Part shown: piece after piece, positions 1-64,000 of the stretch
Layout: each line of letters begins with the position of its first letter
Position numbering within the stretch: the first letter of the stretch is position 1
Source of the DNA: Candidatus Marsarchaeota G2 archaeon ECH_B_1
GTDB lineage: Archaea; Thermoproteota; Thermoprotei_A; Marsarchaeales; Marsarchaeaceae
Assembly (NCBI GenBank): GCA_003019535.1
Contig: NEXG01000001.1
Location: forward strand, 230,153-294,152
DNA: 64,000 nucleotides
Direction: 5' to 3'
Notes under the pieces: model-generated
Told to the model about the DNA's origin: nothing
The model's input: the letters and a program-made list of their open reading frames with translations, nothing else
The model's database searches: none
Translations under genes and position numbers: made by a program

Positions 1-500
1 AATTGCTTAGTGTATTTTTCTTGATTATTAGCCTTAAGGAGCTTTGCGTATTCAGCTATATGCCCGCCGCTAATCCTAAACTCTTCAGGTAAAACCTCTT
101 CTGAGCATGGTATTTCCAAACCTCCATCCCTACATCCCTTAACGAAGGCATAGAGATTGCTTTTGGCAACATGGTGTATTAATCCCATATCAAGTATCGC
201 TTCTTTGAAGCCTAATTTTAAGACGCGCTTAGCCATAAGCAAACCGGTTAAATAACACGCGGGTGCAGATGTCAAACCCGCTGGATAGCCAAATCTAATA
301 AGCTCTTTACTCGATGCCGATGTAAACGTCTTATCACTCCCTGTCTGCGATAAAACCAACTGTGCGTAAATATAGCGATTAGATCTCCGTAGCACTAGGC
401 GCGGCTTACCCGAAAGTAGCAATTTCAGCCTTAATCTGTAATCTGTGAGCCCTAACCTTCTCCTCTTAAAGTTTAACCTGTACCTTGGACCATACGACAT
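1..500 (-). CDS. rpl18: Large ribosomal subunit protein uL18 (L18), 3' end cut by window edge
   Basis: The ORF begins at an ATG at 500 and stays open to base 1, so about 166 residues are visible and the C-terminus lies outside the window. The opening MSYGPRYRLNFKRRR and the following LTDYRLRLKLL match the basic N-terminus of archaeal and eukaryotic uL18, which binds 5S rRNA in the central protuberance of the 50S subunit. It lies 14 nt downstream of eL19 in the usual archaeal spc order, so it is probably cotranscribed. In most archaea uS5, uL30 and uL15 follow. Identification is from family knowledge plus gene order. Confidence 0.93.
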   Translation of the reverse strand, partial: MSYGPRYRLNFKRRRLGLTDYRLRLKLLLSGKPRLVLRRSNRYIYAQLVLSQTGSDKTFTSASSKELIRFGYPAGLTSAPACYLTGLLMAKRVLKLGFKEAILDMGLIHHVAKSNLYAFVKGCRDGGLEIPCSEEVLPEEFRISGGHIAEYAKLLKANNQEKYTKQ

Positions 501-514
501 TTACCACACTCACC

Positions 515-949
515 CTACTTCCCAATATAGTTCTTCAAGGAGGCCAGAGAAGTAAAAACTCCTCCCTTTATTTTGAGGTAGAGAGCCCTGTAGGTCTTAG
601 CATCGATCACACCGTCCGCGCGGAGTTTCCTTAAATACTGCCTTTGCTTTCTAACGCGGAGTACCCACTCCCTCTCCGGCTGCCTTCTAACACCCATTCC
701 TCCCTTCCTAGATCCAGCGGCCTTCCTTTTACCTTTCGCCTTCTGTGTCCTAACAAGTCTTTTCCTCCCCCTCGTTGGAGTTGATGGAGAACGAATATCG
801 ATTAAACCTGTTTTTATAAGGGAGCGTACATCATCCTTAGTTATAGCTTGCGAAACGTCTTCCAAATGCTCTGGCGCCACGTAGATTCTTGATACACCAA
901 CTCCAAGTATCTTAGCAGCCAACTTTTTCTGGATACGCACATTGGACAT
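515..949 (-). CDS. rpl19e: Large ribosomal subunit protein eL19 (L19e)
   Basis: This 144-residue protein begins MSNVRIQKKLAAKILGVG, the conserved start of archaeal L19e. A long basic middle stretch (about residues 58-95, rich in Arg, Lys and Gly) leads into a helical C-terminus with the typical pattern YLRKLRADGVID. The family sits in the 50S subunit near the exit-tunnel side and makes an inter-subunit bridge in eukaryotes. Its start abuts the eL32 stop with no spacer, so the two are translationally linked within the ribosomal operon. Length is normal for the family. Confidence 0.95.
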   Translation of the reverse strand: MSNVRIQKKLAAKILGVGVSRIYVAPEHLEDVSQAITKDDVRSLIKTGLIDIRSPSTPTRGRKRLVRTQKAKGKRKAAGSRKGGMGVRRQPEREWVLRVRKQRQYLRKLRADGVIDAKTYRALYLKIKGGVFTSLASLKNYIGK

Positions 950-1354
950 TTATTCCCCCTCCTTATTCACGTTGTCTAGGTCTTGCTTTTTCTGTTTTCC
1001 GTTGACAACGTATACCCCCCTTTGACTTGCGGCTGCTTCTATTCGGGCGAATTTCTGCGCACCTATATTTGAAGCTATAATAACACACTGCTTTGAGGGG
1101 TCCACTAGTTCAAGTTCCGCCATACTATTAACACGTGTGGGTATCAGCCCACGTGGATGCAAACCACGCACTTGTCGAGGTGTCCTATACCCAATGTTAA
1201 CGGTGGGGGGGTATCCTTTAAATGCATGTCTAAGTTTATTGTCTATGCCCCGCGGCTTTCGCCAAGAGTCACCAAGTCTCACCCTAACCCAATGGTAAGG
1301 TCTAGGAAAACTGGGTATATCTGTTTTAAGTTTTCTAACTTTATTAGCTGCCAC
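950..1354 (-). CDS. rpl32e: Large ribosomal subunit protein eL32 (L32e)
   Basis: The protein has 134 residues. The segment SWRKPRGIDNKLRH followed by PPTVNIGYRTPRQVRGLHPRG is diagnostic of the L32e core, which binds 23S rRNA in archaea and eukaryotes. The C-terminal part contains the conserved pattern in which residues after ASNIGAQK are helical and basic. It sits between uL6 (6 nt upstream) and eL19 (directly adjacent), the standard archaeal order. An antisense frame over the same bases is only a shadow. Confidence 0.95.
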   Translation of the reverse strand: MAANKVRKLKTDIPSFPRPYHWVRVRLGDSWRKPRGIDNKLRHAFKGYPPTVNIGYRTPRQVRGLHPRGLIPTRVNSMAELELVDPSKQCVIIASNIGAQKFARIEAAASQRGVYVVNGKQKKQDLDNVNKEGE

Positions 1355-1360
1355 TCCTAA

Positions 1361-1894
1361 TCACTCCCTCGCATACACATAAATACCGTCAGAGAAAACA
1401 CGAGGATCATAGTCTCTGATCTTAGTAGCCCTCTGAATATTTGCAGCACTTTGAGAAACCTTTTCCTTATCAAGCCCGGAAACGACTATATCTTTATCTT
1501 CGACGCTTATGCTCACCCCATCAAATATTTTAGCTACTCTAGGGGCTCTTTCACCAATGAAGTTTTCAATTTTCACAATATTGCCTTCCACCTTTATATT
1601 AACCGGGAAGTGAGCATAAATCATCTTTAATCTATATTTATAACCCTTCGTAACACCCACTATCATGTTTCTCACATGGGCCTCGGCTGTGCCAAGAAGG
1701 CTTACTTCCTTCTTCTTTATGTTGCTTAATGCGATGACCAATTTTTTACCTTCTAGTGAAAAGCTAAGAGGCGTGGTCTCGAAACTGTGTGAAACCTGAC
1801 CTAACGGGCCTTTTACAACAAGTGTTTGACCTTTAATTTCAATCTGAACGTTGTCGGGTATCTCTAAACTCCTAGAAATATATGGGATATTCAT
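1361..1894 (-). CDS. rpl6: Large ribosomal subunit protein uL6 (L6)
   Basis: A 177-residue protein made of the two repeated L6 domains. The N-terminal repeat holds IPDNVQIEIKGQTLVVKGPLG, and the C-terminal repeat has the matching VEGNIVKIENFIGERAPR. uL6 lies near the factor-binding site of the 50S subunit, next to the sarcin-ricin loop. The gene starts 12 nt after uS8 ends and precedes eL32, as in other archaea. Length and domain structure are ordinary. Confidence 0.95.
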   Translation of the reverse strand: MNIPYISRSLEIPDNVQIEIKGQTLVVKGPLGQVSHSFETTPLSFSLEGKKLVIALSNIKKKEVSLLGTAEAHVRNMIVGVTKGYKYRLKMIYAHFPVNIKVEGNIVKIENFIGERAPRVAKIFDGVSISVEDKDIVVSGLDKEKVSQSAANIQRATKIRDYDPRVFSDGIYVYARE

Positions 1895-1906
1895 ACCCTT
1901 TCACCC

Positions 1907-2299
1907 TTAATAAACATAAGCGACAGCCACGCCTCCTGCTTTCTTTTCTCTTGCTTCAAGGTGGGACATAACACCTTTGGACGAGGAGATTACCAGTACG
2001 CCTATATCTTTCGATGGTAGATAACGAGTTGCCAGTTGGTCTATTTGGGCTGAACCAACACTAACACGGGGTACAATTACACCACAATCATTAACCCTAC
2101 CCAATAATTGAATCTTTAGCTTTCCACCACGCCCATCATCTATAAACTCGAACTCACCTATGTACCCAGACTTCTGGATTACGGCAAGAACTCTACCAAT
2201 AAACTTAGAGGTACCTTCAACTACGCAGCTCTTTTTCCCGCGTTGCTCGGAGAGTTTAATGGCGTTCATCAGGTTGGACAGCAAATTTTTAGAAGGCAT
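1907..2299 (-). CDS. rps8: Small ribosomal subunit protein uS8 (S8)
   Basis: This 130-residue protein shows the archaeal uS8 pattern: N-terminal NLLSNLMNAIKLSEQRGKKSCVV, a middle GYIGEFEFIDDGRGGKLKIQLLGR, and the C-terminal signature ISSSKGVMSHLEAREKKAGGVAVAYVY. uS8 is a primary 16S rRNA binder that organises the central domain of the 30S subunit. It follows uS14 by 11 nt and precedes uL6 by 12 nt in the spc-type order. Confidence 0.95.
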   Translation of the reverse strand: MPSKNLLSNLMNAIKLSEQRGKKSCVVEGTSKFIGRVLAVIQKSGYIGEFEFIDDGRGGKLKIQLLGRVNDCGVIVPRVSVGSAQIDQLATRYLPSKDIGVLVISSSKGVMSHLEAREKKAGGVAVAYVY

Positions 2300-2310
2300 T
2301 GTACAATCAC

Positions 2311-2475
2311 CTAGTCATATTTTTTAAACCCAATTTTAACCGCTACTTCTCTAAAACATTGCCGACATAAATTTAAGCCATATCTTCGTATTAGGTTTCC
2401 TTGCGACCCACACCTTACACAGCTACGTGAACCTCGACCAAATCTTCTTTGCTTCGGAACAGATTGTTTACCCAT
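2311..2475 (-). CDS. rps14: Small ribosomal subunit protein uS14 (S14, zinc form)
   Basis: A 54-residue protein translated from the ATG at 2475 to a TAG at 2311. It opens [19 protein letters not shown] and carries two zinc-ligand pairs, C19-x2-C22 and C37-x2-C40, so it is the zinc-binding form normal in archaea. It packs in the 30S head. The start codon is immediately adjacent to the uL5 stop, and uS8 follows after 11 nt. Gene order and the Cys pattern make the call secure despite its small size. Confidence 0.94.
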
Positions 2476-3015
2476 CTATATCACCCTGACACCGAATTTA
2501 TCCGTAACATAGCGCACCACCTCTTCAGGGCTCACAATATGGTTTCTACCTACCCTATGTGGCCTTAACTTTCTTAGAGAGACGCGAGCGCCTCTTCTAA
2601 CCAATCTTACGCACACATCAAGGCCAAAGATACCTAATTCTGGATCATATTTTATACCTGGAATAAATATGTGTTCTGTTATTCCAAAGCTGAAATTACC
2701 CATACTATCTATTGAACTGCGCTTTAATATATTACCGACAGCTTCAAAAGCTTTTCTTAAAAAGGCTTCCGCTTTAGGGCCTCGTAAAGTCACCTTACAA
2801 CCTATTTCTTCACCTTTTCTGACAGAGAATTCACGAATAGACTTGTGCGCCGTAGTATAGACAGGTTTGGCTCCTGTTATGCGTTCCAGAACGGTTGCGG
2901 CTTTCTTTACTCTCTCACCCGCTTCGCCGACACCTATGTTAACAACAACTTTCTCGACGAGTATTTCACGCATAGGATTCTGCTCCATAGGGGACTTTGC
3001 TACTTCTTGCGCCAA
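2476..3015 (-). CDS. rpl5: Large ribosomal subunit protein uL5 (L5)
   Basis: The 179-residue product contains NPMREILVEKVVVNIGVGEAGERV near the N-terminus and the family core AHKSIREFSVRKGEEIGCKVTLRG. The C-terminal part GITEHIFIPGIKYDPELGIFGLDVCV is typical of archaeal uL5, which binds 5S rRNA and contacts the P-site tRNA. It begins one base after the eS4 stop and runs directly into uS14. Two plus-strand ORFs overlapping it are shadows. Confidence 0.95.
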   Translation of the reverse strand: MAQEVAKSPMEQNPMREILVEKVVVNIGVGEAGERVKKAATVLERITGAKPVYTTAHKSIREFSVRKGEEIGCKVTLRGPKAEAFLRKAFEAVGNILKRSSIDSMGNFSFGITEHIFIPGIKYDPELGIFGLDVCVRLVRRGARVSLRKLRPHRVGRNHIVSPEEVVRYVTDKFGVRVI

Positions 3016-3016
3016 A

Positions 3017-3766
3017 TCACTCCACTCCTTGGAATGTTATAATAGGCTCCTCCCTTCCCACCACATATACATAATCCAATATTGTCTCTATTATGCCCCC
3101 ATCTGAAGCTTTAATCCTAACAAGCGACTTTCGTCGTTTGAAGGCTGGCACGATCTCTTGAAGTACGCCGTGACTCCCACTGTTTTTACCACTTATGACT
3201 AAAACGTATGAGCCAAGATCGAGCTTCAAATGGTCTAATATCTGTTTGCCCCTAAGGTCAGTTTTCAGCGAATCAAGCGTACCATAAACATTATTTTTGG
3301 CATCCTGCGGGTCTTTAAGGTCTAAAAGCATATTTACCCCCCCACTTAGATTTAGCTGTAACTTAAGCCCTTTAACTATAGTTTTATTCTCGACCCTTAG
3401 TAGGCGGAATAGCTCTGAATCTTGAATGCGGTGTGCTGCAAGCGAGCCATTATAAGGCAACACCCTATAGTGAGCCCCCATGTCTGGTATGCTCAGTATA
3501 TCCATTACACCAATCGGAAAATCGGGTCTTCTAACAACTTTTCCATTAACCATAATCTTGGACTCATTCAGTATTGTTCTCGTTTCATGAAGGTTTCGGG
3601 TAATCCCCATCAAATCTCTTAACACTAGCAGCAAAGGTAGACTAGTCGAAGAAGAATAAGGCCCAGGTGATGGCTTAACAACCCACGCGCTTTCTTTCCT
3701 ACGCACGGGCCACCAAGACGGCGCCGAATATCTCTTAAGAGTCCTGTTTCCACCCATCTTAGCCAT
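3017..3766 (-). CDS. rps4e: Small ribosomal subunit protein eS4 (S4e)
   Basis: The protein has 249 residues and starts MAKMGGNRTLKRYSAPSWWPV, the hallmark of S4e. An S4-like RNA-binding segment (about residues 45-90, LVLRDLMGITRNLHETRTILNESKIMVNGKVV) is followed by the S4e central domain and a KOW-like C-terminal segment (SYVLVISGKNSGSHGVLQEI). It belongs to the body of the 30S subunit and is found only in archaea and eukaryotes. It sits 3 nt after uL24 and 1 nt before uL5. Confidence 0.95.
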   Translation of the reverse strand: MAKMGGNRTLKRYSAPSWWPVRRKESAWVVKPSPGPYSSSTSLPLLLVLRDLMGITRNLHETRTILNESKIMVNGKVVRRPDFPIGVMDILSIPDMGAHYRVLPYNGSLAAHRIQDSELFRLLRVENKTIVKGLKLQLNLSGGVNMLLDLKDPQDAKNNVYGTLDSLKTDLRGKQILDHLKLDLGSYVLVISGKNSGSHGVLQEIVPAFKRRKSLVRIKASDGGIIETILDYVYVVGREEPIITFQGVE

Positions 3767-3769
3767 ATC

Positions 3770-4309
3770 TCAACTACCTCCCTCAGCTTCTTTCTTTTCT
3801 TCCGTTGGTTTCCCCCCAACCGCTTCAGTTTGAGAGACTGTCTCGCCAGGGCTAGTAGTCTCTGATTTTACACTTTCAGTTTCTGGTTCACCAGCCGCAG
3901 GCGCTTCAACCACACCAATCTCTGGCTCCTTCTCTAACAATTCGGGTGATACCCCTTTACGTTGCAAAATAAGCTTTCTATATTTATCAGATAGGTCAAG
4001 TCTCGTTAGCAACAAATTTGATACGTGAATACCAACAAGCTTGGTTTTACCTTTTTGAGCCTTACCGGTAATGCCCTCTACGTAGACCAGTCTCCTCTTT
4101 ACATCTGTGCGGGCCACTTTTCCTGAGCGACCTTTGAACCCCCCTGAAACAATCTTTACAGTATCATTTGCTCGAACCGGTATAGACTTTATTTTTAAGC
4201 GCGCTTTCAGATCCTTGCTCAGAGGAACGCTCATAAGTTTTATCGCAGAACTCCAACTAGCGTTATACAGCCTTTTTCTTTGTTTATACCTATTGGAACT
4301 AAAACTCAT
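3770..4309 (-). CDS. rpl24: Large ribosomal subunit protein uL24 (L24) with acidic C-terminal tail
   Basis: This 179-residue protein has the KOW RNA-binding region (about residues 40-75: RANDTVKIVSGGFKGRSGKV) after a basic N-terminus rich in Arg and Lys. uL24 is an early 23S rRNA binder at the 5' domain. The last 50 or so residues are rich in Glu, Pro, Thr and Gly, a low-complexity acidic tail longer than in many archaeal orthologues, which often end soon after the KOW region. It follows uL14 by 18 nt and precedes eS4 by 3 nt. Confidence 0.93.
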   Translation of the reverse strand: MSFSSNRYKQRKRLYNASWSSAIKLMSVPLSKDLKARLKIKSIPVRANDTVKIVSGGFKGRSGKVARTDVKRRLVYVEGITGKAQKGKTKLVGIHVSNLLLTRLDLSDKYRKLILQRKGVSPELLEKEPEIGVVEAPAAGEPETESVKSETTSPGETVSQTEAVGGKPTEEKKEAEGGS

Positions 4310-4327
4310 ACCATAAACCTCCTTTTT

Positions 4328-4753
4328 TCAGACCACGATGCTCGCTAAGCTTCCAAGCTTAGGAAAACGTTCTACCGCTTCTCTAGCAACTGGGCCACGG
4401 ACTTCAGTCCCCTTTAACTCGCCTTCTGGCGTGACTATAACGGCCGCATTATCCTCGAACTGGATTCGCACCCCATCCGGTCTTCTAAACGGCATGCGCT
4501 GCCTTATGATAACGGCTCGCACTATCTGTTTACGCATCTGAGGGTTGCCACGTTTTACCGAGGCAACAATTATGTCGCCCACAGCTGCTGCAGGTATTCG
4601 TCTAGCTCTACCCTTAAAACCTAAAAGCATTACCATTTGAAGCGTTTTAGCACCAGTGTTATCCGCGCAAACCATTTCAGCTTCATTCGGTAAACCAGCG
4701 CTTATGTTGGGTCTAAACGTAGCGCCGCTCTTTCTTCCACCACGCTTTACCAT
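4328..4753 (-). CDS. rpl14: Large ribosomal subunit protein uL14 (L14)
   Basis: A 141-residue protein with the conserved uL14 core: AEMVCADNTGAKTLQMVMLLGFKGR, then GDIIVASVKRGNPQMRKQIVRAVIIRQR and a C-terminus ending in GSLASIVV. It binds 23S rRNA at the subunit interface and contributes to bridges with 16S rRNA. Its ATG lies one base after the uS17 stop. The N-terminal 25 residues are Gly/Arg/Lys-rich as in other archaea. Confidence 0.95.
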   Translation of the reverse strand: MVKRGGRKSGATFRPNISAGLPNEAEMVCADNTGAKTLQMVMLLGFKGRARRIPAAAVGDIIVASVKRGNPQMRKQIVRAVIIRQRMPFRRPDGVRIQFEDNAAVIVTPEGELKGTEVRGPVAREAVERFPKLGSLASIVV

Positions 4754-4754
4754 A

Positions 4755-5087
4755 CTAAAGTCTCCTCCCTAAAACTACAAACGAAACAGACTTCGCAATA
4801 GGCCTACTTTCACCGATCAAAACAACATCACCTATATTCACATCGACACATGGCGGCAAATGGGCATGAATCCTGGATCTACGCCTCTCATACCTTTGAT
4901 ATTTTTTATTATAGAAAGTGTACTCACGCTCCACAACCACCATGTTCTTAGAACGCATCTGATAGACTTTGGATTCCAGAATTATTCCTCTCACCTTTAA
5001 ATACCCATGATAGGGGCAATTAGCGTCATTACACGACTTTACTGGCGCTAATACTCCAGTTATACCAATGTTTTTGGCCGCCACCAC
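4755..5087 (-). CDS. rps17: Small ribosomal subunit protein uS17 (S17)
   Basis: The 110-residue product carries the archaeal N-terminal extension before the OB-fold: NIGITGVLAPVKSCNDANCPYHGYLKVRG, then RSRIHAHLPPCVDVNIGDVVLIGESRPIAKSVSFVVLG, the signature of uS17 near the C-terminus. uS17 is a primary 16S rRNA 5'-domain binder. It follows the Rpp29 gene by 2 nt and precedes uL14 by 1 nt. The C-x4-C pair in the extension is common among archaeal orthologues. Confidence 0.95.
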   Translation of the reverse strand: MVAAKNIGITGVLAPVKSCNDANCPYHGYLKVRGIILESKVYQMRSKNMVVVEREYTFYNKKYQRYERRRSRIHAHLPPCVDVNIGDVVLIGESRPIAKSVSFVVLGRRL

Positions 5088-5089
5088 GA

Positions 5090-5314
5090 TTACCTCTTTA
5101 ACCTATTCCACGCTAACCCTAGAAGGTGTAATCCTTTAACCTTAGATTCATTTAGGATTAACGTTACTTCCTTCTTAGGGAAGGAAACAGACTTGTCGCC
5201 CACTTTAAGCTTGACCATATTACGTGTCTCCTGAAAAACTATACCTGTGATAAGAACATGCTTATAGTGCACCACGACTTCTAACCCTATGAGGCTACCG
5301 ATGGTTTTGCTCAT
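5090..5314 (-). CDS. rnp1: Ribonuclease P protein component 1 (Rpp29/Pop4 family), short form
   Basis: The 74-residue protein contains the Sm-like barrel sequence of archaeal Rpp29: IGSLIGLEVVVHYKHVLITGIVFQETRNMVKLKVGD, then a segment with FPKKEV. Rpp29 pairs with Rpp21 and binds the specificity domain of RNase P RNA during tRNA 5' maturation. The position between uL29 (overlapping by one base) and uS17 is the standard archaeal location. It is shorter than most archaeal homologues known to me (about 95 residues or more), mostly at the N-terminus. The RNase P RNA itself lies at 13027-13320. Confidence 0.88.
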   Translation of the reverse strand: MSKTIGSLIGLEVVVHYKHVLITGIVFQETRNMVKLKVGDKSVSFPKKEVTLILNESKVKGLHLLGLAWNRLKR

Positions 5315-5499
5315 TAATCTCTACTTTCCAGTAGGGTTATGACTCTTGCTATACTTTTTCTTATAGTGCGGATAGCCTTGGTATTCTTTGAACCACCTTT
5401 GGTAACAACAGTGGCTCTTTCCTTGAACAACTCAGATTTAAACTCGTAGAGTTTCTTTAATAACTCCTCTTTGGATTCCTTAGCACGTGCTTGACTCAT
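5314..5499 (-). CDS. rpl29: Large ribosomal subunit protein uL29 (L29)
   Basis: A 61-residue, entirely helical protein: ESKEELLKKLYEFKSELFKERATV, then KAIRTIRKSIARVITLL, the typical uL29 helical hairpin. It sits beside the polypeptide exit tunnel and forms part of the docking site for SRP. Its start overlaps the uS3 stop by 4 nt, and its stop overlaps the Rpp29 start by one base, so the three are translationally coupled. No SUI1/aIF1 gene lies between uL29 and Rpp29, where several archaea have one. Confidence 0.94.
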   Translation of the reverse strand: MSQARAKESKEELLKKLYEFKSELFKERATVVTKGGSKNTKAIRTIRKSIARVITLLESRD

Positions 5500-6233
5500 T
5501 GCTCAGGTACCTTCTCGTTTTGCTGTAAAAGTTGTTGTTCAACAGTCTGCTCAGATGCTTCGCTCTTTACCTGTTCTACAACACTTTCTTGTGGTTTTTC
5601 TTCTTCAAGTTGCTTTTTCAAGTTGTTTAAGAGAGATTGGTCAACCTGCTTAAACACGACTTGAGGTGTGTACATATTGGGTAAAGCTATCTTTACCTTT
5701 ATACCAATAATTCCAGGCTTTAGGAGAACACTTGTAACCGCCTTATCCACCAAGTTAGCAGGCTCTCCTGACTGGTGTATTTGACCTTTTCTTAGCTTAA
5801 TAAACCTTGAACGATCAGTGGTGAACTTACCTCGCAAAGAAACCTCAGCACCCATAGCGCCCGCCTTCAATATAGAATCCAACGAAGCAAAAGCCACCCT
5901 TTTCTGCCTTGCGCCGTGCTCTAAATAGGAACGCAGCCGCCCAGCCATAATTCTGGCGTTGAGCTCTGGTACATCGACTCCTTTTACATCTATTTGAGGG
6001 TCCTCCAACTGATACTCTTGTTTCAACAGTAAAGCCAAATCCCTTATCGAATAACCCTTGCGGCCTATTATTATACCAGGTCTTTCAGCTTGGATTAGCA
6101 CTTGATGACCAAGTGGCATTTTTGTTATAACCACCCCGGCGTAACCAGCTTTTCTAAACATCGATTCCAATCTTTCATCGATCATGAGCTTCTTCTTGTT
6201 CTCCGCAATAAACTGTTTAACAGGGGTAACCAT
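5496..6233 (-). CDS. rps3: Small ribosomal subunit protein uS3 (S3)
   Basis: I place the start at the ATG at 6233 because it follows a GAGGAG Shine-Dalgarno-like stretch that ends the uL22 gene; an upstream in-frame TTG at 6251 is less likely. The 245-residue protein has a KH-type RNA-binding domain (VLIQAERPGIIIGRKGYSIRDLA) and the C-terminal S3 domain (SLRGKFTTDRSRFIKLRKGQIHQSG). About 45 Gln/Glu-rich residues form a low-complexity tail. uS3 lines the mRNA entry channel of the 30S subunit. Confidence 0.94.
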   Translation of the reverse strand: MVTPVKQFIAENKKKLMIDERLESMFRKAGYAGVVITKMPLGHQVLIQAERPGIIIGRKGYSIRDLALLLKQEYQLEDPQIDVKGVDVPELNARIMAGRLRSYLEHGARQKRVAFASLDSILKAGAMGAEVSLRGKFTTDRSRFIKLRKGQIHQSGEPANLVDKAVTSVLLKPGIIGIKVKIALPNMYTPQVVFKQVDQSLLNNLKKQLEEEKPQESVVEQVKSEASEQTVEQQLLQQNEKVPEQ

Positions 6234-6240
6234 AACCAAC

Positions 6241-6714
6241 TCACTCCTCAATCTGCTTTAAACCTATCTCAACATGGGTGAGAACCCTATGTTTAATATC
6301 GATCCTACCAAATGCTCGTGGATAAACCCTTGGTATGAAACCTGCTTTTTGAGCCGCCGCATGATAAACCACAAGACGAGAAGTATCCAAACCCTTTTTC
6401 GACGCGTTGTTCTCCGCGTTCTCCAAGACTTTTAAAACCGCCTTAGCAGAGAGGACGGGGTAGCGTCCAGCGGCACCGCTAACTCCTCCAAGAGACCTTT
6501 TATGGCCCACTTTCTTCCTGTATTTTGTAAATGCCACAGGTATCTTTTCTTGGGCTACTCCCCTTAAAAACTCCTTTGCCACCTCTAAACGCATACCCTT
6601 AATAGCCCTGCATACATTCACCGTCTTCTTAAATGATACACGTAGATCCCTACCCGACGCCAAAGCCATTGTTGTTGGGTCGTAGTTTTCTATAGAATAC
6701 CCGCTTTTTGTCAA
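6241..6714 (-). CDS. rpl22: Large ribosomal subunit protein uL22 (L22)
   Basis: The coding frame can extend to an ATG at 6744 inside uS19, but a TTG at 6714 lies about 9 nt after an AGAGGG stretch and gives the normal family start (TKSGYSIENYDP), so I choose it. The protein has GRDLRVSFKKTVNVCRAIKGMRLEVA and the conserved GVSGAAGRYPVLSAKAVLKVLENAE. uL22 spans the 50S core and lines the peptide exit tunnel. The choice of start is an inference; the family call is secure. Confidence 0.93.
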   Translation of the reverse strand: MTKSGYSIENYDPTTMALASGRDLRVSFKKTVNVCRAIKGMRLEVAKEFLRGVAQEKIPVAFTKYRKKVGHKRSLGGVSGAAGRYPVLSAKAVLKVLENAENNASKKGLDTSRLVVYHAAAQKAGFIPRVYPRAFGRIDIKHRVLTHVEIGLKQIEE

Positions 6715-6727
6715 CTTTAATAACCCT

Positions 6728-7144
6728 CTACTTAAGTGGAACATACATACTTGATCGCGTCGCCCTTATACCGGGTTCGCCGTGAACAACTCTCTTAGTG
6801 GTTATCGCATACTCCCCTAAATAGTGGCCTAGCATCTCTGGTTTAATCTCTATCGGCACAAACTCTTTCCCATTATGCACATGTATTGTCAACCCAACCA
6901 TCTCAGGTAGCACAATCAAATCCCTGCAATGCGTCCTTAACTTAAGTGTTTGAGGGCCCCGACCGTCTCTTTTAATCTTTCTTATCTTTTCTATTAGAGG
7001 CGCTTGCTCAGGTTTAATACCTCTCTTAAGGCTTCGTCTCACTCTCGCTGGAAAAAGTTTTATTAGATCCTCCATATTCATCTCGGCTAGCGCATTGATG
7101 TCATACCCTTTATATTGTAATCTTAAACTTTCTGCTTCAGACAT
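6728..7144 (-). CDS. rps19: Small ribosomal subunit protein uS19 (S19)
   Basis: The 138-residue protein carries the archaeal uS19 N-terminal part ([32 protein letters not shown]) and the family signature [22 protein letters not shown]-like stretch (here beginning [17 protein letters not shown]), ending [23 protein letters not shown]. It belongs to the 30S head. A TATA-like box lies 25-35 nt before its ATG, which suggests independent transcription, and the gene upstream (uL2) is separated by a decayed insertion sequence. Confidence 0.94.
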
Positions 7145-7168
7145 ATATTCTAGTTTTGAGCTGAGGGG

Positions 7169-7178
7169 TTAATAAAGG
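7169..7178 (-). promoter_or_regulatory. TATA-like box of uS19
   Basis: Read on the minus strand the bases are CCTTTATTAA, centred about 29 nt before the uS19 ATG at 7144. That spacing matches an archaeal TATA box driving a leaderless or very short-leader transcript. Confidence 0.45.
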
Positions 7179-7420
7179 GTTGTGCCTTTCGCCTGATGCC
7201 ACCTGGGCAGCGCTTTACATGCGGATTTGGGGGTAATGATTAGGGTGATCCGCTTGGGCTAAATCCACGAAAACGAGATACATTAGTACCAGTTATAGGC
7301 ATCCCACATTGTTTTCACTTTCTTCTTTACATGTTACTTGGGTAGCATTCCGTCTAATATTGACAGCACAATAAGTGGTATACGTGTTCGATACATATAC
7401 TCCTTTATAACATTTTTCAT

Positions 7421-7428
7421 TATTTGCG
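7421..7428. repeat. Left target-site duplication of the IS6-like element
   Basis: TATTTGCG here is repeated exactly at 8160-8167, directly flanking the two inverted ends of the element. An 8-bp duplication is characteristic of IS6-family insertions. Confidence 0.8.
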
Positions 7429-8159
7429 GATCCTGTCCGGATAAGCATTCATCCGTGTCACCTCCACTCAGTGTACCAGTGTACGAATAGTTCGAGGAAT
7501 TCTACGAGTGGAGCAAAGAGTGTTCTTTTGGGGTTGATGTTATTATAGAACACCCGTGTCCTGTCTTTTAGGTATCCCTGAATCGTTCGACTGAGCTACT
7601 CACCCCGAAGGTCTGGTGGACGTGGTTGTGGAACCCCGCTCGGAGCACGGCTTCACGCTACCAGGGGCCCCTACCCGTGAGCAGGGTCTCCGAGACACCT
7701 TCTTCTCAGCCTGCGCAGGAATCTGAGCGCGTTCTCCATGGTCCGGGTTAATGAGACGCCGAACCAGACGGGCTGCCTAGTATACGCGTCCACAGCCACC
7801 CAAACGTTGATTGGTCTGCCACCCCCACACTTCACCACACCCTCATCCACAGCGATCACAGGGTGCCAGCCTGGCTTCGCCTCGAAGCCTCAACCTTCTT
7901 CACCCAACCCTGCACGCTCGACTTCGAGAGGGGTTCAGAGAGCACCCAGAAGAAGCCAGAGGTCTTCCCTCACTGAGGCTTAATCCGAAGGTGTAGAGTA
8001 GCACGGCGACCACCTTGAGCTCAGAAGAACCTCTTCTTATTCCTCTTAAAAACGCTTAAATCCCTGAAGAATTCGAATATGTCCGTGGTGGACTCCACGG
8101 TCGCTCACCGATTCCGAACCGTGGCGCCCACCACGTTTAAGCCTTATCCGGACACCATC
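7429..8159 (-). mobile_element. Decayed IS6-like insertion sequence, 731 bp
   Basis: The ends are 17-bp inverted repeats: GATCCTGTCCGGATAAG at 7429-7445, and CTTATCCGGACACCATC at 8143-8159, whose complement matches at 15 of 17 bases with the inner 12 identical. They are flanked by perfect 8-bp direct repeats. The interior holds a broken DDE transposase on the minus strand, the same direction as the ribosomal genes. Length, 8-bp duplication and transposase type agree with the IS6 family (for example the Sulfolobus ISC774 type). Only this one copy is visible in the window. Confidence 0.85.
7458..8098 (-). pseudogene. Broken IS6-like DDE transposase
   Basis: Translating the minus strand in successive frames gives pieces of one transposase: an N-terminal piece with DIFEFFRDLS, then LKVVAVLLYTFGLSL, then GFFWVLSEPLSKSSVQGWVKKVEA, then WHPVIAVDEGVVKCGGGRPI with NVWVAVDAYTRQPVWFGVS (first catalytic Asp), then REAVLRAGFHNHVHQTFGV with SSSVERF (catalytic Glu), and a tail ending YNNINPKRTLFAPLVEFLELF. 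At least four frame changes or stops separate them, and the expected middle Asp before RGPW reads as Gly. It cannot encode an active enzyme as it stands. Confidence 0.85.
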
Positions 8160-8167
8160 TATTTGCG
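8160..8167. repeat. Right target-site duplication of the IS6-like element
   Basis: An exact copy of the TATTTGCG at 7421-7428, immediately outside the right inverted repeat. Its preservation shows the element inserted by transposition at this site and has not recombined since. Confidence 0.8.
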
Positions 8168-8202
8168 GTATCCAAGGTCACAAAATTGGCAAAATTTTAC
8201 CA

Positions 8203-8904
8203 CTAAAGCCTGCCTGACCGCCTTGCAGAGATATGCCCAACCTTTTTCCCTGGAGGTAGTCGCCGGCTAATAGTAGTGGATCTACTCACAGAAGGATGGT
8301 TTCCTCCACCATGTGGATGACTCACAATGTTCATAGCTACTCCTCTAACCTTAGGATACTTTGTTGGCTTCGTCTTCATTAAATGATATTTGGCACCAGC
8401 CTTCAGGAATGGCTTCTCTATTCTTCCACTAGCAGCAGCGACCCCTATGGTGGCCCGACAACGTGAGTCTAGCACCTTAGATGTACCAGACGGTAAAGTC
8501 AATATAGCTTTACCTTCACTATGAGAAACAACGGTGCAGTATGTGCCTGAGGCCCTAGCTATTGAACCACCATCACCAAACTTTAGCTCAACGTTAAACA
8601 CCTTGGCGCCATCTGGTACAGCTGAAAGAGGAAGAATGTTACCATTAAGTGGGGGAGCGTCTTGGCCTAATTCTACTTCTTGCCCTACCCAACACCCTTC
8701 CCAAGCAACAGTAAAGAAACGGTTTCCATTATATTTAATTTTTGCAATTGGAACACCTCTTCCAGGGTCATGCAGCAGCTCTACAACAACGCCTTTTAAC
8801 CGTTGTGCTAGCGGGTACTTTGCAGCGGCAACCCTTTTCCAAGTTGGACTGCGGAAAACAGAGGTTCCTCTACCAGCCCTCCTAACCAAAATACGCTTAC
8901 CCAT
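8203..8904 (-). CDS. rpl2: Large ribosomal subunit protein uL2 (L2)
   Basis: I start at the ATG at 8904 (MGKRILVRRAGRGTSVFRS), the family's usual beginning, preceded by GGTGAG; a GTG at 8916 would add four residues. The 233-residue protein contains the RNA-binding and SH3-like domains, including GTYCTVVSHSEGKAILTLPSG, and the peptidyl-transferase loop near residues 190-205 (VAMNIVSHPHGGGNHPS). uL2 is needed for subunit association and peptidyl transfer. Its downstream neighbour uS19 is now separated by the insertion sequence. Confidence 0.94.
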   Translation of the reverse strand: MGKRILVRRAGRGTSVFRSPTWKRVAAAKYPLAQRLKGVVVELLHDPGRGVPIAKIKYNGNRFFTVAWEGCWVGQEVELGQDAPPLNGNILPLSAVPDGAKVFNVELKFGDGGSIARASGTYCTVVSHSEGKAILTLPSGTSKVLDSRCRATIGVAAASGRIEKPFLKAGAKYHLMKTKPTKYPKVRGVAMNIVSHPHGGGNHPSVSRSTTISRRLPPGKKVGHISARRSGRL

Positions 8905-8921
8905 TCTCAAACTCACCCAAA

Positions 8922-9251
8922 CTAGAGTATACCCAGCCGTGTCGCGATTTCCTGTGCTTTGTATTCTGGTTTAAGCCTGACGAACGCTTTCTTCTTATTG
9001 TCGATTGTGTTTATTGTTCTAACACGTTCAACTTTAACATCATAAAGACTCTGAACAGCGGCCTTTATATCTGATTTCGTAGAACGGGAGTCAACAACGA
9101 ATGTAAGCGTGTTGAATCGTTCAATCATTGATATGCTTTTCTCGGTTACATGCGGGGCGAGAAGCACATTCAACGCTTGAATTTTCTTAGTGATGTCCTC
9201 CTTCTCAGACTCGTCTTTTTTCTTCCTTTCTTTCTTGCTCAACGTGACCAC
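8922..9251 (-). CDS. rpl23: Large ribosomal subunit protein uL23 (L23)
   Basis: The 109-residue frame begins at a GTG inside the end of uL4; a TTG four codons later overlaps the uL4 stop and is an equally good start. After a charged Lys/Glu-rich lead of about 25 residues comes the L23 core: VLLAPHVTEKSISMIERFNTLTFVVD, then STKSDIKAAVQSLYDVKVERVRT. uL23 lies at the tunnel exit and is the main docking site for SRP and NAC, both also encoded in this window. Confidence 0.93.
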   Translation of the reverse strand: MVTLSKKERKKKDESEKEDITKKIQALNVLLAPHVTEKSISMIERFNTLTFVVDSRSTKSDIKAAVQSLYDVKVERVRTINTIDNKKKAFVRLKPEYKAQEIATRLGIL

Positions 9252-10015
9252 CCGCTTATAGACATTAACGCCTTCTTACTCCAAATAGTGAGCCTCCCAG
9301 GCACACCACCAGGCGCAACTAACCCAATGTTTAGACCATCAACGCCAACAGCGTCCACTCCAGCAATGTTTCTGAAGGCCTTAATAGCCGGTGCTCTTCC
9401 TGATGAGAAGATAATCAATGGGCCCACCTTCCTCTTAAGTCTTCTACCACGAAGCTTGCCTTTTCCAGCACGGATTTTAACGCCACCCTTAACTCTTTCA
9501 ACATCCATGTAAACACCAAGCTTCTGGAGAAGGAAAACCGCCTCTCTAGTATGTGCCAGTTTTTCGACATCGTCAACTAGAACAATAGGGAGTTTTTTTA
9601 ATGCAGCCTTATCAAAACTATGACCGCGTTTAACCACCGATTCATAATCAGCAGTCGACGCGATCGCGGATAAAAGCGCAAGCCTTTTCTCCTTACTATT
9701 AATTCTCTCCTTAATCTTTTTATCCACGCGTGGTGGATGAGGCTTATAACCTCCCCGTGTCATGGGGGCAAATCCTCCACGCCCACTTGAATGCCTCGGT
9801 ATGCGCGCCATCTCTCTACCCGTACCAAAACTTTCGACTGAAACCTTCTTTCCAGCTAATGGATCCCTCCCCTGTGGTTGTTTTTGCGAGGTAAAATATG
9901 CTAAAAACGCTCTTCTAACAATGTCGATACGAGGCGTTAAGTTAAAGAGTGTTGGGAGCTCGACTTCCCCTGCCACTTCCCCATCTAACGAATACACGGG
10001 CACTTTTCTACTCAT
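9239..10015 (-). CDS. rpl4: Large ribosomal subunit protein uL4 (L4)
   Basis: The 258-residue product opens MSRKVPVYSLDGEVAGEVELP and contains the long tunnel-lining loop with FGTGREMARIPRHSSGRGGFAP, the archaeal L4 signature. The C-terminal part is Arg/Lys-rich with GKLRGRRLKRKVGPLII. uL4 and uL22 form the narrowest point of the exit tunnel. It is 30 nt downstream of uL3 and overlaps uL23. Confidence 0.95.
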   Translation of the reverse strand: MSRKVPVYSLDGEVAGEVELPTLFNLTPRIDIVRRAFLAYFTSQKQPQGRDPLAGKKVSVESFGTGREMARIPRHSSGRGGFAPMTRGGYKPHPPRVDKKIKERINSKEKRLALLSAIASTADYESVVKRGHSFDKAALKKLPIVLVDDVEKLAHTREAVFLLQKLGVYMDVERVKGGVKIRAGKGKLRGRRLKRKVGPLIIFSSGRAPAIKAFRNIAGVDAVGVDGLNIGLVAPGGVPGRLTIWSKKALMSISGWSR

Positions 10016-10045
10016 CTCTTGGGTAAGAATACATGATCACCCCTT

Positions 10046-11026
10046 CTATACACTTGAAACATACTGTATCTCTGGCGCCTCCTTTAAAGGTTTAAAGTAA
10101 CTACGCACAGCACTTCTCAAAATAACCAATCTCTTAGAGGCACCGGGCACAGAGCCCTGTAAAAGCACCACAGATGAGCGTGGCAACCCATAGTGCCTGA
10201 ATCCACTCTTAGGCGTTATTTTAGAAGGATCCACTTCTATCGATACAATCATCTTATTTAAATCAACCCTGTTATGAAAACCGTGCTGCCCAGCGCGTGG
10301 TACAGTGGACATGACAGCGCCAGGCGTCATAGGAGAATCCGATCCTGGTCCACGCTTAGTTTTCTTGGCTTTTTTACGCTGAATTATTTTTATTCCAAAC
10401 CTCGCAACAGGACCCTCATAGCCCTTACCCTTTGATACGGCTATAGCATCCACTATAGCGGTTGGTGAAAAAACTTCGTTTACACTTATTTCTGAACCTA
10501 GTGACTCGAGGTACCTAAGTTGCTCATTGAGTTCACCTCCTAACGGTATCTCGATGATCTCGGGCTTCTTCTTCGGTAAACCTGCTTTCCAAGGCTGAGT
10601 TACAACTAAGGCGCGCACAAAATGGGCGCTAGACTTGAATCGCTCTACGTCGACCGTGCTGTCCTTTTTAGGGAGGGAAATAACCTTACCTACTTCCTTA
10701 GGAAGATTCTTTGCCCATACCTCTCCAATCGTTCTCAGAACTCTTTTTTCATCTATGATGTAGAATCTAAGACCTGCTAAAATTACTGGGGGGGCCTCAA
10801 GAACGGTCAACGCGCGAAAAACCTCTTTACCAAACGTAGGACTATACTGGTAATTATCCTTAACAATAGCGTGGATCATACCTACCTTATAAGCTGGATA
10901 ACCCAAAAGTTTTGGGCCTCCTGACTTAGGCCAACTTCTAACATGCGGCCTAATAGACTTCGCTCTTTTCCTAGGCCTAAAAGCCAAAGAGCCGTGTCTC
11001 GGAGCGCTGAGTTTTCTATGGCCCAT
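10046..11026 (-). CDS. rpl3: Large ribosomal subunit protein uL3 (L3)
   Basis: The first gene of the ribosomal cluster encodes 326 residues starting MGHRKLSAPRHGSLAFRPRKRAKS, the archaeal/eukaryotic uL3 start. The loop reaching the peptidyl transferase centre is visible as MSTVPRAGQHGFHNRVDLNK. uL3 is one of the earliest assembling 50S proteins. A TATA-like box and a GGTG motif lie upstream, consistent with this gene heading the transcript. tRNA-Ile lies 104 nt further upstream on the same strand with its own box. Confidence 0.95.
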   Translation of the reverse strand: MGHRKLSAPRHGSLAFRPRKRAKSIRPHVRSWPKSGGPKLLGYPAYKVGMIHAIVKDNYQYSPTFGKEVFRALTVLEAPPVILAGLRFYIIDEKRVLRTIGEVWAKNLPKEVGKVISLPKKDSTVDVERFKSSAHFVRALVVTQPWKAGLPKKKPEIIEIPLGGELNEQLRYLESLGSEISVNEVFSPTAIVDAIAVSKGKGYEGPVARFGIKIIQRKKAKKTKRGPGSDSPMTPGAVMSTVPRAGQHGFHNRVDLNKMIVSIEVDPSKITPKSGFRHYGLPRSSVVLLQGSVPGASKRLVILRSAVRSYFKPLKEAPEIQYVSSV

Positions 11027-11069
11027 TGTTCACACCTTTTAAATCAGGTGTAACATTCTTCAGTTAAGA

Positions 11070-11079
11070 CAAAAATAAG
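11070..11079 (-). promoter_or_regulatory. Possible TATA-like box for the uL3-headed ribosomal operon
   Basis: On the minus strand the stretch reads ACTTATTTTT, about 48 nt before the uL3 ATG. A start site some 25 nt downstream would leave a leader of roughly 23 nt holding a GGTG motif 6 nt before the ATG. A second AT-rich stretch at 11035-11044 is too close to the start codon for this role. Confidence 0.35.
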
Positions 11080-11130
11080 TCTTCCGAATCAACAAAGCAC
11101 TCAAGTCAACAAAACTTCACTTAGCCAAGA

Positions 11131-11218
11131 TGGGCTCGGAGGGATTTGAACCCTCGACCTCCCGGTACCCAAGTGCCACTTATCAGCCGAGCGCTCTACC
11201 AAACTGAGCTACGAGCCC
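11131..11218 (-). tRNA. tRNA-Ile (GAU) with 14-nt intron
   Basis: The minus strand folds into a full cloverleaf: acceptor GGGCTCG/CGAGCCC with discriminator A, D stem GCTC/GAGC, T stem GAGGG/CCCTC with TTCAAAT loop. The anticodon loop is CTGATA-A with GAT at 34-36. A 14-nt intron (11167-11180) sits at the canonical 37/38 site; the anticodon stem closes as CTCGG/CCGGG once it is removed. A BHB fold with bulges TA^A and GT^A places the cuts exactly there. A GCTTAAATC box lies about 30 nt upstream. Confidence 0.93.
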
Positions 11219-11543
11219 ACACCCACAAACATTCCATTAGGAAGATTTAAGCATTCATAATAACAATTAGCGGGTCAACTCGGAAAAACAGAATTCAGCA
11301 ACCACAAACACAGCATCTGGCTTACAAGCAAACCATATTAAGGTGAACACAAAACTAAACCCCAAAGAATACTTCGATAAGCGCGAACCACATATTCAGT
11401 CGTCTATTAAATAATGCACAAGGTTAAAATTGTGTAACTAAGCTATTATAATCATACGACCAGCTAAGTTTGGTTCCGTTTAAATCTTGGTGTGCAGGTG
11501 TGTATGCAGGGTGCACATTACTTCCGACAACCCATCAACCAAG
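11219..11543. other. Intergenic region between tRNA-Ile and the glycosyltransferase
   Basis: This stretch of about 325 bases holds the upstream box of tRNA-Ile at 11244-11252 and a TATA-like GTTTAAATC near 11479-11487 that may serve the glycosyltransferase gene. Otherwise it is AT-rich without recognisable genes or repeats. Confidence 0.5.
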
Positions 11544-12248
11544 ATGATTGGCGCTAATGAATCACTTGTCTCTATAGTTATACCTACTTATAATGAAAAA
11601 GAAAATGTAGTCCCCATTATTCATAACCTGCATTCAGTAATGCAGAAAATTAATTACAGAATTATTTTTGTGGACGATTCAAGTCCTGACGGCACAGCCG
11701 CAGTGATTCGCATGATGGCTAACAGTTATCCTGTTGAATTAATCATGAGGCCTAGAAAAATGGGTTTAGGCTCTGCCGTAATCACAGGCGTAAATAGTAC
11801 CTCATCGCCCTTTATAGTGGTCATGGATGCGGATTTACAACATGACCCAAACCTCGTAAGCATAATGGTGGAGAAGCTAACTGCAGGGTTTGATTTGGTT
11901 ATCGCCTCCCGTAAAGTGCAGGGAGGTAGAGTGGTTGGCTGGAGCCCAGAGAGGAAAATCATCTCCGACTTTGCTACTTATTTGGCACATCTATTTGTGC
12001 CAAGGGCTAAAAACATAAAGGATCCACTCTCTGGATTCTTTGCTTTCAAAAGGGATATTCTGAGGGGCGTTAGCTTAGAGTCTAGGGGGTTCAAATTGCT
12101 ACTAGAAATACTGGCTAAGGCACACTACAAGAGGGTTTGTGAAGTCCCATTAGTGTTCCGGGAAAGGAGAACTGGGAAGAGTAAACTCAACCTAAACGAG
12201 TACCTACTCTTTATATTGCTTCTAATTAGCTTGGCAAAATACAAATAA
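11544..12248 (+). CDS. DPM1-like dolichol/polyprenyl-phosphate mannosyltransferase (GT2 family)
   Basis: From the ATG at 11544 the product has 234 residues. It shows the GT2 nucleotide-binding start VSIVIPTYNEKENV, the acidic pair IIFVDDSSPDGT, and the metal-binding DAD motif in FIVVMDADLQHDP, followed by VIASRKV and the DPM1-type DPLSGFFAFKR. The enzyme family loads a sugar from GDP- or UDP-sugar onto a polyprenyl phosphate at the membrane for glycan assembly. No C-terminal membrane domain is present. The frame is open upstream to TTG/GTG codons at 11487-11511, so a start at GTG 11511 is possible given an upstream TATA-like box. Confidence 0.85.
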   Translation: MIGANESLVSIVIPTYNEKENVVPIIHNLHSVMQKINYRIIFVDDSSPDGTAAVIRMMANSYPVELIMRPRKMGLGSAVITGVNSTSSPFIVVMDADLQHDPNLVSIMVEKLTAGFDLVIASRKVQGGRVVGWSPERKIISDFATYLAHLFVPRAKNIKDPLSGFFAFKRDILRGVSLESRGFKLLLEILAKAHYKRVCEVPLVFRERRTGKSKLNLNEYLLFILLLISLAKYK

Positions 12249-12263
12249 TGGGAAAGGGACCTA

Positions 12264-12336
12264 TGGACTGGGCGGGATTTGAACCCGCGGCCTCCCACGT
12301 GCAAGGCGGGCGCTCTGCCAACTGAGCTACCAGCCC
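12264..12336 (-). tRNA. tRNA-Ala (UGC)
   Basis: The 73-nt minus-strand cloverleaf has acceptor GGGCTGG/CCAGTCC with discriminator A, including the G3-U70 wobble that is the alanine identity element. The anticodon loop CTTGCAC gives TGC. There is no intron. A box reading AAGCTTATG lies about 29 nt upstream. Confidence 0.95.
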
Positions 12337-12415
12337 TTAAAATAGATACTTGCCCCAAAAACATAAGCTTTGGCTTAACTCGTAAAAAGAATATAGCGCT
12401 AAGCCTGACTTTAGG

Positions 12416-12694
12416 TCAGCGCTTACTAAGAAGTTTGATTAGAAGATAGATAACTGCTATAATGGTGAATATTTGCAAGTAGTCTAGTTGTGGAGGACTC
12501 TTTAGAACTATGCCGTTTTTATAGTAAACAATTTTAGTAAACGTTAGGAAACCAAATTCATATTTGATAGCGACGGGAACATTAACTAGTGAATGAGGAT
12601 ATATCTGTAGCGACACCCATTCTAGAGCCGCTCCAAGCACAATTATACCTAATGCAGTCAAAATGGTATTGATGAGGGAACTCTTAGAGTTCAC
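12416..12694 (-). CDS. Small two-span membrane protein of unknown function
   Basis: The 92-residue protein begins at a GTG. It has two hydrophobic segments, about residues 10-27 (ILTALGIIVLGAALEWV) and about residues 72-88 (YLQIFTIIAVIYLLIKLL), separated by a mixed loop with aromatic residues. I recognise no family. A TATA-like TTTTTAAAAC about 25 nt upstream of the GTG supports a real, leaderless transcript. Both ends of the chain are basic or polar, so a hairpin orientation is plausible but cannot be decided. Confidence 0.55.
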   Translation of the reverse strand: MNSKSSLINTILTALGIIVLGAALEWVSLQIYPHSLVNVPVAIKYEFGFLTFTKIVYYKNGIVLKSPPQLDYLQIFTIIAVIYLLIKLLSKR

Positions 12695-13026
12695 AATATA
12701 GCATTAAAAAAGTGTTTTAAAAACCTATTAACTAGGCATGAAACTGCAAAAACAATGCCTGAGTGGACTGATATAATTGACCCAAATACGGTATAGACAA
12801 ATAGCCCCATTTACGCTGGAAATAGTTATAATCTAAAGTGTTTTCTTCGAATGAATGTTTTTTTCTGAAATTGTCTGAAATTGCTATTTAGCAGCTTTTC
12901 TGTGCGCATTGTACCCGACGTGTTATCCAGAGTGAATGGGGGGAATATGTTACCCACATATGAGGGGCTAAACCGGGCAGCACCACAGGAATTAGCCTTA
13001 AGTTAATATTGCACCATATTTATTAT
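12695..13026. other. Intergenic region upstream of the RNase P RNA
   Basis: This region carries the promoter of the small membrane protein at its left end and that of the RNase P RNA at its right end. A short tandem duplication of TCTGAAATTG occurs around 12864-12885. I see no coding sequence. Confidence 0.5.
13003..13010 (+). promoter_or_regulatory. TATA-like box of the RNase P RNA gene
   Basis: TTAATATT is centred about 20 nt before the predicted first base of the RNA at 13027. The spacing is slightly short but acceptable for archaeal TATA boxes given an uncertain 5' end. Confidence 0.4.
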
Positions 13027-13320
13027 GGCGGCGAGCCACTGGACGGCCTCCGGACCGTGGGTCTGAGGACGCTCCGCCCACCGTGTGGGAGCGCGACGCC
13101 GTAAGGCGTTTGGGGAGACCCAAGCCTCTGGCACAGAAACGCTCGGCGAAACCAATACGGATGACAATGATGGTTCACTGAGGACATGGTTTCGCCTTGA
13201 AACGGTCATGCCGCGCGGTGCAAGGGTCTATGCGCCGATGAGCCCCCACATGAGGCGCAGGTAACCCGCATAGTCAAATGCCGTCTAAAACTCAAGGCGG
13301 GCTACGGGTGGCACGCCGCC
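13027..13320 (+). ncRNA. rnpB: RNase P RNA
   Basis: The ends pair as a P1 helix, GGCGGCG at 13027-13033 with CGCCGCC at 13314-13320. Inside, the conserved RNase P regions appear in order: a CR-I-like GTCTGAGGACGCTCCGCCC, a central ACAGAAACG, the CR-IV-like AGGTAACCC, and the 3' CR-V-like CAAATGCCGTCTAAAAC with AAGGCGGGCTAC. This is the catalytic RNA that trims tRNA 5' leaders, working with Rpp29 (5090-5314) and other proteins. The CR-I sequence departs slightly from the usual GAGGAAAGTCC. A minus-strand ORF across this region is a shadow. Confidence 0.88.
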
Positions 13321-13346
13321 ACATTTAGGCTTTCGAGAGGTTAAGA

Positions 13347-13353
13347 TTTATAT
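13347..13353 (+). promoter_or_regulatory. TATA box of the Lrp-type single-domain protein
   Basis: TTTATAT is centred 28 nt upstream of the ATG at 13378, matching a leaderless transcript that begins at the start codon. Confidence 0.5.
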
Positions 13354-13377
13354 TTGATTACACATTCTTAATAAATC

Positions 13378-13620
13378 ATGACATCCGCCTATGTGTTAAT
13401 TAACACTGAGATAGGTAGTGAAGATGATGTTCTATCCCAGTTAAAGCAAATACCCATGGTAAAAGAAGCGTATTTAGTGTATGGTGTTTATGATGTTATA
13501 GCGCGTGTTGAGGCTCCTGACTTAGATAAACTTAAAGAAACAGTTACGTGGAAAATAAGAAAACTCGATAAGGTGAGATCGACACTCACAATGATAGTTG
13601 TCGAAAAGCCAAATAAGTAA
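13378..13620 (+). CDS. Stand-alone Lrp/AsnC effector-binding (RAM) domain protein
   Basis: The 80-residue protein is a complete RAM domain without the DNA-binding helix-turn-helix: AYVLINTEIGSEDDVLSQLKQIP, then KEAYLVYGVYDVIARVEAPD and a C-terminal strand LTMIVVEK. Such domains assemble into dimers and octamers that bind amino acids and may act on full-length Lrp proteins or enzymes. TiaS starts 5 nt after its stop, so the two are probably one operon. The target is unknown; a full Lrp-type regulator is encoded at 22296-22757. Confidence 0.88.
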   Translation: MTSAYVLINTEIGSEDDVLSQLKQIPMVKEAYLVYGVYDVIARVEAPDLDKLKETVTWKIRKLDKVRSTLTMIVVEKPNK

Positions 13621-13625
13621 AATCT

Positions 13626-14918
13626 ATGCTCTTTCACATAGGCATAGATGACACAGATAGCGGACGTGGCGGCTGCACAACCTATGTGGGTTACAGAATA
13701 ACAAAAAAACTCATTGGATTAGGGATTAGGGTTTTAGACTACCCCAGACTATTGCGCCTTAATCCAAACGTCCCTTGGAAAACAAGGGGCAACGGGGCCG
13801 TCGGCTTAACAATTGAAGCTGAATCATTAGATGATATAAGCGAAGTGTTGCAAGACGAGGTGGATTTAGCATTTAGGAACTATGGTTCGTCCCCCGCATG
13901 CGTAGTAATCACAGAATCCTTGAGAACGAAATTACAAAATTTTTTCTCACAGGCAATAAACAGAATAATCGGCATAGAACATATATCCTGGCTTCTAGAA
14001 GGCACTCAGTTCCCATACGTTTGGGTGAGTAGGAAGCAGGGCTTAATAGGCGCCTTAGCAGCCGCATCAAACTTGCTCGATTACGGCGACCATACATTTG
14101 AGGTCCTTGCTTATAGGCAGCAAAAATTCATAGGTACGCCTAGAATTATAGATCCTGTAAGCGTTAAAAATATGGATAGGGCTTACGCCAGCATTACCTT
14201 CAACAATATAGATGGGGACAGAGTACTAATAGCCCCACATGGTAACGACCCCGTTCTGCTCGGTATCAGAGGGGAAGACCCAAATAAACTATTAGAGGCC
14301 CTAGCAATGATTAAATCAGAGCCGCTAGAGGGTGCAATGGTCTTTAAGACAAACCAAGGAACAGACATGCACTACGCCCCTAGGAGGCTAAAGGAGGTCC
14401 GCTTAGGTGATAGTGTAAGCCTGCAACTTAGGGTATTAGAATATCCTGTGATAAACTTAGGGGGGCACACCTTTCTCACGCTTACAGACGGAGAGAGCAA
14501 AATAAAAGCCGCGTTCTATTGGGAAACTGGAGAAGTCAGGAAAGCAGCCTCACTACTCATGCCCGGTGACATGGTCACCGTATTCGGAGGTATAAAAGTC
14601 TCTGTCAACCCGACAATAAACGTTGAAAAACTACTAATAAACAAATTGCAACGCATTTATGTACAAAGGAACCCATTATGCCCAAAATGTTTTTCAACGA
14701 GCGAAAGCATAGGGAAAAATAAAGGATACCGCTGCAGAAAGTGTAAGACATCAGTAAACGGGGTGAAAATCATACGCATTAAAAATCGCTCGCTCACCCC
14801 AGGACTGTATTTACCCCCACTAAGATATTTCAGACACCTGATGAAGCCGCTTAAAAGGTATGGAAAGGAAAAACATGGTTATCATTTTACCACCGACCCC
14901 TTCAAACAACTCTTATAA
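13626..14918 (+). CDS. tiaS: tRNA(Ile2) 2-agmatinylcytidine synthetase TiaS
   Basis: The 430-residue protein starts MLFHIGIDDTDSGRGGCTTYVG, the TiaS signature containing the acidic kinase-like motif, followed by the ferredoxin-like domain. A middle OB-fold (about residues 255-335) and a C-terminal zinc ribbon with CPKC (about residue 352) and CRKC (about residue 372) complete the architecture. The enzyme attaches agmatine to C34 of the CAU-anticodon tRNA-Ile so that it reads AUA. Length and domain order are those of characterised archaeal TiaS. It follows the RAM protein closely. Confidence 0.93.
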   Translation: MLFHIGIDDTDSGRGGCTTYVGYRITKKLIGLGIRVLDYPRLLRLNPNVPWKTRGNGAVGLTIEAESLDDISEVLQDEVDLAFRNYGSSPACVVITESLRTKLQNFFSQAINRIIGIEHISWLLEGTQFPYVWVSRKQGLIGALAAASNLLDYGDHTFEVLAYRQQKFIGTPRIIDPVSVKNMDRAYASITFNNIDGDRVLIAPHGNDPVLLGIRGEDPNKLLEALAMIKSEPLEGAMVFKTNQGTDMHYAPRRLKEVRLGDSVSLQLRVLEYPVINLGGHTFLTLTDGESKIKAAFYWETGEVRKAASLLMPGDMVTVFGGIKVSVNPTINVEKLLINKLQRIYVQRNPLCPKCFSTSESIGKNKGYRCRKCKTSVNGVKIIRIKNRSLTPGLYLPPLRYFRHLMKPLKRYGKEKHGYHFTTDPFKQLL

Positions 14919-15727
14919 CACCAAAAAACAACATCACAGATAGCAAATCAAGCTTAACAGCTACTTAAAATTTTTTAGACGCATCGATATTCATGGCTGC
15001 GTCCGTGAACTCGAACCTTATATTGTGACATAACTTCAATGATAAAGAGTTTTTCTTTAAGACATGATGCGTATCGTGAGTTATTACATACAACGGCTTA
15101 ACAGAATTGAAAAGAAGAATATAACAAATAATGTGGTACTTATCACAGCCCCATGGGATAGCTAAAATCCTTCCAAAATTAAGGCTGGCGTTCAATAGAC
15201 CTAGATGTGGCGATCGGGAAACACGTACGTTACTCAATACAGCAGTGGTCACAACCCATTTGTATGCACTAGAAACACATAACACTGCCGCAACATAAGA
15301 ATCTTAGACATTTTCAGGAATAGTGACACAACAGCCATTGACTCCCTCAGTTTATAGAAACTTCCATGCGGTTTCAAAAACTTTTATCCGCAGATCGAGA
15401 ACAACAGCGTGATCGAGTGTAAAGATCAAAACGGTTGTATAAGAAATGTAAGGTTTTTATGGCATAATGATGAGTTAGCTATGAGGGCATGTTTTTCTGT
15501 TATTGAAATCATGTGGGTAGCACGTGTGCAGGGAAGGTGGGATGGTGTAGGAAGTTGGCCTAAGTCACTCTATTCGCATTATGTAAGAAACCATGACGAG
15601 CTAAGAGGGATATGTGAGTATAGTATCCCTCAAAACCAATGTAAAGATTCGTTATATATGCCCTAAAATAATAACAGTACAAATTAACCTTAAGGCTTAA
15701 ATTACAATATAGGGGATAAATTGAACT
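14919..15727. other. Long gap between TiaS and initiator tRNA, no assured gene
   Basis: About 800 bases contain no gene I can recognise. A 106-codon frame runs on the minus strand (14965-15285), and an 85-codon frame on the plus strand starts at a GTG at 15409. The latter has a TATA-like CTTTTATC around 15379-15387, about 26 nt upstream, as expected for a leaderless start. Neither translation resembles a family I know. The right end holds the CTTAAATTA box of the initiator tRNA (15696-15704). Confidence 0.45.
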
Positions 15728-15802
15728 AGCGGGGTAGGGGAGCCTGGTTACCCCGCAGGGCTCATAACCCTGAGGTCGGTGGTTCAAATCCACCCCCCGC
15801 TA
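15728..15802 (+). tRNA. Initiator tRNA-Met (CAU)
   Basis: The 75-nt cloverleaf has acceptor AGCGGGG/CCCCGCT with discriminator A. Its A1-U72 pair and the three G-C pairs next to the anticodon loop (GGG-CTCATAA-CCC) are initiator hallmarks in archaea. There is no intron. A CTTAAATTA box lies 28 nt upstream. It is not the TiaS substrate, which is an elongator-like tRNA-Ile2. Confidence 0.94.
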
Positions 15803-16164
15803 TCACACAATAAATACGACGGGTGGTTAAGTTGGGTACACCTGTAGCGCTTGTTAACACATATTGAGGATCTTGTTTATTAGAAGTCGTTCTCAGCATA
15901 ACTTGCGTTTCGTGGAAAAGAGTTCCCGAAAACCTAAAGGAGAACTATAGGTGTATATGGCAACAAAAAGAGTTAACCTCGTCTTTATGAATATTTATAA
16001 AGCACACAAGCACCGCTTGCAAGTTTCGAAGGCTGAATCGGTTTGCCTTAAACCTGCGTAGTCCCAAAATGACTCAACATAACCACCCTATTAAAGCTAA
16101 TTTTGACCTTACTTACAACCTATTATTCACTGCAAATATAAACGCCATTATTATATTCGAAAAT
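15803..16164. other. Intergenic region upstream of threonine dehydratase
   Basis: The region holds two TATA-like stretches: TATTTATAAAG near 15990-16000 and AAATATAAA near 16135-16142, the latter about 27 nt before the ATG at 16165. No gene or known riboswitch is evident. The threonine dehydratase frame is open upstream to an ATG at 16069, but those 32 codons look non-coding. Confidence 0.5.
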
Positions 16165-17388
16165 ATGGTTCAAGAAGTTATAGAACCAACATTTCAAGAC
16201 ATAGTTGAAGCACAGGGTAGGATCAACGATTTTGTTAAGAAAACACCGTTAGAGCATAGCAGTTCTTTCAGCAGGCTTGTGGGAGGAGATATATGGTTGA
16301 AGGATGAAAATCTGCAAAAGACTGGCTCGTTTAAGATAAGAGGTGCCTTAAATCGTATACGTGCAGCCTCCATAGATGAATTGAGCGCCGGCGTAGTTAC
16401 AGCCTCTGCCGGAAATCATGCGCAGGGGGTAGCCCTAGCTTCCTCACTCAATGGTCTAAAAGCAAAAGTATTTATGCCAACTTCGACCCCGCCGATTAAG
16501 GTGGAGGCAACCCGTTCATATGGGGGAGAAACCATCTTAGTGGGTGAGAGTTTCGAGGAGGCGTACAACGCCGCAATAAAACATGCGGAGAATATGGGGT
16601 CATTATTTGTTCATCCATTTAAAGATAAATATGTCATCGCTGGACAAGGAACAGTGGGGTTGGAAATATATCAAGAACTCCAAGAGCCGGATTATGTGAT
16701 CGTGCCTATAGGAGGCGGAGGACTAATCTCTGGCATCGCAATAAGCCTGAAGAAACTTAACCCTAAAGTCAAGATAATTGGAGTGCAAGCTAGCGGTGCC
16801 GCCCCAATATTTCTCTCATTCAAATCAGGTAGACCGACTGAGATTTCCACCGTCGAGACATTCGCAGAGGGAATAGCTACAAAGAAAGCGGACAAAGAAA
16901 TGCTCGATATAATTGAAAAGTACGTGGATGACATAGTAACTGTTACTGATGATGAAATAGCCCACGCCATAGTTCTACTCTTAGAAAGAGCGAAGTTAGT
17001 TACTGAGGGTGCTGGTGCAGCGTCGCTTGCCGCTGTATTAGCAAACAAGGTGAATGTTAAAAACAAAAAGACCGTCTGCATCCTAAGTGGTGGTAACATA
17101 GATCTATTGACACTCGACCGCGTGCTAGATAGGGGGCTCAAAACAGCTGGTAGAAGACTGAAGATAAGAGTTGTTTTAAAAGACAAACCCGGCCAGCTAC
17201 GCAACCTGTTAGATATCATCGCAAAAAAAGGTGGAAATATCTTGTCCATCGACCACGATAGGACAAACACGAACATATCACTTGGCTTAGCGGATGTGAC
17301 CTTAAACATTGAGACATTAAACTATGCCCAACAAGAAGAGATAATAAAGGCTGTAGAGAATCAAGGAATACCCCTCCAAAAGCTGTGA
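16165..17388 (+). CDS. ilvA: Threonine dehydratase (threonine ammonia-lyase) with ACT domain
   Basis: From the ATG at 16165 the protein has 407 residues, the normal size of the TdcB/IlvA archaeal type; an upstream ATG at 16069 would add 32 atypical residues. The PLP-lysine motif is in KTGSFKIRGALNRI, the phosphate-binding glycine loop in VPIGGGGLISG, and SAGNHAQGVA is conserved. A C-terminal ACT regulatory domain (IRVVLKDKPGQLRNLLDIIAKKGGNI) follows. The reaction converts threonine to 2-oxobutanoate and ammonia, feeding isoleucine synthesis or threonine breakdown. A TATA-like box 27 nt upstream supports this start. Confidence 0.92.
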   Translation: MVQEVIEPTFQDIVEAQGRINDFVKKTPLEHSSSFSRLVGGDIWLKDENLQKTGSFKIRGALNRIRAASIDELSAGVVTASAGNHAQGVALASSLNGLKAKVFMPTSTPPIKVEATRSYGGETILVGESFEEAYNAAIKHAENMGSLFVHPFKDKYVIAGQGTVGLEIYQELQEPDYVIVPIGGGGLISGIAISLKKLNPKVKIIGVQASGAAPIFLSFKSGRPTEISTVETFAEGIATKKADKEMLDIIEKYVDDIVTVTDDEIAHAIVLLLERAKLVTEGAGAASLAAVLANKVNVKNKKTVCILSGGNIDLLTLDRVLDRGLKTAGRRLKIRVVLKDKPGQLRNLLDIIAKKGGNILSIDHDRTNTNISLGLADVTLNIETLNYAQQEEIIKAVENQGIPLQKL

Positions 17389-17462
17389 AATGAATGATCG
17401 CGGTTTAAATAGAAACTACGCTAAGGAAAGCCTTTTAGGAGTGCGGCACAGCTAACAAAATT

Positions 17463-18794
17463 ATGTTAAATGAGGATAAAGGACCCCGAATAGTAGTCGA
17501 ACCCCCAGGACCGAAGGCAGTTAAACTAATCGAGGCAGACAAAAAATACATTATGCAGTCTTTTAACAGATGGTATCCATTAGTCGTCGAACGTGGATCT
17601 GGTTCGTATGTTTACGACGTGGATGGAAACAAGTACCTCGATTTTAACGCAGGTATCGCAGTGATGTCATTGGGACATGCGAATAAATTAACTATAAAGG
17701 CTATAACGGAACAGGCCCAAAAGCTTATGCACTATTCATTTACAGACTTTCTTTACGAACCAGCGACAAAACTAGCCGAAAAGCTATGTGAAATTGCCCC
17801 TCAGGGCCCTGAGTGTAAGGTGTTCTTCGCAAACAGTGGAGCAGAGGCGAATGAAGCAATGATAAAGGCTGCAAGATGGACAACCAAACGTCAATACGTG
17901 CTCGCTTTCACGGGTTCATTCCACGGGAGAACACTGGGCTCACTCAGCCTCACCGCGAGCAAGCCCGTTCAAAGGAGATATTTTGGACCACTACTCCCTG
18001 GAGTTGAACACGTTCCCTTCCCCTATTGCTATAGATGCCCCTTCAAGCTCGAACCAAAGAGCTGCGACTTCTACTGCATTGATTATATCCAAGAACAGAC
18101 GCTCAGATACACTCCCGCAGAGGAAACTGCACTTTTTATGGCGGAAGCAATTCAGGGAGAAGGAGGATATATACCAGCACCCGAAGGATACTTTCAAAAG
18201 CTAAAAAAGCTACTAGATAAGCATGGAATATTATTAGGCGTGGATGAGGTTCAAAGCGGCATGGGTCGAACAGGCAAGTGGTTTGCTATAGAACACTTTA
18301 ACGTAAAACCTGATTACGTGAGCATGGCTAAGGCTTTGGGAGGGGGCCTACCATTAGGCGCACTCATTGGCCGGGAAGAATTAATGGAGCTTGACCCCGG
18401 GTCACATGCTAGCACTTTCGGCGGAAACCCAGTAGCTTGCGCCGCCGGGTTAAGCGTATTTGAGGAAATAGAAAGCAGTAATCTACTACAGGATGTTACT
18501 AAAAAAGGAGAATATGTTATGAAAAGATTAAGAGAAATTCAAGATAAGCACCCAATAATCGGTGACGTTCGCGGTAAAGGTTTGATGATTGGCGCGGAAC
18601 TCGTTAAAAACCCCAACACTAAGGAACCGGCAAAAGAGGAACTGCAGAAGATAATAGTTGGGGCGTGGAAAAGCGGACTAGTAGTCATAGGTGCGGGTGA
18701 ATCCACCATAAGAATATGCCCCCCGCTTACCATCACCCAAGATGAGCTAGATATGGGATTGGAAATATTAGAGAAACAAATAAGGAATATATAA
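17463..18794 (+). CDS. Class III PLP-dependent aminotransferase (GabT/ornithine aminotransferase-like)
   Basis: The 443-residue enzyme shows the class III pattern: NAGIAVMSLGHAN near the start, FFANSGAEANEAMIKAAR, the PLP-contact LGVDEVQSGMGRTGKWFA and the Schiff-base lysine in SMAKALGGGLPLGALIG. A Cys-rich insert (CYRCPFKLEPKSCDFYC) is typical of the archaeal subgroup annotated as acetylornithine/4-aminobutyrate aminotransferase; some members act as ornithine aminotransferases or amino acid racemases. Substrate cannot be decided here. No other arginine or lysine synthesis genes are nearby. It lies 74 nt after threonine dehydratase in the same direction. Confidence 0.87.
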   Translation: MLNEDKGPRIVVEPPGPKAVKLIEADKKYIMQSFNRWYPLVVERGSGSYVYDVDGNKYLDFNAGIAVMSLGHANKLTIKAITEQAQKLMHYSFTDFLYEPATKLAEKLCEIAPQGPECKVFFANSGAEANEAMIKAARWTTKRQYVLAFTGSFHGRTLGSLSLTASKPVQRRYFGPLLPGVEHVPFPYCYRCPFKLEPKSCDFYCIDYIQEQTLRYTPAEETALFMAEAIQGEGGYIPAPEGYFQKLKKLLDKHGILLGVDEVQSGMGRTGKWFAIEHFNVKPDYVSMAKALGGGLPLGALIGREELMELDPGSHASTFGGNPVACAAGLSVFEEIESSNLLQDVTKKGEYVMKRLREIQDKHPIIGDVRGKGLMIGAELVKNPNTKEPAKEELQKIIVGAWKSGLVVIGAGESTIRICPPLTITQDELDMGLEILEKQIRNI

Positions 18795-18935
18795 TAAAAG
18801 CCGTAAGCGACACCCCGCACCCCTTTATTTCTACTGGAATAATTGGAGAAAGTATATTACTATTCCCCTTTTTCTTTATTTTAATTTATAATTTATAATT
18901 TCGAGTGGATGCAGTTGAACAAGTGGTGTGTGTGA

Positions 18936-18967
18936 GTGTTAACACAATTAACAGTTAAGTTTATGGG
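18936..18967 (+). promoter_or_regulatory. TTAAC-type repeats upstream of the winged-helix gene (distal copy)
   Basis: A perfect 10-bp palindrome GTGTTAACAC is followed by AATTAACAGTTAAG and TTTATGGG. The unit TTAACAGTTAA-TTTAT is repeated about 120 bp downstream at 19070, where it meets the presumed TATA box of the winged-helix gene. Operator function is an inference. Confidence 0.4.
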
Positions 18968-19069
18968 TATAATTGTTAATTCTTCATACCCCCCTAGTTC
19001 CACTGCAGCAACTCGAACCAATATTAACAAGGCATATAGCTTGTGTTATCAGAATGAATAATAGTGATG

Positions 19070-19088
19070 TTAACAGTTAACTTTATAA
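19070..19088 (+). promoter_or_regulatory. TTAAC repeat overlapping the TATA box of the winged-helix gene (proximal copy)
   Basis: TTAACAGTTAACTTTATAA matches the distal copy at 16 of 19 positions or so and merges into a TATA-like CTTTATAAC. The box lies about 33 nt before the ATG at 19118. The arrangement suggests a repressor site that covers the promoter. Confidence 0.4.
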
Positions 19089-19117
19089 CACCTTCCAAAA
19101 TGATTGTTGTGCCCCTG

Positions 19118-19516
19118 ATGCCCAAACGATTCAGATTTGAAGTAATTGATGATAATGGTAACAAGATTAGCTTGGGATTAGAGGGTTACTTCTCAAAGGA
19201 GCAGGTGGAACGGTTGCTTCGTTTGGTTTCAGAGGTCAGTGAAATCAAAGGCCTCCAGCAGAGACCCTTCGATGAGGGTACGATATTCGGAAAAGTGGCG
19301 TCCCTTATTAACGATATCAGCACAGAGGAATGGGTTTCATCTGGGTTTATTAGGGATGCTTATCAACAGCGTTTTGGTGAAACAATCAGTCTCCCAATAA
19401 TATCAACATACTTAGCCAGATTGTGCAAGATGGGGTACCTCGAGAGGAAGGGCGGTTCAAGGAGAATGGTTTACCGCCTAGCCAAGGCTAAGCATTCCGA
19501 TCAAGCCCAATATTAA
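19118..19516 (+). CDS. Winged-helix DNA-binding protein, possibly autoregulated
   Basis: The C-terminal half (about residues 70-125) reads as a winged helix: EEWVSSGFIRDAYQQRFGETISLPIISTYLARL, then GYLERKGGSRRMVYRL, with the last strand forming the wing. The N-terminal 50 residues (MPKRFRFEVIDDNGNKISLGLEG) form a small beta-rich domain I do not recognise. I choose the ATG at 19118 because a TATA-like box and a TTAAC repeat lie just upstream; the frame is open to 19064. The 3' end overlaps the convergent DUF2070 gene by 39 bp. Confidence 0.7.
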   Translation: MPKRFRFEVIDDNGNKISLGLEGYFSKEQVERLLRLVSEVSEIKGLQQRPFDEGTIFGKVASLINDISTEEWVSSGFIRDAYQQRFGETISLPIISTYLARLCKMGYLERKGGSRRMVYRLAKAKHSDQAQY

Positions 19517-21157
19517 TGATGTAACTAAGCAGAAAAGTAAACCCATGAATATGAATTTTCGTCCAATGTTAAGAGCAGAGTACATCTCCTCTAGTTTAGT
19601 TCCGAAAACGCTTGTTTTGAACGCAACTCCAATTTTCCTGTATAACGTAGGAGACATGGTTTCCTCCGCTTGTTTAACACATTTTATTACCGACTCGAGT
19701 AGCTCATTTGCGCTTAAAGAGCCACCTATATAATAGCCGGGTTCCTTACGTGTAATCCCACTATTCCAGTGGTTATCAGTAGTTGTTACTTCGCAAAACT
19801 CATACCCCATGCTCTTGACAGCTTTCTCAATCTCCTTATTTAGCCCACAACTGAGATTATTGGCATCGATACTAATGAACGCGATTTTCCTGTCCCCATT
19901 AAGAATCAAAGCACTAATTCCTCCAGGCCCTATATCCAGCGCATCTAGGCGACGATTTGCGTAACCAGCTGATTTAATTGAGAAAGTTGCTAAAGGTTTG
20001 CCCGTGGCCTTATCAATCATTTGTATCAGCATCCTTATCTGGTCCGCAGTGTATTGAGCACTCGCTTGATCACAGAGCGTGTTGTGGCGATCAATTAAGT
20101 CTAGACTATTATTAACCATGTGGGTTATTTGCATCGGCAAATCTTCGGTGCTGTCTTCCTTACTGATAAAGCCCAGCTTGTTACCACTAAACTCATACAT
20201 GCTCAGCTTTATCTTACCTTCGTGGCTTTCAGTGTACCCCACGTTATCCAGGTTTGAGAATGGTGCAGTGCTGGTAGTTATGGTTTGTTTTATTAACCTA
20301 ACTAGGTCTCTCGTGTCCTGTCTGCTTGCAATATTGAGTGAGTGGTCTGAGGCTCCATGCAACACCAGAGGTCTGTCCTCACTTAAAACCTCATAAATTA
20401 GACTTGGAAGTTCACCGCTACCAATTGACTTTGCTGGTCCAGGATGAATGTATGGAACAATGATTGTGGCGATTTTATCTTTGTTATTCTTAAACTCATG
20501 AATTGATACGTTTAGCTCTGATAATTGGCCAACTTTTTTACATAACTCGTCAAAAGCGTATGAGGATCTATCCATCCACGACATTGCAAAGGTATTGATC
20601 AACTCTAACCCATTAACGGAGCCCAAGCGTATGCTTGATATCCTCCCACGGATAACTAGAGCTGTTAAAATCGTTAACATATAAGCGAGTATAATTGTTA
20701 AAGGGCTGACCTTCTCTATAGTAAAGTAGCCATACGTCGCGACGAATGTGGCTGTGATTAGAGCCCCCTTAAAGGTGTCGGCTTTAAACGCGGTAATAAA
20801 CACTAGAAGAAGGAAATAGGAGATAATGGTTATAGCTGCCAAAAAAACGATGCCAGATATAGCATTCACAGGCTGAATGAAGTCCGTGATCAGTATCAAT
20901 GTGAGCGGCGTATTTAGATACATGTATATATAAAAAGCTCTTTTTATAGTAAAATTTCTGTCTTGAATAAGTAGTTTTGCAATGATTGGGTTGAGAATTA
21001 AGATAGGGGTTAGCCCAAAAGTTAAATATATTCCGGATACAAAGTACTTCGCTAGGCTGAGCAAGATCCCCTCAGCCGTAATAAATAATATGCTGTAATG
21101 AGTTGGGGGCGCCTTTAAGATCAACCCTCTTCCCCGAAACTTTGTAGTATCACTCAT
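19478..21157 (-). CDS. DUF2070 family membrane protein
   Basis: The 559-residue protein has about seven hydrophobic segments in its first 190 residues (for example ILLSLAKYFVSGIYLTFGL, IVFLAAITIISYFLLLVFI, LTIILAYMLTILTALVI) and one near the C-terminus (FIFMGLLFCLVTSLILGLIGM). The large soluble middle holds PYIHPGPAKSIGSGELPS with LHGASDHSLN, followed by AGYANRRLDALDIGPGGIS, typical of the archaeal DUF2070 family. The conserved His, Asp and Ser residues suggest an enzymatic, possibly hydrolytic, domain facing one side of the membrane, but no function is established. Confidence 0.85.
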   Translation of the reverse strand: MSDTTKFRGRGLILKAPPTHYSILFITAEGILLSLAKYFVSGIYLTFGLTPILILNPIIAKLLIQDRNFTIKRAFYIYMYLNTPLTLILITDFIQPVNAISGIVFLAAITIISYFLLLVFITAFKADTFKGALITATFVATYGYFTIEKVSPLTIILAYMLTILTALVIRGRISSIRLGSVNGLELINTFAMSWMDRSSYAFDELCKKVGQLSELNVSIHEFKNNKDKIATIIVPYIHPGPAKSIGSGELPSLIYEVLSEDRPLVLHGASDHSLNIASRQDTRDLVRLIKQTITTSTAPFSNLDNVGYTESHEGKIKLSMYEFSGNKLGFISKEDSTEDLPMQITHMVNNSLDLIDRHNTLCDQASAQYTADQIRMLIQMIDKATGKPLATFSIKSAGYANRRLDALDIGPGGISALILNGDRKIAFISIDANNLSCGLNKEIEKAVKSMGYEFCEVTTTDNHWNSGITRKEPGYYIGGSLSANELLESVIKCVKQAEETMSPTLYRKIGVAFKTSVFGTKLEEMYSALNIGRKFIFMGLLFCLVTSLILGLIGMLSLG

Positions 21158-21224
21158 GCTAGTTTATGAAGAAGTTTGAAGCTAAGGTTTAAGTTGTTCG
21201 ATTAAACCAAATAAAAACAGTACT

Positions 21225-21746
21225 ATGAGCTCAACTTATGAGGCCTTGGTGCTAGATGAACCGTGTACTAGGTGCAACTTTCCAAAAATCGAGATGCGAA
21301 AGTTGGTTTATATGTCGCCAAATGAGTTTGAAGTCCTTGTATTTGTTTGTCCAAACTGCGGTTATCATCAATCATATATAGCGGATTTGAATAGTAAAAA
21401 ACCAGTTAGATATACTATATATATAAATCAGCAAAGCGACCTTAATACACTGATATATAGGTCGCCTCAAGCGGACATAGCTATCCCGGAGCTTGGGTTG
21501 GAGGTAGATCATACTGGTTTTACACAAGCGAAAATTACCACCGTAGAAGGTTTTCTGTTGGAAGCTAAGAGCCAAGTGGATGCCTTGTTTACTAAAAGTG
21601 AGGCTGAGAAATTCTTAGCTATGACTGAAGCTGCTCTAAAAGGGAGATTGAAGTTTACCTTTATTTTGGATGACGAATCAGGTGCTTCTTGGGTTAAAGC
21701 ACGAACCGGAACAAATTATGAAGTGGAATATCAACAAAACACATGA
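21225..21746 (+). CDS. ZPR1-type zinc finger protein
   Basis: The 173-residue protein has one C4 zinc finger, C14-x2-C17 and C46-x2-C49 (EPCTRCNFPKIEMRK to VCPNCGYHQS), followed by the beta-sheet domain typical of archaeal ZPR1 proteins (VRYTIYINQQSDLNTLIYRS, then TTVEGFL). Eukaryotic ZPR1 binds and folds EF-1A; the archaeal single-module version is thought to have a related role. It is divergent from the DUF2070 gene and is followed by tRNA-Lys. Confidence 0.87.
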   Translation: MSSTYEALVLDEPCTRCNFPKIEMRKLVYMSPNEFEVLVFVCPNCGYHQSYIADLNSKKPVRYTIYINQQSDLNTLIYRSPQADIAIPELGLEVDHTGFTQAKITTVEGFLLEAKSQVDALFTKSEAEKFLAMTEAALKGRLKFTFILDDESGASWVKARTGTNYEVEYQQNT

Positions 21747-21803
21747 GACTTGGGAGCCTTCTTTTCGAAATAGCTTAAATTTGGGGTATGAATATTCTCA
21801 AAG

Positions 21804-21877
21804 GGGCCCGTAGCTCAGCATGGTAGAGCAGCGGACTCTTAATCCGAAGGTCGGGGGTTCAAATCCCCCCGGGCCCG
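21804..21877 (+). tRNA. tRNA-Lys (CUU)
   Basis: The 74-nt cloverleaf has acceptor GGGCCCG/CGGGCCC with discriminator G, T stem GGGGG/CCCCC and anticodon loop CTCTTAA, giving CTT. There is no intron. The terminal anticodon-stem pair (G27-A43) is mismatched. A GCTTAAATTT box lies about 26 nt upstream. Confidence 0.93.
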
Positions 21878-22023
21878 CTTGGATCCATATTGGTCATTGA
21901 ATCTCTAAACCCCAATTATTTATTAAATATGGATTACATTAGGTGATTAATGTTGTAGGAAACCAAGTTCTGATGGAATAGGGTAGACTTAAATAAAACT
22001 CAATTGAGCTAAATATTGTTAGG

Positions 22024-22098
22024 TGGGCTCGCCCGGATTCGAACCGGGGACCTCCACCATGTCAAGGTGGCGTCCTAACCAGACTAGACGACGAGCCC
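22024..22098 (-). tRNA. tRNA-Val (GAC), sharing a base with the eL40 stop codon
   Basis: The minus strand folds into a 75-nt cloverleaf with acceptor GGGCTCG/CGAGCCC, discriminator A, anticodon stem CCACC/GGTGG and loop TTGACAT, giving GAC. There is no intron. Its first nucleotide, G1 at 22098, is the last base of the eL40 TAG stop codon. I see no TATA-like box at the expected distance inside eL40, so it is probably transcribed with eL40 and released by RNase P. Confidence 0.94.
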
Positions 22099-22259
22099 TA
22101 TCTTCTTAGCTCCTGTTTTTTGAGTCTAAGGTTCTTGCTATGGCATCTCCGGCATTTTACTGCGCTTAACGGTGCTTTAGCCCCGCAGTTCCGGCACACT
22201 TTGTATTTAAGGAGGTATCTTGCCGCGATCTCCCTTTCTATTGGGTCAGCTATAGGCAT
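22098..22259 (-). CDS. rpl40e: Large ribosomal subunit protein eL40 (L40e)
   Basis: From the ATG at 22259 the product has 53 residues: MPIADPIEREIAARYLLKYK, then the zinc ribbon CRNC...CRRC and a basic end CHSKNLRLKKQEL. This is the archaeal L40e, which in eukaryotes is made as a ubiquitin fusion and here stands alone. An upstream GTG-like start would add seven residues that are not part of the family. The stop codon overlaps the first base of tRNA-Val. Confidence 0.93.
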   Translation of the reverse strand: MPIADPIEREIAARYLLKYKVCRNCGAKAPLSAVKCRRCHSKNLRLKKQELRR

Positions 22260-22295
22260 TTTAACACCCCAAACCAGCATTCTTCTTGGCTATAG

Positions 22296-22757
22296 TCATT
22301 TTAGTTTTTCTATTATGACGAAGGCCTGCGTCTCCTCTACTCCCTCTATTGATGAGACCTGTTTGAGGAAGTTGTCTAGGTTGTTGTATTCAACTATTGC
22401 GATGAGGTCTGTTTCCCCGGTGACTCTGAATAGCTCATTCGCACCGCTCTGCTTCGCTTTCTCGTAAACTTGGTTTCTCGCCTGTGGTGATACCTTTATG
22501 TGGACGAATGCCTCGACGGTTGACTTACCAAGCGCGGCTATCCCCTCAGGGGTTATATCCACGAAGCCGCGTCCAGTTCTGACATACTTTGCGGCCTTTA
22601 GCTTTCTAAGATGGATGCTTAAGGCTTGTCTTGAAATCCCGAGTTCCTGGGCTATTTCAGCCTGTGATTTGCTCACCGAATACACCTTTGTAACTTTCGC
22701 GTTCCCAAAAAGTTTCTCTAACAGCTGGTATTGCCTTTCTGTGAGCCTTTTTGACAT
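22296..22757 (-). CDS. Lrp/AsnC-type transcription regulator
   Basis: Starting at the ATG at 22757 (MSKRLTERQYQLLEKLF), the 153-residue protein has an N-terminal helix-turn-helix (KSQAEIAQELGISRQALSIHLRKLKAAKYV) and a C-terminal RAM domain (AFVHIKVSPQARNQVYEKAKQSG, FRVTGETDLIAIVEYNN, ending FVIIEKLK). Lrp proteins bind DNA as dimers or octamers, with effector amino acids changing their state. A clear TATA box 28 nt upstream supports a leaderless transcript from this ATG. The regulated genes are unknown. Confidence 0.87.
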   Translation of the reverse strand: MSKRLTERQYQLLEKLFGNAKVTKVYSVSKSQAEIAQELGISRQALSIHLRKLKAAKYVRTGRGFVDITPEGIAALGKSTVEAFVHIKVSPQARNQVYEKAKQSGANELFRVTGETDLIAIVEYNNLDNFLKQVSSIEGVEETQAFVIIEKLK

Positions 22758-22780
22758 AATATAATAGATAAACATAAAGG

Positions 22781-22790
22781 TATTTATACT
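22781..22790 (-). promoter_or_regulatory. TATA box of the Lrp-type regulator
   Basis: On the minus strand the box reads AGTATAAATA, centred 28 nt before the ATG at 22757. It is one of the best matches to the archaeal consensus in the window. Confidence 0.6.
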
Positions 22791-22902
22791 TTTTGGTAAA
22801 AAATATTCGAAAGATGCTCAAAGGTAGTACTACTTCCAGGAAAAATTTAAGTCTAACTAAGTGTTATAGTTATACTTATATTTTGAGCGCACGGATTTAA
22901 CA

Positions 22903-23415
22903 ATGATCACCATGAAGGCTCCTATTTGTAATTTTTGTCTCACAAGCACAATATTGTGCTCAAGCGATCAAGCAAAGCTCGATAGTGGGAGGATTTCTCA
23001 GCTTGAAATAGATATCTCAAGGGCTCTATTTAAGCTTGAGAAGTCACACAAAGCGATCGCCTCCTCTAAAATATTAGGCGCTAGATCCGTTGACGGCATT
23101 ATAGTAATATTTATTGAATCACAGATTCCTATAAGCTTGGGTGAAGTATTGTCTATTAATAAAGATGCTAGCTCAGTGATCTCTAAGGATGTAAAGATTA
23201 TTGAGAAGAATGCGCAGCTCAATAAAATAATCCAAGAACTATTGCTACCAGCAAAGGTTGTTGGAGTTTCTAATGTGTGGCTCCCCGATGGGTCTACTTT
23301 TATAAAGGTTAAGCTCAACGGGAGCCCAAACAAAAATGATGTGAAAACATACATCCACAAGCTTAACGGTGTTGTTAAAGAGGTTTTGGGGTTAGAAATT
23401 TTCTTGGAGGATTAG
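22903..23415 (+). CDS. Probable zinc-ribbon/KH-type RNA-binding protein (NusA-like)
   Basis: The protein (up to 170 residues; a start at ATG 22912, MKAPICNFC, is possible) has a short Cys-rich N-terminus, CNFC followed by a single Cys at ILC, then two alpha/beta segments. The last segment (LPAKVVGVSNVWLPDGSTFIKVKL) resembles KH-like domains in an archaeal family of predicted RNA-binding transcription proteins. Those usually have two CxxC pairs; the fourth Cys is absent here (SSD instead). A TATA-like ACTTATATTT lies about 24 nt upstream. The 3' end overlaps truD by 41 bp. The family assignment is tentative. Confidence 0.55.
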   Translation: MITMKAPICNFCLTSTILCSSDQAKLDSGRISQLEIDISRALFKLEKSHKAIASSKILGARSVDGIIVIFIESQIPISLGEVLSINKDASSVISKDVKIIEKNAQLNKIIQELLLPAKVVGVSNVWLPDGSTFIKVKLNGSPNKNDVKTYIHKLNGVVKEVLGLEIFLED

Positions 23416-24544
23416 CGCCTGCTAAAAACGATAGAACTACGGTAGCATACATACCCCTATGTAGCCTGAAATATAACCACACGTCGGTCTTATTGATAAG
23501 ATATTGCGGCTTAATCACCCAAAAATAAAGTTGCCTTAACGAGCCCTTAAAATCACCCAATAGGGTGTCCCTAAAGTCGTTTGGTGTCAGCCCGTCCTCG
23601 GAAAGTACTTCGGCCTCAATTTTTCCAAATTCATCTGTTGCTTTTTCCAAGTTTGTTCCTGGGAGCGACCCAATAAAGTATAGCCGGCTGGGGTCTATCT
23701 TTTCGGTAATTCCACCGTTAATCAGCCTGGTTTTAGATTTTACTGGTAACCCGTTTAGATCTTTTGGGGCTACTATGATCTTAGTTTCGCGCAAAAAAGG
23801 CGTCAGACCAAAAAATTTCTCGAGCGCCCTATTAAAAACATGCGCTTGGTACGCGTTAATGAATAACCTAAGTATAGCAGGTGGTAGCGATAAGAGCGCT
23901 TGCTCATCATTTTTGGAGTTATTAAGCGATTTCTGTAGTAAAGCCTCATACCATCCGTTTCTGCCTTCCAGAATCTTTTTAACCGCACTAGGGTAGTCTT
24001 TTTTAAGGAGGTATAGTCCCACAAGGTGGGTGTCGTTCTCGAGCGTTCCAAATCTCTGTGGTCCGTAGTATGCTGGGAGAGGTTTCCTATATAGGGAAAC
24101 AAACTTTTCAGCTAGGGTCAAAGGCTCGTCAACGTTTTTTAAATGAATCGTAAATGAATTGCCCCAAACTTCACTTGTGGACATATGGGTATACCTTGTG
24201 GATAGGGGGGTGAAGCGTATATTCTTAGTGTTAAAACCCGTTGCTCCTCCTTCTATACTTATGAATTGCCAGCTTATGGAGTGGGCGTCTTTTAAGCCTC
24301 CGTAGCCAACTGTATTAACCCTAAAGCTTCTCTTTATTGTAAATATTGCGTTTATGGTAGATATGCCTCTTTTATAGAGTATGCCGAAAGTTATTCTCCC
24401 TTTGCCTATGTGGTTTGTTGTGTTTGTTTGCGAAGCTTCGAGGCCGCTAATATGTATCTCTGACACTTGAAAGCATTCCTCTTTTTCACATAGCGTTAGG
24501 GGGAATGTATTTTTGTTATTATTGCAGGGTACGAAGTTCGTCAT
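23375..24544 (-). CDS. truD: tRNA pseudouridine synthase D (TruD)
   Basis: The 389-residue enzyme carries the TruD catalytic motif GYGGLKDAHSISWQ with the catalytic aspartate at D86, and later GPQRFGTLENDTHLVG and the AYQAHVFNRAL motif of the catalytic core. Family members convert U13 (and in archaea other sites) of tRNA to pseudouridine. The N-terminal 40 residues are poorly conserved and contain three Cys. The gene overlaps pth2 by 4 nt at its 5' end and a convergent gene at its 3' end. Confidence 0.92.
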   Translation of the reverse strand: MTNFVPCNNNKNTFPLTLCEKEECFQVSEIHISGLEASQTNTTNHIGKGRITFGILYKRGISTINAIFTIKRSFRVNTVGYGGLKDAHSISWQFISIEGGATGFNTKNIRFTPLSTRYTHMSTSEVWGNSFTIHLKNVDEPLTLAEKFVSLYRKPLPAYYGPQRFGTLENDTHLVGLYLLKKDYPSAVKKILEGRNGWYEALLQKSLNNSKNDEQALLSLPPAILRLFINAYQAHVFNRALEKFFGLTPFLRETKIIVAPKDLNGLPVKSKTRLINGGITEKIDPSRLYFIGSLPGTNLEKATDEFGKIEAEVLSEDGLTPNDFRDTLLGDFKGSLRQLYFWVIKPQYLINKTDVWLYFRLHRGMYATVVLSFLAGANPPRKFLTPKPL

Positions 24545-24903
24545 AAGAGTTTTAAGTCCCCCGTTAGCCGGTCGATAATAGACGCCGGGGCCGGTCCAAA
24601 ACCCACGCAGGTAAGTGTGCCAGCTGAAACTTGAGTTAACCCGGCATCTAGAACTGGGCTATATGGTATTGATAGCCTCTCTGCCATAGCCATGAGTTCC
24701 TTTAACTCCTCTTCGCTGTTTACTTTAACAGCTATCTTTTTCCAACCGCTCTCTATCCAGTTTTTTACCCATTCTGGTCTTTGTATCTTACACGCTTCGT
24801 ATGCTGCAATTGAGGCATGTGCAACCTGAACAGCTATCTTACCGCAACCCATATGTAAATCGCGTCTTACAGCCATCACTTGTTTGTATTCTTCTGCACC
24901 CAT
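24541..24903 (-). CDS. pth2: Peptidyl-tRNA hydrolase 2
   Basis: Starting at the ATG at 24903, the 120-residue protein matches the Pth2 family: KQVMAVRRDLHMGCGKIAVQVAHASIAAY, then KKIAVKVNSEEEL and the C-terminal DAGLTQVSAGTLTCVGFGPAP. It recycles tRNA from peptidyl-tRNA that has dropped off the ribosome. The stop overlaps the truD start by 4 nt, so the two tRNA genes are coupled. It diverges from the geranylgeranyl reductase gene, sharing a short promoter region. Confidence 0.94.
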   Translation of the reverse strand: MGAEEYKQVMAVRRDLHMGCGKIAVQVAHASIAAYEACKIQRPEWVKNWIESGWKKIAVKVNSEEELKELMAMAERLSIPYSPVLDAGLTQVSAGTLTCVGFGPAPASIIDRLTGDLKLL

Positions 24904-24944
24904 TCGAAACAATTATAGTTGTGTGAGATTTAAGTTATTTTGAG

Positions 24945-26045
24945 ATGAATATTTTTGTTGTGGGTGGTGGTCCATCAGGTTTGCTGGCCGCCGCTAAACT
25001 TTCTGAGGCGGGTTTCAAGGTTACTGTGATTGAGGAACACTCGAAGGTGGGGTTCCCTGAGCATTGTACAGGCATCGTTAGGGAGAATTTTGTCAATCTT
25101 GTTGGATACAGTGACCTTAAAAGTATAATATTAGCAAAGTACACGGGTGGGTACGTCTCTCTTGAGTTGGGTAATGAGATACACCATGTTGACACGGGAA
25201 GCATCAAGGCGGTGATGATTGATAGGCCGCTTTATGAGCGCGTGTTAAGCGACTACGCGTCTTGTGCAGGAGCACAGATTATACTCGGTAAACCCGCCAA
25301 GATAGTTAGAGCGGGTGATTCATATGCCGTCAAGTTCGGAGATCGGATATTTAAACCGGATTTGATCATTGGAGCTCGCGGACCAAGAGCTAATCCGAAC
25401 CTTAAAGTAATAACCGGCCTCCAAGCGTATGTTTTATCCCCTAAGAGTCTCGAGCAAGGATCTTTATATGTAGCCTTTTCGCGTTTCTTTGCAGATTTTT
25501 TTGGCTGGGTGGCCCCATATGGGGATGGTACATTGACAAAGGTCGGCGTTGCTTCCGCGAGCAAAAATTTAAGGTGGTCTTTAATCAGGTTGGGGCAAAC
25601 CTTTTTAGGTGCAAATTATAAAGTTAAGACTTACTTCGGCGGTTTGGTTGTAGTTGGAGCAAAGGAGTTTATCCCAAACACTGGTGGTTCCAATTATGTC
25701 CCGATAGGTGATGAGGCAGGTCTAGTTAAACCCCTTACTGGAGGCGGTCTTGACCTTGGTGTGCTGGGTGTAAAGAATTTAGTTGAGGATGTGCGTCTTG
25801 GCGGGCTAGGGTTAGAAAAATACCGAATGTGGCTACGCAAATCCCGGTTTAGACTATTTGAAGCTCAAATACTTAGGGGTATCCTTTTTAATCCACACGG
25901 TATTAACAAAATACTTCTTACTAGGCTACTTAAAACTCAAGGTCTAGGTAACAGTTTAAAACAGGCTGATTTCGATGACCATGTTGGCGCCGCGCTCAAG
26001 CTCATACCATTATACCTCCGTAGTTCATTTGAAGGGTTTTTATAA
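24945..26045 (+). CDS. Geranylgeranyl reductase family flavoprotein
   Basis: The 366-residue protein begins with a Rossmann FAD-binding motif (FVVGGGPSGLLAAAKLSEAGFKVTVIEE) and has the family motifs EHCTGIV, PDLIIGARGPRAN and GDEAGLVKPLTGGGLDLGVLG. In archaea these enzymes saturate the isoprenoid chains of ether lipids. It is shorter than some GGRs (about 400 or more residues), and the middle substrate-binding region is compact. GGGP synthase is encoded 200 bp downstream on the other strand, which supports a lipid role. Confidence 0.85.
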   Translation: MNIFVVGGGPSGLLAAAKLSEAGFKVTVIEEHSKVGFPEHCTGIVRENFVNLVGYSDLKSIILAKYTGGYVSLELGNEIHHVDTGSIKAVMIDRPLYERVLSDYASCAGAQIILGKPAKIVRAGDSYAVKFGDRIFKPDLIIGARGPRANPNLKVITGLQAYVLSPKSLEQGSLYVAFSRFFADFFGWVAPYGDGTLTKVGVASASKNLRWSLIRLGQTFLGANYKVKTYFGGLVVVGAKEFIPNTGGSNYVPIGDEAGLVKPLTGGGLDLGVLGVKNLVEDVRLGGLGLEKYRMWLRKSRFRLFEAQILRGILFNPHGINKILLTRLLKTQGLGNSLKQADFDDHVGAALKLIPLYLRSSFEGFL

Positions 26046-26066
26046 CAGTATATTGAATAGTTTACT

Positions 26067-26261
26067 ATGGTTGAAAGCGTAAACACGCTTAATATAGCTC
26101 TCCCACTCTGCACCTCGTGTCGCACACCGATTATCCCAAGCGAGAAGGGCACAAAATTTTTCTGCCCCAAATGTAACACAGTCATTATCTGGAGATGTTC
26201 GAGGTGTAGGAAGACTGGTACACTGTATAGATGCCCTAACTGTGGCTTTGAGGGGCCTTAA
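26067..26261 (+). CDS. Small multi-zinc-ribbon protein (DUF1610-like)
   Basis: The 64-residue protein has four Cys pairs: C15-x2-C18, C33-x2-C36, C44-x2-C47 and C55-x2-C58. That is the archaeal two-ribbon family related to DUF1610, predicted to bind RNA. In many archaea it lies directly upstream of the aEF1B gene; here it follows the reductase by 21 nt and ends convergent with GGGP synthase. Function is not established. Confidence 0.8.
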   Translation: MVESVNTLNIALPLCTSCRTPIIPSEKGTKFFCPKCNTVIIWRCSRCRKTGTLYRCPNCGFEGP

Positions 26262-27010
26262 AAGGGTTTAATCTCTGATCGCTCGCGTGGGCTTTGGCTG
26301 ATAAAGTTCTCGAACTCGTTTTCATTTTCCAAAAGATTGCCGATTACGACACCGTCCGCCCCACACTCCTCAAGGCTCCTAATATACTTCCAATCCCTGA
26401 TACCTCCTCCTACGATTAATGGCACATGAGTTATCTTCTTCACTCGTTTAATGATTTCTAATCGAATAGGCGTCCTTACCCCTGATCCGCCTTCTAGATA
26501 TATGAGCTTAAAGCCCAAATACTCAGCTGCGAGTGCATATGCCTCAACCAGTTCTGGTTTATCGTACGGGATCGGTCTCGCGTGGCCAACGTAACCAGCA
26601 GTACCCCCATCACCCATGATGATATACGCAGTTGAAATCGCTTCTAGACCCATTTTCCTAATTATTGGGGCTGCTTGAAACTGCTGATCAATTACATAGA
26701 AAGTGCTTGAAGAGTTGAGTAAGCTTAGAAAAAGCACCGCGTCAGCGTAAGGGCTCAAATTACTTATGCTGCTTGGGAAAATAATCACAGGTTTATCGGT
26801 ATTCTCTTTAAGCGTTCTTACAATTGAGTCAACCCTATCCTGCCAAATCGTTGTGCTTCCACCGACCAGAAAGGCGTCGAAAAATCCCATCTCCTTTCTT
26901 GAGGCTAACTGCCTCGCTTTATCGGGTGAAAACTTATCTGGGTCTAGCAAAGCGAACATTAAAACTTTGTTTTTACGTCTTTCAATAAGTGTATTTAGCA
27001 CGTTAGCCAA
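26258..27010 (-). CDS. Geranylgeranylglyceryl phosphate synthase
   Basis: I place the start at a TTG at 27010 (LANVLNTLIERRKNKVLMFALLDPDK), 5-8 nt after a GGGGGAG stretch ending the elf1 gene. This gives 250 residues, the normal size; the longer frame to 27076 would overlap elf1 heavily. The protein has the TIM-barrel motifs FALLDPDKFS, FLVGGSTT, FPSSISNLSPYADAVLF, LIYLEGGSGVRTP and PLIVGGGIRD for phosphate binding. It joins geranylgeranyl diphosphate to glycerol-1-phosphate, using the product of EgsA (45033-46085). Confidence 0.9.
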   Translation of the reverse strand: MANVLNTLIERRKNKVLMFALLDPDKFSPDKARQLASRKEMGFFDAFLVGGSTTIWQDRVDSIVRTLKENTDKPVIIFPSSISNLSPYADAVLFLSLLNSSSTFYVIDQQFQAAPIIRKMGLEAISTAYIIMGDGGTAGYVGHARPIPYDKPELVEAYALAAEYLGFKLIYLEGGSGVRTPIRLEIIKRVKKITHVPLIVGGGIRDWKYIRSLEECGADGVVIGNLLENENEFENFISQSPRERSEIKPF

Positions 27011-27245
27011 GATTCTCTCCCCCCAGCATTGACAAGAGGGCGTAGTAAGCATCGATAGGTTCGGATCCAGCTGCAACTGAAAAGCTTTTAGTCAACCCAC
27101 AATAGGCACATTTAGCGATTACTGCCCCATCTTTTTCAACATCCAGCCTTAACGGGAACCCTTCGCATATTGGGCACCGGAAAACCTTCGGTGGGGTTCT
27201 TTTGGTTTTAAGTACAATCTTGCGTTTTCTCCTTCTTCCACCCAT
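27003..27245 (-). CDS. Archaeal Elf1-type transcription elongation factor
   Basis: From the ATG at 27245 (MGGRRRKRKIVLKTKR) the protein has 80 residues: a basic N-terminal tail, then one zinc ribbon with CPIC and CAYC, and the acidic EPIDAYY segment. All are features of the Elf1 family, which travels with RNA polymerase at the DNA entry tunnel. Its presence in archaea is mostly in TACK and Asgard groups. It starts 5 nt after the helicase stop and overlaps GGGP synthase by 8 nt. Confidence 0.87.
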   Translation of the reverse strand: MGGRRRKRKIVLKTKRTPPKVFRCPICEGFPLRLDVEKDGAVIAKCAYCGLTKSFSVAAGSEPIDAYYALLSMLGGENLG

Positions 27246-27250
27246 ACCTA

Positions 27251-29956
27251 TTATCCACCCCAAAACTCCCTTGTCCTAATATATTCTTGCTCTGCTTTGA
27301 GTATTTCCATATATAGTTGACGTTCATCGAGTATTCTGAGCCTTAATATATTTTTAGCTGTCCTCGGTCCAACTCCGTAACCACTTAGAACAATAATACC
27401 TAATCTACCGTAGTCGAGGAATAGGTTGGCGCTTTCAACAAGCTCGTTCTGCACCTTCTCAATTTCTTTGTCACGTGGTTTAACGTTGTTTCTCAGATTT
27501 CTAAGCGCCTGTTTTATCTCGGTAGAATAGGGGGCAACAAAGCCTATGTATCTGGACCCGCAAATGGGGCATTTGAACCCTTCTTGAAGTTCACGGACTT
27601 TTATCAGCGATTCATATTTAAAGCAGCTTAGACAAACGCTGAAGTATGTCTTATTTTGAATCCTTGTTTTAACGATATCAGACAAATCTGTGTTTTCATC
27701 GGGTTTTGCTAATGGTGTTAAAAAGCTTTTTAGAAATATTTCGGCTAGTATTTTCATTTCTTTATCGTGTGATAGATACACTCTCTTTGTGGATAGTATA
27801 GCTTTTATGCCTTGAAGGTTTAGTAGGTCAGTGAATATTTCGTTTAAACCTTCTTTTGCGATGACGGTTGATAATAGCATTAGATGTGTTCTTCTTGCAC
27901 CGTAGCGCTCTATCATTGAGTCGACGTCGACCCCAAACCTCCTTGCGACGCTAAAAAACCTGTCTGTGAATTTTCCGAATCTACTCGATCCTTTGATTAT
28001 AACTTCCTCAACCTCACTGGTGTTTAGACTCATCAATATGTCGTAAAGATTTTCAGGTCTTATTTTTAGTCCTTCTACCGCCACACCCATAGACGACGAA
28101 TAAACCCTACAGGTTATTCCACTTTCCCATAATAGCTCTTCCACTAGGATGGCCAAAGCCCTGTTTCCTTTTGTTCCAAGTGGTGAAATTATTACGGTAG
28201 TGTTCGAAATGTCTGTTGGTACTATTGTGATTGAATTGTGTATTAATCTTATACGTGGAATACTGAGTAGGACTTGTTTTGCTTGTTCGCTAAGCGTCAC
28301 GGATCTAAAAATTTTTTCACGCTTTGCTTGTAACAGATCAACCACCCGTTGTGAGACGTATGAATCAACAGGTAGCGTGTCCCCACTCCACGTTGGTATC
28401 GTAGCGTTACTTGGGCTGGTTTGCCTAACATTAATTGTTTTAGATCCAGAGTCGATCGACACTATTTCCCAGGCGGCCTTACCAAGAACAATCTTAACGT
28501 TAGTGTCGCAAAATCTTTCCACGAAGGCTCCGTCGAGTATGCCTATGTTCCGTCGTGAGACGATGTCTCTAACAACATACTGTTGAAGAGAAATTATCGT
28601 GCTAAGATTAGCATAAAAGTAGGACTTCGCTTTTGGGCCAATAGAAATAATCCCGTTGCTTGCCCTTATCTGTTTATTGTGACTTAAGAAATCGATAACG
28701 GATTCAAACTCGTTTTCTGATAATTCGCGGTATGGATACGTTGATCTAAAGAGTTTTAATAGGTCACCCTTAGTGGATGTCTTTTTAACTAACAGATGTG
28801 CGACTATTTGATTTGCTAGAACGTCTAGTGGTTTCATGAAAACGCTGGGTTTCTCCAGCCATTTACATTTTAATAGGTATGTGCACGCTATGCACTCTAA
28901 GAGATCAAATGGGTTAAAAGCTATAATTGTGCCTGTTGATATGGAACCGATTTTGTGTCCTGATCTACCCATACGCTGGGCTAATGTTTCTACTGTTCTA
29001 GGCGAACCCACTTGGATGACTTTATCAAGTTGACCTATATCCATTCCCAATTCTAATGAAGATGTGGCCACTACAGCTGTTAGTTTGTCTTTTTTAAGGT
29101 TCTTTTCCACCTCCAGCCTTTTAGCTAGAGAAAGTGAGCTGTGGTGCACATCGAAATCATCTTTTTCAGCTTCAAGTGTTTTTGCTAGAGACTCACTTAG
29201 GTGTCTGGTGTTAACAAAGATTATAGTCTTCCCCTGAACATGATTCGTTATCTTATCTCTTAGGGAATCAACTTCATTATAATCGTTTATAGTATCTATA
29301 CTAATATTATATTTCCTTTGCGATTCTAAATAGATAACCTTTCCTTTCTCCCCGATGAAAAAATCACGAACCATTTTCCCGCTTTTTACTGTGGCCGATA
29401 AACAAATAACTTGAATATCGCGCGCCAAATACGTCTTAAATCTCGCAAGAGCTAGAATTAGTTGGGTGCCTCTCTTCGACTGTATCAGTTCATTTGCCTC
29501 GTCAATCACTATATGGTCTACTTTCATTAGGGATGAAAGGCTTTGTTCCTCGCTTATTAGCGCTTGGAAGGATTCAGGAGTCGTGATAAGAAGATTAGGG
29601 GGGTTGTGCCTCAGATGTGAACGAACCTTAGGAGGAGTGTCCCCATGTCGTAGCCCAACACTTAACCCGAGTTTTTCTGCGAGCCAATAGATTCTTTCTT
29701 CTATCTCCCTATTAAGTGCCTTTAATGGTGTGATATAAATTATTTTGGTCTTCCCAATGCTCTCTTGCGGATTTTCAATTAATTTGGTAAAGAGGGGGAG
29801 GAGAGCGGCTTCGGTTTTACCGGAGCCAGTCTCGCTACAAATTACGGCGCTAAAACCCTGAAATATTGGTTCAAAGGATGCTGACTGTATACTCGTTAGT
29901 TCAGGAAACCTCTGAGCAACTACCTCTAATACCTTTTTAGAACTTGAGTCATGCAT
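27251..29956 (-). CDS. Lhr-type superfamily 2 helicase with zinc ribbon
   Basis: This 901-residue protein has Walker A SETGSGKT (about residues 41-48), a Walker B/DExx box reading DEAN (residues 152-155, where many Lhr proteins have DEIH or DELH), SAT in CLSATV, and the C-lobe motifs SSLELGMDIG and QRMGRSGH. An Lhr-like middle domain follows, and near residue 800 a four-Cys zinc ribbon (CLSC...CPIC) precedes a helical end. The Lhr family unwinds DNA or DNA-RNA hybrids in repair. The exact subgroup is uncertain. Confidence 0.87.
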   Translation of the reverse strand: MHDSSSKKVLEVVAQRFPELTSIQSASFEPIFQGFSAVICSETGSGKTEAALLPLFTKLIENPQESIGKTKIIYITPLKALNREIEERIYWLAEKLGLSVGLRHGDTPPKVRSHLRHNPPNLLITTPESFQALISEEQSLSSLMKVDHIVIDEANELIQSKRGTQLILALARFKTYLARDIQVICLSATVKSGKMVRDFFIGEKGKVIYLESQRKYNISIDTINDYNEVDSLRDKITNHVQGKTIIFVNTRHLSESLAKTLEAEKDDFDVHHSSLSLAKRLEVEKNLKKDKLTAVVATSSLELGMDIGQLDKVIQVGSPRTVETLAQRMGRSGHKIGSISTGTIIAFNPFDLLECIACTYLLKCKWLEKPSVFMKPLDVLANQIVAHLLVKKTSTKGDLLKLFRSTYPYRELSENEFESVIDFLSHNKQIRASNGIISIGPKAKSYFYANLSTIISLQQYVVRDIVSRRNIGILDGAFVERFCDTNVKIVLGKAAWEIVSIDSGSKTINVRQTSPSNATIPTWSGDTLPVDSYVSQRVVDLLQAKREKIFRSVTLSEQAKQVLLSIPRIRLIHNSITIVPTDISNTTVIISPLGTKGNRALAILVEELLWESGITCRVYSSSMGVAVEGLKIRPENLYDILMSLNTSEVEEVIIKGSSRFGKFTDRFFSVARRFGVDVDSMIERYGARRTHLMLLSTVIAKEGLNEIFTDLLNLQGIKAILSTKRVYLSHDKEMKILAEIFLKSFLTPLAKPDENTDLSDIVKTRIQNKTYFSVCLSCFKYESLIKVRELQEGFKCPICGSRYIGFVAPYSTEIKQALRNLRNNVKPRDKEIEKVQNELVESANLFLDYGRLGIIVLSGYGVGPRTAKNILRLRILDERQLYMEILKAEQEYIRTREFWGG

Positions 29957-29976
29957 TAGTCCTGCTTAGGTTTAAT

Positions 29977-30111
29977 ATGTTTCCCCTGGCTTTTAGTTTC
30001 ATGTTTAACTTTACGCTTTTCTCATATGTAGGCCTTATTCTTTCGTTATTTGTGTTTGTCGCTGTAGTGGCGTTAGCCATGCTCCAATCAGGAAAAGAAG
30101 AGGTTGCCTAA
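29977..30111 (+). CDS. Possible 44-residue single-span membrane peptide
   Basis: An ATG at 29977 opens a 44-codon frame ending TAA at 30111. It encodes one strongly hydrophobic stretch from about residue 10 to 36 (YVGLILSLFVFVAVVALAML) followed by a polar QSGKEEVA end. I recognise no family; it is unlike Sec61-beta. It lies between the divergent helicase and the convergent SWIM gene, whose stop it overlaps. AT-rich sequence lies upstream but no clear TATA box at 25-30 nt. It may not be real. Confidence 0.35.
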   Translation: MFPLAFSFMFNFTLFSYVGLILSLFVFVAVVALAMLQSGKEEVA

Positions 30112-30428
30112 TGCGCATTGATTGCTATATAATACATGAACGCGAATAAATGTTTGCAGGGTTCATCTTTTTGATGCACAAAATTTTTCATATAAAAGTC
30201 GCTACATGAACAGTAATAAAACCCGTAAATAGTGTAACTTTTCTTACATGTGGCAACAATGACGCGATCTTTTTCAACTATAAATTCTGCGTTATGAAGA
30301 ACTTCTAATACTGACTGGGTTTTTTCCTTCGCGAATTTTTTTAGTAAATCCTTGCTCCGCTCCATAGCATATGTGGGAAAACTTTTCAATATATTTTTGG
30401 CTGTAGACTCTAAATCTTTGTACCCCAT
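30108..30428 (-). CDS. Small SWIM zinc-finger protein
   Basis: The 106-residue protein carries a SWIM motif near its C-terminus: CSCSDF, a spacer, then CKH (YYCSCSDFYMKNFVH to EPCKHLFAF). The N-terminal half is helical and charged (ESTAKNILKSFPTYAMERSKDLLKKFAKEK). SWIM domains bind DNA or proteins; small archaeal SWIM proteins are found with RadA-like recombinases, and eukaryotic Sws1/SWSAP1 act in recombination. No recombinase gene is adjacent here. It is 15 nt from the divergent phosphoesterase. Confidence 0.8.
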   Translation of the reverse strand: MGYKDLESTAKNILKSFPTYAMERSKDLLKKFAKEKTQSVLEVLHNAEFIVEKDRVIVATCKKSYTIYGFYYCSCSDFYMKNFVHQKDEPCKHLFAFMYYIAINAH

Positions 30429-30443
30429 AAATCACTGATAGCG

Positions 30444-31148
30444 ATGGTGCTAACTGCACATATAAACCCACCCGCTCTGTATTTTACATCGAACAAGAGT
30501 CTTATCATCGCCGAGTTGCATTTGGGGTTGGGTATTGTGGCGTCAAATATGGGAATAGCTGAATCAATATTTCAAGCATGCATGAAAGATTTGATAATGC
30601 TTGCTAATAAAGTTGAGGTCAGGCGCTTAGTCATTAATGGTGATTTTAAAGAGTCTATTGGGAAACCAAGTCAATACGAACTAGAGTTGATAAAGAGGTT
30701 TGAGAAGCTCACGGACAAACTTTTCGATGATGTTATCTTGGTTAAGGGTAACCATGATGGTTTAATTGCTAACTATGTAGGTTTCCGTGTTGTTCCTTCC
30801 CATAGTTTTGTAGAAGATGGGGTAACTATTAATGTACAGCATGGTCATGTAGTTAAGCCAAAGCCAAGCGTGCTTGTGCTCGGCCACCTTCATCCTTCAG
30901 TGTGCTTACCGGATGGTTCAAAAATATTCGCTTGGGCCTTTTTGACATATAAAAAAGGTGTCAAGAAAGACCGTTTGAGTAAAGTAATTATAATGCCTCC
31001 CTTTAACAGATTTGTTGGCGGAGGCTCTCTCAAACAGCCTAAATTATTCACTAGACTAAATTTCAATCCAAACGAGTGGGAAAGTGTTGTTGTGGGGGTT
31101 AACGGGTTGATTTTCGGTGAGTTAGGGAGCTTTGCTTCTGAGTGTTAA
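30444..31148 (+). CDS. Metallophosphoesterase
   Basis: The 234-residue protein has the calcineurin-type motifs: an opening LIIAELHLGLG (normally D-x-H; here Glu replaces the first metal ligand Asp), VINGDFKES for GD, LVKGNHDG for GNHD, and QHGHV with LGHLHP. It belongs to an archaeal/bacterial phosphoesterase family related to those found beside DNA ligase or Lhr helicase genes. The Lhr helicase lies about 0.5 kb away. Substrate is unknown. The 3' end overlaps the TFE gene by 50 bp. Confidence 0.83.
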   Translation: MVLTAHINPPALYFTSNKSLIIAELHLGLGIVASNMGIAESIFQACMKDLIMLANKVEVRRLVINGDFKESIGKPSQYELELIKRFEKLTDKLFDDVILVKGNHDGLIANYVGFRVVPSHSFVEDGVTINVQHGHVVKPKPSVLVLGHLHPSVCLPDGSKIFAWAFLTYKKGVKKDRLSKVIIMPPFNRFVGGGSLKQPKLFTRLNFNPNEWESVVVGVNGLIFGELGSFASEC

Positions 31149-31641
31149 TTATAGCTGTTAGTTTCCTTTCTAAAAATTTAACTAGATGTGAATTGTCTTC
31201 CATGCTTAAAACTTGACCACAGTTAGCGCATTTAAAATCTTGTTCCATTGCTTCGTCAAAAGTATACCTCCTGCATTTTTGCGTGCAAACAAAAAAGTTT
31301 TGATTCTTTTCATAGTCATATCGTTTCCTAATTTTCTCGATAATGTTATTTCGCTTAAAGTCAATATACGTGTTAAAGAAATCTCGATTTATCTTCCAGT
31401 AAAACGTTACCCAATTCGTTTTTTTATCAATATCCTTTCTAAATATAACAAGTTTGTGTTTATCAAGATTATATATTATTTGTCTTATAACGTTCGGTTT
31501 AACCCTAAAAACTCTGCTTAAAGTATCATCTGTTGTTTCACCATTTTTAGCTATATATTCAAGTACTGCATAACCTTCAGGCCCTGTAAGTTTGTAAGCG
31601 ACAGCCAAAAGCTTCATATCAAATTTACTAAGTTTCCTCAT
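31099..31641 (-). CDS. tfe: Transcription initiation factor TFE (alpha subunit)
   Basis: The 180-residue protein has an N-terminal extended winged helix (about residues 15-95: EYIAKNGETTDDTLSRVFRVKPNVIRQIIYNL, then VTFYWKINRDFF) and a C-terminal zinc ribbon with C-x3-C (CTQKC) and CANC. TFE helps open promoter DNA with TBP and TFB. The end of the chain is a Lys/Ser/Thr-rich tail. It overlaps the upstream aTrm56 gene by 14 nt and the convergent phosphoesterase by 50 bp. Confidence 0.9.
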   Translation of the reverse strand: MRKLSKFDMKLLAVAYKLTGPEGYAVLEYIAKNGETTDDTLSRVFRVKPNVIRQIIYNLDKHKLVIFRKDIDKKTNWVTFYWKINRDFFNTYIDFKRNNIIEKIRKRYDYEKNQNFFVCTQKCRRYTFDEAMEQDFKCANCGQVLSMEDNSHLVKFLERKLTAIINTQKQSSLTHRKSTR

Positions 31642-32254
31642 CCGAGCCCACGGTCCCCATAATAGATATTCTTCCCTTACCTTTTAAGCTTGGGTTCATC
31701 CTAACTGTTCCTTCAGTATATCGAGGCCAGTTTCCGCCATGGATTTTATCCAAAAATATCGCTAGGGCGGCCACTTCTGAATGGGGCTGATTGGTTATTG
31801 AGATGTTGTAGTCGGCTATGGTGTACATTTTGGCGGGTACCTTAGAAGATCCAACCATGACTAAAAAAGGTTTAAGTCGAATATGACGTAGAAAGTAAAG
31901 GTCGCTTAAAACGTTCCTTATGTCCTCCCCATACATCGAAAGATTGATAATCACGCCACCTAGAGACCGCCACACGTTTATCACGCGATCTGTGGCTACC
32001 GAATCTCTAACCCAGAATCCTCCTCCCCACGCAATATTTAGGCTTTCAATCTTTTCTATTATTCCCTTTGCCTCCGTATCCGCGATTATTACGCCGTTGG
32101 CTCCAAACGCTCTCGCGGTGAGACATGCGTGCGTGGTTACCCGGAAGTCTCTTGGGCGATGATTTAACCTTAGAACTACTATTTCTGAGCTTTTAAGTAA
32201 GTCGGTTAATTTGGCTAGGTTTTCTTCAATCGAAGTCCTTAAGTTTTGCGACAT
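31628..32254 (-). CDS. tRNA (cytidine-56-2'-O)-methyltransferase aTrm56
   Basis: Starting at the ATG at 32254 (MSQNLRTSIEENL), the 208-residue protein contains the aTrm56 pattern: VVLRLNHRPRDFRVTTHACLTARAFGA, then INLSMYGEDI and the SPOUT knot ITNQPHSEVAALAIFLDKI. The enzyme methylates C56 in the T loop of tRNAs, a mark specific to archaea. The frame is open upstream to 32314 within mbf1, but those residues are not family-like. Its start overlaps the mbf1 stop by 29 nt. Confidence 0.91.
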   Translation of the reverse strand: MSQNLRTSIEENLAKLTDLLKSSEIVVLRLNHRPRDFRVTTHACLTARAFGANGVIIADTEAKGIIEKIESLNIAWGGGFWVRDSVATDRVINVWRSLGGVIINLSMYGEDIRNVLSDLYFLRHIRLKPFLVMVGSSKVPAKMYTIADYNISITNQPHSEVAALAIFLDKIHGGNWPRYTEGTVRMNPSLKGKGRISIMGTVGSDEET

Positions 32255-32705
32255 GCCGTAATTCCAACCCCGATTCACCCAGGCTCCCCGGTTTGAGGAG
32301 TTGTGTGTTTTCACGCTTGGCTAAAAGTGTAACGTGTAGAAATCGCTCTAATTTTCTAGCAGTCTCTATATCTGGCTGCAGCCGTCCCGCCTCGATTCTA
32401 CGTAACACACTTTCTTTAATTCCAATCTTTAACGCCAGCTCAGGTATCGTTGCCCCATTCTTCTCTCTCGCCTCCCTCACTATCTGAAAGTAATTATCGA
32501 CAATATCGTAGTCTGGCTCCCGAATAGTCTGGCTCCGCCAACTACGAACCCTAATCAGTGTTGACTGTTCTCCTTGTTTTTGTGTATATTTCTTCTTTTC
32601 ATTGTTCAGGCACTGCTTGCAGACAAAAAGTTTCTCCCCGTAGTGATTGATTGGCGTTAGGGCCTCGTTGCTCATTCTACCGCACATTTCACAGAAAGAA
32701 GGCAT
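32226..32705 (-). CDS. mbf1: Multiprotein bridging factor 1-like protein
   Basis: The 159-residue protein has an N-terminal zinc ribbon (CEMC...CKQC) and a Cro/C1-type helix-turn-helix at about residues 80-135 (IVREAREKNGATIPELALKIGIKESVLRRIEAGRLQPD). Archaeal MBF1 associates with the ribosome small subunit and possibly with transcription. It heads a three-gene run with aTrm56 and TFE. It is divergent from PAN, 59 nt away. Confidence 0.91.
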   Translation of the reverse strand: MPSFCEMCGRMSNEALTPINHYGEKLFVCKQCLNNEKKKYTQKQGEQSTLIRVRSWRSQTIREPDYDIVDNYFQIVREAREKNGATIPELALKIGIKESVLRRIEAGRLQPDIETARKLERFLHVTLLAKRENTQLLKPGSLGESGLELRHVAKLKDFD

Positions 32706-32764
32706 TCTCGCTGCCCAGATTTTATATTGTTCCTCTGACTTATAATCTCTGTTGTGGCTAGCTT

Positions 32765-33979
32765 ATGAGTGAATATGACGCCAATAAAGTTGAAAATCAG
32801 GGTAGAAGCACTAAACCAGGCGAAAGTGAACTATACATCCGTTTTAAGGAACTAGAAAACAAAATAAGGCTCTTAGAAGCTGAACGGGCATCCCTTCTGA
32901 TAGAGCGTGAACAGTATGTTCGTGATTTGGAATACATGCGTAGAGAATTAGAACAAGCTCGGAGCTCGCCGCTTGTTGAGGCGTCGGTGGTTGAAGTTCT
33001 GGATGATGGCAGGGCGGTTGTTCATAGTTCAAATGGACCCAATTTGGTTGTTTATGTTTCACAAAATATAGATCTTAAGCAATTAAAACCTGGCACACGC
33101 GTGGCTCTTAACCAACGAGGCTCTGCGGTGATAGAGGTTTTACCGAAATCGCAAGACATGTATGTGAAAGCCATGGAGGTTATAGAAAGACCGAAATTCC
33201 GGTTTCAAGACGTGGGCGGCTTAAAGAAGCAGATCGAGATGGTGAAAGAGATCGTTATCTTACCTCTTACCAAGCCAGATCTCTTCAAACAAGTTGGGAT
33301 AGACCCCCCCAAAGGCGTTCTTCTTTCGGGCCCCCCAGGAACAGGGAAAACCCTATTAGCTAAGGCTGTTGCGGGTGAAACTAATGCTACGTTCATAAGC
33401 ACAGTGGGTTCCGAGTTGGTGCAGAAATTCATAGGGGAGGGGGCAAGGATAGTTAGGGAGCTTTTTGACCTCGCTAGGGAGAAAGCACCGTCAATTATCT
33501 TTATAGATGAAATTGACGCTATTGGGGCTAAGCGAATGGATGTTGGTACAAGCGGGGAACGCGAAGTACAGAGAACCTTTATGCAACTAATAAGCGAGAT
33601 GGATGGGTTCGACCCGTTGGATGACGTTAAGGTTTTGGCCGCCACTAACCGAATAGACATCCTAGACCCAGCGCTACTTAGGCCTGGCAGATTTGATAGA
33701 ATAATACACATTGACTACCCATCACTAGAAGATCGTGTTGAAATCTTTAAAGTGCACACGAAACGAGTTAACCTGCACAGTTCTGTTGATTTACATAAAC
33801 TTGCAGAAGAGACGGAGGGAACAACGGGGGCAGAGATCAGACATATAGTTATAGAAGCCGGTCTATCTGCGATAAGAAGAGGCTCGAAAATTGTCGAGAA
33901 AGAGGATTTTGAGAATGCTATCAAAACTGTTTTAACGAGCAAAGCAGGAAAGACAAATGCCTATGCACTCTTCGTATGA
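32765..33979 (+). CDS. pan: Proteasome-activating nucleotidase (PAN)
   Basis: The 404-residue AAA+ ATPase has an N-terminal coiled coil (about residues 22-68), an OB domain (about residues 70-130), Walker A GPPGTGKT at 189-196 and Walker B FIDEID at 246-251. The arginine-finger region LLRPGRFDR follows. PAN unfolds substrates and feeds them to the 20S proteasome, whose beta subunits are at 44302 and 60577. The chain ends ALFV, so the C-terminal docking motif is hydrophobic-Phe-X rather than the usual hydrophobic-Tyr-X. A CTTATAAT box lies 24 nt upstream. It overlaps the next gene. Confidence 0.94.
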   Translation: MSEYDANKVENQGRSTKPGESELYIRFKELENKIRLLEAERASLLIEREQYVRDLEYMRRELEQARSSPLVEASVVEVLDDGRAVVHSSNGPNLVVYVSQNIDLKQLKPGTRVALNQRGSAVIEVLPKSQDMYVKAMEVIERPKFRFQDVGGLKKQIEMVKEIVILPLTKPDLFKQVGIDPPKGVLLSGPPGTGKTLLAKAVAGETNATFISTVGSELVQKFIGEGARIVRELFDLAREKAPSIIFIDEIDAIGAKRMDVGTSGEREVQRTFMQLISEMDGFDPLDDVKVLAATNRIDILDPALLRPGRFDRIIHIDYPSLEDRVEIFKVHTKRVNLHSSVDLHKLAEETEGTTGAEIRHIVIEAGLSAIRRGSKIVEKEDFENAIKTVLTSKAGKTNAYALFV

Positions 33980-34442
33980 CAATAGGATTCTACTAAGAAA
34001 AGTAGCCTACTTACTCGATTTCATGTACGGCCCCCCCGTCGGAAGCACGATAGTAGCCCACCCTCTACGTATTTCCCTTTCCAGCAAAACAAAGAGACCT
34101 AAGGCTGTGTATTCAGGCGACTTTCTCGTGGCGGTTCGTAGAAAAGACGGGTATTTCCTCCTCGAAAGGCATGGCTTGAATCTGCTCTCTAAGGTTAAAT
34201 TAAGCAAGGCGGTGGTGGTGGATGATGTGGCCAAACCGTTTGTTATGGGCGGTAAAGACGTTTTTTCACACCATATAACTCATTTCATAGGACGACACTA
34301 TGTAGGCGAGGACATGATAGTGACGTCCACTTCTGGGGAAGTCTTAGGATGTGGACAACTCATCCTTCTACCATCAGAAGTAAAATCTTTTAAGAGGGGG
34401 GTAGCCGTAAAGATAAGGGTTGGTTTGGGGGGTAATAAATGA
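33957..34442 (+). CDS. PUA-domain protein
   Basis: The 161-residue protein has a C-terminal PUA domain (about residues 78-158): LSKAVVVDDVAKPFVMGGKDVFSHHI, then GEDMIVTSTSGEVLGCGQLIL. The N-terminal 70 residues form a pre-PUA-like domain (KVAYLLDFMYGPPVGSTI). PUA domains bind RNA, often tRNA or rRNA. It overlaps the PAN 3' end by 23 nt and NAC by 4 nt, so it is cotranscribed with both. The role is unknown. Confidence 0.8.
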   Translation: MPMHSSYDNRILLRKVAYLLDFMYGPPVGSTIVAHPLRISLSSKTKRPKAVYSGDFLVAVRRKDGYFLLERHGLNLLSKVKLSKAVVVDDVAKPFVMGGKDVFSHHITHFIGRHYVGEDMIVTSTSGEVLGCGQLILLPSEVKSFKRGVAVKIRVGLGGNK

Positions 34443-34798
34443 AATTGAATAATAGCGACATGCGTAGGCTCATGCGCCAGATGGGGTTGGGTGCACAAGA
34501 GGTCATCGACACAGAAGAAGTTATAATACGCACACATGACAAAGTGATAACCATTATATCACCGCAAGTAGTCAAACTATCAATACAGGGTCAAACCCTA
34601 TACCAAGTGATCGGTGGCACGGAAAAATCTTCTGAGCAAAAACCAACTGCCAAAAAAGAGGAGTCGTTTGCTGTCAGCGACGAGGATGTAAGCTTTGTGG
34701 CAACTCAAGCTAATGTGCCTCTAGAGGTCGCTAGGTCCGCTCTGGCTGAAACCAAAGGTGACATAGCCAAAGCCATTATGAAGTTAAGAAGCACCTGA
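34439..34798 (+). CDS. nac: Nascent polypeptide-associated complex protein (NAC)
   Basis: The 119-residue protein contains the NAC domain (MRRLMRQMGLGAQEVIDTEEVIIRTHDKVITI) and a C-terminal UBA domain (about residues 80-118: VSFVATQANVPLEVARSALAETKGDIAKAIMKL), the archaeal NAC layout. It works as a homodimer that binds nascent chains at the tunnel exit beside uL23. Its 3' end overlaps the convergent TFB gene by 15 bp. Confidence 0.94.
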   Translation: MKLNNSDMRRLMRQMGLGAQEVIDTEEVIIRTHDKVITIISPQVVKLSIQGQTLYQVIGGTEKSSEQKPTAKKEESFAVSDEDVSFVATQANVPLEVARSALAETKGDIAKAIMKLRST

Positions 34799-35671
34799 AT
34801 ATTTATCTATCATTTTTGCATTTTCTTTAAGACTATATTCAGTTACACGCATTATTCTGGCATAATCCGCTGTGCTGGATATTTCCATGCACCCTAAATA
34901 TTTCTCCCCTTTAAACACCACGTTGTAGACTATACTAGCCGCTAAAACGTAGGGGTTCTTTCCCGAAGTGACTTGGCTTGGTAACGATCTCAGGCAATTA
35001 TCCGCCTCCTTCGCGATCTCGGTTATAACTCTCTGTTTCTGTAGGGGGTCGACGTTGACGTAGTTAGATAGCATGTTAACCACCCTAGTTATAAAGACAT
35101 CTGGCCTCATTCTTTCGGGCGACTCTCCCATGATCTCTTCGATTATCCTATACGCCCTAATCATCTTCGACGTGGTAGCACGCTTACCCTTGTTTCTTAT
35201 AGAAGAGTAGATCTCCTTGAACGATATTGGTATGTTGTTTTCACGTACAGCAAACAGTATCGCTGCTCCCGCGGCGGAGCTAACTGTAAGGTTTACCCGC
35301 CGTCGTGTTTCATTGAAACTGGTTTTAAGGAGGAATATTGCTCGTTTCTCAACATTCTTGTTAAGACCGAGGCTCCGACATATCTGTCTAATCAACTCGA
35401 ACCCACGCAACAGCGTGCTTTCAGCACCTAACGCTCTGACGTTGCTGATCGATAAAGCCATATTCGAGTGATCCATATCCACGAATGAGCCGGGAACAAG
35501 CGTGCTAGTGTTCTCATTGAACGTCCGCTTACCAGTTACAAGGTATTTATTGTTGTATGCTTCATTAACAGTCATTCGTGCATCATCGACAACAAGACCA
35601 CAGGAAGAACACACCACTTCGCCGACTGAGTTAACAACGATCACAGAATGACACTCAGGGCAAACTTCCAA
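34784..35671 (-). CDS. tfb: Transcription initiation factor TFB
   Basis: The 295-residue protein has an N-terminal zinc ribbon with C4, C7, C21 and C24, then a linker/B-reader region and two cyclin folds (about residues 95-185 and 195-290), with the first containing AAGAAILFAVRENNIPISFKEI and the second KNPYVLAASIVYNVVF. TFB binds TBP-promoter complexes and RNA polymerase. The linker segment (NKYLVTGKRTFNENTSTLVPGS) is somewhat divergent from the usual archaeal B-finger. Its ATG faces the tRNA-Ala/Orc1 side. Confidence 0.92.
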   Translation of the reverse strand: MEVCPECHSVIVVNSVGEVVCSSCGLVVDDARMTVNEAYNNKYLVTGKRTFNENTSTLVPGSFVDMDHSNMALSISNVRALGAESTLLRGFELIRQICRSLGLNKNVEKRAIFLLKTSFNETRRRVNLTVSSAAGAAILFAVRENNIPISFKEIYSSIRNKGKRATTSKMIRAYRIIEEIMGESPERMRPDVFITRVVNMLSNYVNVDPLQKQRVITEIAKEADNCLRSLPSQVTSGKNPYVLAASIVYNVVFKGEKYLGCMEISSTADYARIMRVTEYSLKENAKMIDKYSGAS

Positions 35672-35881
35672 TTTTTCTCAAAAATAAATATCAAATAACC
35701 TTAAAAACCTTCTTGCATGGTTCATTGTAAAACATTACGAGCCTCGTAGATCATGTATATTAAGAAGTTGCACTTATGCTATGTGTTAGCCTCTGGCGAT
35801 TAATCGAAGATTACGCTATTAGCAGTGGGGGTGAGTGGTATCTAAAAAGGCTTAAAAATCGATTGTGAATAAAGGTTCATA
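35672..35881. other. Intergenic region between TFB and tRNA-Ala
   Basis: About 210 bases with promoters on both sides: AT-rich sequence upstream of TFB and a GGCTTAAAAATC box about 27 nt before tRNA-Ala. I looked for origin recognition boxes because Orc1/Cdc6 follows and found no repeated GC-rich motif. Confidence 0.5.
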
Positions 35882-35953
35882 GGGGCCATAGCTCAATGGC
35901 AGAGCGCCCCCTTGGCGTGGGGGAGGTTCCGGGTTCAAGTCCCGGTGGCTCCA
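35882..35953 (+). tRNA. tRNA-Ala (GGC)
   Basis: The 72-nt cloverleaf has acceptor GGGGCCA/TGGCTCC with discriminator A and the G3-U70 alanine identity pair. The anticodon stem is CCCCC/GGGGG and the loop TTGGCGT gives GGC. There is no intron. A GGCTTAAAAATC box lies 27 nt upstream. Confidence 0.95.
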
Positions 35954-36023
35954 TAAGATAATGACTGTTAATATTACCCCTGTAAGGCTTATTTGAGTGG
36001 GTTGAGTCAGATTTAAGCCGTTT

Positions 36024-37208
36024 ATGACGTCTCAAAACTTGTTTTCCAACCTCGGTAAAAGCAGGATCTTCAAGAATAGAAGCGTGTTAGTATCTGATTT
36101 TGTGCCTCTTACTCTCCCGCACCGTGAAAATGAGATAACGCGTTTAGCCCAGATAATGAGTCCAGCGCTCAACGGTACGAGACCTAATAATATATTCATG
36201 TATGGTTTGACGGGAACAGGTAAAACTGCTGTTGCGAAATATGTCTCAAATATGCTAACAGATGAAGCAAACCGCCGTGGTTCTCCTGCAACTGTTATAT
36301 ATGTTAACGCTCGCAAGGATGATACCAGCTATAGAATTATAACCCAGATAGGTCGGCTTCTTGATTTAAAATTACCTTTTACAGGACTCTCCGTCGCTGA
36401 AGTGTATTCACGTGTGGTAAGTCGAATAGATAAGAGGGGCGGCATGATAATAATCACGATAGATGAAATCGACAATTTGATAAGGGAAAGCAATCTTAAT
36501 TTACTATATAAACTGAGTAGGATAAACAGCGACCTACGAAATGCTCAAGTGTCTTTAATAGGCATAACCAATGATGCGAGGGTACTTGAGGTTCTTGACC
36601 CACGTGTTAAAAGCAGTCTTGGTGAGGAAGAAATAGTGTTTGCACCCTACAACGCTGAACAGCTGCGCGATATTTTACATGCAAGGGTGCATGATGCCTT
36701 TGTCGAGGACTCGTTGGAGGACGATGTAGTGCCCTACGTTGCGTCATTAGCTGCCAAAGATCATGGTGACGCGAGAAAAGCCGTCGACCTCCTCCGTAAA
36801 GCGGGTGAAGTGGCTGAAAGGTTGAATTCTAATAGAGTGACCATTGACCATGTGAAACAAGCACTAAGCGAAATAGAGGTTGACACCACACTTGAAATAG
36901 TTACAAAGCTTCCACTACACTCAAAACTTGTTCTTGCTTCCGCGCTTGAGTTACAGAACAAGAAGGAAATAGTTGTCACAGGCGACATATACACCGGCTA
37001 CATTATGCTCTGCAAAAAAACCGGCCTTGAGCCTTTAACGTCTAGAAGAGTTAGTGAAATACTCAATGAGCTCGATATGGTAGGTATAATATCAACTAAA
37101 ATATTAAACAGAGGGCGGTTTGGACGAACAAAGCGTGTTGTGCTCAATATTAAACCTACAAACATTCTGGAAGCTCTTAAAAAAGACGATGCTCTTAAAA
37201 TTATGTGA
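36024..37208 (+). CDS. cdc6: Origin recognition protein Orc1/Cdc6
   Basis: The 394-residue AAA+ protein has Walker A GLTGTGKT (61-68), Walker B IITIDEID (143-150), sensor motifs, and a C-terminal winged helix (about residues 310-385, with GLEPLTSRRVSEILNELDMVGII). Orc1/Cdc6 binds replication origins and loads MCM. Genes of this family often lie beside the origin they bind, but I see no origin repeats on either side. It ends within the first codons of the speD frame. Confidence 0.93.
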   Translation: MTSQNLFSNLGKSRIFKNRSVLVSDFVPLTLPHRENEITRLAQIMSPALNGTRPNNIFMYGLTGTGKTAVAKYVSNMLTDEANRRGSPATVIYVNARKDDTSYRIITQIGRLLDLKLPFTGLSVAEVYSRVVSRIDKRGGMIIITIDEIDNLIRESNLNLLYKLSRINSDLRNAQVSLIGITNDARVLEVLDPRVKSSLGEEEIVFAPYNAEQLRDILHARVHDAFVEDSLEDDVVPYVASLAAKDHGDARKAVDLLRKAGEVAERLNSNRVTIDHVKQALSEIEVDTTLEIVTKLPLHSKLVLASALELQNKKEIVVTGDIYTGYIMLCKKTGLEPLTSRRVSEILNELDMVGIISTKILNRGRFGRTKRVVLNIKPTNILEALKKDDALKIM

Positions 37209-37222
37209 GCGGAGGTGCGGAG

Positions 37223-37642
37223 ATGGTATCTGGCAGACATGTAATGGTTGAACTCTATGGCTGCTGTTATAAAACCCTCTCCGACCTAGAGCTCATCAAA
37301 CAAATTCTTATTGATATAGCGACACGGTTAGGTAGCCGTATTTTATCAGAGCACTTTGTTAAACTCGACCCCGGTATCAGCGGCGTACTGGTGATAGGCG
37401 AATCACACATATCAATTCACACTTGGCCTGAGAAGAGCTATGCATCTATAGATATTTACACCTGCAACAAAAGCTCAGACTTGGATGAAGCCTTACTATT
37501 TGTTAAGAAAAGGTTTAACCCTATTCAACAGTGCGCACTACTCGTAGAGCGGGGTCTACCAGAAGGCTTTAGGGTAACAGAAATGAAATGGGGAGAAAGC
37601 CATATTGAGAAATCAGAAATGGCACAACATGTAAGGGAATAG
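37223..37642 (+). CDS. speD: S-adenosylmethionine decarboxylase proenzyme
   Basis: I start at the ATG at 37223, 5 nt after a GGAGGTG Shine-Dalgarno; a GTG at 37205 that overlaps the Orc1 stop is less likely. The 139-residue protein is the small prokaryotic class. Self-cleavage before S61 in GESHISIHTWPE would make the pyruvoyl group, and C-terminal to it CNKSSDLDEAL is conserved. The product supplies aminopropyl groups for spermidine. SpeE follows 2 nt later, forming a polyamine pair. Confidence 0.93.
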   Translation: MVSGRHVMVELYGCCYKTLSDLELIKQILIDIATRLGSRILSEHFVKLDPGISGVLVIGESHISIHTWPEKSYASIDIYTCNKSSDLDEALLFVKKRFNPIQQCALLVERGLPEGFRVTEMKWGESHIEKSEMAQHVRE

Positions 37643-37644
37643 CA

Positions 37645-38403
37645 ATGTTTATTTGGGACAAACTCGGTAGCGGTACCTACCACGTTTTTAGAGTCGACCG
37701 CATTTGGATAAAAACTGCCTCACGTTTCCAACAGATTTTGATCTGCACTTTGAGAGATTTCGGCAAAGCCCTATTTTTAGACGGCTCATTGCAATGCGCA
37801 GAAGCAGATCAAGCGCTCTACCACAGAGCGCTGATACTACCTTCTCTCCGAGTTATCCGTGAGCCTAAACACATATTAATAATTGGTGGGGGGGATGGTT
37901 CAGCCGCGTACACGGTGCTCGCACAGAAGGAGGTTAAAGTGACAATGGTTGAACTGGACGAAAAGGTTGTGGAACTAAGTAGAGAGTACTTACCAGAGTT
38001 CCATCACGGTGTGTTCGAGAATCGGGATCTAGAGTTAATTTTTATGGACGGTAAAGATTTTATGGAAAAAACTAACGAACTATTCGACATTGTTGTAGTT
38101 GATGTTACAGACCCTGGTGTCAGTAAGCCTTCCCAAACAATATATAATAAAGCTTTCTTTAAATGTGTTAAGGACCACTTGGCTCAGAATGGTATCATGG
38201 TCACACAGGCTGGCTCCGCATGGTTTACTAAGCAGCACTTTTCAGAGGTTGGAAAACTTATAACGCAGGTGTTTTCTACTGTGGTACCGTATGGTGAATT
38301 CATACACTCATTCGGTTCACTATGGGGGTTTTATATCGGTACGGATTCAAGACAGCATGATGTTTATCGCGCACTAAAGGATTTAGGTCACTCTCTTCTG
38401 TAA
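37645..38403 (+). CDS. speE: Spermidine/polyamine aminopropyltransferase
   Basis: The 252-residue protein has the spermidine synthase motifs: LFLDGSLQCAEADQALYHRAL, the nucleotide-binding IIGGGDGSAAY, and VVDVTDPGVSKPSQTIYNKAFF near the active site. It transfers the aminopropyl group from decarboxylated S-adenosylmethionine, made by the adjacent SpeD, to a diamine. Whether the acceptor is putrescine, agmatine or cadaverine cannot be decided from sequence. Confidence 0.92.
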   Translation: MFIWDKLGSGTYHVFRVDRIWIKTASRFQQILICTLRDFGKALFLDGSLQCAEADQALYHRALILPSLRVIREPKHILIIGGGDGSAAYTVLAQKEVKVTMVELDEKVVELSREYLPEFHHGVFENRDLELIFMDGKDFMEKTNELFDIVVVDVTDPGVSKPSQTIYNKAFFKCVKDHLAQNGIMVTQAGSAWFTKQHFSEVGKLITQVFSTVVPYGEFIHSFGSLWGFYIGTDSRQHDVYRALKDLGHSLL

Positions 38404-38437
38404 GGAATAAAAACCGGTAGGTGATTTATTCTAGGTT

Positions 38438-38542
38438 GCCGGGGTGGCCGAGTGGTTAAGGCGGCAGACTCGAGATCTATCTGCAGAGGCTGGAAATCTG
38501 CTGGTCCTTGTGGCCGCGCGGGTTCGAATCCCGTCCCCGGCG
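38438..38542 (+). tRNA. tRNA-Ser (CGA) with 21-nt intron
   Basis: The plus strand folds as a class II tRNA: acceptor GCCGGGG/CCCCGGC, discriminator G, long variable arm and T stem GCGGG/CCCGT. The anticodon stem GCAGA/TCTGC closes a CTCGAGA loop (CGA) only if a 21-nt intron at 38475-38495 is removed, assuming the 37/38 site. Because the intron begins with ATCT and exon 2 also begins with ATCT, the exact cut can slide by up to four bases. The central helix of the BHB has a mismatch, so the motif is relaxed. Confidence 0.88.
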
Positions 38543-38582
38543 CTACGATAAGCTAATATTCTCATAGACGCTAAGCCTCATA

Positions 38583-39302
38583 ATGCCTCAATATATTGAC
38601 GTGAAGCTAAAAAGCGATGTTAGCTTATCTGGGAAAACCTTTGTTACAGGCTTCCATGGCATAGGCCTTGTTGGCTATGTGACCGTTAGATATCTCGTTA
38701 AAAAGCTTGAGGCAAAGAAGATAGGGTTTATTGTAACGGAGTCCATGCCGCCAATTATAACAATGGAGAACGGCGAAATAAAACCTCCACTTGAGCTCTA
38801 TATTTATAGACACGTGGTGTTTATGTATGCGGAATCGCCCCCTACTACGAGAATACACCGGTTTTCACGCGGTATATCTGAATGGGTCATTAAATCGGGA
38901 TTTGAAAAAGCATTGCTCGTAGGAGGGCTTGATTCAAGCTATTCCACATCCGCAAACCCTGAAGATAATCTCCGTGTTATCAAAACATCCCAATATAATG
39001 GGCTTAGGAAGGGGGCCTCTACACTAGAAGATGGGCTATTCGTTGTTGGGCCGCTTGCGTTACTTATGCTTAACTTCTATATCGCTGATTTTCCAGCCCT
39101 TGCAGTTCTACCTTACGCATCCAGAGACAAGGTGGATTTGAGGGCGTCGGCAAATGCAATCCAATTCATAAATCAAGAGCTGGATTTGGCTGTAAATGTG
39201 GACGAACTAATCCTTAACGCAAAGAGAATTGAAGATGAGGCACTAAAGAGCGCAGAATCCCACGCCAACCTATCTTCCGAGTCATTGCGCTACATTATGT
39301 AG
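38583..39302 (+). CDS. PAC2-family protein (proteasome assembly chaperone-like)
   Basis: The 239-residue protein matches the PAC2 family: TFVTGFHGIGLVGYVTVRYLVKKLEAK near the start, then a central alpha/beta core with ALLVGGLDSS, and LEDGLFVVGPLALLMLNFY before the ADFPALAVLPYAS segment. Archaeal PAC2 homologues (PbaB-like) help assemble 20S proteasomes, and the beta subunit gene is 5 kb away. It follows tRNA-Ser and overlaps the convergent tgtA 3' end by 8 bp. Confidence 0.83.
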   Translation: MPQYIDVKLKSDVSLSGKTFVTGFHGIGLVGYVTVRYLVKKLEAKKIGFIVTESMPPIITMENGEIKPPLELYIYRHVVFMYAESPPTTRIHRFSRGISEWVIKSGFEKALLVGGLDSSYSTSANPEDNLRVIKTSQYNGLRKGASTLEDGLFVVGPLALLMLNFYIADFPALAVLPYASRDKVDLRASANAIQFINQELDLAVNVDELILNAKRIEDEALKSAESHANLSSESLRYIM

Positions 39303-40770
39303 CACTTAATCTTTCCACATTCTTCAGCTTTCTGCGAAGAGCAGAATAAAGTTCAGCATCAACAGTAGCCACTAGTACACTCTCTTGAATGTTAATTATG
39401 CTAAGTATCTTCCTAATATCGGGCTTAGTTTTTCGAGAAGCAGTTTGATAAACAGGGTACACATCCAGCATCTCAAGTGGCACAAGCCCAAATTGCCCAT
39501 CCAAGACCATAATTAGGGTCTTGTCGTCAAATCTCCAATCATCCTTTAAGATTAAAACTTGGTCCTTAGATGAAAGTATTACTAATCTTTTTGGTTCTAG
39601 CTGTGATACAAACTGTCTTATTCTTTCTCTAAACAGGATAACTTCAGGTCTATCATACCCGAAAGCGAATAGGCCGCTCACGCTAGGAGTTGTTATCGGC
39701 GAATACTTGGCAAGATATCTAGCCCTACGGAGCATCCATCTAAAAGCATCAAATATTTGTGGGTGTGAGTGCATTCTGTTTTGAAGAAGATCCCAAAGTG
39801 TACCTTGGTAGATGGCGAGTCTAATTCGTGATAATTCCTCTGCAAGCACACTTAGATTATGCTCAGCAAGTAGTTTCTCCCTCTGCTTTTGAACCATAGA
39901 GCGTAACTCGTTGGCCGTATGTTTCTCACAGACTCTGCACCTGCATGGTAGCTCAGTCAGAGTTTCCAGTCTATATGTTTTTTGCGGCGTAAGATACCTA
40001 TCATCTTTCGCAAATAAAGCGTAAGACGCCGAGTCGAACAAATCAATTCCTAGAGCTACGAAATATGGGAGAATAGCAGGGTGACCAGCACCGAACAGAT
40101 GCACAGGTCTAGAGGGGGGTATGTGTTTCTTTGAGATTAATATCATTTCGAGTATGGTTTGATACCGGTAACCCTCAAGGAATTCTGTCGGGCTTCCCAA
40201 TCCATGAATATGGAAAGGTAGGTCCGCCACCTTCTTAGCGCAGAACTCAACCAGATCTAGGTACTCCCCGCCTTGAATCGGGCCAACCCATAAAACGTCG
40301 TCTCTGTTTCTAAGCTCAAGTGATTCGACAGCGTTGTTTAGGGTTTTATCTACCGTTTGCTTTGCCCACTCTTTGCTATTTGTCTTCCCTGTGGGTGTAT
40401 CCAGTATAACTCCTATATCCACGTCTATTTCTTCTTGGAACCTTATGATTTCTTCCTGTGTGGCATTTATTTCGCCGAACTCAAGCATCTGATATGCGCC
40501 AGAATCAGTCGCTACGATACCGTCAAACTTGAGAAACTGGTGTATGTCACCTACTTTAAAACCGCGTTTAAGTAAAAGATAGGAATTTGTCATAACGGCT
40601 TTAAATCCGAGTTGACGGATCCTTTCAACGTCCACCAATTGCCGCTTCACATCTATTACAGGAAAGAGGGCTGGAGTCTCAAGGTAACCTCTTTTCGTCT
40701 TTATCCTACCTATTCGGCCGCAAAGCGATCTGTGTTTTACCTCGAAAACAGCGTCTGGTTCAAGCCGCAT
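39295..40770 (-). CDS. tgtA: Archaeosine tRNA-guanine transglycosylase
   Basis: The 491-residue enzyme exchanges G15 of tRNA for preQ0, the first step to archaeosine. The N-terminal TIM-barrel shows VATDSGAYQMLEFG with the nucleophilic Asp region, WVGPIQGGEYLDLV, and HIHGLGSPTEFLEGY. A zinc site reads CRCRVCEKH. About 150 residues of C-terminal TgtA domains follow, but no terminal PUA domain is seen, whereas the best studied archaeal enzymes (about 580 residues) have one. A separate PUA protein is encoded at 41317-41802. Confidence 0.92.
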   Translation of the reverse strand: MRLEPDAVFEVKHRSLCGRIGRIKTKRGYLETPALFPVIDVKRQLVDVERIRQLGFKAVMTNSYLLLKRGFKVGDIHQFLKFDGIVATDSGAYQMLEFGEINATQEEIIRFQEEIDVDIGVILDTPTGKTNSKEWAKQTVDKTLNNAVESLELRNRDDVLWVGPIQGGEYLDLVEFCAKKVADLPFHIHGLGSPTEFLEGYRYQTILEMILISKKHIPPSRPVHLFGAGHPAILPYFVALGIDLFDSASYALFAKDDRYLTPQKTYRLETLTELPCRCRVCEKHTANELRSMVQKQREKLLAEHNLSVLAEELSRIRLAIYQGTLWDLLQNRMHSHPQIFDAFRWMLRRARYLAKYSPITTPSVSGLFAFGYDRPEVILFRERIRQFVSQLEPKRLVILSSKDQVLILKDDWRFDDKTLIMVLDGQFGLVPLEMLDVYPVYQTASRKTKPDIRKILSIINIQESVLVATVDAELYSALRRKLKNVERLSAT

Positions 40771-40792
40771 TGGTCGGAGTCACTGGATAATA

Positions 40793-41221
40793 TCACTGCT
40801 TTGCCTCTTTCTGAAAGTATTCAACAACCTGTCTGACGCGTTCTGCAATTGGACCGACTCCTTCAACCCTACCATCGCTATAAACCTTGACTCTTTCTGC
40901 CACGATAATAGTTTCCGCATCCTCAAGGTATCTAATATTATTGGGGTAGATTTTAGATAACTGCTCATACAGGTTTCGCATAGGAAGGCCGCCCTCTTCG
41001 GCCGCAACTTCCGACACAACTGAGCCGTTCAATACTAGTCGTGAAATCTTTTTACCGTCGCCGCTTACCTCTTTAGCGTCAAGTAAACAAATATGTAGTG
41101 TTTCTGGGTCCAATGAAGCCAAAATTCCTTTGTATTTTTTACCGTTCGAAAGAATTACAAGCACCTGCTTGTTAAGCATAACCCGTGTTTCCGAAGCAAT
41201 CGTCCTAAGGCCTATGCTCAT
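40793..41221 (-). CDS. Sm-like archaeal protein with C-terminal domain (SmAP3-like)
   Basis: The 142-residue protein has an N-terminal Sm fold (about residues 15-75: LNKQVLVILSNGKKYKGILASLDPETLHICLLDA, then KISRLVLNGSVVSEVA) and a 65-residue alpha/beta C-terminal domain. That layout is known for crenarchaeal SmAP3. Sm-like proteins form rings that bind U-rich RNA. It is 22 nt upstream of tgtA in the same direction. Another, single-domain LSm is encoded at 41914-42195. Confidence 0.83.
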   Translation of the reverse strand: MSIGLRTIASETRVMLNKQVLVILSNGKKYKGILASLDPETLHICLLDAKEVSGDGKKISRLVLNGSVVSEVAAEEGGLPMRNLYEQLSKIYPNNIRYLEDAETIIVAERVKVYSDGRVEGVGPIAERVRQVVEYFQKEAKQ

Positions 41222-41316
41222 TGCGTATCAACAAACTATTAATATTACTAGTATTAAGTTTGTCGTATTTTGTTTTAAGCCCCCTCATTCACCTTGATGC
41301 GTAACACAGGTATGTA

Positions 41317-41802
41317 TTATGAGCCACGTCTCAAAGCCAAAAGTCTGTATAGCTTATCATTCAAATAGTGTATATTTTCAGCGACTTTTCCATGTTTTCT
41401 ATTCAGCGAATCAATAAAATCCTTCACCAACCTACCAACAGCCAGTACAGCACCATCTTCTGATTTGATAACTACTATGTTGCTCGAATCTTTTAAATCA
41501 ATACTTAAAATTCCAGGGGCCATAAGATCCGCACCGTTTAGAATATGCGGTTTAGCACCCTGATCAACCATGGCTTCTGAATAGTAACCTTCAAACGTTT
41601 TGGCTGCGATAACAGTCGGAAAGATACAGTTATCCTTCTCAAAAAGAAGAGGAAACTTGTTATTTAGGAGATATGCTTTCAAATGTTTATCTATCTTTAG
41701 AACCCATAACTCATCCTTTTTCTTATCGAAACCTATATAGTCGAGTAAAACCTTGAATCTGTCAGTCTCCTGCTTGCTGAGTTTAAAGCTGATAAAATGC
41801 AA
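41317..41802 (-). CDS. PUA-domain RNA-binding protein (MCT-1-like or TgtA-tail-like)
   Basis: The 161-residue protein has a C-terminal PUA domain with AKPHILNGADLMAPGILSID and VIKSEDGAVLAVGRL, resembling the PUA of MCT-1/eIF2D and of archaeal TGT. The N-terminal 70 residues (KLSKQETDRFKVLLDYIGFDKKKDELWVLK) form a small pre-PUA-like domain. Since TgtA at 39295-40770 lacks a PUA domain and lies in the same direction, it might serve as a separate RNA-binding subunit; a translation factor role is equally possible. Confidence 0.7.
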   Translation of the reverse strand: MHFISFKLSKQETDRFKVLLDYIGFDKKKDELWVLKIDKHLKAYLLNNKFPLLFEKDNCIFPTVIAAKTFEGYYSEAMVDQGAKPHILNGADLMAPGILSIDLKDSSNIVVIKSEDGAVLAVGRLVKDFIDSLNRKHGKVAENIHYLNDKLYRLLALRRGS

Positions 41803-41913
41803 TTTGAAATATTTAATGGTGGTCGAAAAATTAAGGTTTGCCCAGCTTTTTATAACAATAGCTGGCTTTCTAAGAGCGAAAGTTAGCGGCTACTATTACT
41901 GGGCATAAACGAT

Positions 41914-42195
41914 GTGAACACAACTAAGCTTAATAGTCAGAATATCGTCATTCCATCGATAAAGTTGGCTGAGGCAAACACACAAGCTTTGCTTGGGGAA
42001 GCGGTAGACTCAGTGGTTCTAGTAAAACTACGGGGTGGTATATACGTGAGGGGAAAGATGAAAAGTTTTGACCAACACTTAAATCTCCTGATTGAAAATG
42101 CGGAGGAAATGCTCGATAATAACACTGTAAGAAGCTTGGGCACTATTATTGTACGGGGAGATAACGTGATTTTAATATCTCCAAGCCCGAGGTGA
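41914..42195 (+). CDS. LSm/Sm-like archaeal protein (SmAP1-type)
   Basis: The 93-residue protein contains Sm1 ([33 protein letters not shown]) and Sm2 ([15 protein letters not shown]), the two halves of the Sm fold. It forms heptameric rings that bind U-rich RNA. The eL37 gene starts 7 nt downstream, an archaeal gene pair conserved across phyla. The first 20 residues are a non-conserved lead; a start at a later codon cannot be excluded. Confidence 0.92.
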
Positions 42196-42202
42196 CCCAG
42201 AA

Positions 42203-42370
42203 ATGAAGGGAACAGCTTCTCAGGGAAAACGAGGTAGATCTAAAACCCATATTGTCTGCCGAAGATGCGGTCATAGGTCATACCACGTTAGAAAACACAG
42301 ATGCGCCCACTGTGGGTTCGGCCAGTCAAAGAGGCTAAGGACATATTCGTGGATAAATAAAAAACCGTAA
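42203..42370 (+). CDS. rpl37e: Large ribosomal subunit protein eL37 (L37e)
   Basis: A 55-residue protein from the ATG at 42203: [21 protein letters not shown] continuing into two zinc pairs, CRRC (residues 19-22) and CAHC (residues 34-37), and ending WINKKP. This is the L37e zinc-ribbon protein of the 50S subunit. It lies 7 nt after the LSm gene, the usual archaeal pair, and converges on fttA. Confidence 0.93.
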
Positions 42371-42373
42371 TAC

Positions 42374-44302
42374 TCAGCGCAAACGCACGGTAGCTAGGTT
42401 AGTAGGGGTAAGTATTTCAGGCTTGACCTTGTGGTTAATATAAATCTTTTTAAGAGAGTGGGCAAGTTCTGCCGACCTTGACGGTTCGCCGTGATTTATC
42501 AAAATCTTTTCCGTTGGTCTGACAGCTGTTATATACCTTATTAGCTCAGATTTATCTGAGTGGCCTGAAAATCCTTCTATTGCCTGCACTTCCATGTTCA
42601 CTTTAAATAACCTTCTCCCCATACCTGAATTATCAGCCAACTCTACTTCCTTAGCTCCCTTTAGGATGGCTCTACCCAGCGTTCCTTCGGCTTGATAGTT
42701 GACGAATACTAAGGTATTATCGGAGTTGGATGACAGTTCCTTAAAGTACTCTATAACTGGACCACCAGTCATCATGCCACTTGTAGCCATTATTATACTG
42801 GGTCCTTGCGAGAGAGCCTCATCCCTTTTTGAGGAATCATCTATTCTTATAAATTCTTCACGCAGAAAAGGATTATCGCCTTGGTAAATCTTCCTCTTTA
42901 CGTTCAAAGCTAAGTATTCAGGGTAAGCTGTGTGTATTGCTGTGCTTTCAAGGAGCATCCCATCGAGGTAAACTGGAACACGCGGTAGCTCCCCTGTAGC
43001 CATTTTTTCTGCTATTATCATCATAACTTCCTGAGCCCTACCGACAGCCAACGTGGGTATAAGTATTTTACCGTCACGTTCAACCGTCTTCTTGACTATA
43101 TCTATAAACTTTGTTTCCGCATCAAGCCTACTTGGCATAATGTTACCGCCATAAGTGGATTCAATTATTAAACAGTCCACTCGTGGGAAAACGGTAGAAG
43201 CCTTATCCAGAAGCCTTGTTTGGGCGTATTTTAGGTCGCTCGTATACAATACATTGTATCTACCTTCTCCGATGTTCAGGTGAACAACCGAGGAGCCAAG
43301 TATGTGGCCAGCGTTATTCAGGGTGAGCTTTATGTCAGGAGTTATATCGGTAACATCCCCCCAGTTTATGGTTATTGTATGCTCGACTGCCTTCTTTATA
43401 TGTTCGATGCCGTATGGTGGGACTTCACCCAACTTCTGCTTTAAATCAATATAATCTTTTTGCGTTAACACCATGAGGTCTCTGGATGGTGGTGTCATGT
43501 AGACCGGTCCACGGTAACCGTACTTAAAAAGATACGGTAAGGCTCCTTGATGGTCCATGTGTGCGTGCCCAATTATGACTGCGTCTAACTCCTCTAGTGG
43601 AAAGTCTAGGGCGTGAAAGGCGGGGAATTCCTCCGTGATCGTGTTTGCTTCTGCCTTTAACCCAACATCAAGTAAGACCTTTGATTCTCCGGTGTCTACC
43701 AGCACCGCTGAACGCCCAACTTCACCAAATGCTCCTAAAGGAACTATTCTTATTGGCCCATTAGTTATAACCGGAGGCTTGTAAATTCTCTCACCCACTT
43801 CTTTTAAAAACCGTTGCCTGTATTCCTTGCTGGTGTTTAGAACTCTAAGCATTGACTCAACAGTTCCAGACCTTATTTCTGGGACTCTGATTACCACAGG
43901 TCTCCACCCCGTTTTAGCCAAAACCTCCCTCAGTAGAGACCCTCCTTCACCGATAACCACACCAGGCCTTAATGCTTCAACTATAACCTCACCCTTATCG
44001 TCGTTAAAAGTGTAGTTCCTTACATCAGCCTCTGAAGGGATTAGCTCCCTAAGCATCTTTATTGTGTCATCTCTGTTCAAACGCGCTTGAGGGTCAGACC
44101 TAATAACAACCCTCTTTTTGAGCAGTTTCGCAAGTCTTTTTATGGCCTCGCTATTATTCATTATAGCAGAAGGGTTGCCACAGTAAAGTGCTATTTCGGG
44201 CCCTTCGAATTCGATTCGTTTAAGCTCTGCTTCTACAGGAAAATTAGTGAAAATCGTGGACCTTATGTTGGTGAGTAGCTCCTTTGTTGTGGTTATCCTC
44301 AT
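42374..44302 (-). CDS. fttA: Transcription termination factor FttA (aCPSF1), KH-beta-CASP ribonuclease
   Basis: The 642-residue protein has N-terminal KH domains (about residues 1-145, with PGVVIGEGGSLLREV), a metallo-beta-lactamase core with HAHMDH at 246-251, and a beta-CASP domain ending GFSGHSDKSELIRYI. aCPSF1/FttA cleaves nascent RNA downstream of U-rich signals to end transcription in archaea. Its ATG overlaps the psmB stop by one base, so the two are cotranscribed. Length and domain order are standard. Confidence 0.95.
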   Translation of the reverse strand: MRITTTKELLTNIRSTIFTNFPVEAELKRIEFEGPEIALYCGNPSAIMNNSEAIKRLAKLLKKRVVIRSDPQARLNRDDTIKMLRELIPSEADVRNYTFNDDKGEVIVEALRPGVVIGEGGSLLREVLAKTGWRPVVIRVPEIRSGTVESMLRVLNTSKEYRQRFLKEVGERIYKPPVITNGPIRIVPLGAFGEVGRSAVLVDTGESKVLLDVGLKAEANTITEEFPAFHALDFPLEELDAVIIGHAHMDHQGALPYLFKYGYRGPVYMTPPSRDLMVLTQKDYIDLKQKLGEVPPYGIEHIKKAVEHTITINWGDVTDITPDIKLTLNNAGHILGSSVVHLNIGEGRYNVLYTSDLKYAQTRLLDKASTVFPRVDCLIIESTYGGNIMPSRLDAETKFIDIVKKTVERDGKILIPTLAVGRAQEVMMIIAEKMATGELPRVPVYLDGMLLESTAIHTAYPEYLALNVKRKIYQGDNPFLREEFIRIDDSSKRDEALSQGPSIIMATSGMMTGGPVIEYFKELSSNSDNTLVFVNYQAEGTLGRAILKGAKEVELADNSGMGRRLFKVNMEVQAIEGFSGHSDKSELIRYITAVRPTEKILINHGEPSRSAELAHSLKKIYINHKVKPEILTPTNLATVRLR

Positions 44303-44934
44303 TATATATGGCCTCCAGCTATGTATTCAGCCACTTCATCCTCCTCCATCCTCTTAACTCCCTCTCTATCAGCGTAAACTACGTCGACTCCTTCGCCAGT
44401 AGCGGTATCCCACTCCATAGCCGCAGATATACTCCTTATCGCGATAGGAATAGCTTCGGCGAGCGAAAGGTTTGGCTTTAAGCGGTTTAGCGCTGACCCC
44501 AAGGCGGTATGCATACCTGAACCGGTCGCCACGTAATCTTCAGCGCTAAGCGAGCCGAAAAAATCTATCATGAAAAGTTCTGGGGAAGAATCGTATCCTC
44601 CTATTATAATCTGCACTGGGAAAACACTAAACTTTTTAGAGTTAATTAGAAGAGAAGCATAGTTAGCGATACTTTTTACACCCATCCTAACGTTATTCCT
44701 AAGCTCATACATATACGCTTCCGACCTTACTCTGTCAGCTAGGTTGAATGCTTCACCCACCGTTCCTGCTATTGTGATTGCGCAATAGCTTGTCACCGTC
44801 AGAATTTTCTTTACGTGTTTGTTTGCTACCGTGTAGCCAGCAGTGGCTCTCCTATCTGCAGCTAATACTACACCGTCTGATGCCTTTATACCAATTGTCG
44901 TTGTCCCCTTTCTTGGAGTAAAACCATTCACCAT
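44302..44934 (-). CDS. psmB: Proteasome beta subunit, catalytically competent
   Basis: The 210-residue precursor has a 10-residue propeptide ending RKG, then the mature start TTTIGIKASDGVVLAADRR with Thr1 and, by alignment, D17 and K33 (KHVKK) of the active site. It would self-process and form the catalytic beta rings of the 20S proteasome with the PAN ATPase (32765). It heads the psmB-fttA pair. A second beta subunit at 60577 lacks Thr1. Confidence 0.94.
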   Translation of the reverse strand: MVNGFTPRKGTTTIGIKASDGVVLAADRRATAGYTVANKHVKKILTVTSYCAITIAGTVGEAFNLADRVRSEAYMYELRNNVRMGVKSIANYASLLINSKKFSVFPVQIIIGGYDSSPELFMIDFFGSLSAEDYVATGSGMHTALGSALNRLKPNLSLAEAIPIAIRSISAAMEWDTATGEGVDVVYADREGVKRMEEDEVAEYIAGGHI

Positions 44935-45032
44935 AATTCATCAACAGCAAGAATAAGACGCCCTAAATACAATCAGGATAGGCGAAGCCTTTACTTAAGG
45001 CTTTTGAGCAGGTGGCTCGTTCGTTGATAAAG

Positions 45033-46085
45033 ATGGTTCCGCTTAACACGCCACATACGATTCGCCTACCCGTCGAAGTAATCGTGGGTAAGAATGTCAT
45101 TGAGTATATTGGTAAGATAATAGCCAAACATCTTGAAGGCGACGAAGTAACAGTGCTCACTGGTCCAAATATAAGGCCACTTTACTCCAATACCGTCACG
45201 GCCTCCCTCATGGATTATGGCTATAAACCACATGTCGATACTGTTTTCTCCCCAAAAATATCAGAGGTTGAAAGACTTCTCACACAAACTCCCTTTTCTA
45301 CCTCCGCGATAATAGGTTTAGGAGGTGGGAAAGTACTCGATGTTGGCAAAGTCCTAGCTTATAAATTAAAGAAACCGTTTGTAAGTGTACCAACGAGTGC
45401 TTCACACGATGGAATAGCATCGCCCCAGGCTTCGCTTGAAGGGCTAAATGGCTCCCACTCCATCAGAGTTGATACTCCTTTCATCGTGATCGCTGATTCA
45501 CATATAATAGCGTCAGCCCCTAAACAGCTCACATTAGGAGGCATAGGTGATGTCCTAGCAAAATTTTCATCTGTCTTGGATAGCAGGCTCGCGCAGAGTT
45601 TAGGTGAATATATTGGAGACTACTCTATATCGTTAGCTGAAATGTCAGCCAAGCTTGTTTTCAACAACTTAGCCCAAATCATCAGTTTAAGCGACAATGG
45701 TATTAGAACTCTCCTCGAAGCGCTCATCAGCAACGGTATAGCTATGGCCATAGCGGGGAGTAGTAGGCCGTGTAGCGGTAGTGAACATTTGTTCGGGCAT
45801 GCGCTTGACTTACTCACATCCAAAAAAATTCTCCATGGCTTCACGGTGCTTTTAGGCACCAAAATATCGCTTGCGTTGCATGGAGAGGATTGGGTAGAGT
45901 TTTCAGAAAAAGCCTTAGAAGCAGGTCTACCCATGAATGCGCGTCAATTAGGAGTACCCCCCGTCTACGTTGTGCGTGCGCTCACCTTTGCAAACAAGAT
46001 CAGACCAGACAGGCCTACGATATTAGGAAACGGTATAACACTTGAAAAAGCTAGGAAAGTTATAGATGAAGTAAAATTGGTTTAA
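45033..46085 (+). CDS. egsA: Glycerol-1-phosphate dehydrogenase
   Basis: The enzyme makes sn-glycerol-1-phosphate, the backbone of archaeal lipids. I use the ATG at 45033 (MVPLNTPHTIRLPVEVIVG); upstream GTG 45012 and TTG 45024 are alternatives. The 350-residue protein has the NAD-binding GLGGGKVLDVGKV, the PTSASHDGIASP loop, and metal-ligand regions GGIGDVLAKFSSVLD and GSEHLFGHALDL. GGGP synthase, which uses its product, is at 26258-27010. Confidence 0.93.
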   Translation: MVPLNTPHTIRLPVEVIVGKNVIEYIGKIIAKHLEGDEVTVLTGPNIRPLYSNTVTASLMDYGYKPHVDTVFSPKISEVERLLTQTPFSTSAIIGLGGGKVLDVGKVLAYKLKKPFVSVPTSASHDGIASPQASLEGLNGSHSIRVDTPFIVIADSHIIASAPKQLTLGGIGDVLAKFSSVLDSRLAQSLGEYIGDYSISLAEMSAKLVFNNLAQIISLSDNGIRTLLEALISNGIAMAIAGSSRPCSGSEHLFGHALDLLTSKKILHGFTVLLGTKISLALHGEDWVEFSEKALEAGLPMNARQLGVPPVYVVRALTFANKIRPDRPTILGNGITLEKARKVIDEVKLV

Positions 46086-46342
46086 ATCTAGGCAGCGTGC
46101 ACGCCGCTCAAGGATTCGACACATACGCTCCACTACACATCGATAAATTATATTTGAAAACCCACTTTCCTGGTAGATCTAGGCAGCTAAACTACAATTA
46201 GGGAAGTGAATCGCAATTAAACCAGTAGAAGATTTGGTTCCGCCAAGCGCTCAAAGATAGTAATGGTCAGGCTTGTAGTCTTGTTATCTTTGCCCCCTCA
46301 AGATATTGTAAAGAAGGGATCATTAAACTCCTATCGAGCGTG
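46086..46342. other. Intergenic region between egsA and tRNA-Leu (CAA)
   Basis: About 257 bases without a gene. The 11-base unit ATCTAGGCAGC occurs twice, near 46086 and 46177. I see no further structure. Confidence 0.45.
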
Positions 46343-46441
46343 TGCGGGGAGTGGGATTCGAACCCACGCAGGCCTTCGCCGGCAGATAACTCATATGGGA
46401 TCTTGAGTCTGCTCCCTTTGACCAGGCTCGGGCATCCCCGC
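46343..46441 (-). tRNA. tRNA-Leu (CAA) with 14-nt intron
   Basis: The minus strand folds as a class II tRNA with acceptor GCGGGGA/TCCCCGC, discriminator A and T stem GTGGG/CCCAC. The anticodon stem GCAGA/TCTGC closes the CTCAAGA loop (CAA) after removal of a 14-nt intron at 46388-46401, at the canonical 37/38 site. The BHB central helix is perfect (CTCA with TGAG). A TTATAAAAG box lies at 46459-46467, about 22 nt upstream. The acceptor and T arms match tRNA-Leu (UAG) at 49476. Confidence 0.93.
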
Positions 46442-46458
46442 GTACAACAAGAACAAAC

Positions 46459-46467
46459 CTTTTATAA
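46459..46467 (-). promoter_or_regulatory. TATA box of tRNA-Leu (CAA)
   Basis: On the minus strand the box reads TTATAAAAG, centred about 22 nt before the first base of the tRNA. Confidence 0.5.
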
Positions 46468-46617
46468 TTTAAATTTTTCACCCCAATTTAAGCACAGCAT
46501 CAAGTTAATATACTTAAAAACTGGCGTGAGTTCTAATAGAATGTATAACTTTTCGCATCTTATGGCGATGCTTTAACTCCCTTGAGTCGAATTTTATGGG
46601 CTAGTCGCCTTTAATAT

Positions 46618-47286
46618 TCAATATGTAATCACTGTTCCTGTGGATTTAAACAAGCTAGCGTCAATTATGATGTTATCACGTTTGCCACTTGTAATTATCG
46701 CGGGTATATGGCTACGTTTAAGAATCTTGATCGAGGCGTCATCTATTAAATCGTATGTACCCGCAAGTGCTGGCTTCTCGGCAATAAGCTTCCCAAGTTC
46801 ATCTATGTGAACTGATGGTAAAAGCCTTGCGTTAGGCGAGGATGGCTCATCGGTATACACTCCGCTCACCGACGTCAAAATTATTAGTCTATCAGCCCTT
46901 ATACGCTCCGCTATAAGGGCTGCGACGGCCGTCGTGGACTGCCCAGGTGTAAGGCCACCCAAAACCACAGTGTTAGAAGTGGTCCAAGCTGAATCGAACT
47001 CGTCAAAGGATGTGGGTGGGTTAGGGTAGCAGAATTCGGGTAGTAAGTGTATCATGATATAAGCATTTATACGTGAAACTTGGATACCTATATCGTCAAG
47101 GAATGATTCGCTGAGTCCGAGTGTGCGTCCTATGTTAATCATTGTTCTCGCATAAGTACCTCCTCCAACTATTACCGCCAATTTGTGGCCTAGCTCCGTC
47201 AAGCCCCTTAACTGCTCCGAATACTTTCTGTAGGCATCTGCTCCCTCATCTAACAGGTGACCACCTATCTTTATTGTAAAACGCAT
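46618..47286 (-). CDS. pyrH: Uridylate (UMP) kinase, archaeal type
   Basis: The 222-residue protein is an amino-acid-kinase fold enzyme: FTIKIGGHLLDEG for the N-terminal glycine loop, AVIVGGGTYARTMINIGRTLG, DDIGIQVSRINAYIMI, GGLTPGQSTTAVAALIAERI and LIILTSVSGVYTDEP. It phosphorylates UMP to UDP for RNA and DNA synthesis. It is divergent from the aRF1 gene, 60 nt away. Confidence 0.93.
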   Translation of the reverse strand: MRFTIKIGGHLLDEGADAYRKYSEQLRGLTELGHKLAVIVGGGTYARTMINIGRTLGLSESFLDDIGIQVSRINAYIMIHLLPEFCYPNPPTSFDEFDSAWTTSNTVVLGGLTPGQSTTAVAALIAERIRADRLIILTSVSGVYTDEPSSPNARLLPSVHIDELGKLIAEKPALAGTYDLIDDASIKILKRSHIPAIITSGKRDNIIIDASLFKSTGTVITY

Positions 47287-47347
47287 GTTTTATCCCATCA
47301 ATAACGTAACTTATATTTCATAAGTTTACCTATTAATAGGACGCGTG

Positions 47348-48568
47348 ATGTCAGATCAGCAAAAATACGATTCTTTCGACGAGTATAAGATTCGAAAGCT
47401 TATTTCGGAATTGGAAAGTAAGGAGGGTAGGGGGACAGAGCTTATCAGCCTCTACATCCCCCCTAAGAGGGCAATTAGTGACGTGGCAAGAGATCTACGT
47501 GAAGAAGCGAGTACGGCATCTAATATTAAGTCGAAGACCACAAGAAAGAATGTTATGGATGCGATAGAATCCATCCTACAAAGGTTAAAGCTGTTTAAAG
47601 AACCGCCGCCAAACGGTCTTGTTATCTTTTGTGGCGCCATACCGCATGGCGCGCCAGGAACAGAAAAAATGGAGATACATGTGTTAGAACCGCCTTTACC
47701 CATAAATATCTACCTCTACAGGTGTGACTCTAAGTTTGTAATAGAGCCACTTAAGAAGCTCATTGAAGAGAAGGATGTTTACGGACTAATAGTTATGGAT
47801 AGAGCAGAAGCCACATTCGCAATACTTCGTGGTAGGAATGTCGAGGTTTTAAACACAATCACATCGGGGATACCAGGCAAACACCATGCTGGGGGACAAT
47901 CTGCCAGACGTTTTCAGCGAATAATAGAACAAGTCGCCCACGAGTTCTACGTCCGAATAGGTGAGTATACTACGAAGTATTTTCTTGGGAAGGATATTAA
48001 AGGGCTTATAATAGGTGGGCCTGGCCCAAATAAATATGAATTCTATGAAGGAGAGTACCTACATTATGAACTGCGGAAGAAAGTCTTAGGCTTAGTTGAT
48101 ATAGGCTACACTGGTGAAGAGGGCATTCGCGAACTAATAAATCGGTCCGAAAACCTTTTACAGCAGTCAAAACTAATGCACGAAAAGCAAGTTTTCAATA
48201 ATTTAATGGCCACTATGGTTAACGACTACACCAAGGTTGCGATAGGTAAGAAGGAGGTTCTTGAAAAGCTAGACAGGGCAAAAATACTTATCATGTCAGA
48301 AGAAAACGATGATTACCACTTAACATTTATGTGTCCTAATTGTGGGTTCCAGCTCGAAGCAGATATCCAAGACGAACAAGAGCCAAAAGAAGGCAGAACG
48401 TGTCCAAGATGCGGTACGCAGATGGATTTGATCTCAAAAGAACCGCTCGTAACGCATTTGGCTGAAATGTTTAAGAACCGTGGCACAGTTGAGCTTATGT
48501 CAACACAAACCGAAGAGGGAGAGCAGCTCAAAAACTCCTTCGGTGGGTACGCAGCTATACTCGGGTAA
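47348..48568 (+). CDS. prf1: Peptide chain release factor aRF1
   Basis: From the ATG at 47348 (a GTG lies one codon earlier) the 406-residue protein has the stop-codon-reading NIKS motif at 59-62, the GGQ hydrolysis motif at 182-184 within KHHAGGQSARRF, and a C-terminal zinc mini-domain with CPNC and CPRC. It recognises all three stop codons and triggers peptide release. Domain lengths agree with archaeal and eukaryotic RF1. Confidence 0.95.
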   Translation: MSDQQKYDSFDEYKIRKLISELESKEGRGTELISLYIPPKRAISDVARDLREEASTASNIKSKTTRKNVMDAIESILQRLKLFKEPPPNGLVIFCGAIPHGAPGTEKMEIHVLEPPLPINIYLYRCDSKFVIEPLKKLIEEKDVYGLIVMDRAEATFAILRGRNVEVLNTITSGIPGKHHAGGQSARRFQRIIEQVAHEFYVRIGEYTTKYFLGKDIKGLIIGGPGPNKYEFYEGEYLHYELRKKVLGLVDIGYTGEEGIRELINRSENLLQQSKLMHEKQVFNNLMATMVNDYTKVAIGKKEVLEKLDRAKILIMSEENDDYHLTFMCPNCGFQLEADIQDEQEPKEGRTCPRCGTQMDLISKEPLVTHLAEMFKNRGTVELMSTQTEEGEQLKNSFGGYAAILG

Positions 48569-48719
48569 AAACTGCTTTTGTATACTATAGGTCTCTGTAT
48601 CGCGCTGGGATAACGCGCTGTATTATTTGGCTGCCAACTAGTGTAAGCCCTCTATCGGAACAATATATAGCCTTAGAGAAAACTTAAAGCTACCAACTAA
48701 GAAAACACCTTGACTCCCG

Positions 48720-49403
48720 ATGGTTAAAATTCGCTATCTTGGGCATGCATGCTTCACTGTTTCAGAACAAGGTAAAACAGTGATTATAGACCCGTTCCTT
48801 TCTAATAATCCACTAGCGGCTGAAAAACCAGAAACTGTTAGAGCCGATCTAATTCTGGTGACCCATGGGCATTTTGATCACTCAGGCGACGCGGTGACCA
48901 TCTCGAGTAAAACTGGTGCCCCAGTATATACTACATTTGAGCTTGCTTCACGCTTAGAAACTCTTGGCGCAAAAATCGTTGGGGGAAACCACGGTGGCAC
49001 TAATGATTTTGGCTTCGCTAAGGTTAGAATATGCTGGGCAGCTCATAGTTCATCTTTTGGCGAGAAGTTAGAATATGCAGGTAATCCATGCGGTTTCGTT
49101 TTGAATATGGGTGGTAAGAGTATTTACCACTCTGGAGACACCGATTTATTCGGGGACATGAGGCTAATAGGCGAACGCCATAAATTGGATGTAGCCCTGC
49201 TACCTATCGGTGGATTCTTTACCATGGATGCTGATGACGCACTTGTAGCAGTTGAGTATCTGAAACCGAAGTTCGTTATTCCAATGCATTATAACACTTG
49301 GCCGCAAATCGAAGCCGACCCCGCATCCTTCAAGAGCAAGGTCGAGTCGAAGACGAGCACTAAGTGCGTGATACTTAAACCAGGCGAAGAGTTCACGATT
49401 TAG
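48720..49403 (+). CDS. UPF0173 metallo-beta-lactamase-fold hydrolase
   Basis: The 227-residue protein has the metal-binding THGHFDHSGD motif near residue 49 and the later YHSGDTDLFGDM, with PMHYNTWP close to the end, a signature of the UPF0173 family. These are small metal-dependent hydrolases found widely in bacteria and archaea with no settled substrate. It stands alone, 151 nt after aRF1 and before tRNA-Leu (UAG). Confidence 0.88.
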   Translation: MVKIRYLGHACFTVSEQGKTVIIDPFLSNNPLAAEKPETVRADLILVTHGHFDHSGDAVTISSKTGAPVYTTFELASRLETLGAKIVGGNHGGTNDFGFAKVRICWAAHSSSFGEKLEYAGNPCGFVLNMGGKSIYHSGDTDLFGDMRLIGERHKLDVALLPIGGFFTMDADDALVAVEYLKPKFVIPMHYNTWPQIEADPASFKSKVESKTSTKCVILKPGEEFTI

Positions 49404-49475
49404 CATTCAAAGCTCTCTTAGTTCGCCTCTAAACAAGCAATAAATTTTTATCAGGTTAAAATGTTTTTGTTCTAT

Positions 49476-49575
49476 GCGGGGATGGCCGAGCCTGGTCAAA
49501 GGCGCGAGTGAGTGCTCCGCGAAGCTTAGGACCTCGTGCGGTAGCGCTTCGTGGGTTCGAATCCCACTCCCCGCA
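49476..49575 (+). tRNA. tRNA-Leu (UAG) with 15-nt intron at non-canonical site 30/31
   Basis: The plus strand is a class II tRNA with acceptor GCGGGGA/TCCCCGC and discriminator A. No anticodon stem closes unless 15 nt (49509-49523) are removed between the fourth and fifth bases of the 5' anticodon strand. The spliced stem is then CGAGG/CCTCG with loop CTTAGGA (TAG). The flanks form a strict BHB: a 4-bp central helix CGCG/CGCG, 3-nt bulges AG^T and AA^G each cut after the second base, plus inner and outer helices. An ATTTTTATC box lies 28 nt upstream. Confidence 0.93.
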
Positions 49576-49756
49576 CACGCTCGATAAATACAGAACGCAT
49601 ATGCAAAAACTAATTTTTCAGTGATTGTGGAGTAGGAAAGTTCATTATTTTTTACGGCAACACGAGCTACCTACTACTTTTTGAACTATTCTCATTTGGG
49701 TTGTGGTCTAAGTAAGCCTTTAATTCCATGGTGGTGCTTATAACTAGTGATTAGAA

Positions 49757-50203
49757 TTGCAAAACGGTGAAGGAAAGTCTTTATCTGATTACTCAGAATA
49801 CTTGAGGATGCTTGACGAGGTTTATAAAGATGTTCCACGCGTCCGCTCCACTGGGGAATGGTTCGCAATACCCCAACTTAAAATAGAGTATGAGGGCGAT
49901 AAGTCAATACTGGTAAACTTTAAGGAAATCTGTGAACTATTCAGAAGAGAGCCGAGTCACATAATGAAATTCTTAGTAAGGAATCTTGCTACGGCTGGCT
50001 ATGTAACCGATGACCTAAAACTAGTTCTCCAAGGGCATTTTAATGAGGACCAAATAATGAATTTACTAAATCGCTATGTAAGCTTCTTCGTTCGTTGCCA
50101 AAATTGTGGGAGACCAGATACGAGGCTTATTAAAAAGGCTAAAGTGGTATATATGGTGTGTGAAGCTTGCGGCGCAGAAGCACCAATAAAGACAACAGCG
50201 TAG
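49757..50203 (+). CDS. Translation initiation factor aIF2, beta subunit
   Basis: The 148-residue protein begins at a TTG and contains the eIF2-beta/eIF5 core: EYLRMLDEVYKDVPRV, then CELFRREPSHIMKFLVRNLATAGYV, and a C-terminal zinc ribbon CQNC...CEAC. With the alpha and gamma subunits it brings initiator tRNA to the 30S subunit. The start is uncertain because no ATG is nearby. DUF424 and NMD3 genes follow with overlaps, an arrangement shared with other archaea. Confidence 0.92.
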   Translation: MQNGEGKSLSDYSEYLRMLDEVYKDVPRVRSTGEWFAIPQLKIEYEGDKSILVNFKEICELFRREPSHIMKFLVRNLATAGYVTDDLKLVLQGHFNEDQIMNLLNRYVSFFVRCQNCGRPDTRLIKKAKVVYMVCEACGAEAPIKTTA

Positions 50204-50490
50204 TTACAGTTTTGGTTAACCGATTCACATCAGAAGAAGCCACATATGTTGTAGTATGTGAAGAAGCGCTCGTTAACAAAGAATTAGAAAAGGGTTTTTT
50301 CGTAGACCCAAGATACTTTGGGGGGATTCAAACGGATTTGGATAACGCACTCATAACTGCAAAAGAAGCTGATTATGCTACACTCCTCGGCAACCGTGTA
50401 GTGGAGCGGGCTATCTCTCTAGGAATATGTAGTCCATTATCAATAAGAAGAATTGGGAAGATCATGTACGCCGAGGTGGCTAGAGTTTGA
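50167..50490 (+). CDS. DUF424 family protein
   Basis: The frame starts at a TTG at 50167 inside aIF2-beta; a TTG at 50212 is an alternative but would trim the first strand (VVTVLVNRF). The up-to-107-residue product has the DUF424 layout: a short beta-rich N-terminus with VVVCEEALVNKELEKG, and a C-terminal ISLGICSPLSIRRIGKIMYAEV. The archaeal family is usually beside aIF2-beta and NMD3, as here, hinting at a role in translation or ribosome biogenesis. Function is not established. Confidence 0.82.
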   Translation: MRRRSTNKDNSVVTVLVNRFTSEEATYVVVCEEALVNKELEKGFFVDPRYFGGIQTDLDNALITAKEADYATLLGNRVVERAISLGICSPLSIRRIGKIMYAEVARV

Positions 50491-51311
50491 TACCGTGCCC
50501 CAAGTGTGGTTCGCCTACAGACCCGAATGCGGCAACACACAACCTCTGTAAAAACTGCTCCTCTGAACCTTCTGCGCGTGAGCGCAAAAAAAGGAATATT
50601 GTGTTCTGTGGTGTTTGCGGTAGAGTCAGGATAGGTGGAAAATGGCAATCAAATCTCTCATTCGACGAGTTCATACAGGAACTGCAAAAACAAGGTAACA
50701 TCGTATCACGTGCAAAAGATAGGCTAGTGTATGAGGTTATTGATTCAAATAAAAAAACCCTTATTCAATATCAGCTTAAGAAATCACTCTGCATGAATTG
50801 CCTCATCCAGAAAAATGATTCTTATCTCTTCGAGGTCAAAATAAGAGTCGAAGGAAGAGCTATGAACCCAAGAGAAGCAATGTATCTAATGGATTCAATA
50901 AGGAGAACTTGCCTAGAGAGCTTGGACCAGGACTTTGTTTACCGTTTTTCAAAGAACAAAGAAGGCGTCGATGTTTTAATATCGAGTAAAAAACTCGCGG
51001 AGCAAATAGTTGGGGGGTTAAAGAAAAAATTTGATGGTAGATTGACGCAGTCTTTTAAGCTTGTAAGTGAGAAACACGATAGAACAAGAGTTTTTAAAAC
51101 CACCTACTCGTATAGAATTCTCAGTCCAAGTGTGGGTAGCGTTTACCGCATTAATAATCATCTATATGAGGTTGTGCGTGTAGAAAACGGCGAAGTATTC
51201 TTGACTGCGATTAAAGGGAGAGAAAACATGGTATTCACAAAGCACGAGTTAATTAGCATGTATAAATCGAACAAGGTCGAAGTGCTAACTCAGCAGGGGT
51301 CTATATTGTAG
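50487..51311 (+). CDS. NMD3-family protein
   Basis: The 274-residue protein has at least four Cys pairs in its first 110 residues (CPKC at 4-7, CKNC at 21-24, CGVC near 41, CMNC near 98), the N-terminal zinc region of NMD3, followed by alpha/beta domains (RVEGRAMNPREAMYLMDSIRR; DVLISSKKLAEQIVGGLKKKF). Eukaryotic NMD3 escorts the 60S subunit out of the nucleus; in archaea a 50S maturation role is likely. The start overlaps DUF424 by 4 nt. Confidence 0.87.
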   Translation: MIPCPKCGSPTDPNAATHNLCKNCSSEPSARERKKRNIVFCGVCGRVRIGGKWQSNLSFDEFIQELQKQGNIVSRAKDRLVYEVIDSNKKTLIQYQLKKSLCMNCLIQKNDSYLFEVKIRVEGRAMNPREAMYLMDSIRRTCLESLDQDFVYRFSKNKEGVDVLISSKKLAEQIVGGLKKKFDGRLTQSFKLVSEKHDRTRVFKTTYSYRILSPSVGSVYRINNHLYEVVRVENGEVFLTAIKGRENMVFTKHELISMYKSNKVEVLTQQGSIL

Positions 51312-51454
51312 TGTAAACGTGAAAGCGCAGTGACGAAAGCGGCACTAATTCTGGATAGGTCGATAAGATTATTGCCTCGCACCATGTTAAATTCGTTTGC
51401 ATTAACACTTTTTAATCTCAAAAGCGTTAAAGCTTGGTAAAAAGATACATCATA

Positions 51455-52828
51455 GTGTCTTCTGAACTATTTGCCATTTCTCCTATCGATGGAAGATACA
51501 AAAAGGAGATCGGTGACCTTCACAAATATTTTTCCGAATTCGCTTTAATCCGGGAAAGAGTATATATAGAGATTAAGTATTTAAACTTCATTTTACGCCT
51601 ACTCGGCAAAAATGTTGATTCATCACTAACCAAAGCGCTAGAAGGTGTCTACGAAGACTTCGATGTTGAAGATGCCACAGAGATAAAAAAACTTGAAGAA
51701 AAGTTTGACCACGATGTCAAAGCTATTGAAGTCTACCTAGAAAAGTTTGTGGGCGAATATTCGCCATACGTCCATTTTGGATTAACATCTGAGGATGTAA
51801 ATAATTTGGCGTATGGTAGACTTCTTACACGATTTATGAAGGAGGTTTATTTACCTGCTTTAGTGGCGCTCATTAAGAGCTTAGTTAAGCTCGCTACTAG
51901 GCACACTGATTCACCCATGCTGGCTAGGACTCATGGGCAACCCGCTTCTCCGACCACCTTTGGTAAAGAGATTGGCCTTTATGCCTACCGTTTGGCTCGT
52001 TTTCTAAGAAGGATATCCCGTATACGGGTGAGTGGTAAACTCAACGGTGCTGTGGGTAACTTTAATGCGCTAGTAGCAGCTTACCCCGATATTGATTGGA
52101 TCAGGGAAGTGCCCATATTTATTGAGGAATTAGGGTTAGAACCAGAGCTCTTTTCCACACAGATATTGCCGTATGAGTCATACATAGACCTGTTTAATAA
52201 CGTGGCTTCCGTGAACGCAATACTCACTAATCTCTGTAGAGATATGTGGATGTACTACTCGTTTGGCTACTTTTCCCTTGAATCAGAAAAGTTACAGGTC
52301 GGGTCCTCCACGATGCCCCATAAGGTTAACCCTAAGGGTTTCGAGAACAGTGAAGGAAACCTCAAGCTCGCAAACTCTTTGCTACATTTGTATGCCAATG
52401 AGCTATTAGTAAACAGGCTTCAACGAGACCTTTCTGATTCCACGATACGAAGAAACTTCGGTGTGGCGATGGCCCATTCGATACTCGCCTACCGGAGATT
52501 AAGTCGGGAATTAGGGCGCCTAACCTTCAATAAAAAACGGGCCACGGAAGATTTGAATAATCACGGTGAGGTGTTCTCAGAAGCCTTGCAGACAATCCTC
52601 CGCAGGGAAGGCGTAAATGAGGCCTATTTCAAGGTTCTAGGCAAAGTCAAAGGTCGCACATACACACTTAAACAAATTGAGAGTATTGCACGATCTGTGA
52701 GTCCTTCTCCACGTGTAAGCAAAGAATTCGAAACGATTGTAAAAGAGAAATACTTGGGTTTAGCCCCACAACTAGCTCGAATGATGATCGAACAAACTAA
52801 ACAAATAATAAATATGAACGTAAACTAG
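51455..52828 (+). CDS. purB: Adenylosuccinate lyase
   Basis: I choose the GTG at 51455, which gives MSSELFAISPIDGRY, the family's usual beginning; a TTG at 51434 would add seven residues. The 457-residue enzyme has MLARTHGQPASPTTFGKEIG with the catalytic His region and the fumarase-superfamily signature GSSTMPHKVNPKGFEN. It cleaves SAICAR and adenylosuccinate in purine synthesis. A TTTTTAAT box lies about 40 nt upstream. Confidence 0.93.
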   Translation: MSSELFAISPIDGRYKKEIGDLHKYFSEFALIRERVYIEIKYLNFILRLLGKNVDSSLTKALEGVYEDFDVEDATEIKKLEEKFDHDVKAIEVYLEKFVGEYSPYVHFGLTSEDVNNLAYGRLLTRFMKEVYLPALVALIKSLVKLATRHTDSPMLARTHGQPASPTTFGKEIGLYAYRLARFLRRISRIRVSGKLNGAVGNFNALVAAYPDIDWIREVPIFIEELGLEPELFSTQILPYESYIDLFNNVASVNAILTNLCRDMWMYYSFGYFSLESEKLQVGSSTMPHKVNPKGFENSEGNLKLANSLLHLYANELLVNRLQRDLSDSTIRRNFGVAMAHSILAYRRLSRELGRLTFNKKRATEDLNNHGEVFSEALQTILRREGVNEAYFKVLGKVKGRTYTLKQIESIARSVSPSPRVSKEFETIVKEKYLGLAPQLARMMIEQTKQIINMNVN

Positions 52829-52929
52829 TACTCCATATTCACATGCCTGAAGAAGTCGAGTCGCCACTATATTATTGGCTTTAGATAAGATTCAGTAGCC
52901 TTATATCAGTCAGCCAGCTACTTTAGGTA

Positions 52930-53229
52930 ATGGTAGAAGCCAACACTCCATCAGATAAAGAACTTAGGAAGCCAGCCGAAGGTGAACTTTTAGGTGTCAT
53001 AATTCAATTGGTGGGCTACGATAGAGCCAAAGTACGTTGCTCTGATTATAAAGTGCGTGTGTGCCGGATACCTGGGCGTATGAAGAAAAAGATCTGGCTT
53101 AGAGAGAATGACATAGTTTTGGTTGCTCCTTGGGATTTCCAGTCGGATACAAGAGGTGACATAGTGTACAAATACGAGAAAGATGAAGTGAGAAAACTAA
53201 AAAGCTTGGGAATCCAGCTCCCCGAATAA
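52930..53229 (+). CDS. Translation initiation factor aIF1A
   Basis: The 99-residue protein has the OB fold of aIF1A/eIF1A: GELLGVIIQLVGYDRAKVRCSD, then RVCRIPGRMKKKIWLRENDIVLVAPWDFQ and KGDIVYKY-like RGDIVYKYEKDEV. It binds the ribosomal A site during start-codon selection. The N-terminal 17 residues are polar and unstructured, as is typical. It converges on trmJ with an 11-nt gap. Confidence 0.94.
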   Translation: MVEANTPSDKELRKPAEGELLGVIIQLVGYDRAKVRCSDYKVRVCRIPGRMKKKIWLRENDIVLVAPWDFQSDTRGDIVYKYEKDEVRKLKSLGIQLPE

Positions 53230-53240
53230 CGCATACCCTC

Positions 53241-53963
53241 CTAATTGTTGACACTACGCGCCTCACAGTACTTAAATATTCTTCTTAACGCACCTGTGAG
53301 GGTGGCCATCTCCCTCTTTGAGACGTAGCTTCTTCCAAGCAAGTTGAGTAACGCCCTCCTAACTAGGGTTTTCCTATGCTCTACCTCATGTGTCCTCTCA
53401 AGTAACTCGACGACTATATTCACGAATATTTCCTTTTCATGGTGAGACGCCGCTTGTCTAGAGGGCTTCACCGCTCCAGTGTGTATCGCCAACTCATATA
53501 GGATCACGGCTGCACTGTGACTTATATTCATGGCTGGGTATAACTTACTTGTAGGTATACTAACAACTAAATCGCATGCATCAAGCTCCTTATTACTCAG
53601 GCCCGACCCCTCTCTACCAAATAACAGCGCGGTGAGACCACTCGTCCTCGACCAAGCTTCAGCGAACTCGCGGGGCGTTACATAGTTCCTAGTAAAATTT
53701 TTTTCCGATGTGGGCCTCGTCGACGTTGTTCCCACGACAACATCAGCATCCTCCAATGCGCCCTTCAAATCGTCTATGATCATAGCCTTATCTAGCACAT
53801 CCGCTGCGTGCATAGCTGTTTTAGCACCCAGCAACTTGACATCCACCACTGGTTTTACAAACCACAGTTCGTCGAAACCAAAATTCTTCATCGTTCTCGC
53901 AAGGAAACCCGCATTTTCACCGGTCTCACAACCCACAAAGACAACCCTCAACCTTCTACTCAT
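53241..53963 (-). CDS. SPOUT RNA 2'-O-methyltransferase TrmJ-like
   Basis: The 240-residue protein has the SpoU/TrmJ motifs: VVFVGCETGENAGFLARTMKNFGFDELWFVKP (motif 1), LTALLFGREGSGLSNKEL (motif 2) and VVSIPTSKLYPAMNISHSAAVILYEL (motif 3, knot). TrmJ methylates the 2'-OH of C32 in tRNA; the archaeal subfamily is C32-specific. The C-terminal 70 residues are helical. Its start overlaps the upstream methyltransferase by 4 nt. Confidence 0.87.
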   Translation of the reverse strand: MSRRLRVVFVGCETGENAGFLARTMKNFGFDELWFVKPVVDVKLLGAKTAMHAADVLDKAMIIDDLKGALEDADVVVGTTSTRPTSEKNFTRNYVTPREFAEAWSRTSGLTALLFGREGSGLSNKELDACDLVVSIPTSKLYPAMNISHSAAVILYELAIHTGAVKPSRQAASHHEKEIFVNIVVELLERTHEVEHRKTLVRRALLNLLGRSYVSKREMATLTGALRRIFKYCEARSVNN

Positions 53964-54535
53964 AACCTATTACATCTGTAGACTTCTAACCGTTCATAAA
54001 AATCCGATTGTCTCTTAGCAAGCGACCACTCGAAACCCTTCTCCCTTAGAGCGTTGAAAAACAAGTCGGAATCCTGCGTTGAGCTGCGCACAATTAGAAC
54101 GCTACCTCCCCTCCTAACTTTACGCCTCGCTATTTCCAGCATATTCAGGGCTATTCGCAAACCATCTGGCCCCCCGTTCCAAGCGCATGAGAGCGCGTCC
54201 TGCTTGTATAGTGGACCGCTGGGTAAGTAGGGTGGGTTAACAATTACTAGGTCAACCATGGGAGAATTGGACCCATCATCCAGAAACACGTGAACTTTAT
54301 CTCTTAACCCATTTATGACCACGTTCTTTATCGCATTTCTATATGAATATAAACATGTATCGTAAGAGAACACGTTCTCAGCCACCTGTGAGGCGACCAA
54401 AGAGAGTATACCGCACCCGGTCCCTAACTCCATGGCTTGGCCAACTCTAGGGTGTTCTAAGATCGCATCCGCCATAAGGAAGGTATCAGTGGATGGGTCA
54501 TACACGTTGCTATCGACAATTATTTTGAACCCCAT
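53960..54535 (-). CDS. HemK2/Mtq2-like N5-glutamine methyltransferase
   Basis: From the ATG at 54535 (MGFKIIVDSNVYDPSTDTFLMAD) the 191-residue protein has the SAM-binding loop ELGTGCGILSLVA and the catalytic NPPY motif in IVNPPYLPSG. The Mtq2 group methylates the glutamine of the GGQ motif in eRF1-type release factors, whose gene is at 47348 here. The methylation target is inferred from the family. It starts 4 nt after rsmA ends. Confidence 0.87.
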   Translation of the reverse strand: MGFKIIVDSNVYDPSTDTFLMADAILEHPRVGQAMELGTGCGILSLVASQVAENVFSYDTCLYSYRNAIKNVVINGLRDKVHVFLDDGSNSPMVDLVIVNPPYLPSGPLYKQDALSCAWNGGPDGLRIALNMLEIARRKVRRGGSVLIVRSSTQDSDLFFNALREKGFEWSLAKRQSDFYERLEVYRCNRL

Positions 54536-54539
54536 GAAC

Positions 54540-55304
54540 TCAAAGCTTCTTTGCAAGTTCGATGAACCCCGCCACATCTAGGCAGCCGACCCGCATCTTG
54601 AGAAGATCGGGATTAGTTGTTAAATTCTGCAGCAAAGTGGATAGTTTAGCTAAGTTTAAAGCTGTACGCAAAGTCCTATTTTTATAGTTAAACAACCTCG
54701 AAGTTAGGTCTTCAAGAAGTCGCGCTGTATGCTCATCATATGAGTCTTTAACACTCAGCACGCTTAGAATAGAATCCACGCGTGGCTCTGGATAAAAGCA
54801 TTTGCGTGATACTCTCTCCAGCAGCCTAATATCACACGCGTACTGAGCCAAGACACTGATCTCCCTGTAATTCTCTTCGCAGGGCTTAGCAGTAAGCTTT
54901 TCAGCGAACTCTTTCTGTAATATAAGCACAGCATGCCTCCACTTGCTGCCATCTCTCACTAACTTTAAGATGAATGGCTTAGATATCGAGTAGGGAAGAG
55001 CTGACACTATGTAGTCACTTCGAGGCAACTCTACTCGAAGAAAGTCTCCTCGTATCAGCCTGATTTCGTCGAACTTATTCTCTAGATAATCCGCTAATTT
55101 CTCATCTATCTCCACAACAGTTAGTTGTCGAGTCTTTTCGATTATTACGCTTGTAAGCGCGCCAAGCCCCCCGCCAACCTCAACCACATCCACATTCGGC
55201 GGAAGGATTTCTGCAACCCTGAGAGCTAACCCTTTATCAACTATGAAATGTTGACCCCATTTCCTCTTCGGTGTGAAACCTATCTTACGAAAAATGTTAT
55301 CCAT
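54540..55304 (-). CDS. rsmA: 16S rRNA dimethyladenosine transferase RsmA (KsgA/Dim1)
   Basis: The 254-residue protein has the family opening RKWGQHFIVDKGLALRVAE and the SAM motif VVEVGGGLGALTSVI. The catalytic IV motif reads SALPYSISKP instead of the common NLPY, with Ala in place of Asn and Leu-Pro-Tyr retained. It dimethylates two adjacent adenines in helix 45 of 16S rRNA. The gene lies in the conserved run Pus10-eL21-RpoF-DUF655-RsmA-HemK2. Confidence 0.92.
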   Translation of the reverse strand: MDNIFRKIGFTPKRKWGQHFIVDKGLALRVAEILPPNVDVVEVGGGLGALTSVIIEKTRQLTVVEIDEKLADYLENKFDEIRLIRGDFLRVELPRSDYIVSALPYSISKPFILKLVRDGSKWRHAVLILQKEFAEKLTAKPCEENYREISVLAQYACDIRLLERVSRKCFYPEPRVDSILSVLSVKDSYDEHTARLLEDLTSRLFNYKNRTLRTALNLAKLSTLLQNLTTNPDLLKMRVGCLDVAGFIELAKKL

Positions 55305-55311
55305 GTGCTAG

Positions 55312-55905
55312 CTAAGGTGGCATCACAAATATTCGGTATTTCTCATTGCCCTGTAACTCACTAAGTATGCGTTCAATTATCTTCTTCTTTATACCTATGA
55401 CTTTAATCCTAGTTTGGAGGTCGTCAATACTCTTAAAAGGCTGCTTTTCTCTTTCAGCTAGGATCTCCCACATCAGTTTTTTACCGATACCTGGTATCAG
55501 CTCTAATTGGTGCATCTTAACCGTTAAGGGTTTCGCGTTATTAAAAAAATCAACAAAACGCGCCTCATTTATATCAACGATCATCTCAAGTACGTTTTCA
55601 AGCTCCCTTTTGGCCACCATTGAAAGATCATTATAGGTGATTGGGCGAACCACCCGTGAAACCTGAGAATAAAGCCTGTCTTCAGGCCCTCTCCCAACGA
55701 ATATTCTATCCCCAGTCTTGATAGCGATGCCCTCCAGTGGAACAACTTCCAGCAAGGTAAAGTATTCTTCGCCTATAACTTGGGCGACAGGTTCTCTTCC
55801 ATGTGGTTGACGGCTTTCGGCAGGCGACCCGCCTGGTAGATAGTCAAGCACATAGAAGTATTGATCCCTATGTGGCCTGCGTTGCTCCTTGGCGTCAATA
55901 CTCAT
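55312..55905 (-). CDS. DUF655 protein with helix-hairpin-helix
   Basis: The 197-residue protein has an OB-like middle (REPVAQVIGEEYFTLLEVVPLEG, then GDRIFVGRGPEDR) and a C-terminal helix-hairpin-helix with QLELIPGIGKKLMWEILAEREKQPF. The DUF655 family is found in archaea between RpoF and RsmA genes, as here, and is expected to bind nucleic acid. Its role has not been shown. The start overlaps the rpoF stop by 4 nt. Confidence 0.88.
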   Translation of the reverse strand: MSIDAKEQRRPHRDQYFYVLDYLPGGSPAESRQPHGREPVAQVIGEEYFTLLEVVPLEGIAIKTGDRIFVGRGPEDRLYSQVSRVVRPITYNDLSMVAKRELENVLEMIVDINEARFVDFFNNAKPLTVKMHQLELIPGIGKKLMWEILAEREKQPFKSIDDLQTRIKVIGIKKKIIERILSELQGNEKYRIFVMPP

Positions 55906-56246
55906 TGCTGCTCATTAACTCCTTGTATATATTCTTTGATTATATTCAAAATCTTTTCTTTTTTTGGAAGCAGAGTCGGGTCTGAGCCAACAAGCGATAT
56001 ATACTCAGTTTCGGTTAGAGGTAATAGGTCAACCATCTGTAAAGCCAATCTTTCAGGTAATCCCTCCTCCATCAATTTCTGCTTTAATTCAGCCGCCTTC
56101 TCGCCGGGTAGCTTTACTGTCATGTTCAAGAGCTGGATCAAAAACTGAACATTCTGACTTTCCTTAGCCTTCTCATCCGTTTTCTCCAAAAGCTCTTTCA
56201 CTTCTGAAGCAGTAATTGGTACTTGGCTTATCACTTTCCTCGCCAT
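55902..56246 (-). CDS. rpoF: RNA polymerase subunit F (Rpo4/Rpb4)
   Basis: The 114-residue protein is fully helical (ITASEVKELLEKTDEKAKESQNVQFLIQLLNMTVKL, then LPERLALQMVDLLPLTETE), with the HRDC-like C-terminal part of Rpb4. With Rpo7 it forms the polymerase stalk that contacts nascent RNA and TFE. It follows eL21 by 11 nt and overlaps DUF655, the standard archaeal linkage. Confidence 0.9.
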   Translation of the reverse strand: MARKVISQVPITASEVKELLEKTDEKAKESQNVQFLIQLLNMTVKLPGEKAAELKQKLMEEGLPERLALQMVDLLPLTETEYISLVGSDPTLLPKKEKILNIIKEYIQGVNEQQ

Positions 56247-56257
56247 TGAGCATCAGC

Positions 56258-56548
56258 CTAACCAAAAGGTTTGATGTGCACAGGCCTTACAACAATAACT
56301 CTGTCCTCTGGCTCCATGGGTACTTTAACTACATAGGCCCTACCCCTCTTCTCAACTATTGTCCCTATTTTACCTTGATATCTCCTATGCGGCATACCCT
56401 TCTGCACGCTAGGCTCAATATCTATAACCACTTTGCTGCCTACTTCGAATTCTTTAATGAACGCGCTCGGCGGCGGCAAACCACTCTCCCTAGGCGCCTT
56501 TGTGAGCAGCGACCTAGATTTGTTTCTATAACCCTTGTTTCTCGTCAT
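56258..56548 (-). CDS. rpl21e: Large ribosomal subunit protein eL21 (L21e)
   Basis: The 96-residue protein has the L21e features: an N-terminal basic lead (NKGYRNKSRSLLTKAPRESG), IKEFEVGSKVVIDIEPSVQKGMPHRRYQGKIGTIVEKRGRAYVV and a C-terminal VVRPVHIKP. It binds 23S and 5S rRNA at the central protuberance. The start overlaps the pus10 3' end by 23 nt. Confidence 0.94.
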   Translation of the reverse strand: MTRNKGYRNKSRSLLTKAPRESGLPPPSAFIKEFEVGSKVVIDIEPSVQKGMPHRRYQGKIGTIVEKRGRAYVVKVPMEPEDRVIVVRPVHIKPFG

Positions 56549-57728
56549 TTCCCATATCCACTCCCACTAAATCAAGGGCGATACATTTACATCTTATCCC
56601 CAATATTTGAGACACACTCGGTTTAGTTCTACCGTCGTCGCCGCTTATAAATTCTTTTACGTATGTTCCTCCCTGACAAACAACTGTGAAGAGCGCTGTA
56701 TAATCGTCAACATACTCAACCTTAAATGAGTACACCTTCTTATGTCGCACCTTATCCGCCCTACGCTTTTTAACCCGCCAAGGCGTCTGTTGCTCGAGTG
56801 TTATACCACTTAACTCTTTAGATGCCTCCACGAGTTTATTTAGATCTACTCGCTCAAAAAACTTTATGATCCCGCGATACTCCTTAGTGCTCACCTCAGC
56901 AAGCCTCTTTAACTCCTCTATTCTTCGAGAATCAGTAAACCCGATTAGCGTGATTTGCACAATGCCGTTTGAATATTCGTTGACGGCCTTCTCGATCGCT
57001 TTTAGGTCGGAGATTCTCCGAGCAGGGTTAACGACCTCTACGACGAACGGCCTGCCTTTTCCAACCACGAGCACGTCTACGTCCTCCCTGCCTCCCGCGT
57101 GGAAAACAACGCGCTCAGCATTGTATAACAAGCATATTGGTATTGTGATAAATTCTTCAACTGAAGCTATAAAGTGTCGTCCCTTATAGTTACACTCAGC
57201 GCACCCATTACCGTAACAGTTGTTACACACCCACGTGGCCTGTGAGATGTTCCTGAAAAGTTTAAGATACCTACCCTCTAAATATTGAGCTGGACGCTTA
57301 ATAGTCAACTGCCCGCGCTCAAAGTTGATGAGTAAGTCGGGGTTCACGGGGTCGAAAACTTTACCGCTACGCTCAATCATTGAACCAACTTCTCTTTTAA
57401 ATTCTCTTTTAAAACCCTCTTTGAGGGTCTGAAAGAGCGCCCTACTCTTTTCATCCAGATTGGGTGGTGACCTAATTAACACATCGATCCTAAAGCTATG
57501 CCAATCATCGACCACACTGTTAAGCTCCTTAGAGACTTGCTCAAAAAACTGTGCGTATCTCCCTCTAACATCCGAGCACACCATACAGAGAGTATCACTC
57601 CTCCTCTGATAGGTGACCTCGTTGAGGCCGCTGATTTCGGCAAGCGTTCCAGTACACTCGTTGCAAAGGTTGAGACTTTGGGCGTATTCCTTTAGCTCCT
57701 GTTCGGTAAAGTCCGTCACGCGGTTCAT
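56526..57728 (-). CDS. pus10: tRNA pseudouridine synthase Pus10
   Basis: The 400-residue protein has an N-terminal zinc-binding region (CNEC near residue 22, CMVC near 48), a THUMP-like middle, and the catalytic domain with FHAGGREDVDVLVVGKGRPFVVEV, where the acidic DVD region holds the catalytic Asp. Later, GGTYVKEFISGDDGRTKPSVSQI is a conserved C-terminal motif. Archaeal Pus10 forms pseudouridine 54 and 55 in tRNA. It starts 16 nt after SRP54 in the same direction. Confidence 0.93.
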   Translation of the reverse strand: MNRVTDFTEQELKEYAQSLNLCNECTGTLAEISGLNEVTYQRRSDTLCMVCSDVRGRYAQFFEQVSKELNSVVDDWHSFRIDVLIRSPPNLDEKSRALFQTLKEGFKREFKREVGSMIERSGKVFDPVNPDLLINFERGQLTIKRPAQYLEGRYLKLFRNISQATWVCNNCYGNGCAECNYKGRHFIASVEEFITIPICLLYNAERVVFHAGGREDVDVLVVGKGRPFVVEVVNPARRISDLKAIEKAVNEYSNGIVQITLIGFTDSRRIEELKRLAEVSTKEYRGIIKFFERVDLNKLVEASKELSGITLEQQTPWRVKKRRADKVRHKKVYSFKVEYVDDYTALFTVVCQGGTYVKEFISGDDGRTKPSVSQILGIRCKCIALDLVGVDMGNDEKQGL

Positions 57729-57744
57729 CTTTGGTGCCTATAAA

Positions 57745-59061
57745 CTATAGTTTATAACCCGCGAGTTTCTTTAGGAGGGCCCTATTACGCTTTAAGAGTT
57801 TCATTTGGTTCCTCATTTGCTCGTATCTTTTGATAAGCGCCCTGACGTCTTCTTGGCTCGTGCCGGAACCAATGGCTATCCTCTTGATCCTCGAAGAGTT
57901 AAGCACTTGGGGGTAGAGCTTCTCTTGTTTGGTAAATGAGTTAAGGATCACCTTCCATTTTTTCAGGTCTTGCTCAGCATTCTTCATGAGTTCAGATGGT
58001 ACAGTGCTTAGGCCGGGTATCATCGTCATAAGCTTTGAAAGCGAACCCATTTTGGAAATAGAATCTAAGTAGAACTCGAAATCCGCGAGCGTGAATTTGC
58101 CGCCTGTGATTATTTCTTCGAACTGCTTTTCATTCAGCTGAGCCTCGGCAACCTTCTCAGCCAACGCCTTTACGTCACCCAACCCCAAAAGCCTACTTAT
58201 GAATGATGGTGGGTCAAACACTTCGAGGTCATCCAGCCCTTCACCAGTACCTATAAAGATTATTTTACCCCCAGTTGAAGCCACAGCTGATAGAGCGCCA
58301 CCTCCACGCGCCGAGCCATCTAGCTTGGTGACCACTATGTAGCCCACGGGAACAGCTCTGCTAAATGCCGCTGCCTGTGGGCCGGCCAGCTGACCAATCG
58401 TAGCATCCAACACCAAGTAGACAGCGTCTGGGTTAACAGCCTTAGCGATCTCACGCATTTCATCTAGCAGCTCCTTCTCCTCCTTGTGTCTGCCAGCCGT
58501 GTCCACTATCACTAGGTTAACCCCCTTCTGCTTAAACTCTGACACACCGTTCTTAGCGATTGTTATCGCGTCACCGCCTGAAACGTAAACCGGCACACCT
58601 ATCTTGTCGCCGAGTTGAGCGAGCTGTTGTTGCGCACCAGGCCTATAAGTATCAGCGGCCACCAAACCAACCCTGTACGACCTCTTGGCATAGAACTTGG
58701 CTATTTTAGCAGCACTAGTTGTCTTCCCAGAGCCTTGCAACCCAACCAGTAAGATCACGTAAGGTTTGTTCTTATTGGGCCACACTAGGTGTGTTTTCTC
58801 CCCGCCCAGTAGCTCGATGAGTTCATCATATATCAGTTTGACCATGAAGTCCCTTTTCGTTACCCCTGAAGGTGGCTCCTCAGTAGATATCCTTTGCTTT
58901 ATTTTCTCTCCTATACGCTGAACCAGTTCGATGTTCACGTCTGCTAATATTAGCGCCTTTTCGAATTCATTAACAAGTTGGGCAATGATCTTTTCGTCTA
59001 AATTAGGCTGTCTTAGTATCTTATCCATCAGTTTTCTAAGAGAATCACCTATACCTCCCAA
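57745..59061 (-). CDS. srp54: Signal recognition particle protein SRP54
   Basis: The 438-residue GTPase has an N helical domain, the G domain with GLQGSGKT at 107-114, DTAGRHKEE and TKLDGSARGGG, and a Met-containing M domain from about residue 300 (MGSLSKLMTMIPGLS, then RIKRIAIGSGTSQEDVRALI) that binds SRP RNA and signal sequences. It targets membrane and secreted proteins. I did not find the 7S SRP RNA in the window. Confidence 0.95.
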   Translation of the reverse strand: MGGIGDSLRKLMDKILRQPNLDEKIIAQLVNEFEKALILADVNIELVQRIGEKIKQRISTEEPPSGVTKRDFMVKLIYDELIELLGGEKTHLVWPNKNKPYVILLVGLQGSGKTTSAAKIAKFYAKRSYRVGLVAADTYRPGAQQQLAQLGDKIGVPVYVSGGDAITIAKNGVSEFKQKGVNLVIVDTAGRHKEEKELLDEMREIAKAVNPDAVYLVLDATIGQLAGPQAAAFSRAVPVGYIVVTKLDGSARGGGALSAVASTGGKIIFIGTGEGLDDLEVFDPPSFISRLLGLGDVKALAEKVAEAQLNEKQFEEIITGGKFTLADFEFYLDSISKMGSLSKLMTMIPGLSTVPSELMKNAEQDLKKWKVILNSFTKQEKLYPQVLNSSRIKRIAIGSGTSQEDVRALIKRYEQMRNQMKLLKRNRALLKKLAGYKL

Positions 59062-59146
59062 GAACGAAATAGTGGACCCCCTCTCCCCTCATAATCCACC
59101 GCAAAAGTCCGGCAAGCCTGGCACGATCATTGGAGGTCCATCTAAT

Positions 59147-59536
59147 TCATTTTTTACGCATGATTTTCCTTCTATTAAGTATTACCCAATACTCAACTTG
59201 GTCGCCCACGGCCAGCTGGTTGACCAACTCTTCGTCAACCTTCGACTCAAAAGTTTCAAAGTTTTCAAGGTCCATGAGCTGATAAGTGTTATTACCTAAA
59301 GCCGCAATTATTTGGCCTGTCCTCTTCTCTATTATCGGGACATCTATTCTCGCGTCAACTGGGCTGACAATACTGCGTTTAACATCGTCGAAAACACCTA
59401 TGGCTACGATCCTCGCTTTCGCGCTCCCGTGCTTTCCTGGCTTACTCTTTTCGACGCTCACAATCCTGCATGGCTCATTATCTATAATACAGAAGCCACC
59501 CTCTTTAAGCTCGCCGATTTCAACTGGTTTGCTCAT
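59147..59536 (-). CDS. Translation initiation factor aIF5A
   Basis: The 129-residue protein has the modified-lysine loop SKPGKHGSAKARI, with K35 as the hypusine/deoxyhypusine site, in the N-terminal SH3-like domain and an OB-fold C-terminal domain. It relieves ribosome stalling. The hypusine precursor spermidine would come from SpeD/SpeE at 37223-38403. It is divergent from nadK. Confidence 0.95.
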   Translation of the reverse strand: MSKPVEIGELKEGGFCIIDNEPCRIVSVEKSKPGKHGSAKARIVAIGVFDDVKRSIVSPVDARIDVPIIEKRTGQIIAALGNNTYQLMDLENFETFESKVDEELVNQLAVGDQVEYWVILNRRKIMRKK

Positions 59537-59631
59537 ACACTGTTCACACTAATTCACATAAAGGGGGTTAATTTAGTTATTCCCCATTGTTTTGACAGGC
59601 ATATAAACACAGTCAGATTAATACGTTTGCT

Positions 59632-60474
59632 TTGTTCACTAAGACTGTGGTCAGAGTAGGGGTAGTCTCCAAGTCTTCCGAAGAAGCGCAGAGGGCGGCT
59701 TTACTGTTCGTAGAAAAGCTAAGTAGGAGGGGGGTTGATAACCTTAAGCTAATACCCCTAGCAAACTCTGATGCGACTGAGCTTTCTTCGTGTGATACGA
59801 TATTCACGTTTGGCGGGGATGGCACCATCCTTAAGACCGCTCGCGTATTCGTATCATCTACACCTCTAATCGTTGGCGTCAACTATGGGCACCTCGGTTT
59901 CTTAGCAGAAGTTGAGCCACCTCAAGTTGATGAGGCTCTAAACAAAGTTTTAGATGGCAGCTACTCTTTTTACACGATTAACAGAATGGTCATAAGCGTT
60001 GTAAAGGAGGGGAAGCGGTTCACGAGCCCCCCAATAATGAATGAAGTCTACTTTGCTCCCCATCTACAAGCTAGAATGGTTACGCTTAAAATAGACGTCC
60101 CCGATGTTTTCGTATATAAGGGAAGGATGGACGGTCTACTACTATCCACAGCCTTGGGTTCAACCGCGTACTCCCTTTCAGCTGGAGGACCAATAGTTGA
60201 CCCCGATAGTGACGTTAATATCGTAACACCCATGTCGCCCATTAACATAGCCCTTAGACCCGTGGTGATAGATAGGAGAAAGAGTGTAAATATAGTCAAT
60301 GTCGACACGGAGCCCATTGCCCTTATAGTCGACGGTGTGAAATGGCTTGACCTTGGTGTGGGTGAATACGCTGAGGTCTCCGGTTTCGAGTATCCAGTAA
60401 AACTCTACCGTACGAGAACCGACCTCTTAAAAAAGCTATTTGATAAAAGGCTAAGCTGGAATCATTCGCCCTAA
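59632..60474 (+). CDS. nadK: NAD kinase
   Basis: The frame starts at a TTG with a TATA-like ATATAAA about 28 nt upstream; GTG 59647 is an alternative. The up-to-280-residue protein has the NAD kinase motif TFGGDGTILKTAR (GGDG at 61-64), NYGHLGFLAEVEP, MNEVYFAPH, GLLLSTALGSTAYSLSAGGPI and a C-terminal beta domain. It phosphorylates NAD to NADP. It stands divergent from aIF5A and 102 nt before the beta-type proteasome gene. Confidence 0.92.
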   Translation: MFTKTVVRVGVVSKSSEEAQRAALLFVEKLSRRGVDNLKLIPLANSDATELSSCDTIFTFGGDGTILKTARVFVSSTPLIVGVNYGHLGFLAEVEPPQVDEALNKVLDGSYSFYTINRMVISVVKEGKRFTSPPIMNEVYFAPHLQARMVTLKIDVPDVFVYKGRMDGLLLSTALGSTAYSLSAGGPIVDPDSDVNIVTPMSPINIALRPVVIDRRKSVNIVNVDTEPIALIVDGVKWLDLGVGEYAEVSGFEYPVKLYRTRTDLLKKLFDKRLSWNHSP

Positions 60475-60576
60475 GCATTGGAAGAGGCAAAAAGAGTTAA
60501 CCATATTCCTCTTTGAGATATAAACGGGCTTCGAAAAGTTAGGTTAAAATTAACGCTACGCATGTTTGCTTAAAGC

Positions 60577-61197
60577 ATGGCATCCAATACAGAGCTAGTA
60601 ATAGGTGGGGTAACTTTAGGAGTTAGGGTGAAGGACGGCGTGGTTTTAGCATCGGAAAAAAGGGTTGCTTATGGTTATACTATACTCTCTAAATCAGCAA
60701 AAAAAGTTTATGTTTTAAACGAAAGAATAGGTATAGCTTTCACCGGACTTGTAGGTGACATGCAAACCCTTGCGAAGAGGCTCCGCTCATTGATACAGCT
60801 CTACGAGCTCGAGAACCATACAGAGATGCTGGTCCGTTCGGCGGCGAAGCTCTTAGGTAATATATTATTTGAAAGCAGGTTCGCTCCATTCTTGACACAA
60901 ACCCTTATAGCTGGTAGAGACTCTGAAGGCTTTCACCTCTTTAGTTTGGACGTGCTCGGCTCAGTCATAGAGGAGGACTTTACCGCAATAGGGAGTGGTG
61001 CGCCTATTGCGATAGGAATCCTCGAATCAGAGTTTAAGAAGGATATGAGCATAGAGGATGGCGTTAGGCTTGCTAGAAAGGCAATTATGGGTGCTGTTTC
61101 ACGGGACATTGGTTCCGGTGATGGTGTAGACATCCTCATAATTGATTCTGCGTCTATGCGTGAAGAGTCACAGATCCTTAGAGGTTTACAGGCGTAG
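60577..61197 (+). CDS. Proteasome beta subunit lacking the catalytic threonine
   Basis: The 206-residue protein is a clear proteasome beta subunit (VRVKDGVVLASEKRVAYGYTILSKSAKKVYVL; GDMQTLAKRLRSLIQLYELENH; IGSGAPIAIGILES). Aligned to the active subunit at 44302, the Thr1 position is Gly (IGGVTLGV) and D17 is Glu, while K33 is kept. It should neither self-process nor cut peptides, so a structural or regulatory beta ring position is likely. Comparable inactive beta subunits are known in crenarchaea. A GTTAAAATTA box lies about 31 nt upstream. Translin and RibK genes follow. Confidence 0.88.
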   Translation: MASNTELVIGGVTLGVRVKDGVVLASEKRVAYGYTILSKSAKKVYVLNERIGIAFTGLVGDMQTLAKRLRSLIQLYELENHTEMLVRSAAKLLGNILFESRFAPFLTQTLIAGRDSEGFHLFSLDVLGSVIEEDFTAIGSGAPIAIGILESEFKKDMSIEDGVRLARKAIMGAVSRDIGSGDGVDILIIDSASMREESQILRGLQA

Positions 61198-61202
61198 CCA
61201 TC

Positions 61203-61793
61203 GTGCCATCAAAGCCAAATTCCGAGGACCCACTTCTGAGTAGATTTATGGAGGAGCTTGATTTAAAGGAGAAGGTGAAGCTTGTTGGGGGTAAAACTAT
61301 AGAAGAGTGTGGAACAGTCATTTCACTGCTACATAGGGGCAGGATAGAAGAGGCGGACCGGCTCCTTTCAAGTGTCAAGAAGAGGGTTGGTCTGATTACA
61401 AAGTTGTGCACTGAGCATCCTATTTTGCTTCGTCTACCAGTAGTGAGAGATGCAAACATGGAGTACGTTGAAGCTGTGTGTTACTACTTTTTCCTGACCG
61501 AAGGAAGGGTTCCACCGTACACCTCATTCAAAGTTGAACCGGATGAGTATATTCTGGGCCTAGCTGACTTGGTGGGTGAACTTAGAAGAAGGTGCCTAGA
61601 TCTAATAAGAATGGGCAAACTAGAACTAGCATCAAAAACATTCGACCAAATGGTTGAGACCTACGAATACATCTGGAGGTTTGAGTACCCAAAGAAACTC
61701 GTCAAGGGTTTAAGGCATAAAATCGACATCGATAGAAAACTTTTGGAGGACACCAGACTAATTTTAACCCAAGCACACATTCTTGCAAGGTGA
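61203..61793 (+). CDS. Translin-family protein
   Basis: The 196-residue all-helical protein starts at a GTG and shows the translin pattern: VEAVCYYFFLTEGRVPP, YILGLADLVGELRRRCLDLIRMG, then FDQMVETYEYIWRFEYPKKLVKGLRHKIDIDRKLLEDTR. Eukaryotic translin with TRAX (C3PO) is an RNA/DNA-binding ribonuclease; archaeal homologues form octameric shells. The catalytic Glu pattern cannot be judged with confidence here. It lies between the inactive proteasome subunit (5 nt away) and RibK (6 nt away), so an operon is likely. Confidence 0.83.
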   Translation: MPSKPNSEDPLLSRFMEELDLKEKVKLVGGKTIEECGTVISLLHRGRIEEADRLLSSVKKRVGLITKLCTEHPILLRLPVVRDANMEYVEAVCYYFFLTEGRVPPYTSFKVEPDEYILGLADLVGELRRRCLDLIRMGKLELASKTFDQMVETYEYIWRFEYPKKLVKGLRHKIDIDRKLLEDTRLILTQAHILAR

Positions 61794-61799
61794 GTTTAG

Positions 61800-62498
61800 T
61801 TGGTGGCGCAAAACAAAATGTTCCTCGGGAACTATGGTGAGCGGTGGTTCGACTTCGCAGACGTACTAGTGCCGCTCGTAGAGTTCGGTGGCTTGCATGG
61901 TTATGTGAGGCTTTCCGGCTCATCATTGGGTAGTCTATTAGGCATTTCTCAACAGGCAGCTGCGCGGAGGCTCATAAAGGCAGCGGAGGCTGGTTTCGTC
62001 AACAAAAGGCAGAGTGTATTTGGATTCGAGTATATGCTCAGCGACAAGGCTAAAAACCAGCTGTCTGGATTCCTAAGCACATTCAGTAAAAGGCCAGAGC
62101 CGAAGCGTATAGATGCGAAGGTTTTCTCGGGTGTAGGTGAGGGTAGATTCTTCTTAGAACTAAGAGGCTATAGAAAACAGTTTGAGCAAATATACGACTT
62201 TAAACCATACCCGGGAACACTGAACCTCAAAGCAAAACAGAGCGTCCTAGACCTCTTTAAGCCCTTCCCTACTAAAATTGTGAACGGTTTTAGAACGGGT
62301 GGGCGAACATATGGCCTTGTGTTGAGCTATAAAGCTAGGATACACTATAATGGTCAAAACCAAGAGTGTGTGGCTGTTTTCCCGCAAATTTCTCGATACG
62401 GTGATGAGACAGTTGAAGTCATAGCGCCCACCAGTTTGAGAAAGAAACTGGGTTTAGCGGATGGCGATATTGTGGAGCTGGAGCCTATTCTTGATTAA
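61800..62498 (+). CDS. ribK: CTP-dependent riboflavin kinase with N-terminal winged helix
   Basis: The protein (up to 232 residues from a TTG; a later ATG at 61818 is possible) has a winged-helix domain at about residues 25-95 (LGISQQAAARRLIKAAEAGFVNK) and the RibK catalytic domain with VGEGRFFLELRGY, FKPYPGTLNLK and the C-terminal IVELEPILD. RibK makes FMN from riboflavin with CTP, an archaeal speciality; the HTH suggests it may also act as a transcription regulator of riboflavin genes. It converges on ribL, overlapping by 14 bp. Confidence 0.9.
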   Translation: MVAQNKMFLGNYGERWFDFADVLVPLVEFGGLHGYVRLSGSSLGSLLGISQQAAARRLIKAAEAGFVNKRQSVFGFEYMLSDKAKNQLSGFLSTFSKRPEPKRIDAKVFSGVGEGRFFLELRGYRKQFEQIYDFKPYPGTLNLKAKQSVLDLFKPFPTKIVNGFRTGGRTYGLVLSYKARIHYNGQNQECVAVFPQISRYGDETVEVIAPTSLRKKLGLADGDIVELEPILD

Positions 62499-63159
62499 CC
62501 TTGGCCACGTCAAGTACCCTTTTAATTATTTGTGATGTGCTGCTTAGCGGGTAATCCGCGAACCTCTGTGGGAGTTTTATCACCTCCGCCCTTATGCCTC
62601 TTTCTTGTAGCTCACGTCTAAGCTTGTCCACTGGGTACTGTTCGTCTGGTCCAAGCAGAATAATATCTGGACCTATAGTTTCAATTGGTTTAAGGAAGTC
62701 CTTTTCATCGCCGAGTATGGCGTAATCAACTGGTTTAAGGCTCTCAACAACCTTCAGACGCTGTTCTTCGGGGACTATGGGTGGTCTACCCTTAGCCCTA
62801 ACCACGTTCACATCCCTAGCAAGGATGACGTATACCCTCCCATATTTTTTAGCCTCCCATAGGAAGTCGATGTGCCCCGGATGGATTAGGTCGAAGGTTC
62901 CAACAACCACGACCTTTTTAGCCGACCACTCCCAAGCCTTTTCGCGCGCCTCAAGTAGAAAGTGACCGTCAAGAAGCCCTTCAGCGTATGTTGCACACAC
63001 GATGGAAACCGTATAGTCCCCTTTCGCATAGTAGTGTTTTGCATCCGCTAGGTAGTTGTTAACTGCAGCGTAGATACGGGTACCATGGGCAACACTCTTT
63101 AGCGCCCCTTCCACGTTCGATATATACTTAGCGGCCAAGTTCTTCAACGAGTCTTGCAT
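62485..63159 (-). CDS. ribL: FAD synthase RibL-type nucleotidyltransferase fused to DUF357
   Basis: The 224-residue protein joins an N-terminal DUF357 helical domain (about residues 1-75, KYISNVEGALKSVAH to CATYAEGLLDG) to a cytidylyltransferase-fold domain with GTFDLIHPGHIDFLWEAKKYG and the terminal SSTSQIIKRV motif. Archaeal RibL transfers AMP to FMN to make FAD, which fits its convergent neighbour RibK that makes FMN. The fusion explains the extra length over the roughly 150-residue RibL. Another nucleotidyltransferase substrate cannot be excluded. Its start overlaps dphB by 32 nt. Confidence 0.85.
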   Translation of the reverse strand: MQDSLKNLAAKYISNVEGALKSVAHGTRIYAAVNNYLADAKHYYAKGDYTVSIVCATYAEGLLDGHFLLEAREKAWEWSAKKVVVVGTFDLIHPGHIDFLWEAKKYGRVYVILARDVNVVRAKGRPPIVPEEQRLKVVESLKPVDYAILGDEKDFLKPIETIGPDIILLGPDEQYPVDKLRRELQERGIRAEVIKLPQRFADYPLSSTSQIIKRVLDVAKVNQE

Positions 63160-63943
63160 GAGCGGCCAACTGCTCCTGATTCACGCCCAGAAACATAAGC
63201 GCTTCTGCCTCAACTGCGTCAAGCCTGCCGGGGACAATCAGACTCTGAGGGAAAGCTGTGGCGTGAATTCCACCTAGTCCAAGAAGCGTAGATGCCACAG
63301 CGCTCTGCCCCTCAGAGCCAACAAAACTCAACCCAACACCCAAAAGCCTCTCGGGGCTAACACCATACCCAATTAAACCCTCCGCTAACACCTGTGCTCC
63401 CCTCGAAAACGACATAAACCTACCCTTCACAACATCTATATCAAGTAGTAACAGTGTGTGCAGCCCCCTCTTAAGGTTGCCCACCACTTTCTCAAAGGCC
63501 GCCCTCGGCCTGTAAATTTCGGATGGCTCAACGATGGTAGCTGTTGGGCCACTCTTGTATATCTGTAAACCCACAAGTGAGAACGCAGCCGAGTGAATAG
63601 ATACACCTGGAACATACAGTGTAGGAATACCTCTACCCATAGCTATGTTCCTAATATATACATGCGTGGTGGCTATGAATGGGTCGCCAAGTGTGGCGAA
63701 GGACACCTTTGATTTTAACGCTCTCTCTATTAGCTCCCTGCCACCCTTATCCTCCACGTCTTCACGGCTTAGTGGTGTTACAGCCTTGCCGACAAGCTTG
63801 GAGAGCTCCTCCGAACCAAACCCAGGTATATATGAAGTATAAGTATCAAAATAGATGTAGTCAGAAGCCTTAAGTGTGTCAAGCGCCCTAAGACTCAAAC
63901 AGCTTCCACATAAACCCAAACCCACAAAAGCTAACCAATTCAA
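63128..63943 (-). CDS. dphB: Diphthine synthase
   Basis: The 271-residue SAM-dependent methyltransferase has the Cobalamin-type fold: LAFVGLGLCGSCLSLRALDTL, KASDYIYFDTYTS, FATLGDPFIATTHVYI, PTLYVPGVSIHSAAFSLVGLQIYKSG and LLLLDIDV. It methylates the modified histidine of EF-2 in diphthamide synthesis. It is usually encoded alone or near translation genes, and here precedes ribL with a 32-nt overlap. The N-terminus begins at the ATG at 63943. Confidence 0.93.
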   Translation of the reverse strand: MNWLAFVGLGLCGSCLSLRALDTLKASDYIYFDTYTSYIPGFGSEELSKLVGKAVTPLSREDVEDKGGRELIERALKSKVSFATLGDPFIATTHVYIRNIAMGRGIPTLYVPGVSIHSAAFSLVGLQIYKSGPTATIVEPSEIYRPRAAFEKVVGNLKRGLHTLLLLDIDVVKGRFMSFSRGAQVLAEGLIGYGVSPERLLGVGLSFVGSEGQSAVASTLLGLGGIHATAFPQSLIVPGRLDAVEAEALMFLGVNQEQLAAHARLVEELGR

Positions 63944-63975
63944 AGCAGATTAAACGGAATATAAAAAAGGGTGGT

Positions 63976-64000
63976 TTAATCCTTGCTCTCTTCGCTGCTC
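63976..64000 (-). CDS. Possible C-terminal end of an unidentified gene, cut by window edge
   Basis: On the minus strand, reading from the right edge, the last eight codons give SSEESKD followed by a TAA at 63976-63978. An acidic, Ser/Glu-rich tail is plausible for an archaeal protein end, and the next gene (dphB) starts 32 nt downstream. Too little is visible to name it. Confidence 0.35.

What the first reader, a model, noticed from the sequence alone, without database searches (positions are those of the whole stretch)
49476..49575. tRNA-Leu (UAG) has a non-canonical intron at 30/31 with a strict BHB fold
The anticodon loop cannot close as the gene is written. Removing 15 nt between the fourth and fifth stem bases gives a perfect CGAGG/CCTCG stem and TAG anticodon. 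The intron flanks show a 4-bp CGCG/CGCG central helix, two 3-nt bulges each cut after the second base, and outer and inner helices. Non-canonical archaeal introns need a splicing endonuclease of the broad-specificity type, so this is a prediction about the organism's endonuclease. Simple tRNA finders may misread the anticodon.
Basis: partly seen in the sequence, partly recalled or inferred. Interest (0 to 1): 0.6.

Follow-up and report, generated by a model that had tools for sequence, protein, structure and literature searches.

The report
Off-site intron in archaeal leucine tRNA
A leucine tRNA gene of a little-known archaeon is interrupted by a real 15-base intron at an unusual but already catalogued place, conserved in its relatives, and the genome carries the kind of splicing enzyme expected to remove it; it is a good but ordinary new example.

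Summary
The gene (49476-49575, +) is a class II tRNA. It closes only if 49509-49523 (TGAGTGCTCCGCGAA) is removed between positions 30 and 31, giving stem CGAGG/CCTCG and anticodon UAG; the border is unambiguous. The flanks form a strict bulge-helix-bulge: 4-bp CGCG/CGCG centre, bulges AG|T and AA|G. All five held relatives of the same family have the same intron site, with 13-17 nt introns; four distinct sequences occur in all. Exons vary at only 5 of 85 columns, and the short inner helix is re-made in each allele. It is the only Leu(UAG) gene found, and CUA is common. The genome has 15 introns in 45 tRNAs: 13 at 37/38 and two at 30/31, the second in tRNA-Thr(UGU), also conserved. By sequence, the splicing endonuclease is the crenarchaeal heteromeric (alpha-beta)2 type. 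Corrections: a strict BHB does not by itself require that type; the inner helix is 2 bp with a 4-nt loop; the BHB uses D-stem bases, so it and the D-arm exclude each other; and unaided folding does not favour it. Position 30/31 is catalogued for archaeal tRNA introns. New member of a known kind; no RNA data could be checked.

The parts
49476..49508 (+). 5' exon of tRNA-Leu(UAG), positions 1-30
49509..49523 (+). 15-nt intron TGAGTGCTCCGCGAA between positions 30 and 31
   Evidence: same site in five relatives
49524..49575 (+). 3' exon, positions 31-73, with loop CTTAGGA (anticodon TAG), 14-nt variable arm and T arm; no CCA encoded
49500..49502 (+). BHB outer helix 5' strand AGG (tRNA 22-24, overlapping the D-stem 3' strand)
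   Evidence: read from the sequence
49503..49506 (+). BHB central helix 5' strand CGCG (tRNA 25-28)
49507..49509 (+). 5' bulge AG|T, predicted cut after the second base
49510..49517 (+). inner hairpin GA-GUGC-UC of the intron
   Evidence: four different alleles in the family all pair
49518..49521 (+). BHB central helix 3' strand CGCG (intron)
   Evidence: invariant in six genomes
49522..49524 (+). 3' bulge AA|G, predicted cut after the second base
49525..49527 (+). BHB outer helix 3' strand CTT (tRNA 32-34)
49441..49451 (+). A/T-rich TATA-like stretch about 25-35 bases upstream of the tRNA, candidate promoter
   Evidence: inspection only; identical in the same-genus genome G001

Best explanation
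This is the organism's tRNA-Leu(UAG) gene, carrying a 15-nt archaeal tRNA intron at the non-canonical site 30/31. Proposed mechanism: the transcript presents a strict BHB made of exon bases 22-28 and 32-34 plus the intron. An (alpha-beta)2 EndA cuts each 3-nt bulge after its second base, and an RtcB-type ligase joins G30 to G31, so that the anticodon stem CGAGG/CCUCG and the D-stem can form. Shown: gene anatomy, conservation and enzyme genes. Inferred: cutting, joining and their order.
For: Unique best excision, giving fully paired acceptor, anticodon and T stems, a 3-bp D-stem, a CTTAGGA loop and an unambiguous border. ARAGORN calls Leu(UAG) only after splicing. All five held family relatives have an intron at the same site (15, 13, 13, 17 and 17 nt); four different intron sequences occur counting the window's own (shared by G001), while exons vary at 5 of 85 columns and the CGCG strand is invariant. 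Intronless orthologues in the same class carry the same loop CTTAGGA (L122-L125; L196). It is the only Leu(UAG) among 45 tRNA genes over the cut-off, and CUA is 22 per 1000 codons in 19 window genes. EndA alpha has the catalytic Tyr, His and Lys and the loop KPK aligned to A. pernix K44-P45-R46. EndA beta candidate: PF02778 above cut-off, and its family profile hits A. pernix beta at 8e-19 and P. aerophilum beta at 2e-14. RtcB at E 1e-173. A second conserved 30/31 intron lies in tRNA-Thr(UGU).
Against: No RNA data. Unconstrained folding prefers another structure (-47.5 against -41.0 kcal/mol with the BHB imposed at 37 C), and the BHB needs the D-stem open. The inner helix is only 2 bp here. 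The genome is a 93%-complete assembly with 4% contamination, so another Leu(UAG) gene could be missing.
Confidence: 0.95

Rival explanations
1. The gene is a decayed tRNA pseudogene with an insertion, and another tRNA reads CUA.
For: The assembly is incomplete (93%), so a second gene could be missing.
Against: All stems are well formed after excision; exons are nearly invariant in six genomes while introns diverge; no other UAG anticodon was found among the tRNAs.
Confidence: 0.02
2. The 15 nt stay in the mature tRNA as an insertion in the anticodon stem.
For: None found; only that no RNA data are available.
Against: The insert separates the two halves of the anticodon stem and has BHB geometry; intronless orthologues with the same anticodon loop exist.
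Confidence: 0.01
3. The intron is real, but it is cut as a relaxed motif with the D-arm kept folded, not as the strict BHB.
For: The strict BHB uses positions 22-25 and so excludes the D-stem; the enzyme is of the type that accepts relaxed motifs.
Against: Keeping the D-arm together with a shortened central helix is less stable in the folding model (-36.8 against -41.0 kcal/mol at 37 C); the central CGCG pairing, including C25, is conserved in all six genomes.
Confidence: 0.2

Closest known systems
Archaeal BHB tRNA introns at position 30/31
   Same: Site and BHB motif; 30/31 is listed among known non-canonical positions (PMC4090602), and borders lie between the second and third bulge residues (PMC4307357).
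   Different: This host tRNA (Leu UAG) and this lineage; I found no report of either in the held papers, but catalogues of single introns were not available to me.
Split tRNA-Lys(CUU) joined at 30/31 in Nanoarchaeum equitans and Staphylothermus
   Same: Same junction with a canonical BHB (PMC3218864).
   Different: Those are trans-spliced halves; here the intron is in cis and 15 nt long.
Sulfolobus tokodaii tRNA-Leu(GAG) and Aeropyrum pernix non-canonical introns, with spliced RNA determined experimentally
   Same: Introns outside 37/38, one of them in a leucine tRNA, removed at BHB-like sites (PMC4307357).
   Different: Different isodecoders and organisms; the exact position in Leu(GAG) is only in a figure that is not held.
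(alpha-beta)2 EndA of Aeropyrum pernix (3P1Z) and Pyrobaculum aerophilum (2ZYZ)
   Same: Separate catalytic and structural subunits; catalytic residues and loop lysine aligned.
   Different: The beta candidate is distant from solved crenarchaeal betas in single-sequence search (E 0.006-0.07) and matches the structural half of alpha'2 enzymes better; the complex was not modelled.

Membership tests
Archaeal tRNA intron (BHB type) | Excision restores a complete tRNA | tested here: met
Archaeal tRNA intron (BHB type) | 4-bp central helix flanked by 3-nt bulges at both borders (strict BHB) | tested here: met
Archaeal tRNA intron (BHB type) | Flanking outer and inner helices | tested here: met
   Outer 3 bp with one G-U; inner 2 bp in the window, up to 3 bp closing a 4-nt loop in relatives
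Archaeal tRNA intron (BHB type) | Intron evolves faster than exons at a conserved site | tested here: met
Archaeal tRNA intron (BHB type) | Spliced RNA observed | not testable with these tools
   No RNA reads available
(alpha-beta)2 crenarchaeal EndA | Catalytic subunit with Tyr, His, Lys triad | tested here: met
   Y110, H118 and K149 aligned with A. pernix alpha; H118 aligns with the residue mutated in 3AJV (H133A)
(alpha-beta)2 crenarchaeal EndA | Crenarchaea-specific loop with conserved Lys followed by Pro and a basic residue | tested here: met
   K36-P37-K38 aligned with K44-P45-R46
(alpha-beta)2 crenarchaeal EndA | Separate non-catalytic beta subunit | tested here: met
   191-aa protein, PF02778 above cut-off, PF01974 below cut-off, family profile hits known betas
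(alpha-beta)2 crenarchaeal EndA | Heterotetramer that cuts relaxed BHBs | not testable with these tools
   Needs purified protein

The most novel reading that the evidence does not exclude
The conserved 30/31 introns in tRNA-Leu(UAG) and tRNA-Thr(UGU), whose BHBs are built from D-stem bases, force splicing to precede D-arm folding, so that the intron acts as a folding-order checkpoint kept by selection throughout this family.
Probability: 0.07. Interest if true: 0.45.

Novelty: new member of a known kind. Interest (0 to 1): 0.2.

Why it matters
It corrects the annotation of an essential-looking tRNA that a simple finder misses or misnames. It also adds a poorly sampled archaeal lineage to the link between heteromeric EndA with the crenarchaea-specific loop and introns outside 37/38. 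Conservation of site with turnover of sequence gives a small natural test of which parts of the motif the enzyme needs.

Tried and rejected
Unconstrained RNA folding as proof of the BHB: it favours other structures, so it is not used as support. Apparent 8-11 nt 'introns' in tRNA-Leu(GAG), Ser(GCU) and Ser(GGA): these are ordinary variable arms. Tracing the intron beyond the family: four same-order genomes (62-80% complete) gave no Leu(UAG) with the pattern used, so the age of the intron is undecided. Two papers on EndA (PMC3241643, PMC5829648) are not held.

Full report
What is there. The window lies in an archaeal assembly of 2.55 Mb (93% complete, 4.4% contamination). Rfam places a tRNA at 49476-49575 with 40.7 bits and an unresolved insert in the anticodon arm. 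ARAGORN in the default run misses it. Scanning every single excision, the best by far removes 15 nt, 49509-49523, between positions 30 and 31; this holds for cloverleaf score alone and with BHB geometry added. The product has acceptor GCGGGGA, anticodon stem CGAGG/CCTCG, loop CTTAGGA and a long variable arm, and ARAGORN calls it Leu(UAG). The splice border cannot be shifted by even one base without changing the product.

Motif. Central helix CGCG/CGCG, bulges AG|T and AA|G, outer helix AGG/CUU, inner GA/UC around a GUGC loop. Shuffling the insert with exons fixed gives the same grade of motif in 0.37% of trials. The central and outer helices use tRNA positions 22-28, which include the whole 3' strand of the D-stem (23-25), so the BHB and D-arm cannot coexist (read from the sequence; energies). 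The folding program alone does not choose the BHB: -47.5 kcal/mol free, -41.0 with the BHB imposed, -36.8 with the D-arm kept and a shortened central helix. This does not count against splicing by an enzyme that captures the motif, but it means that the fold was not predicted independently.

Comparison. All five family relatives that the collection holds have the gene, with introns at the same site of 13, 15 or 17 nt. Counting the window, four intron sequences occur: GAGUGCUC, GUUUAC, GGCGGAUGCC and GCGUAACUGC between bulge and central strand, each self-complementary at its ends, while CGCG is invariant. Exons vary at 5 of 85 columns. More distant class members have an intronless Leu(UAG) with the same CTTAGGA loop. 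This pattern of fixed site, fixed exons and drifting intron is the strongest evidence that the 15 nt are an intron.

Genome context. Of 45 tRNA genes above the Rfam cut-off, 15 have introns: 13 at 37/38 and two at 30/31. The second 30/31 case is tRNA-Thr(UGU), also a strict BHB, present in four family relatives with 19 or 21 nt introns. No other Leu(UAG) gene was found, and CUA makes up 22 of 1000 codons in 19 window genes, so splicing is probably needed for normal decoding (inference).

Enzyme. PF01974 finds one catalytic EndA, 172 aa at contig C1:184500-185018; its best solved relatives are the alpha subunits of A. pernix and a related enzyme, 2CV8. Tyr110, His118 and Lys149 align with the triad, and K36-P37-K38 with the crenarchaea-specific loop K44-P45-R46 (loop described in PMC6379350 and PMC12397907). 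A 191-aa protein at C1:41844-42419 matches the structural half of EndA, passes PF02778, and its family profile finds the known beta subunits. So the genome has the heteromeric type by sequence. An RtcB ligase is present.

On the endonuclease inference. One review states that only (alpha-beta)2 and epsilon2 enzymes efficiently remove relaxed motifs (PMC6379350); another states that genomes with alpha4 or alpha2 enzymes have introns only at the canonical site (PMC4090602). A strict BHB at 30/31 therefore fits the broad enzyme but does not prove a need for it. The prediction came true; its necessity is not shown.

Known or new. Position 30/31 is in the published list of archaeal non-canonical intron sites (PMC4090602), split tRNA-Lys genes join there (PMC3218864), and a leucine tRNA of S. 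tokodaii has an experimentally mapped intron outside 37/38 (PMC4307357). tRNAscan-SE 2.0 reports 673 non-canonical introns in 217 archaeal genomes (PMC8450103). This is a well-supported new member of a known kind.

Noticed in passing
L033:1501-1593 (G000 contig C1:185088-185180, -): tRNA-Thr(UGU) has a 19-nt strict-BHB intron at 30/31, conserved in four relatives (19 or 21 nt); it lies about 70 bases beyond the EndA alpha gene, convergent with it.
   Followed up: yes
L187, L188, L136 (same-order genomes G006, G007, G009): tRNA-Leu(CAA) seems to carry two introns, a non-canonical one at about 32/33 and one at 37/38.
   Followed up: partly
window 11131-11218 (-), 38438-38542 (+), 46343-46441 (-): tRNA-Ile(GAU), Ser(CGA) and Leu(CAA) with 14, 21 and 14 nt introns at 37/38; ARAGORN in its default run misreads the first and misses the other two.
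   Followed up: yes
L159 (G000 contig C40:325-414, -): Low-scoring tRNA-like sequence (20.9 bits) with a mismatched acceptor stem and apparent UCA anticodon; probably a pseudogene.
   Followed up: no
L014 and L023 (G000 contigs C11 and C53): Two different tRNA-Thr(GGU) genes, one with and one without an intron; one contig may be contamination.
   Followed up: no
L149 (G000 contig C4:89103-89245): tRNA-Trp(CCA) has a 69-nt intron at 37/38, long enough to hold a guide RNA as in some archaea; not examined.
   Followed up: no
window 13031-13316: Archaeal RNase P RNA, full length, 196.6 bits.
   Followed up: no
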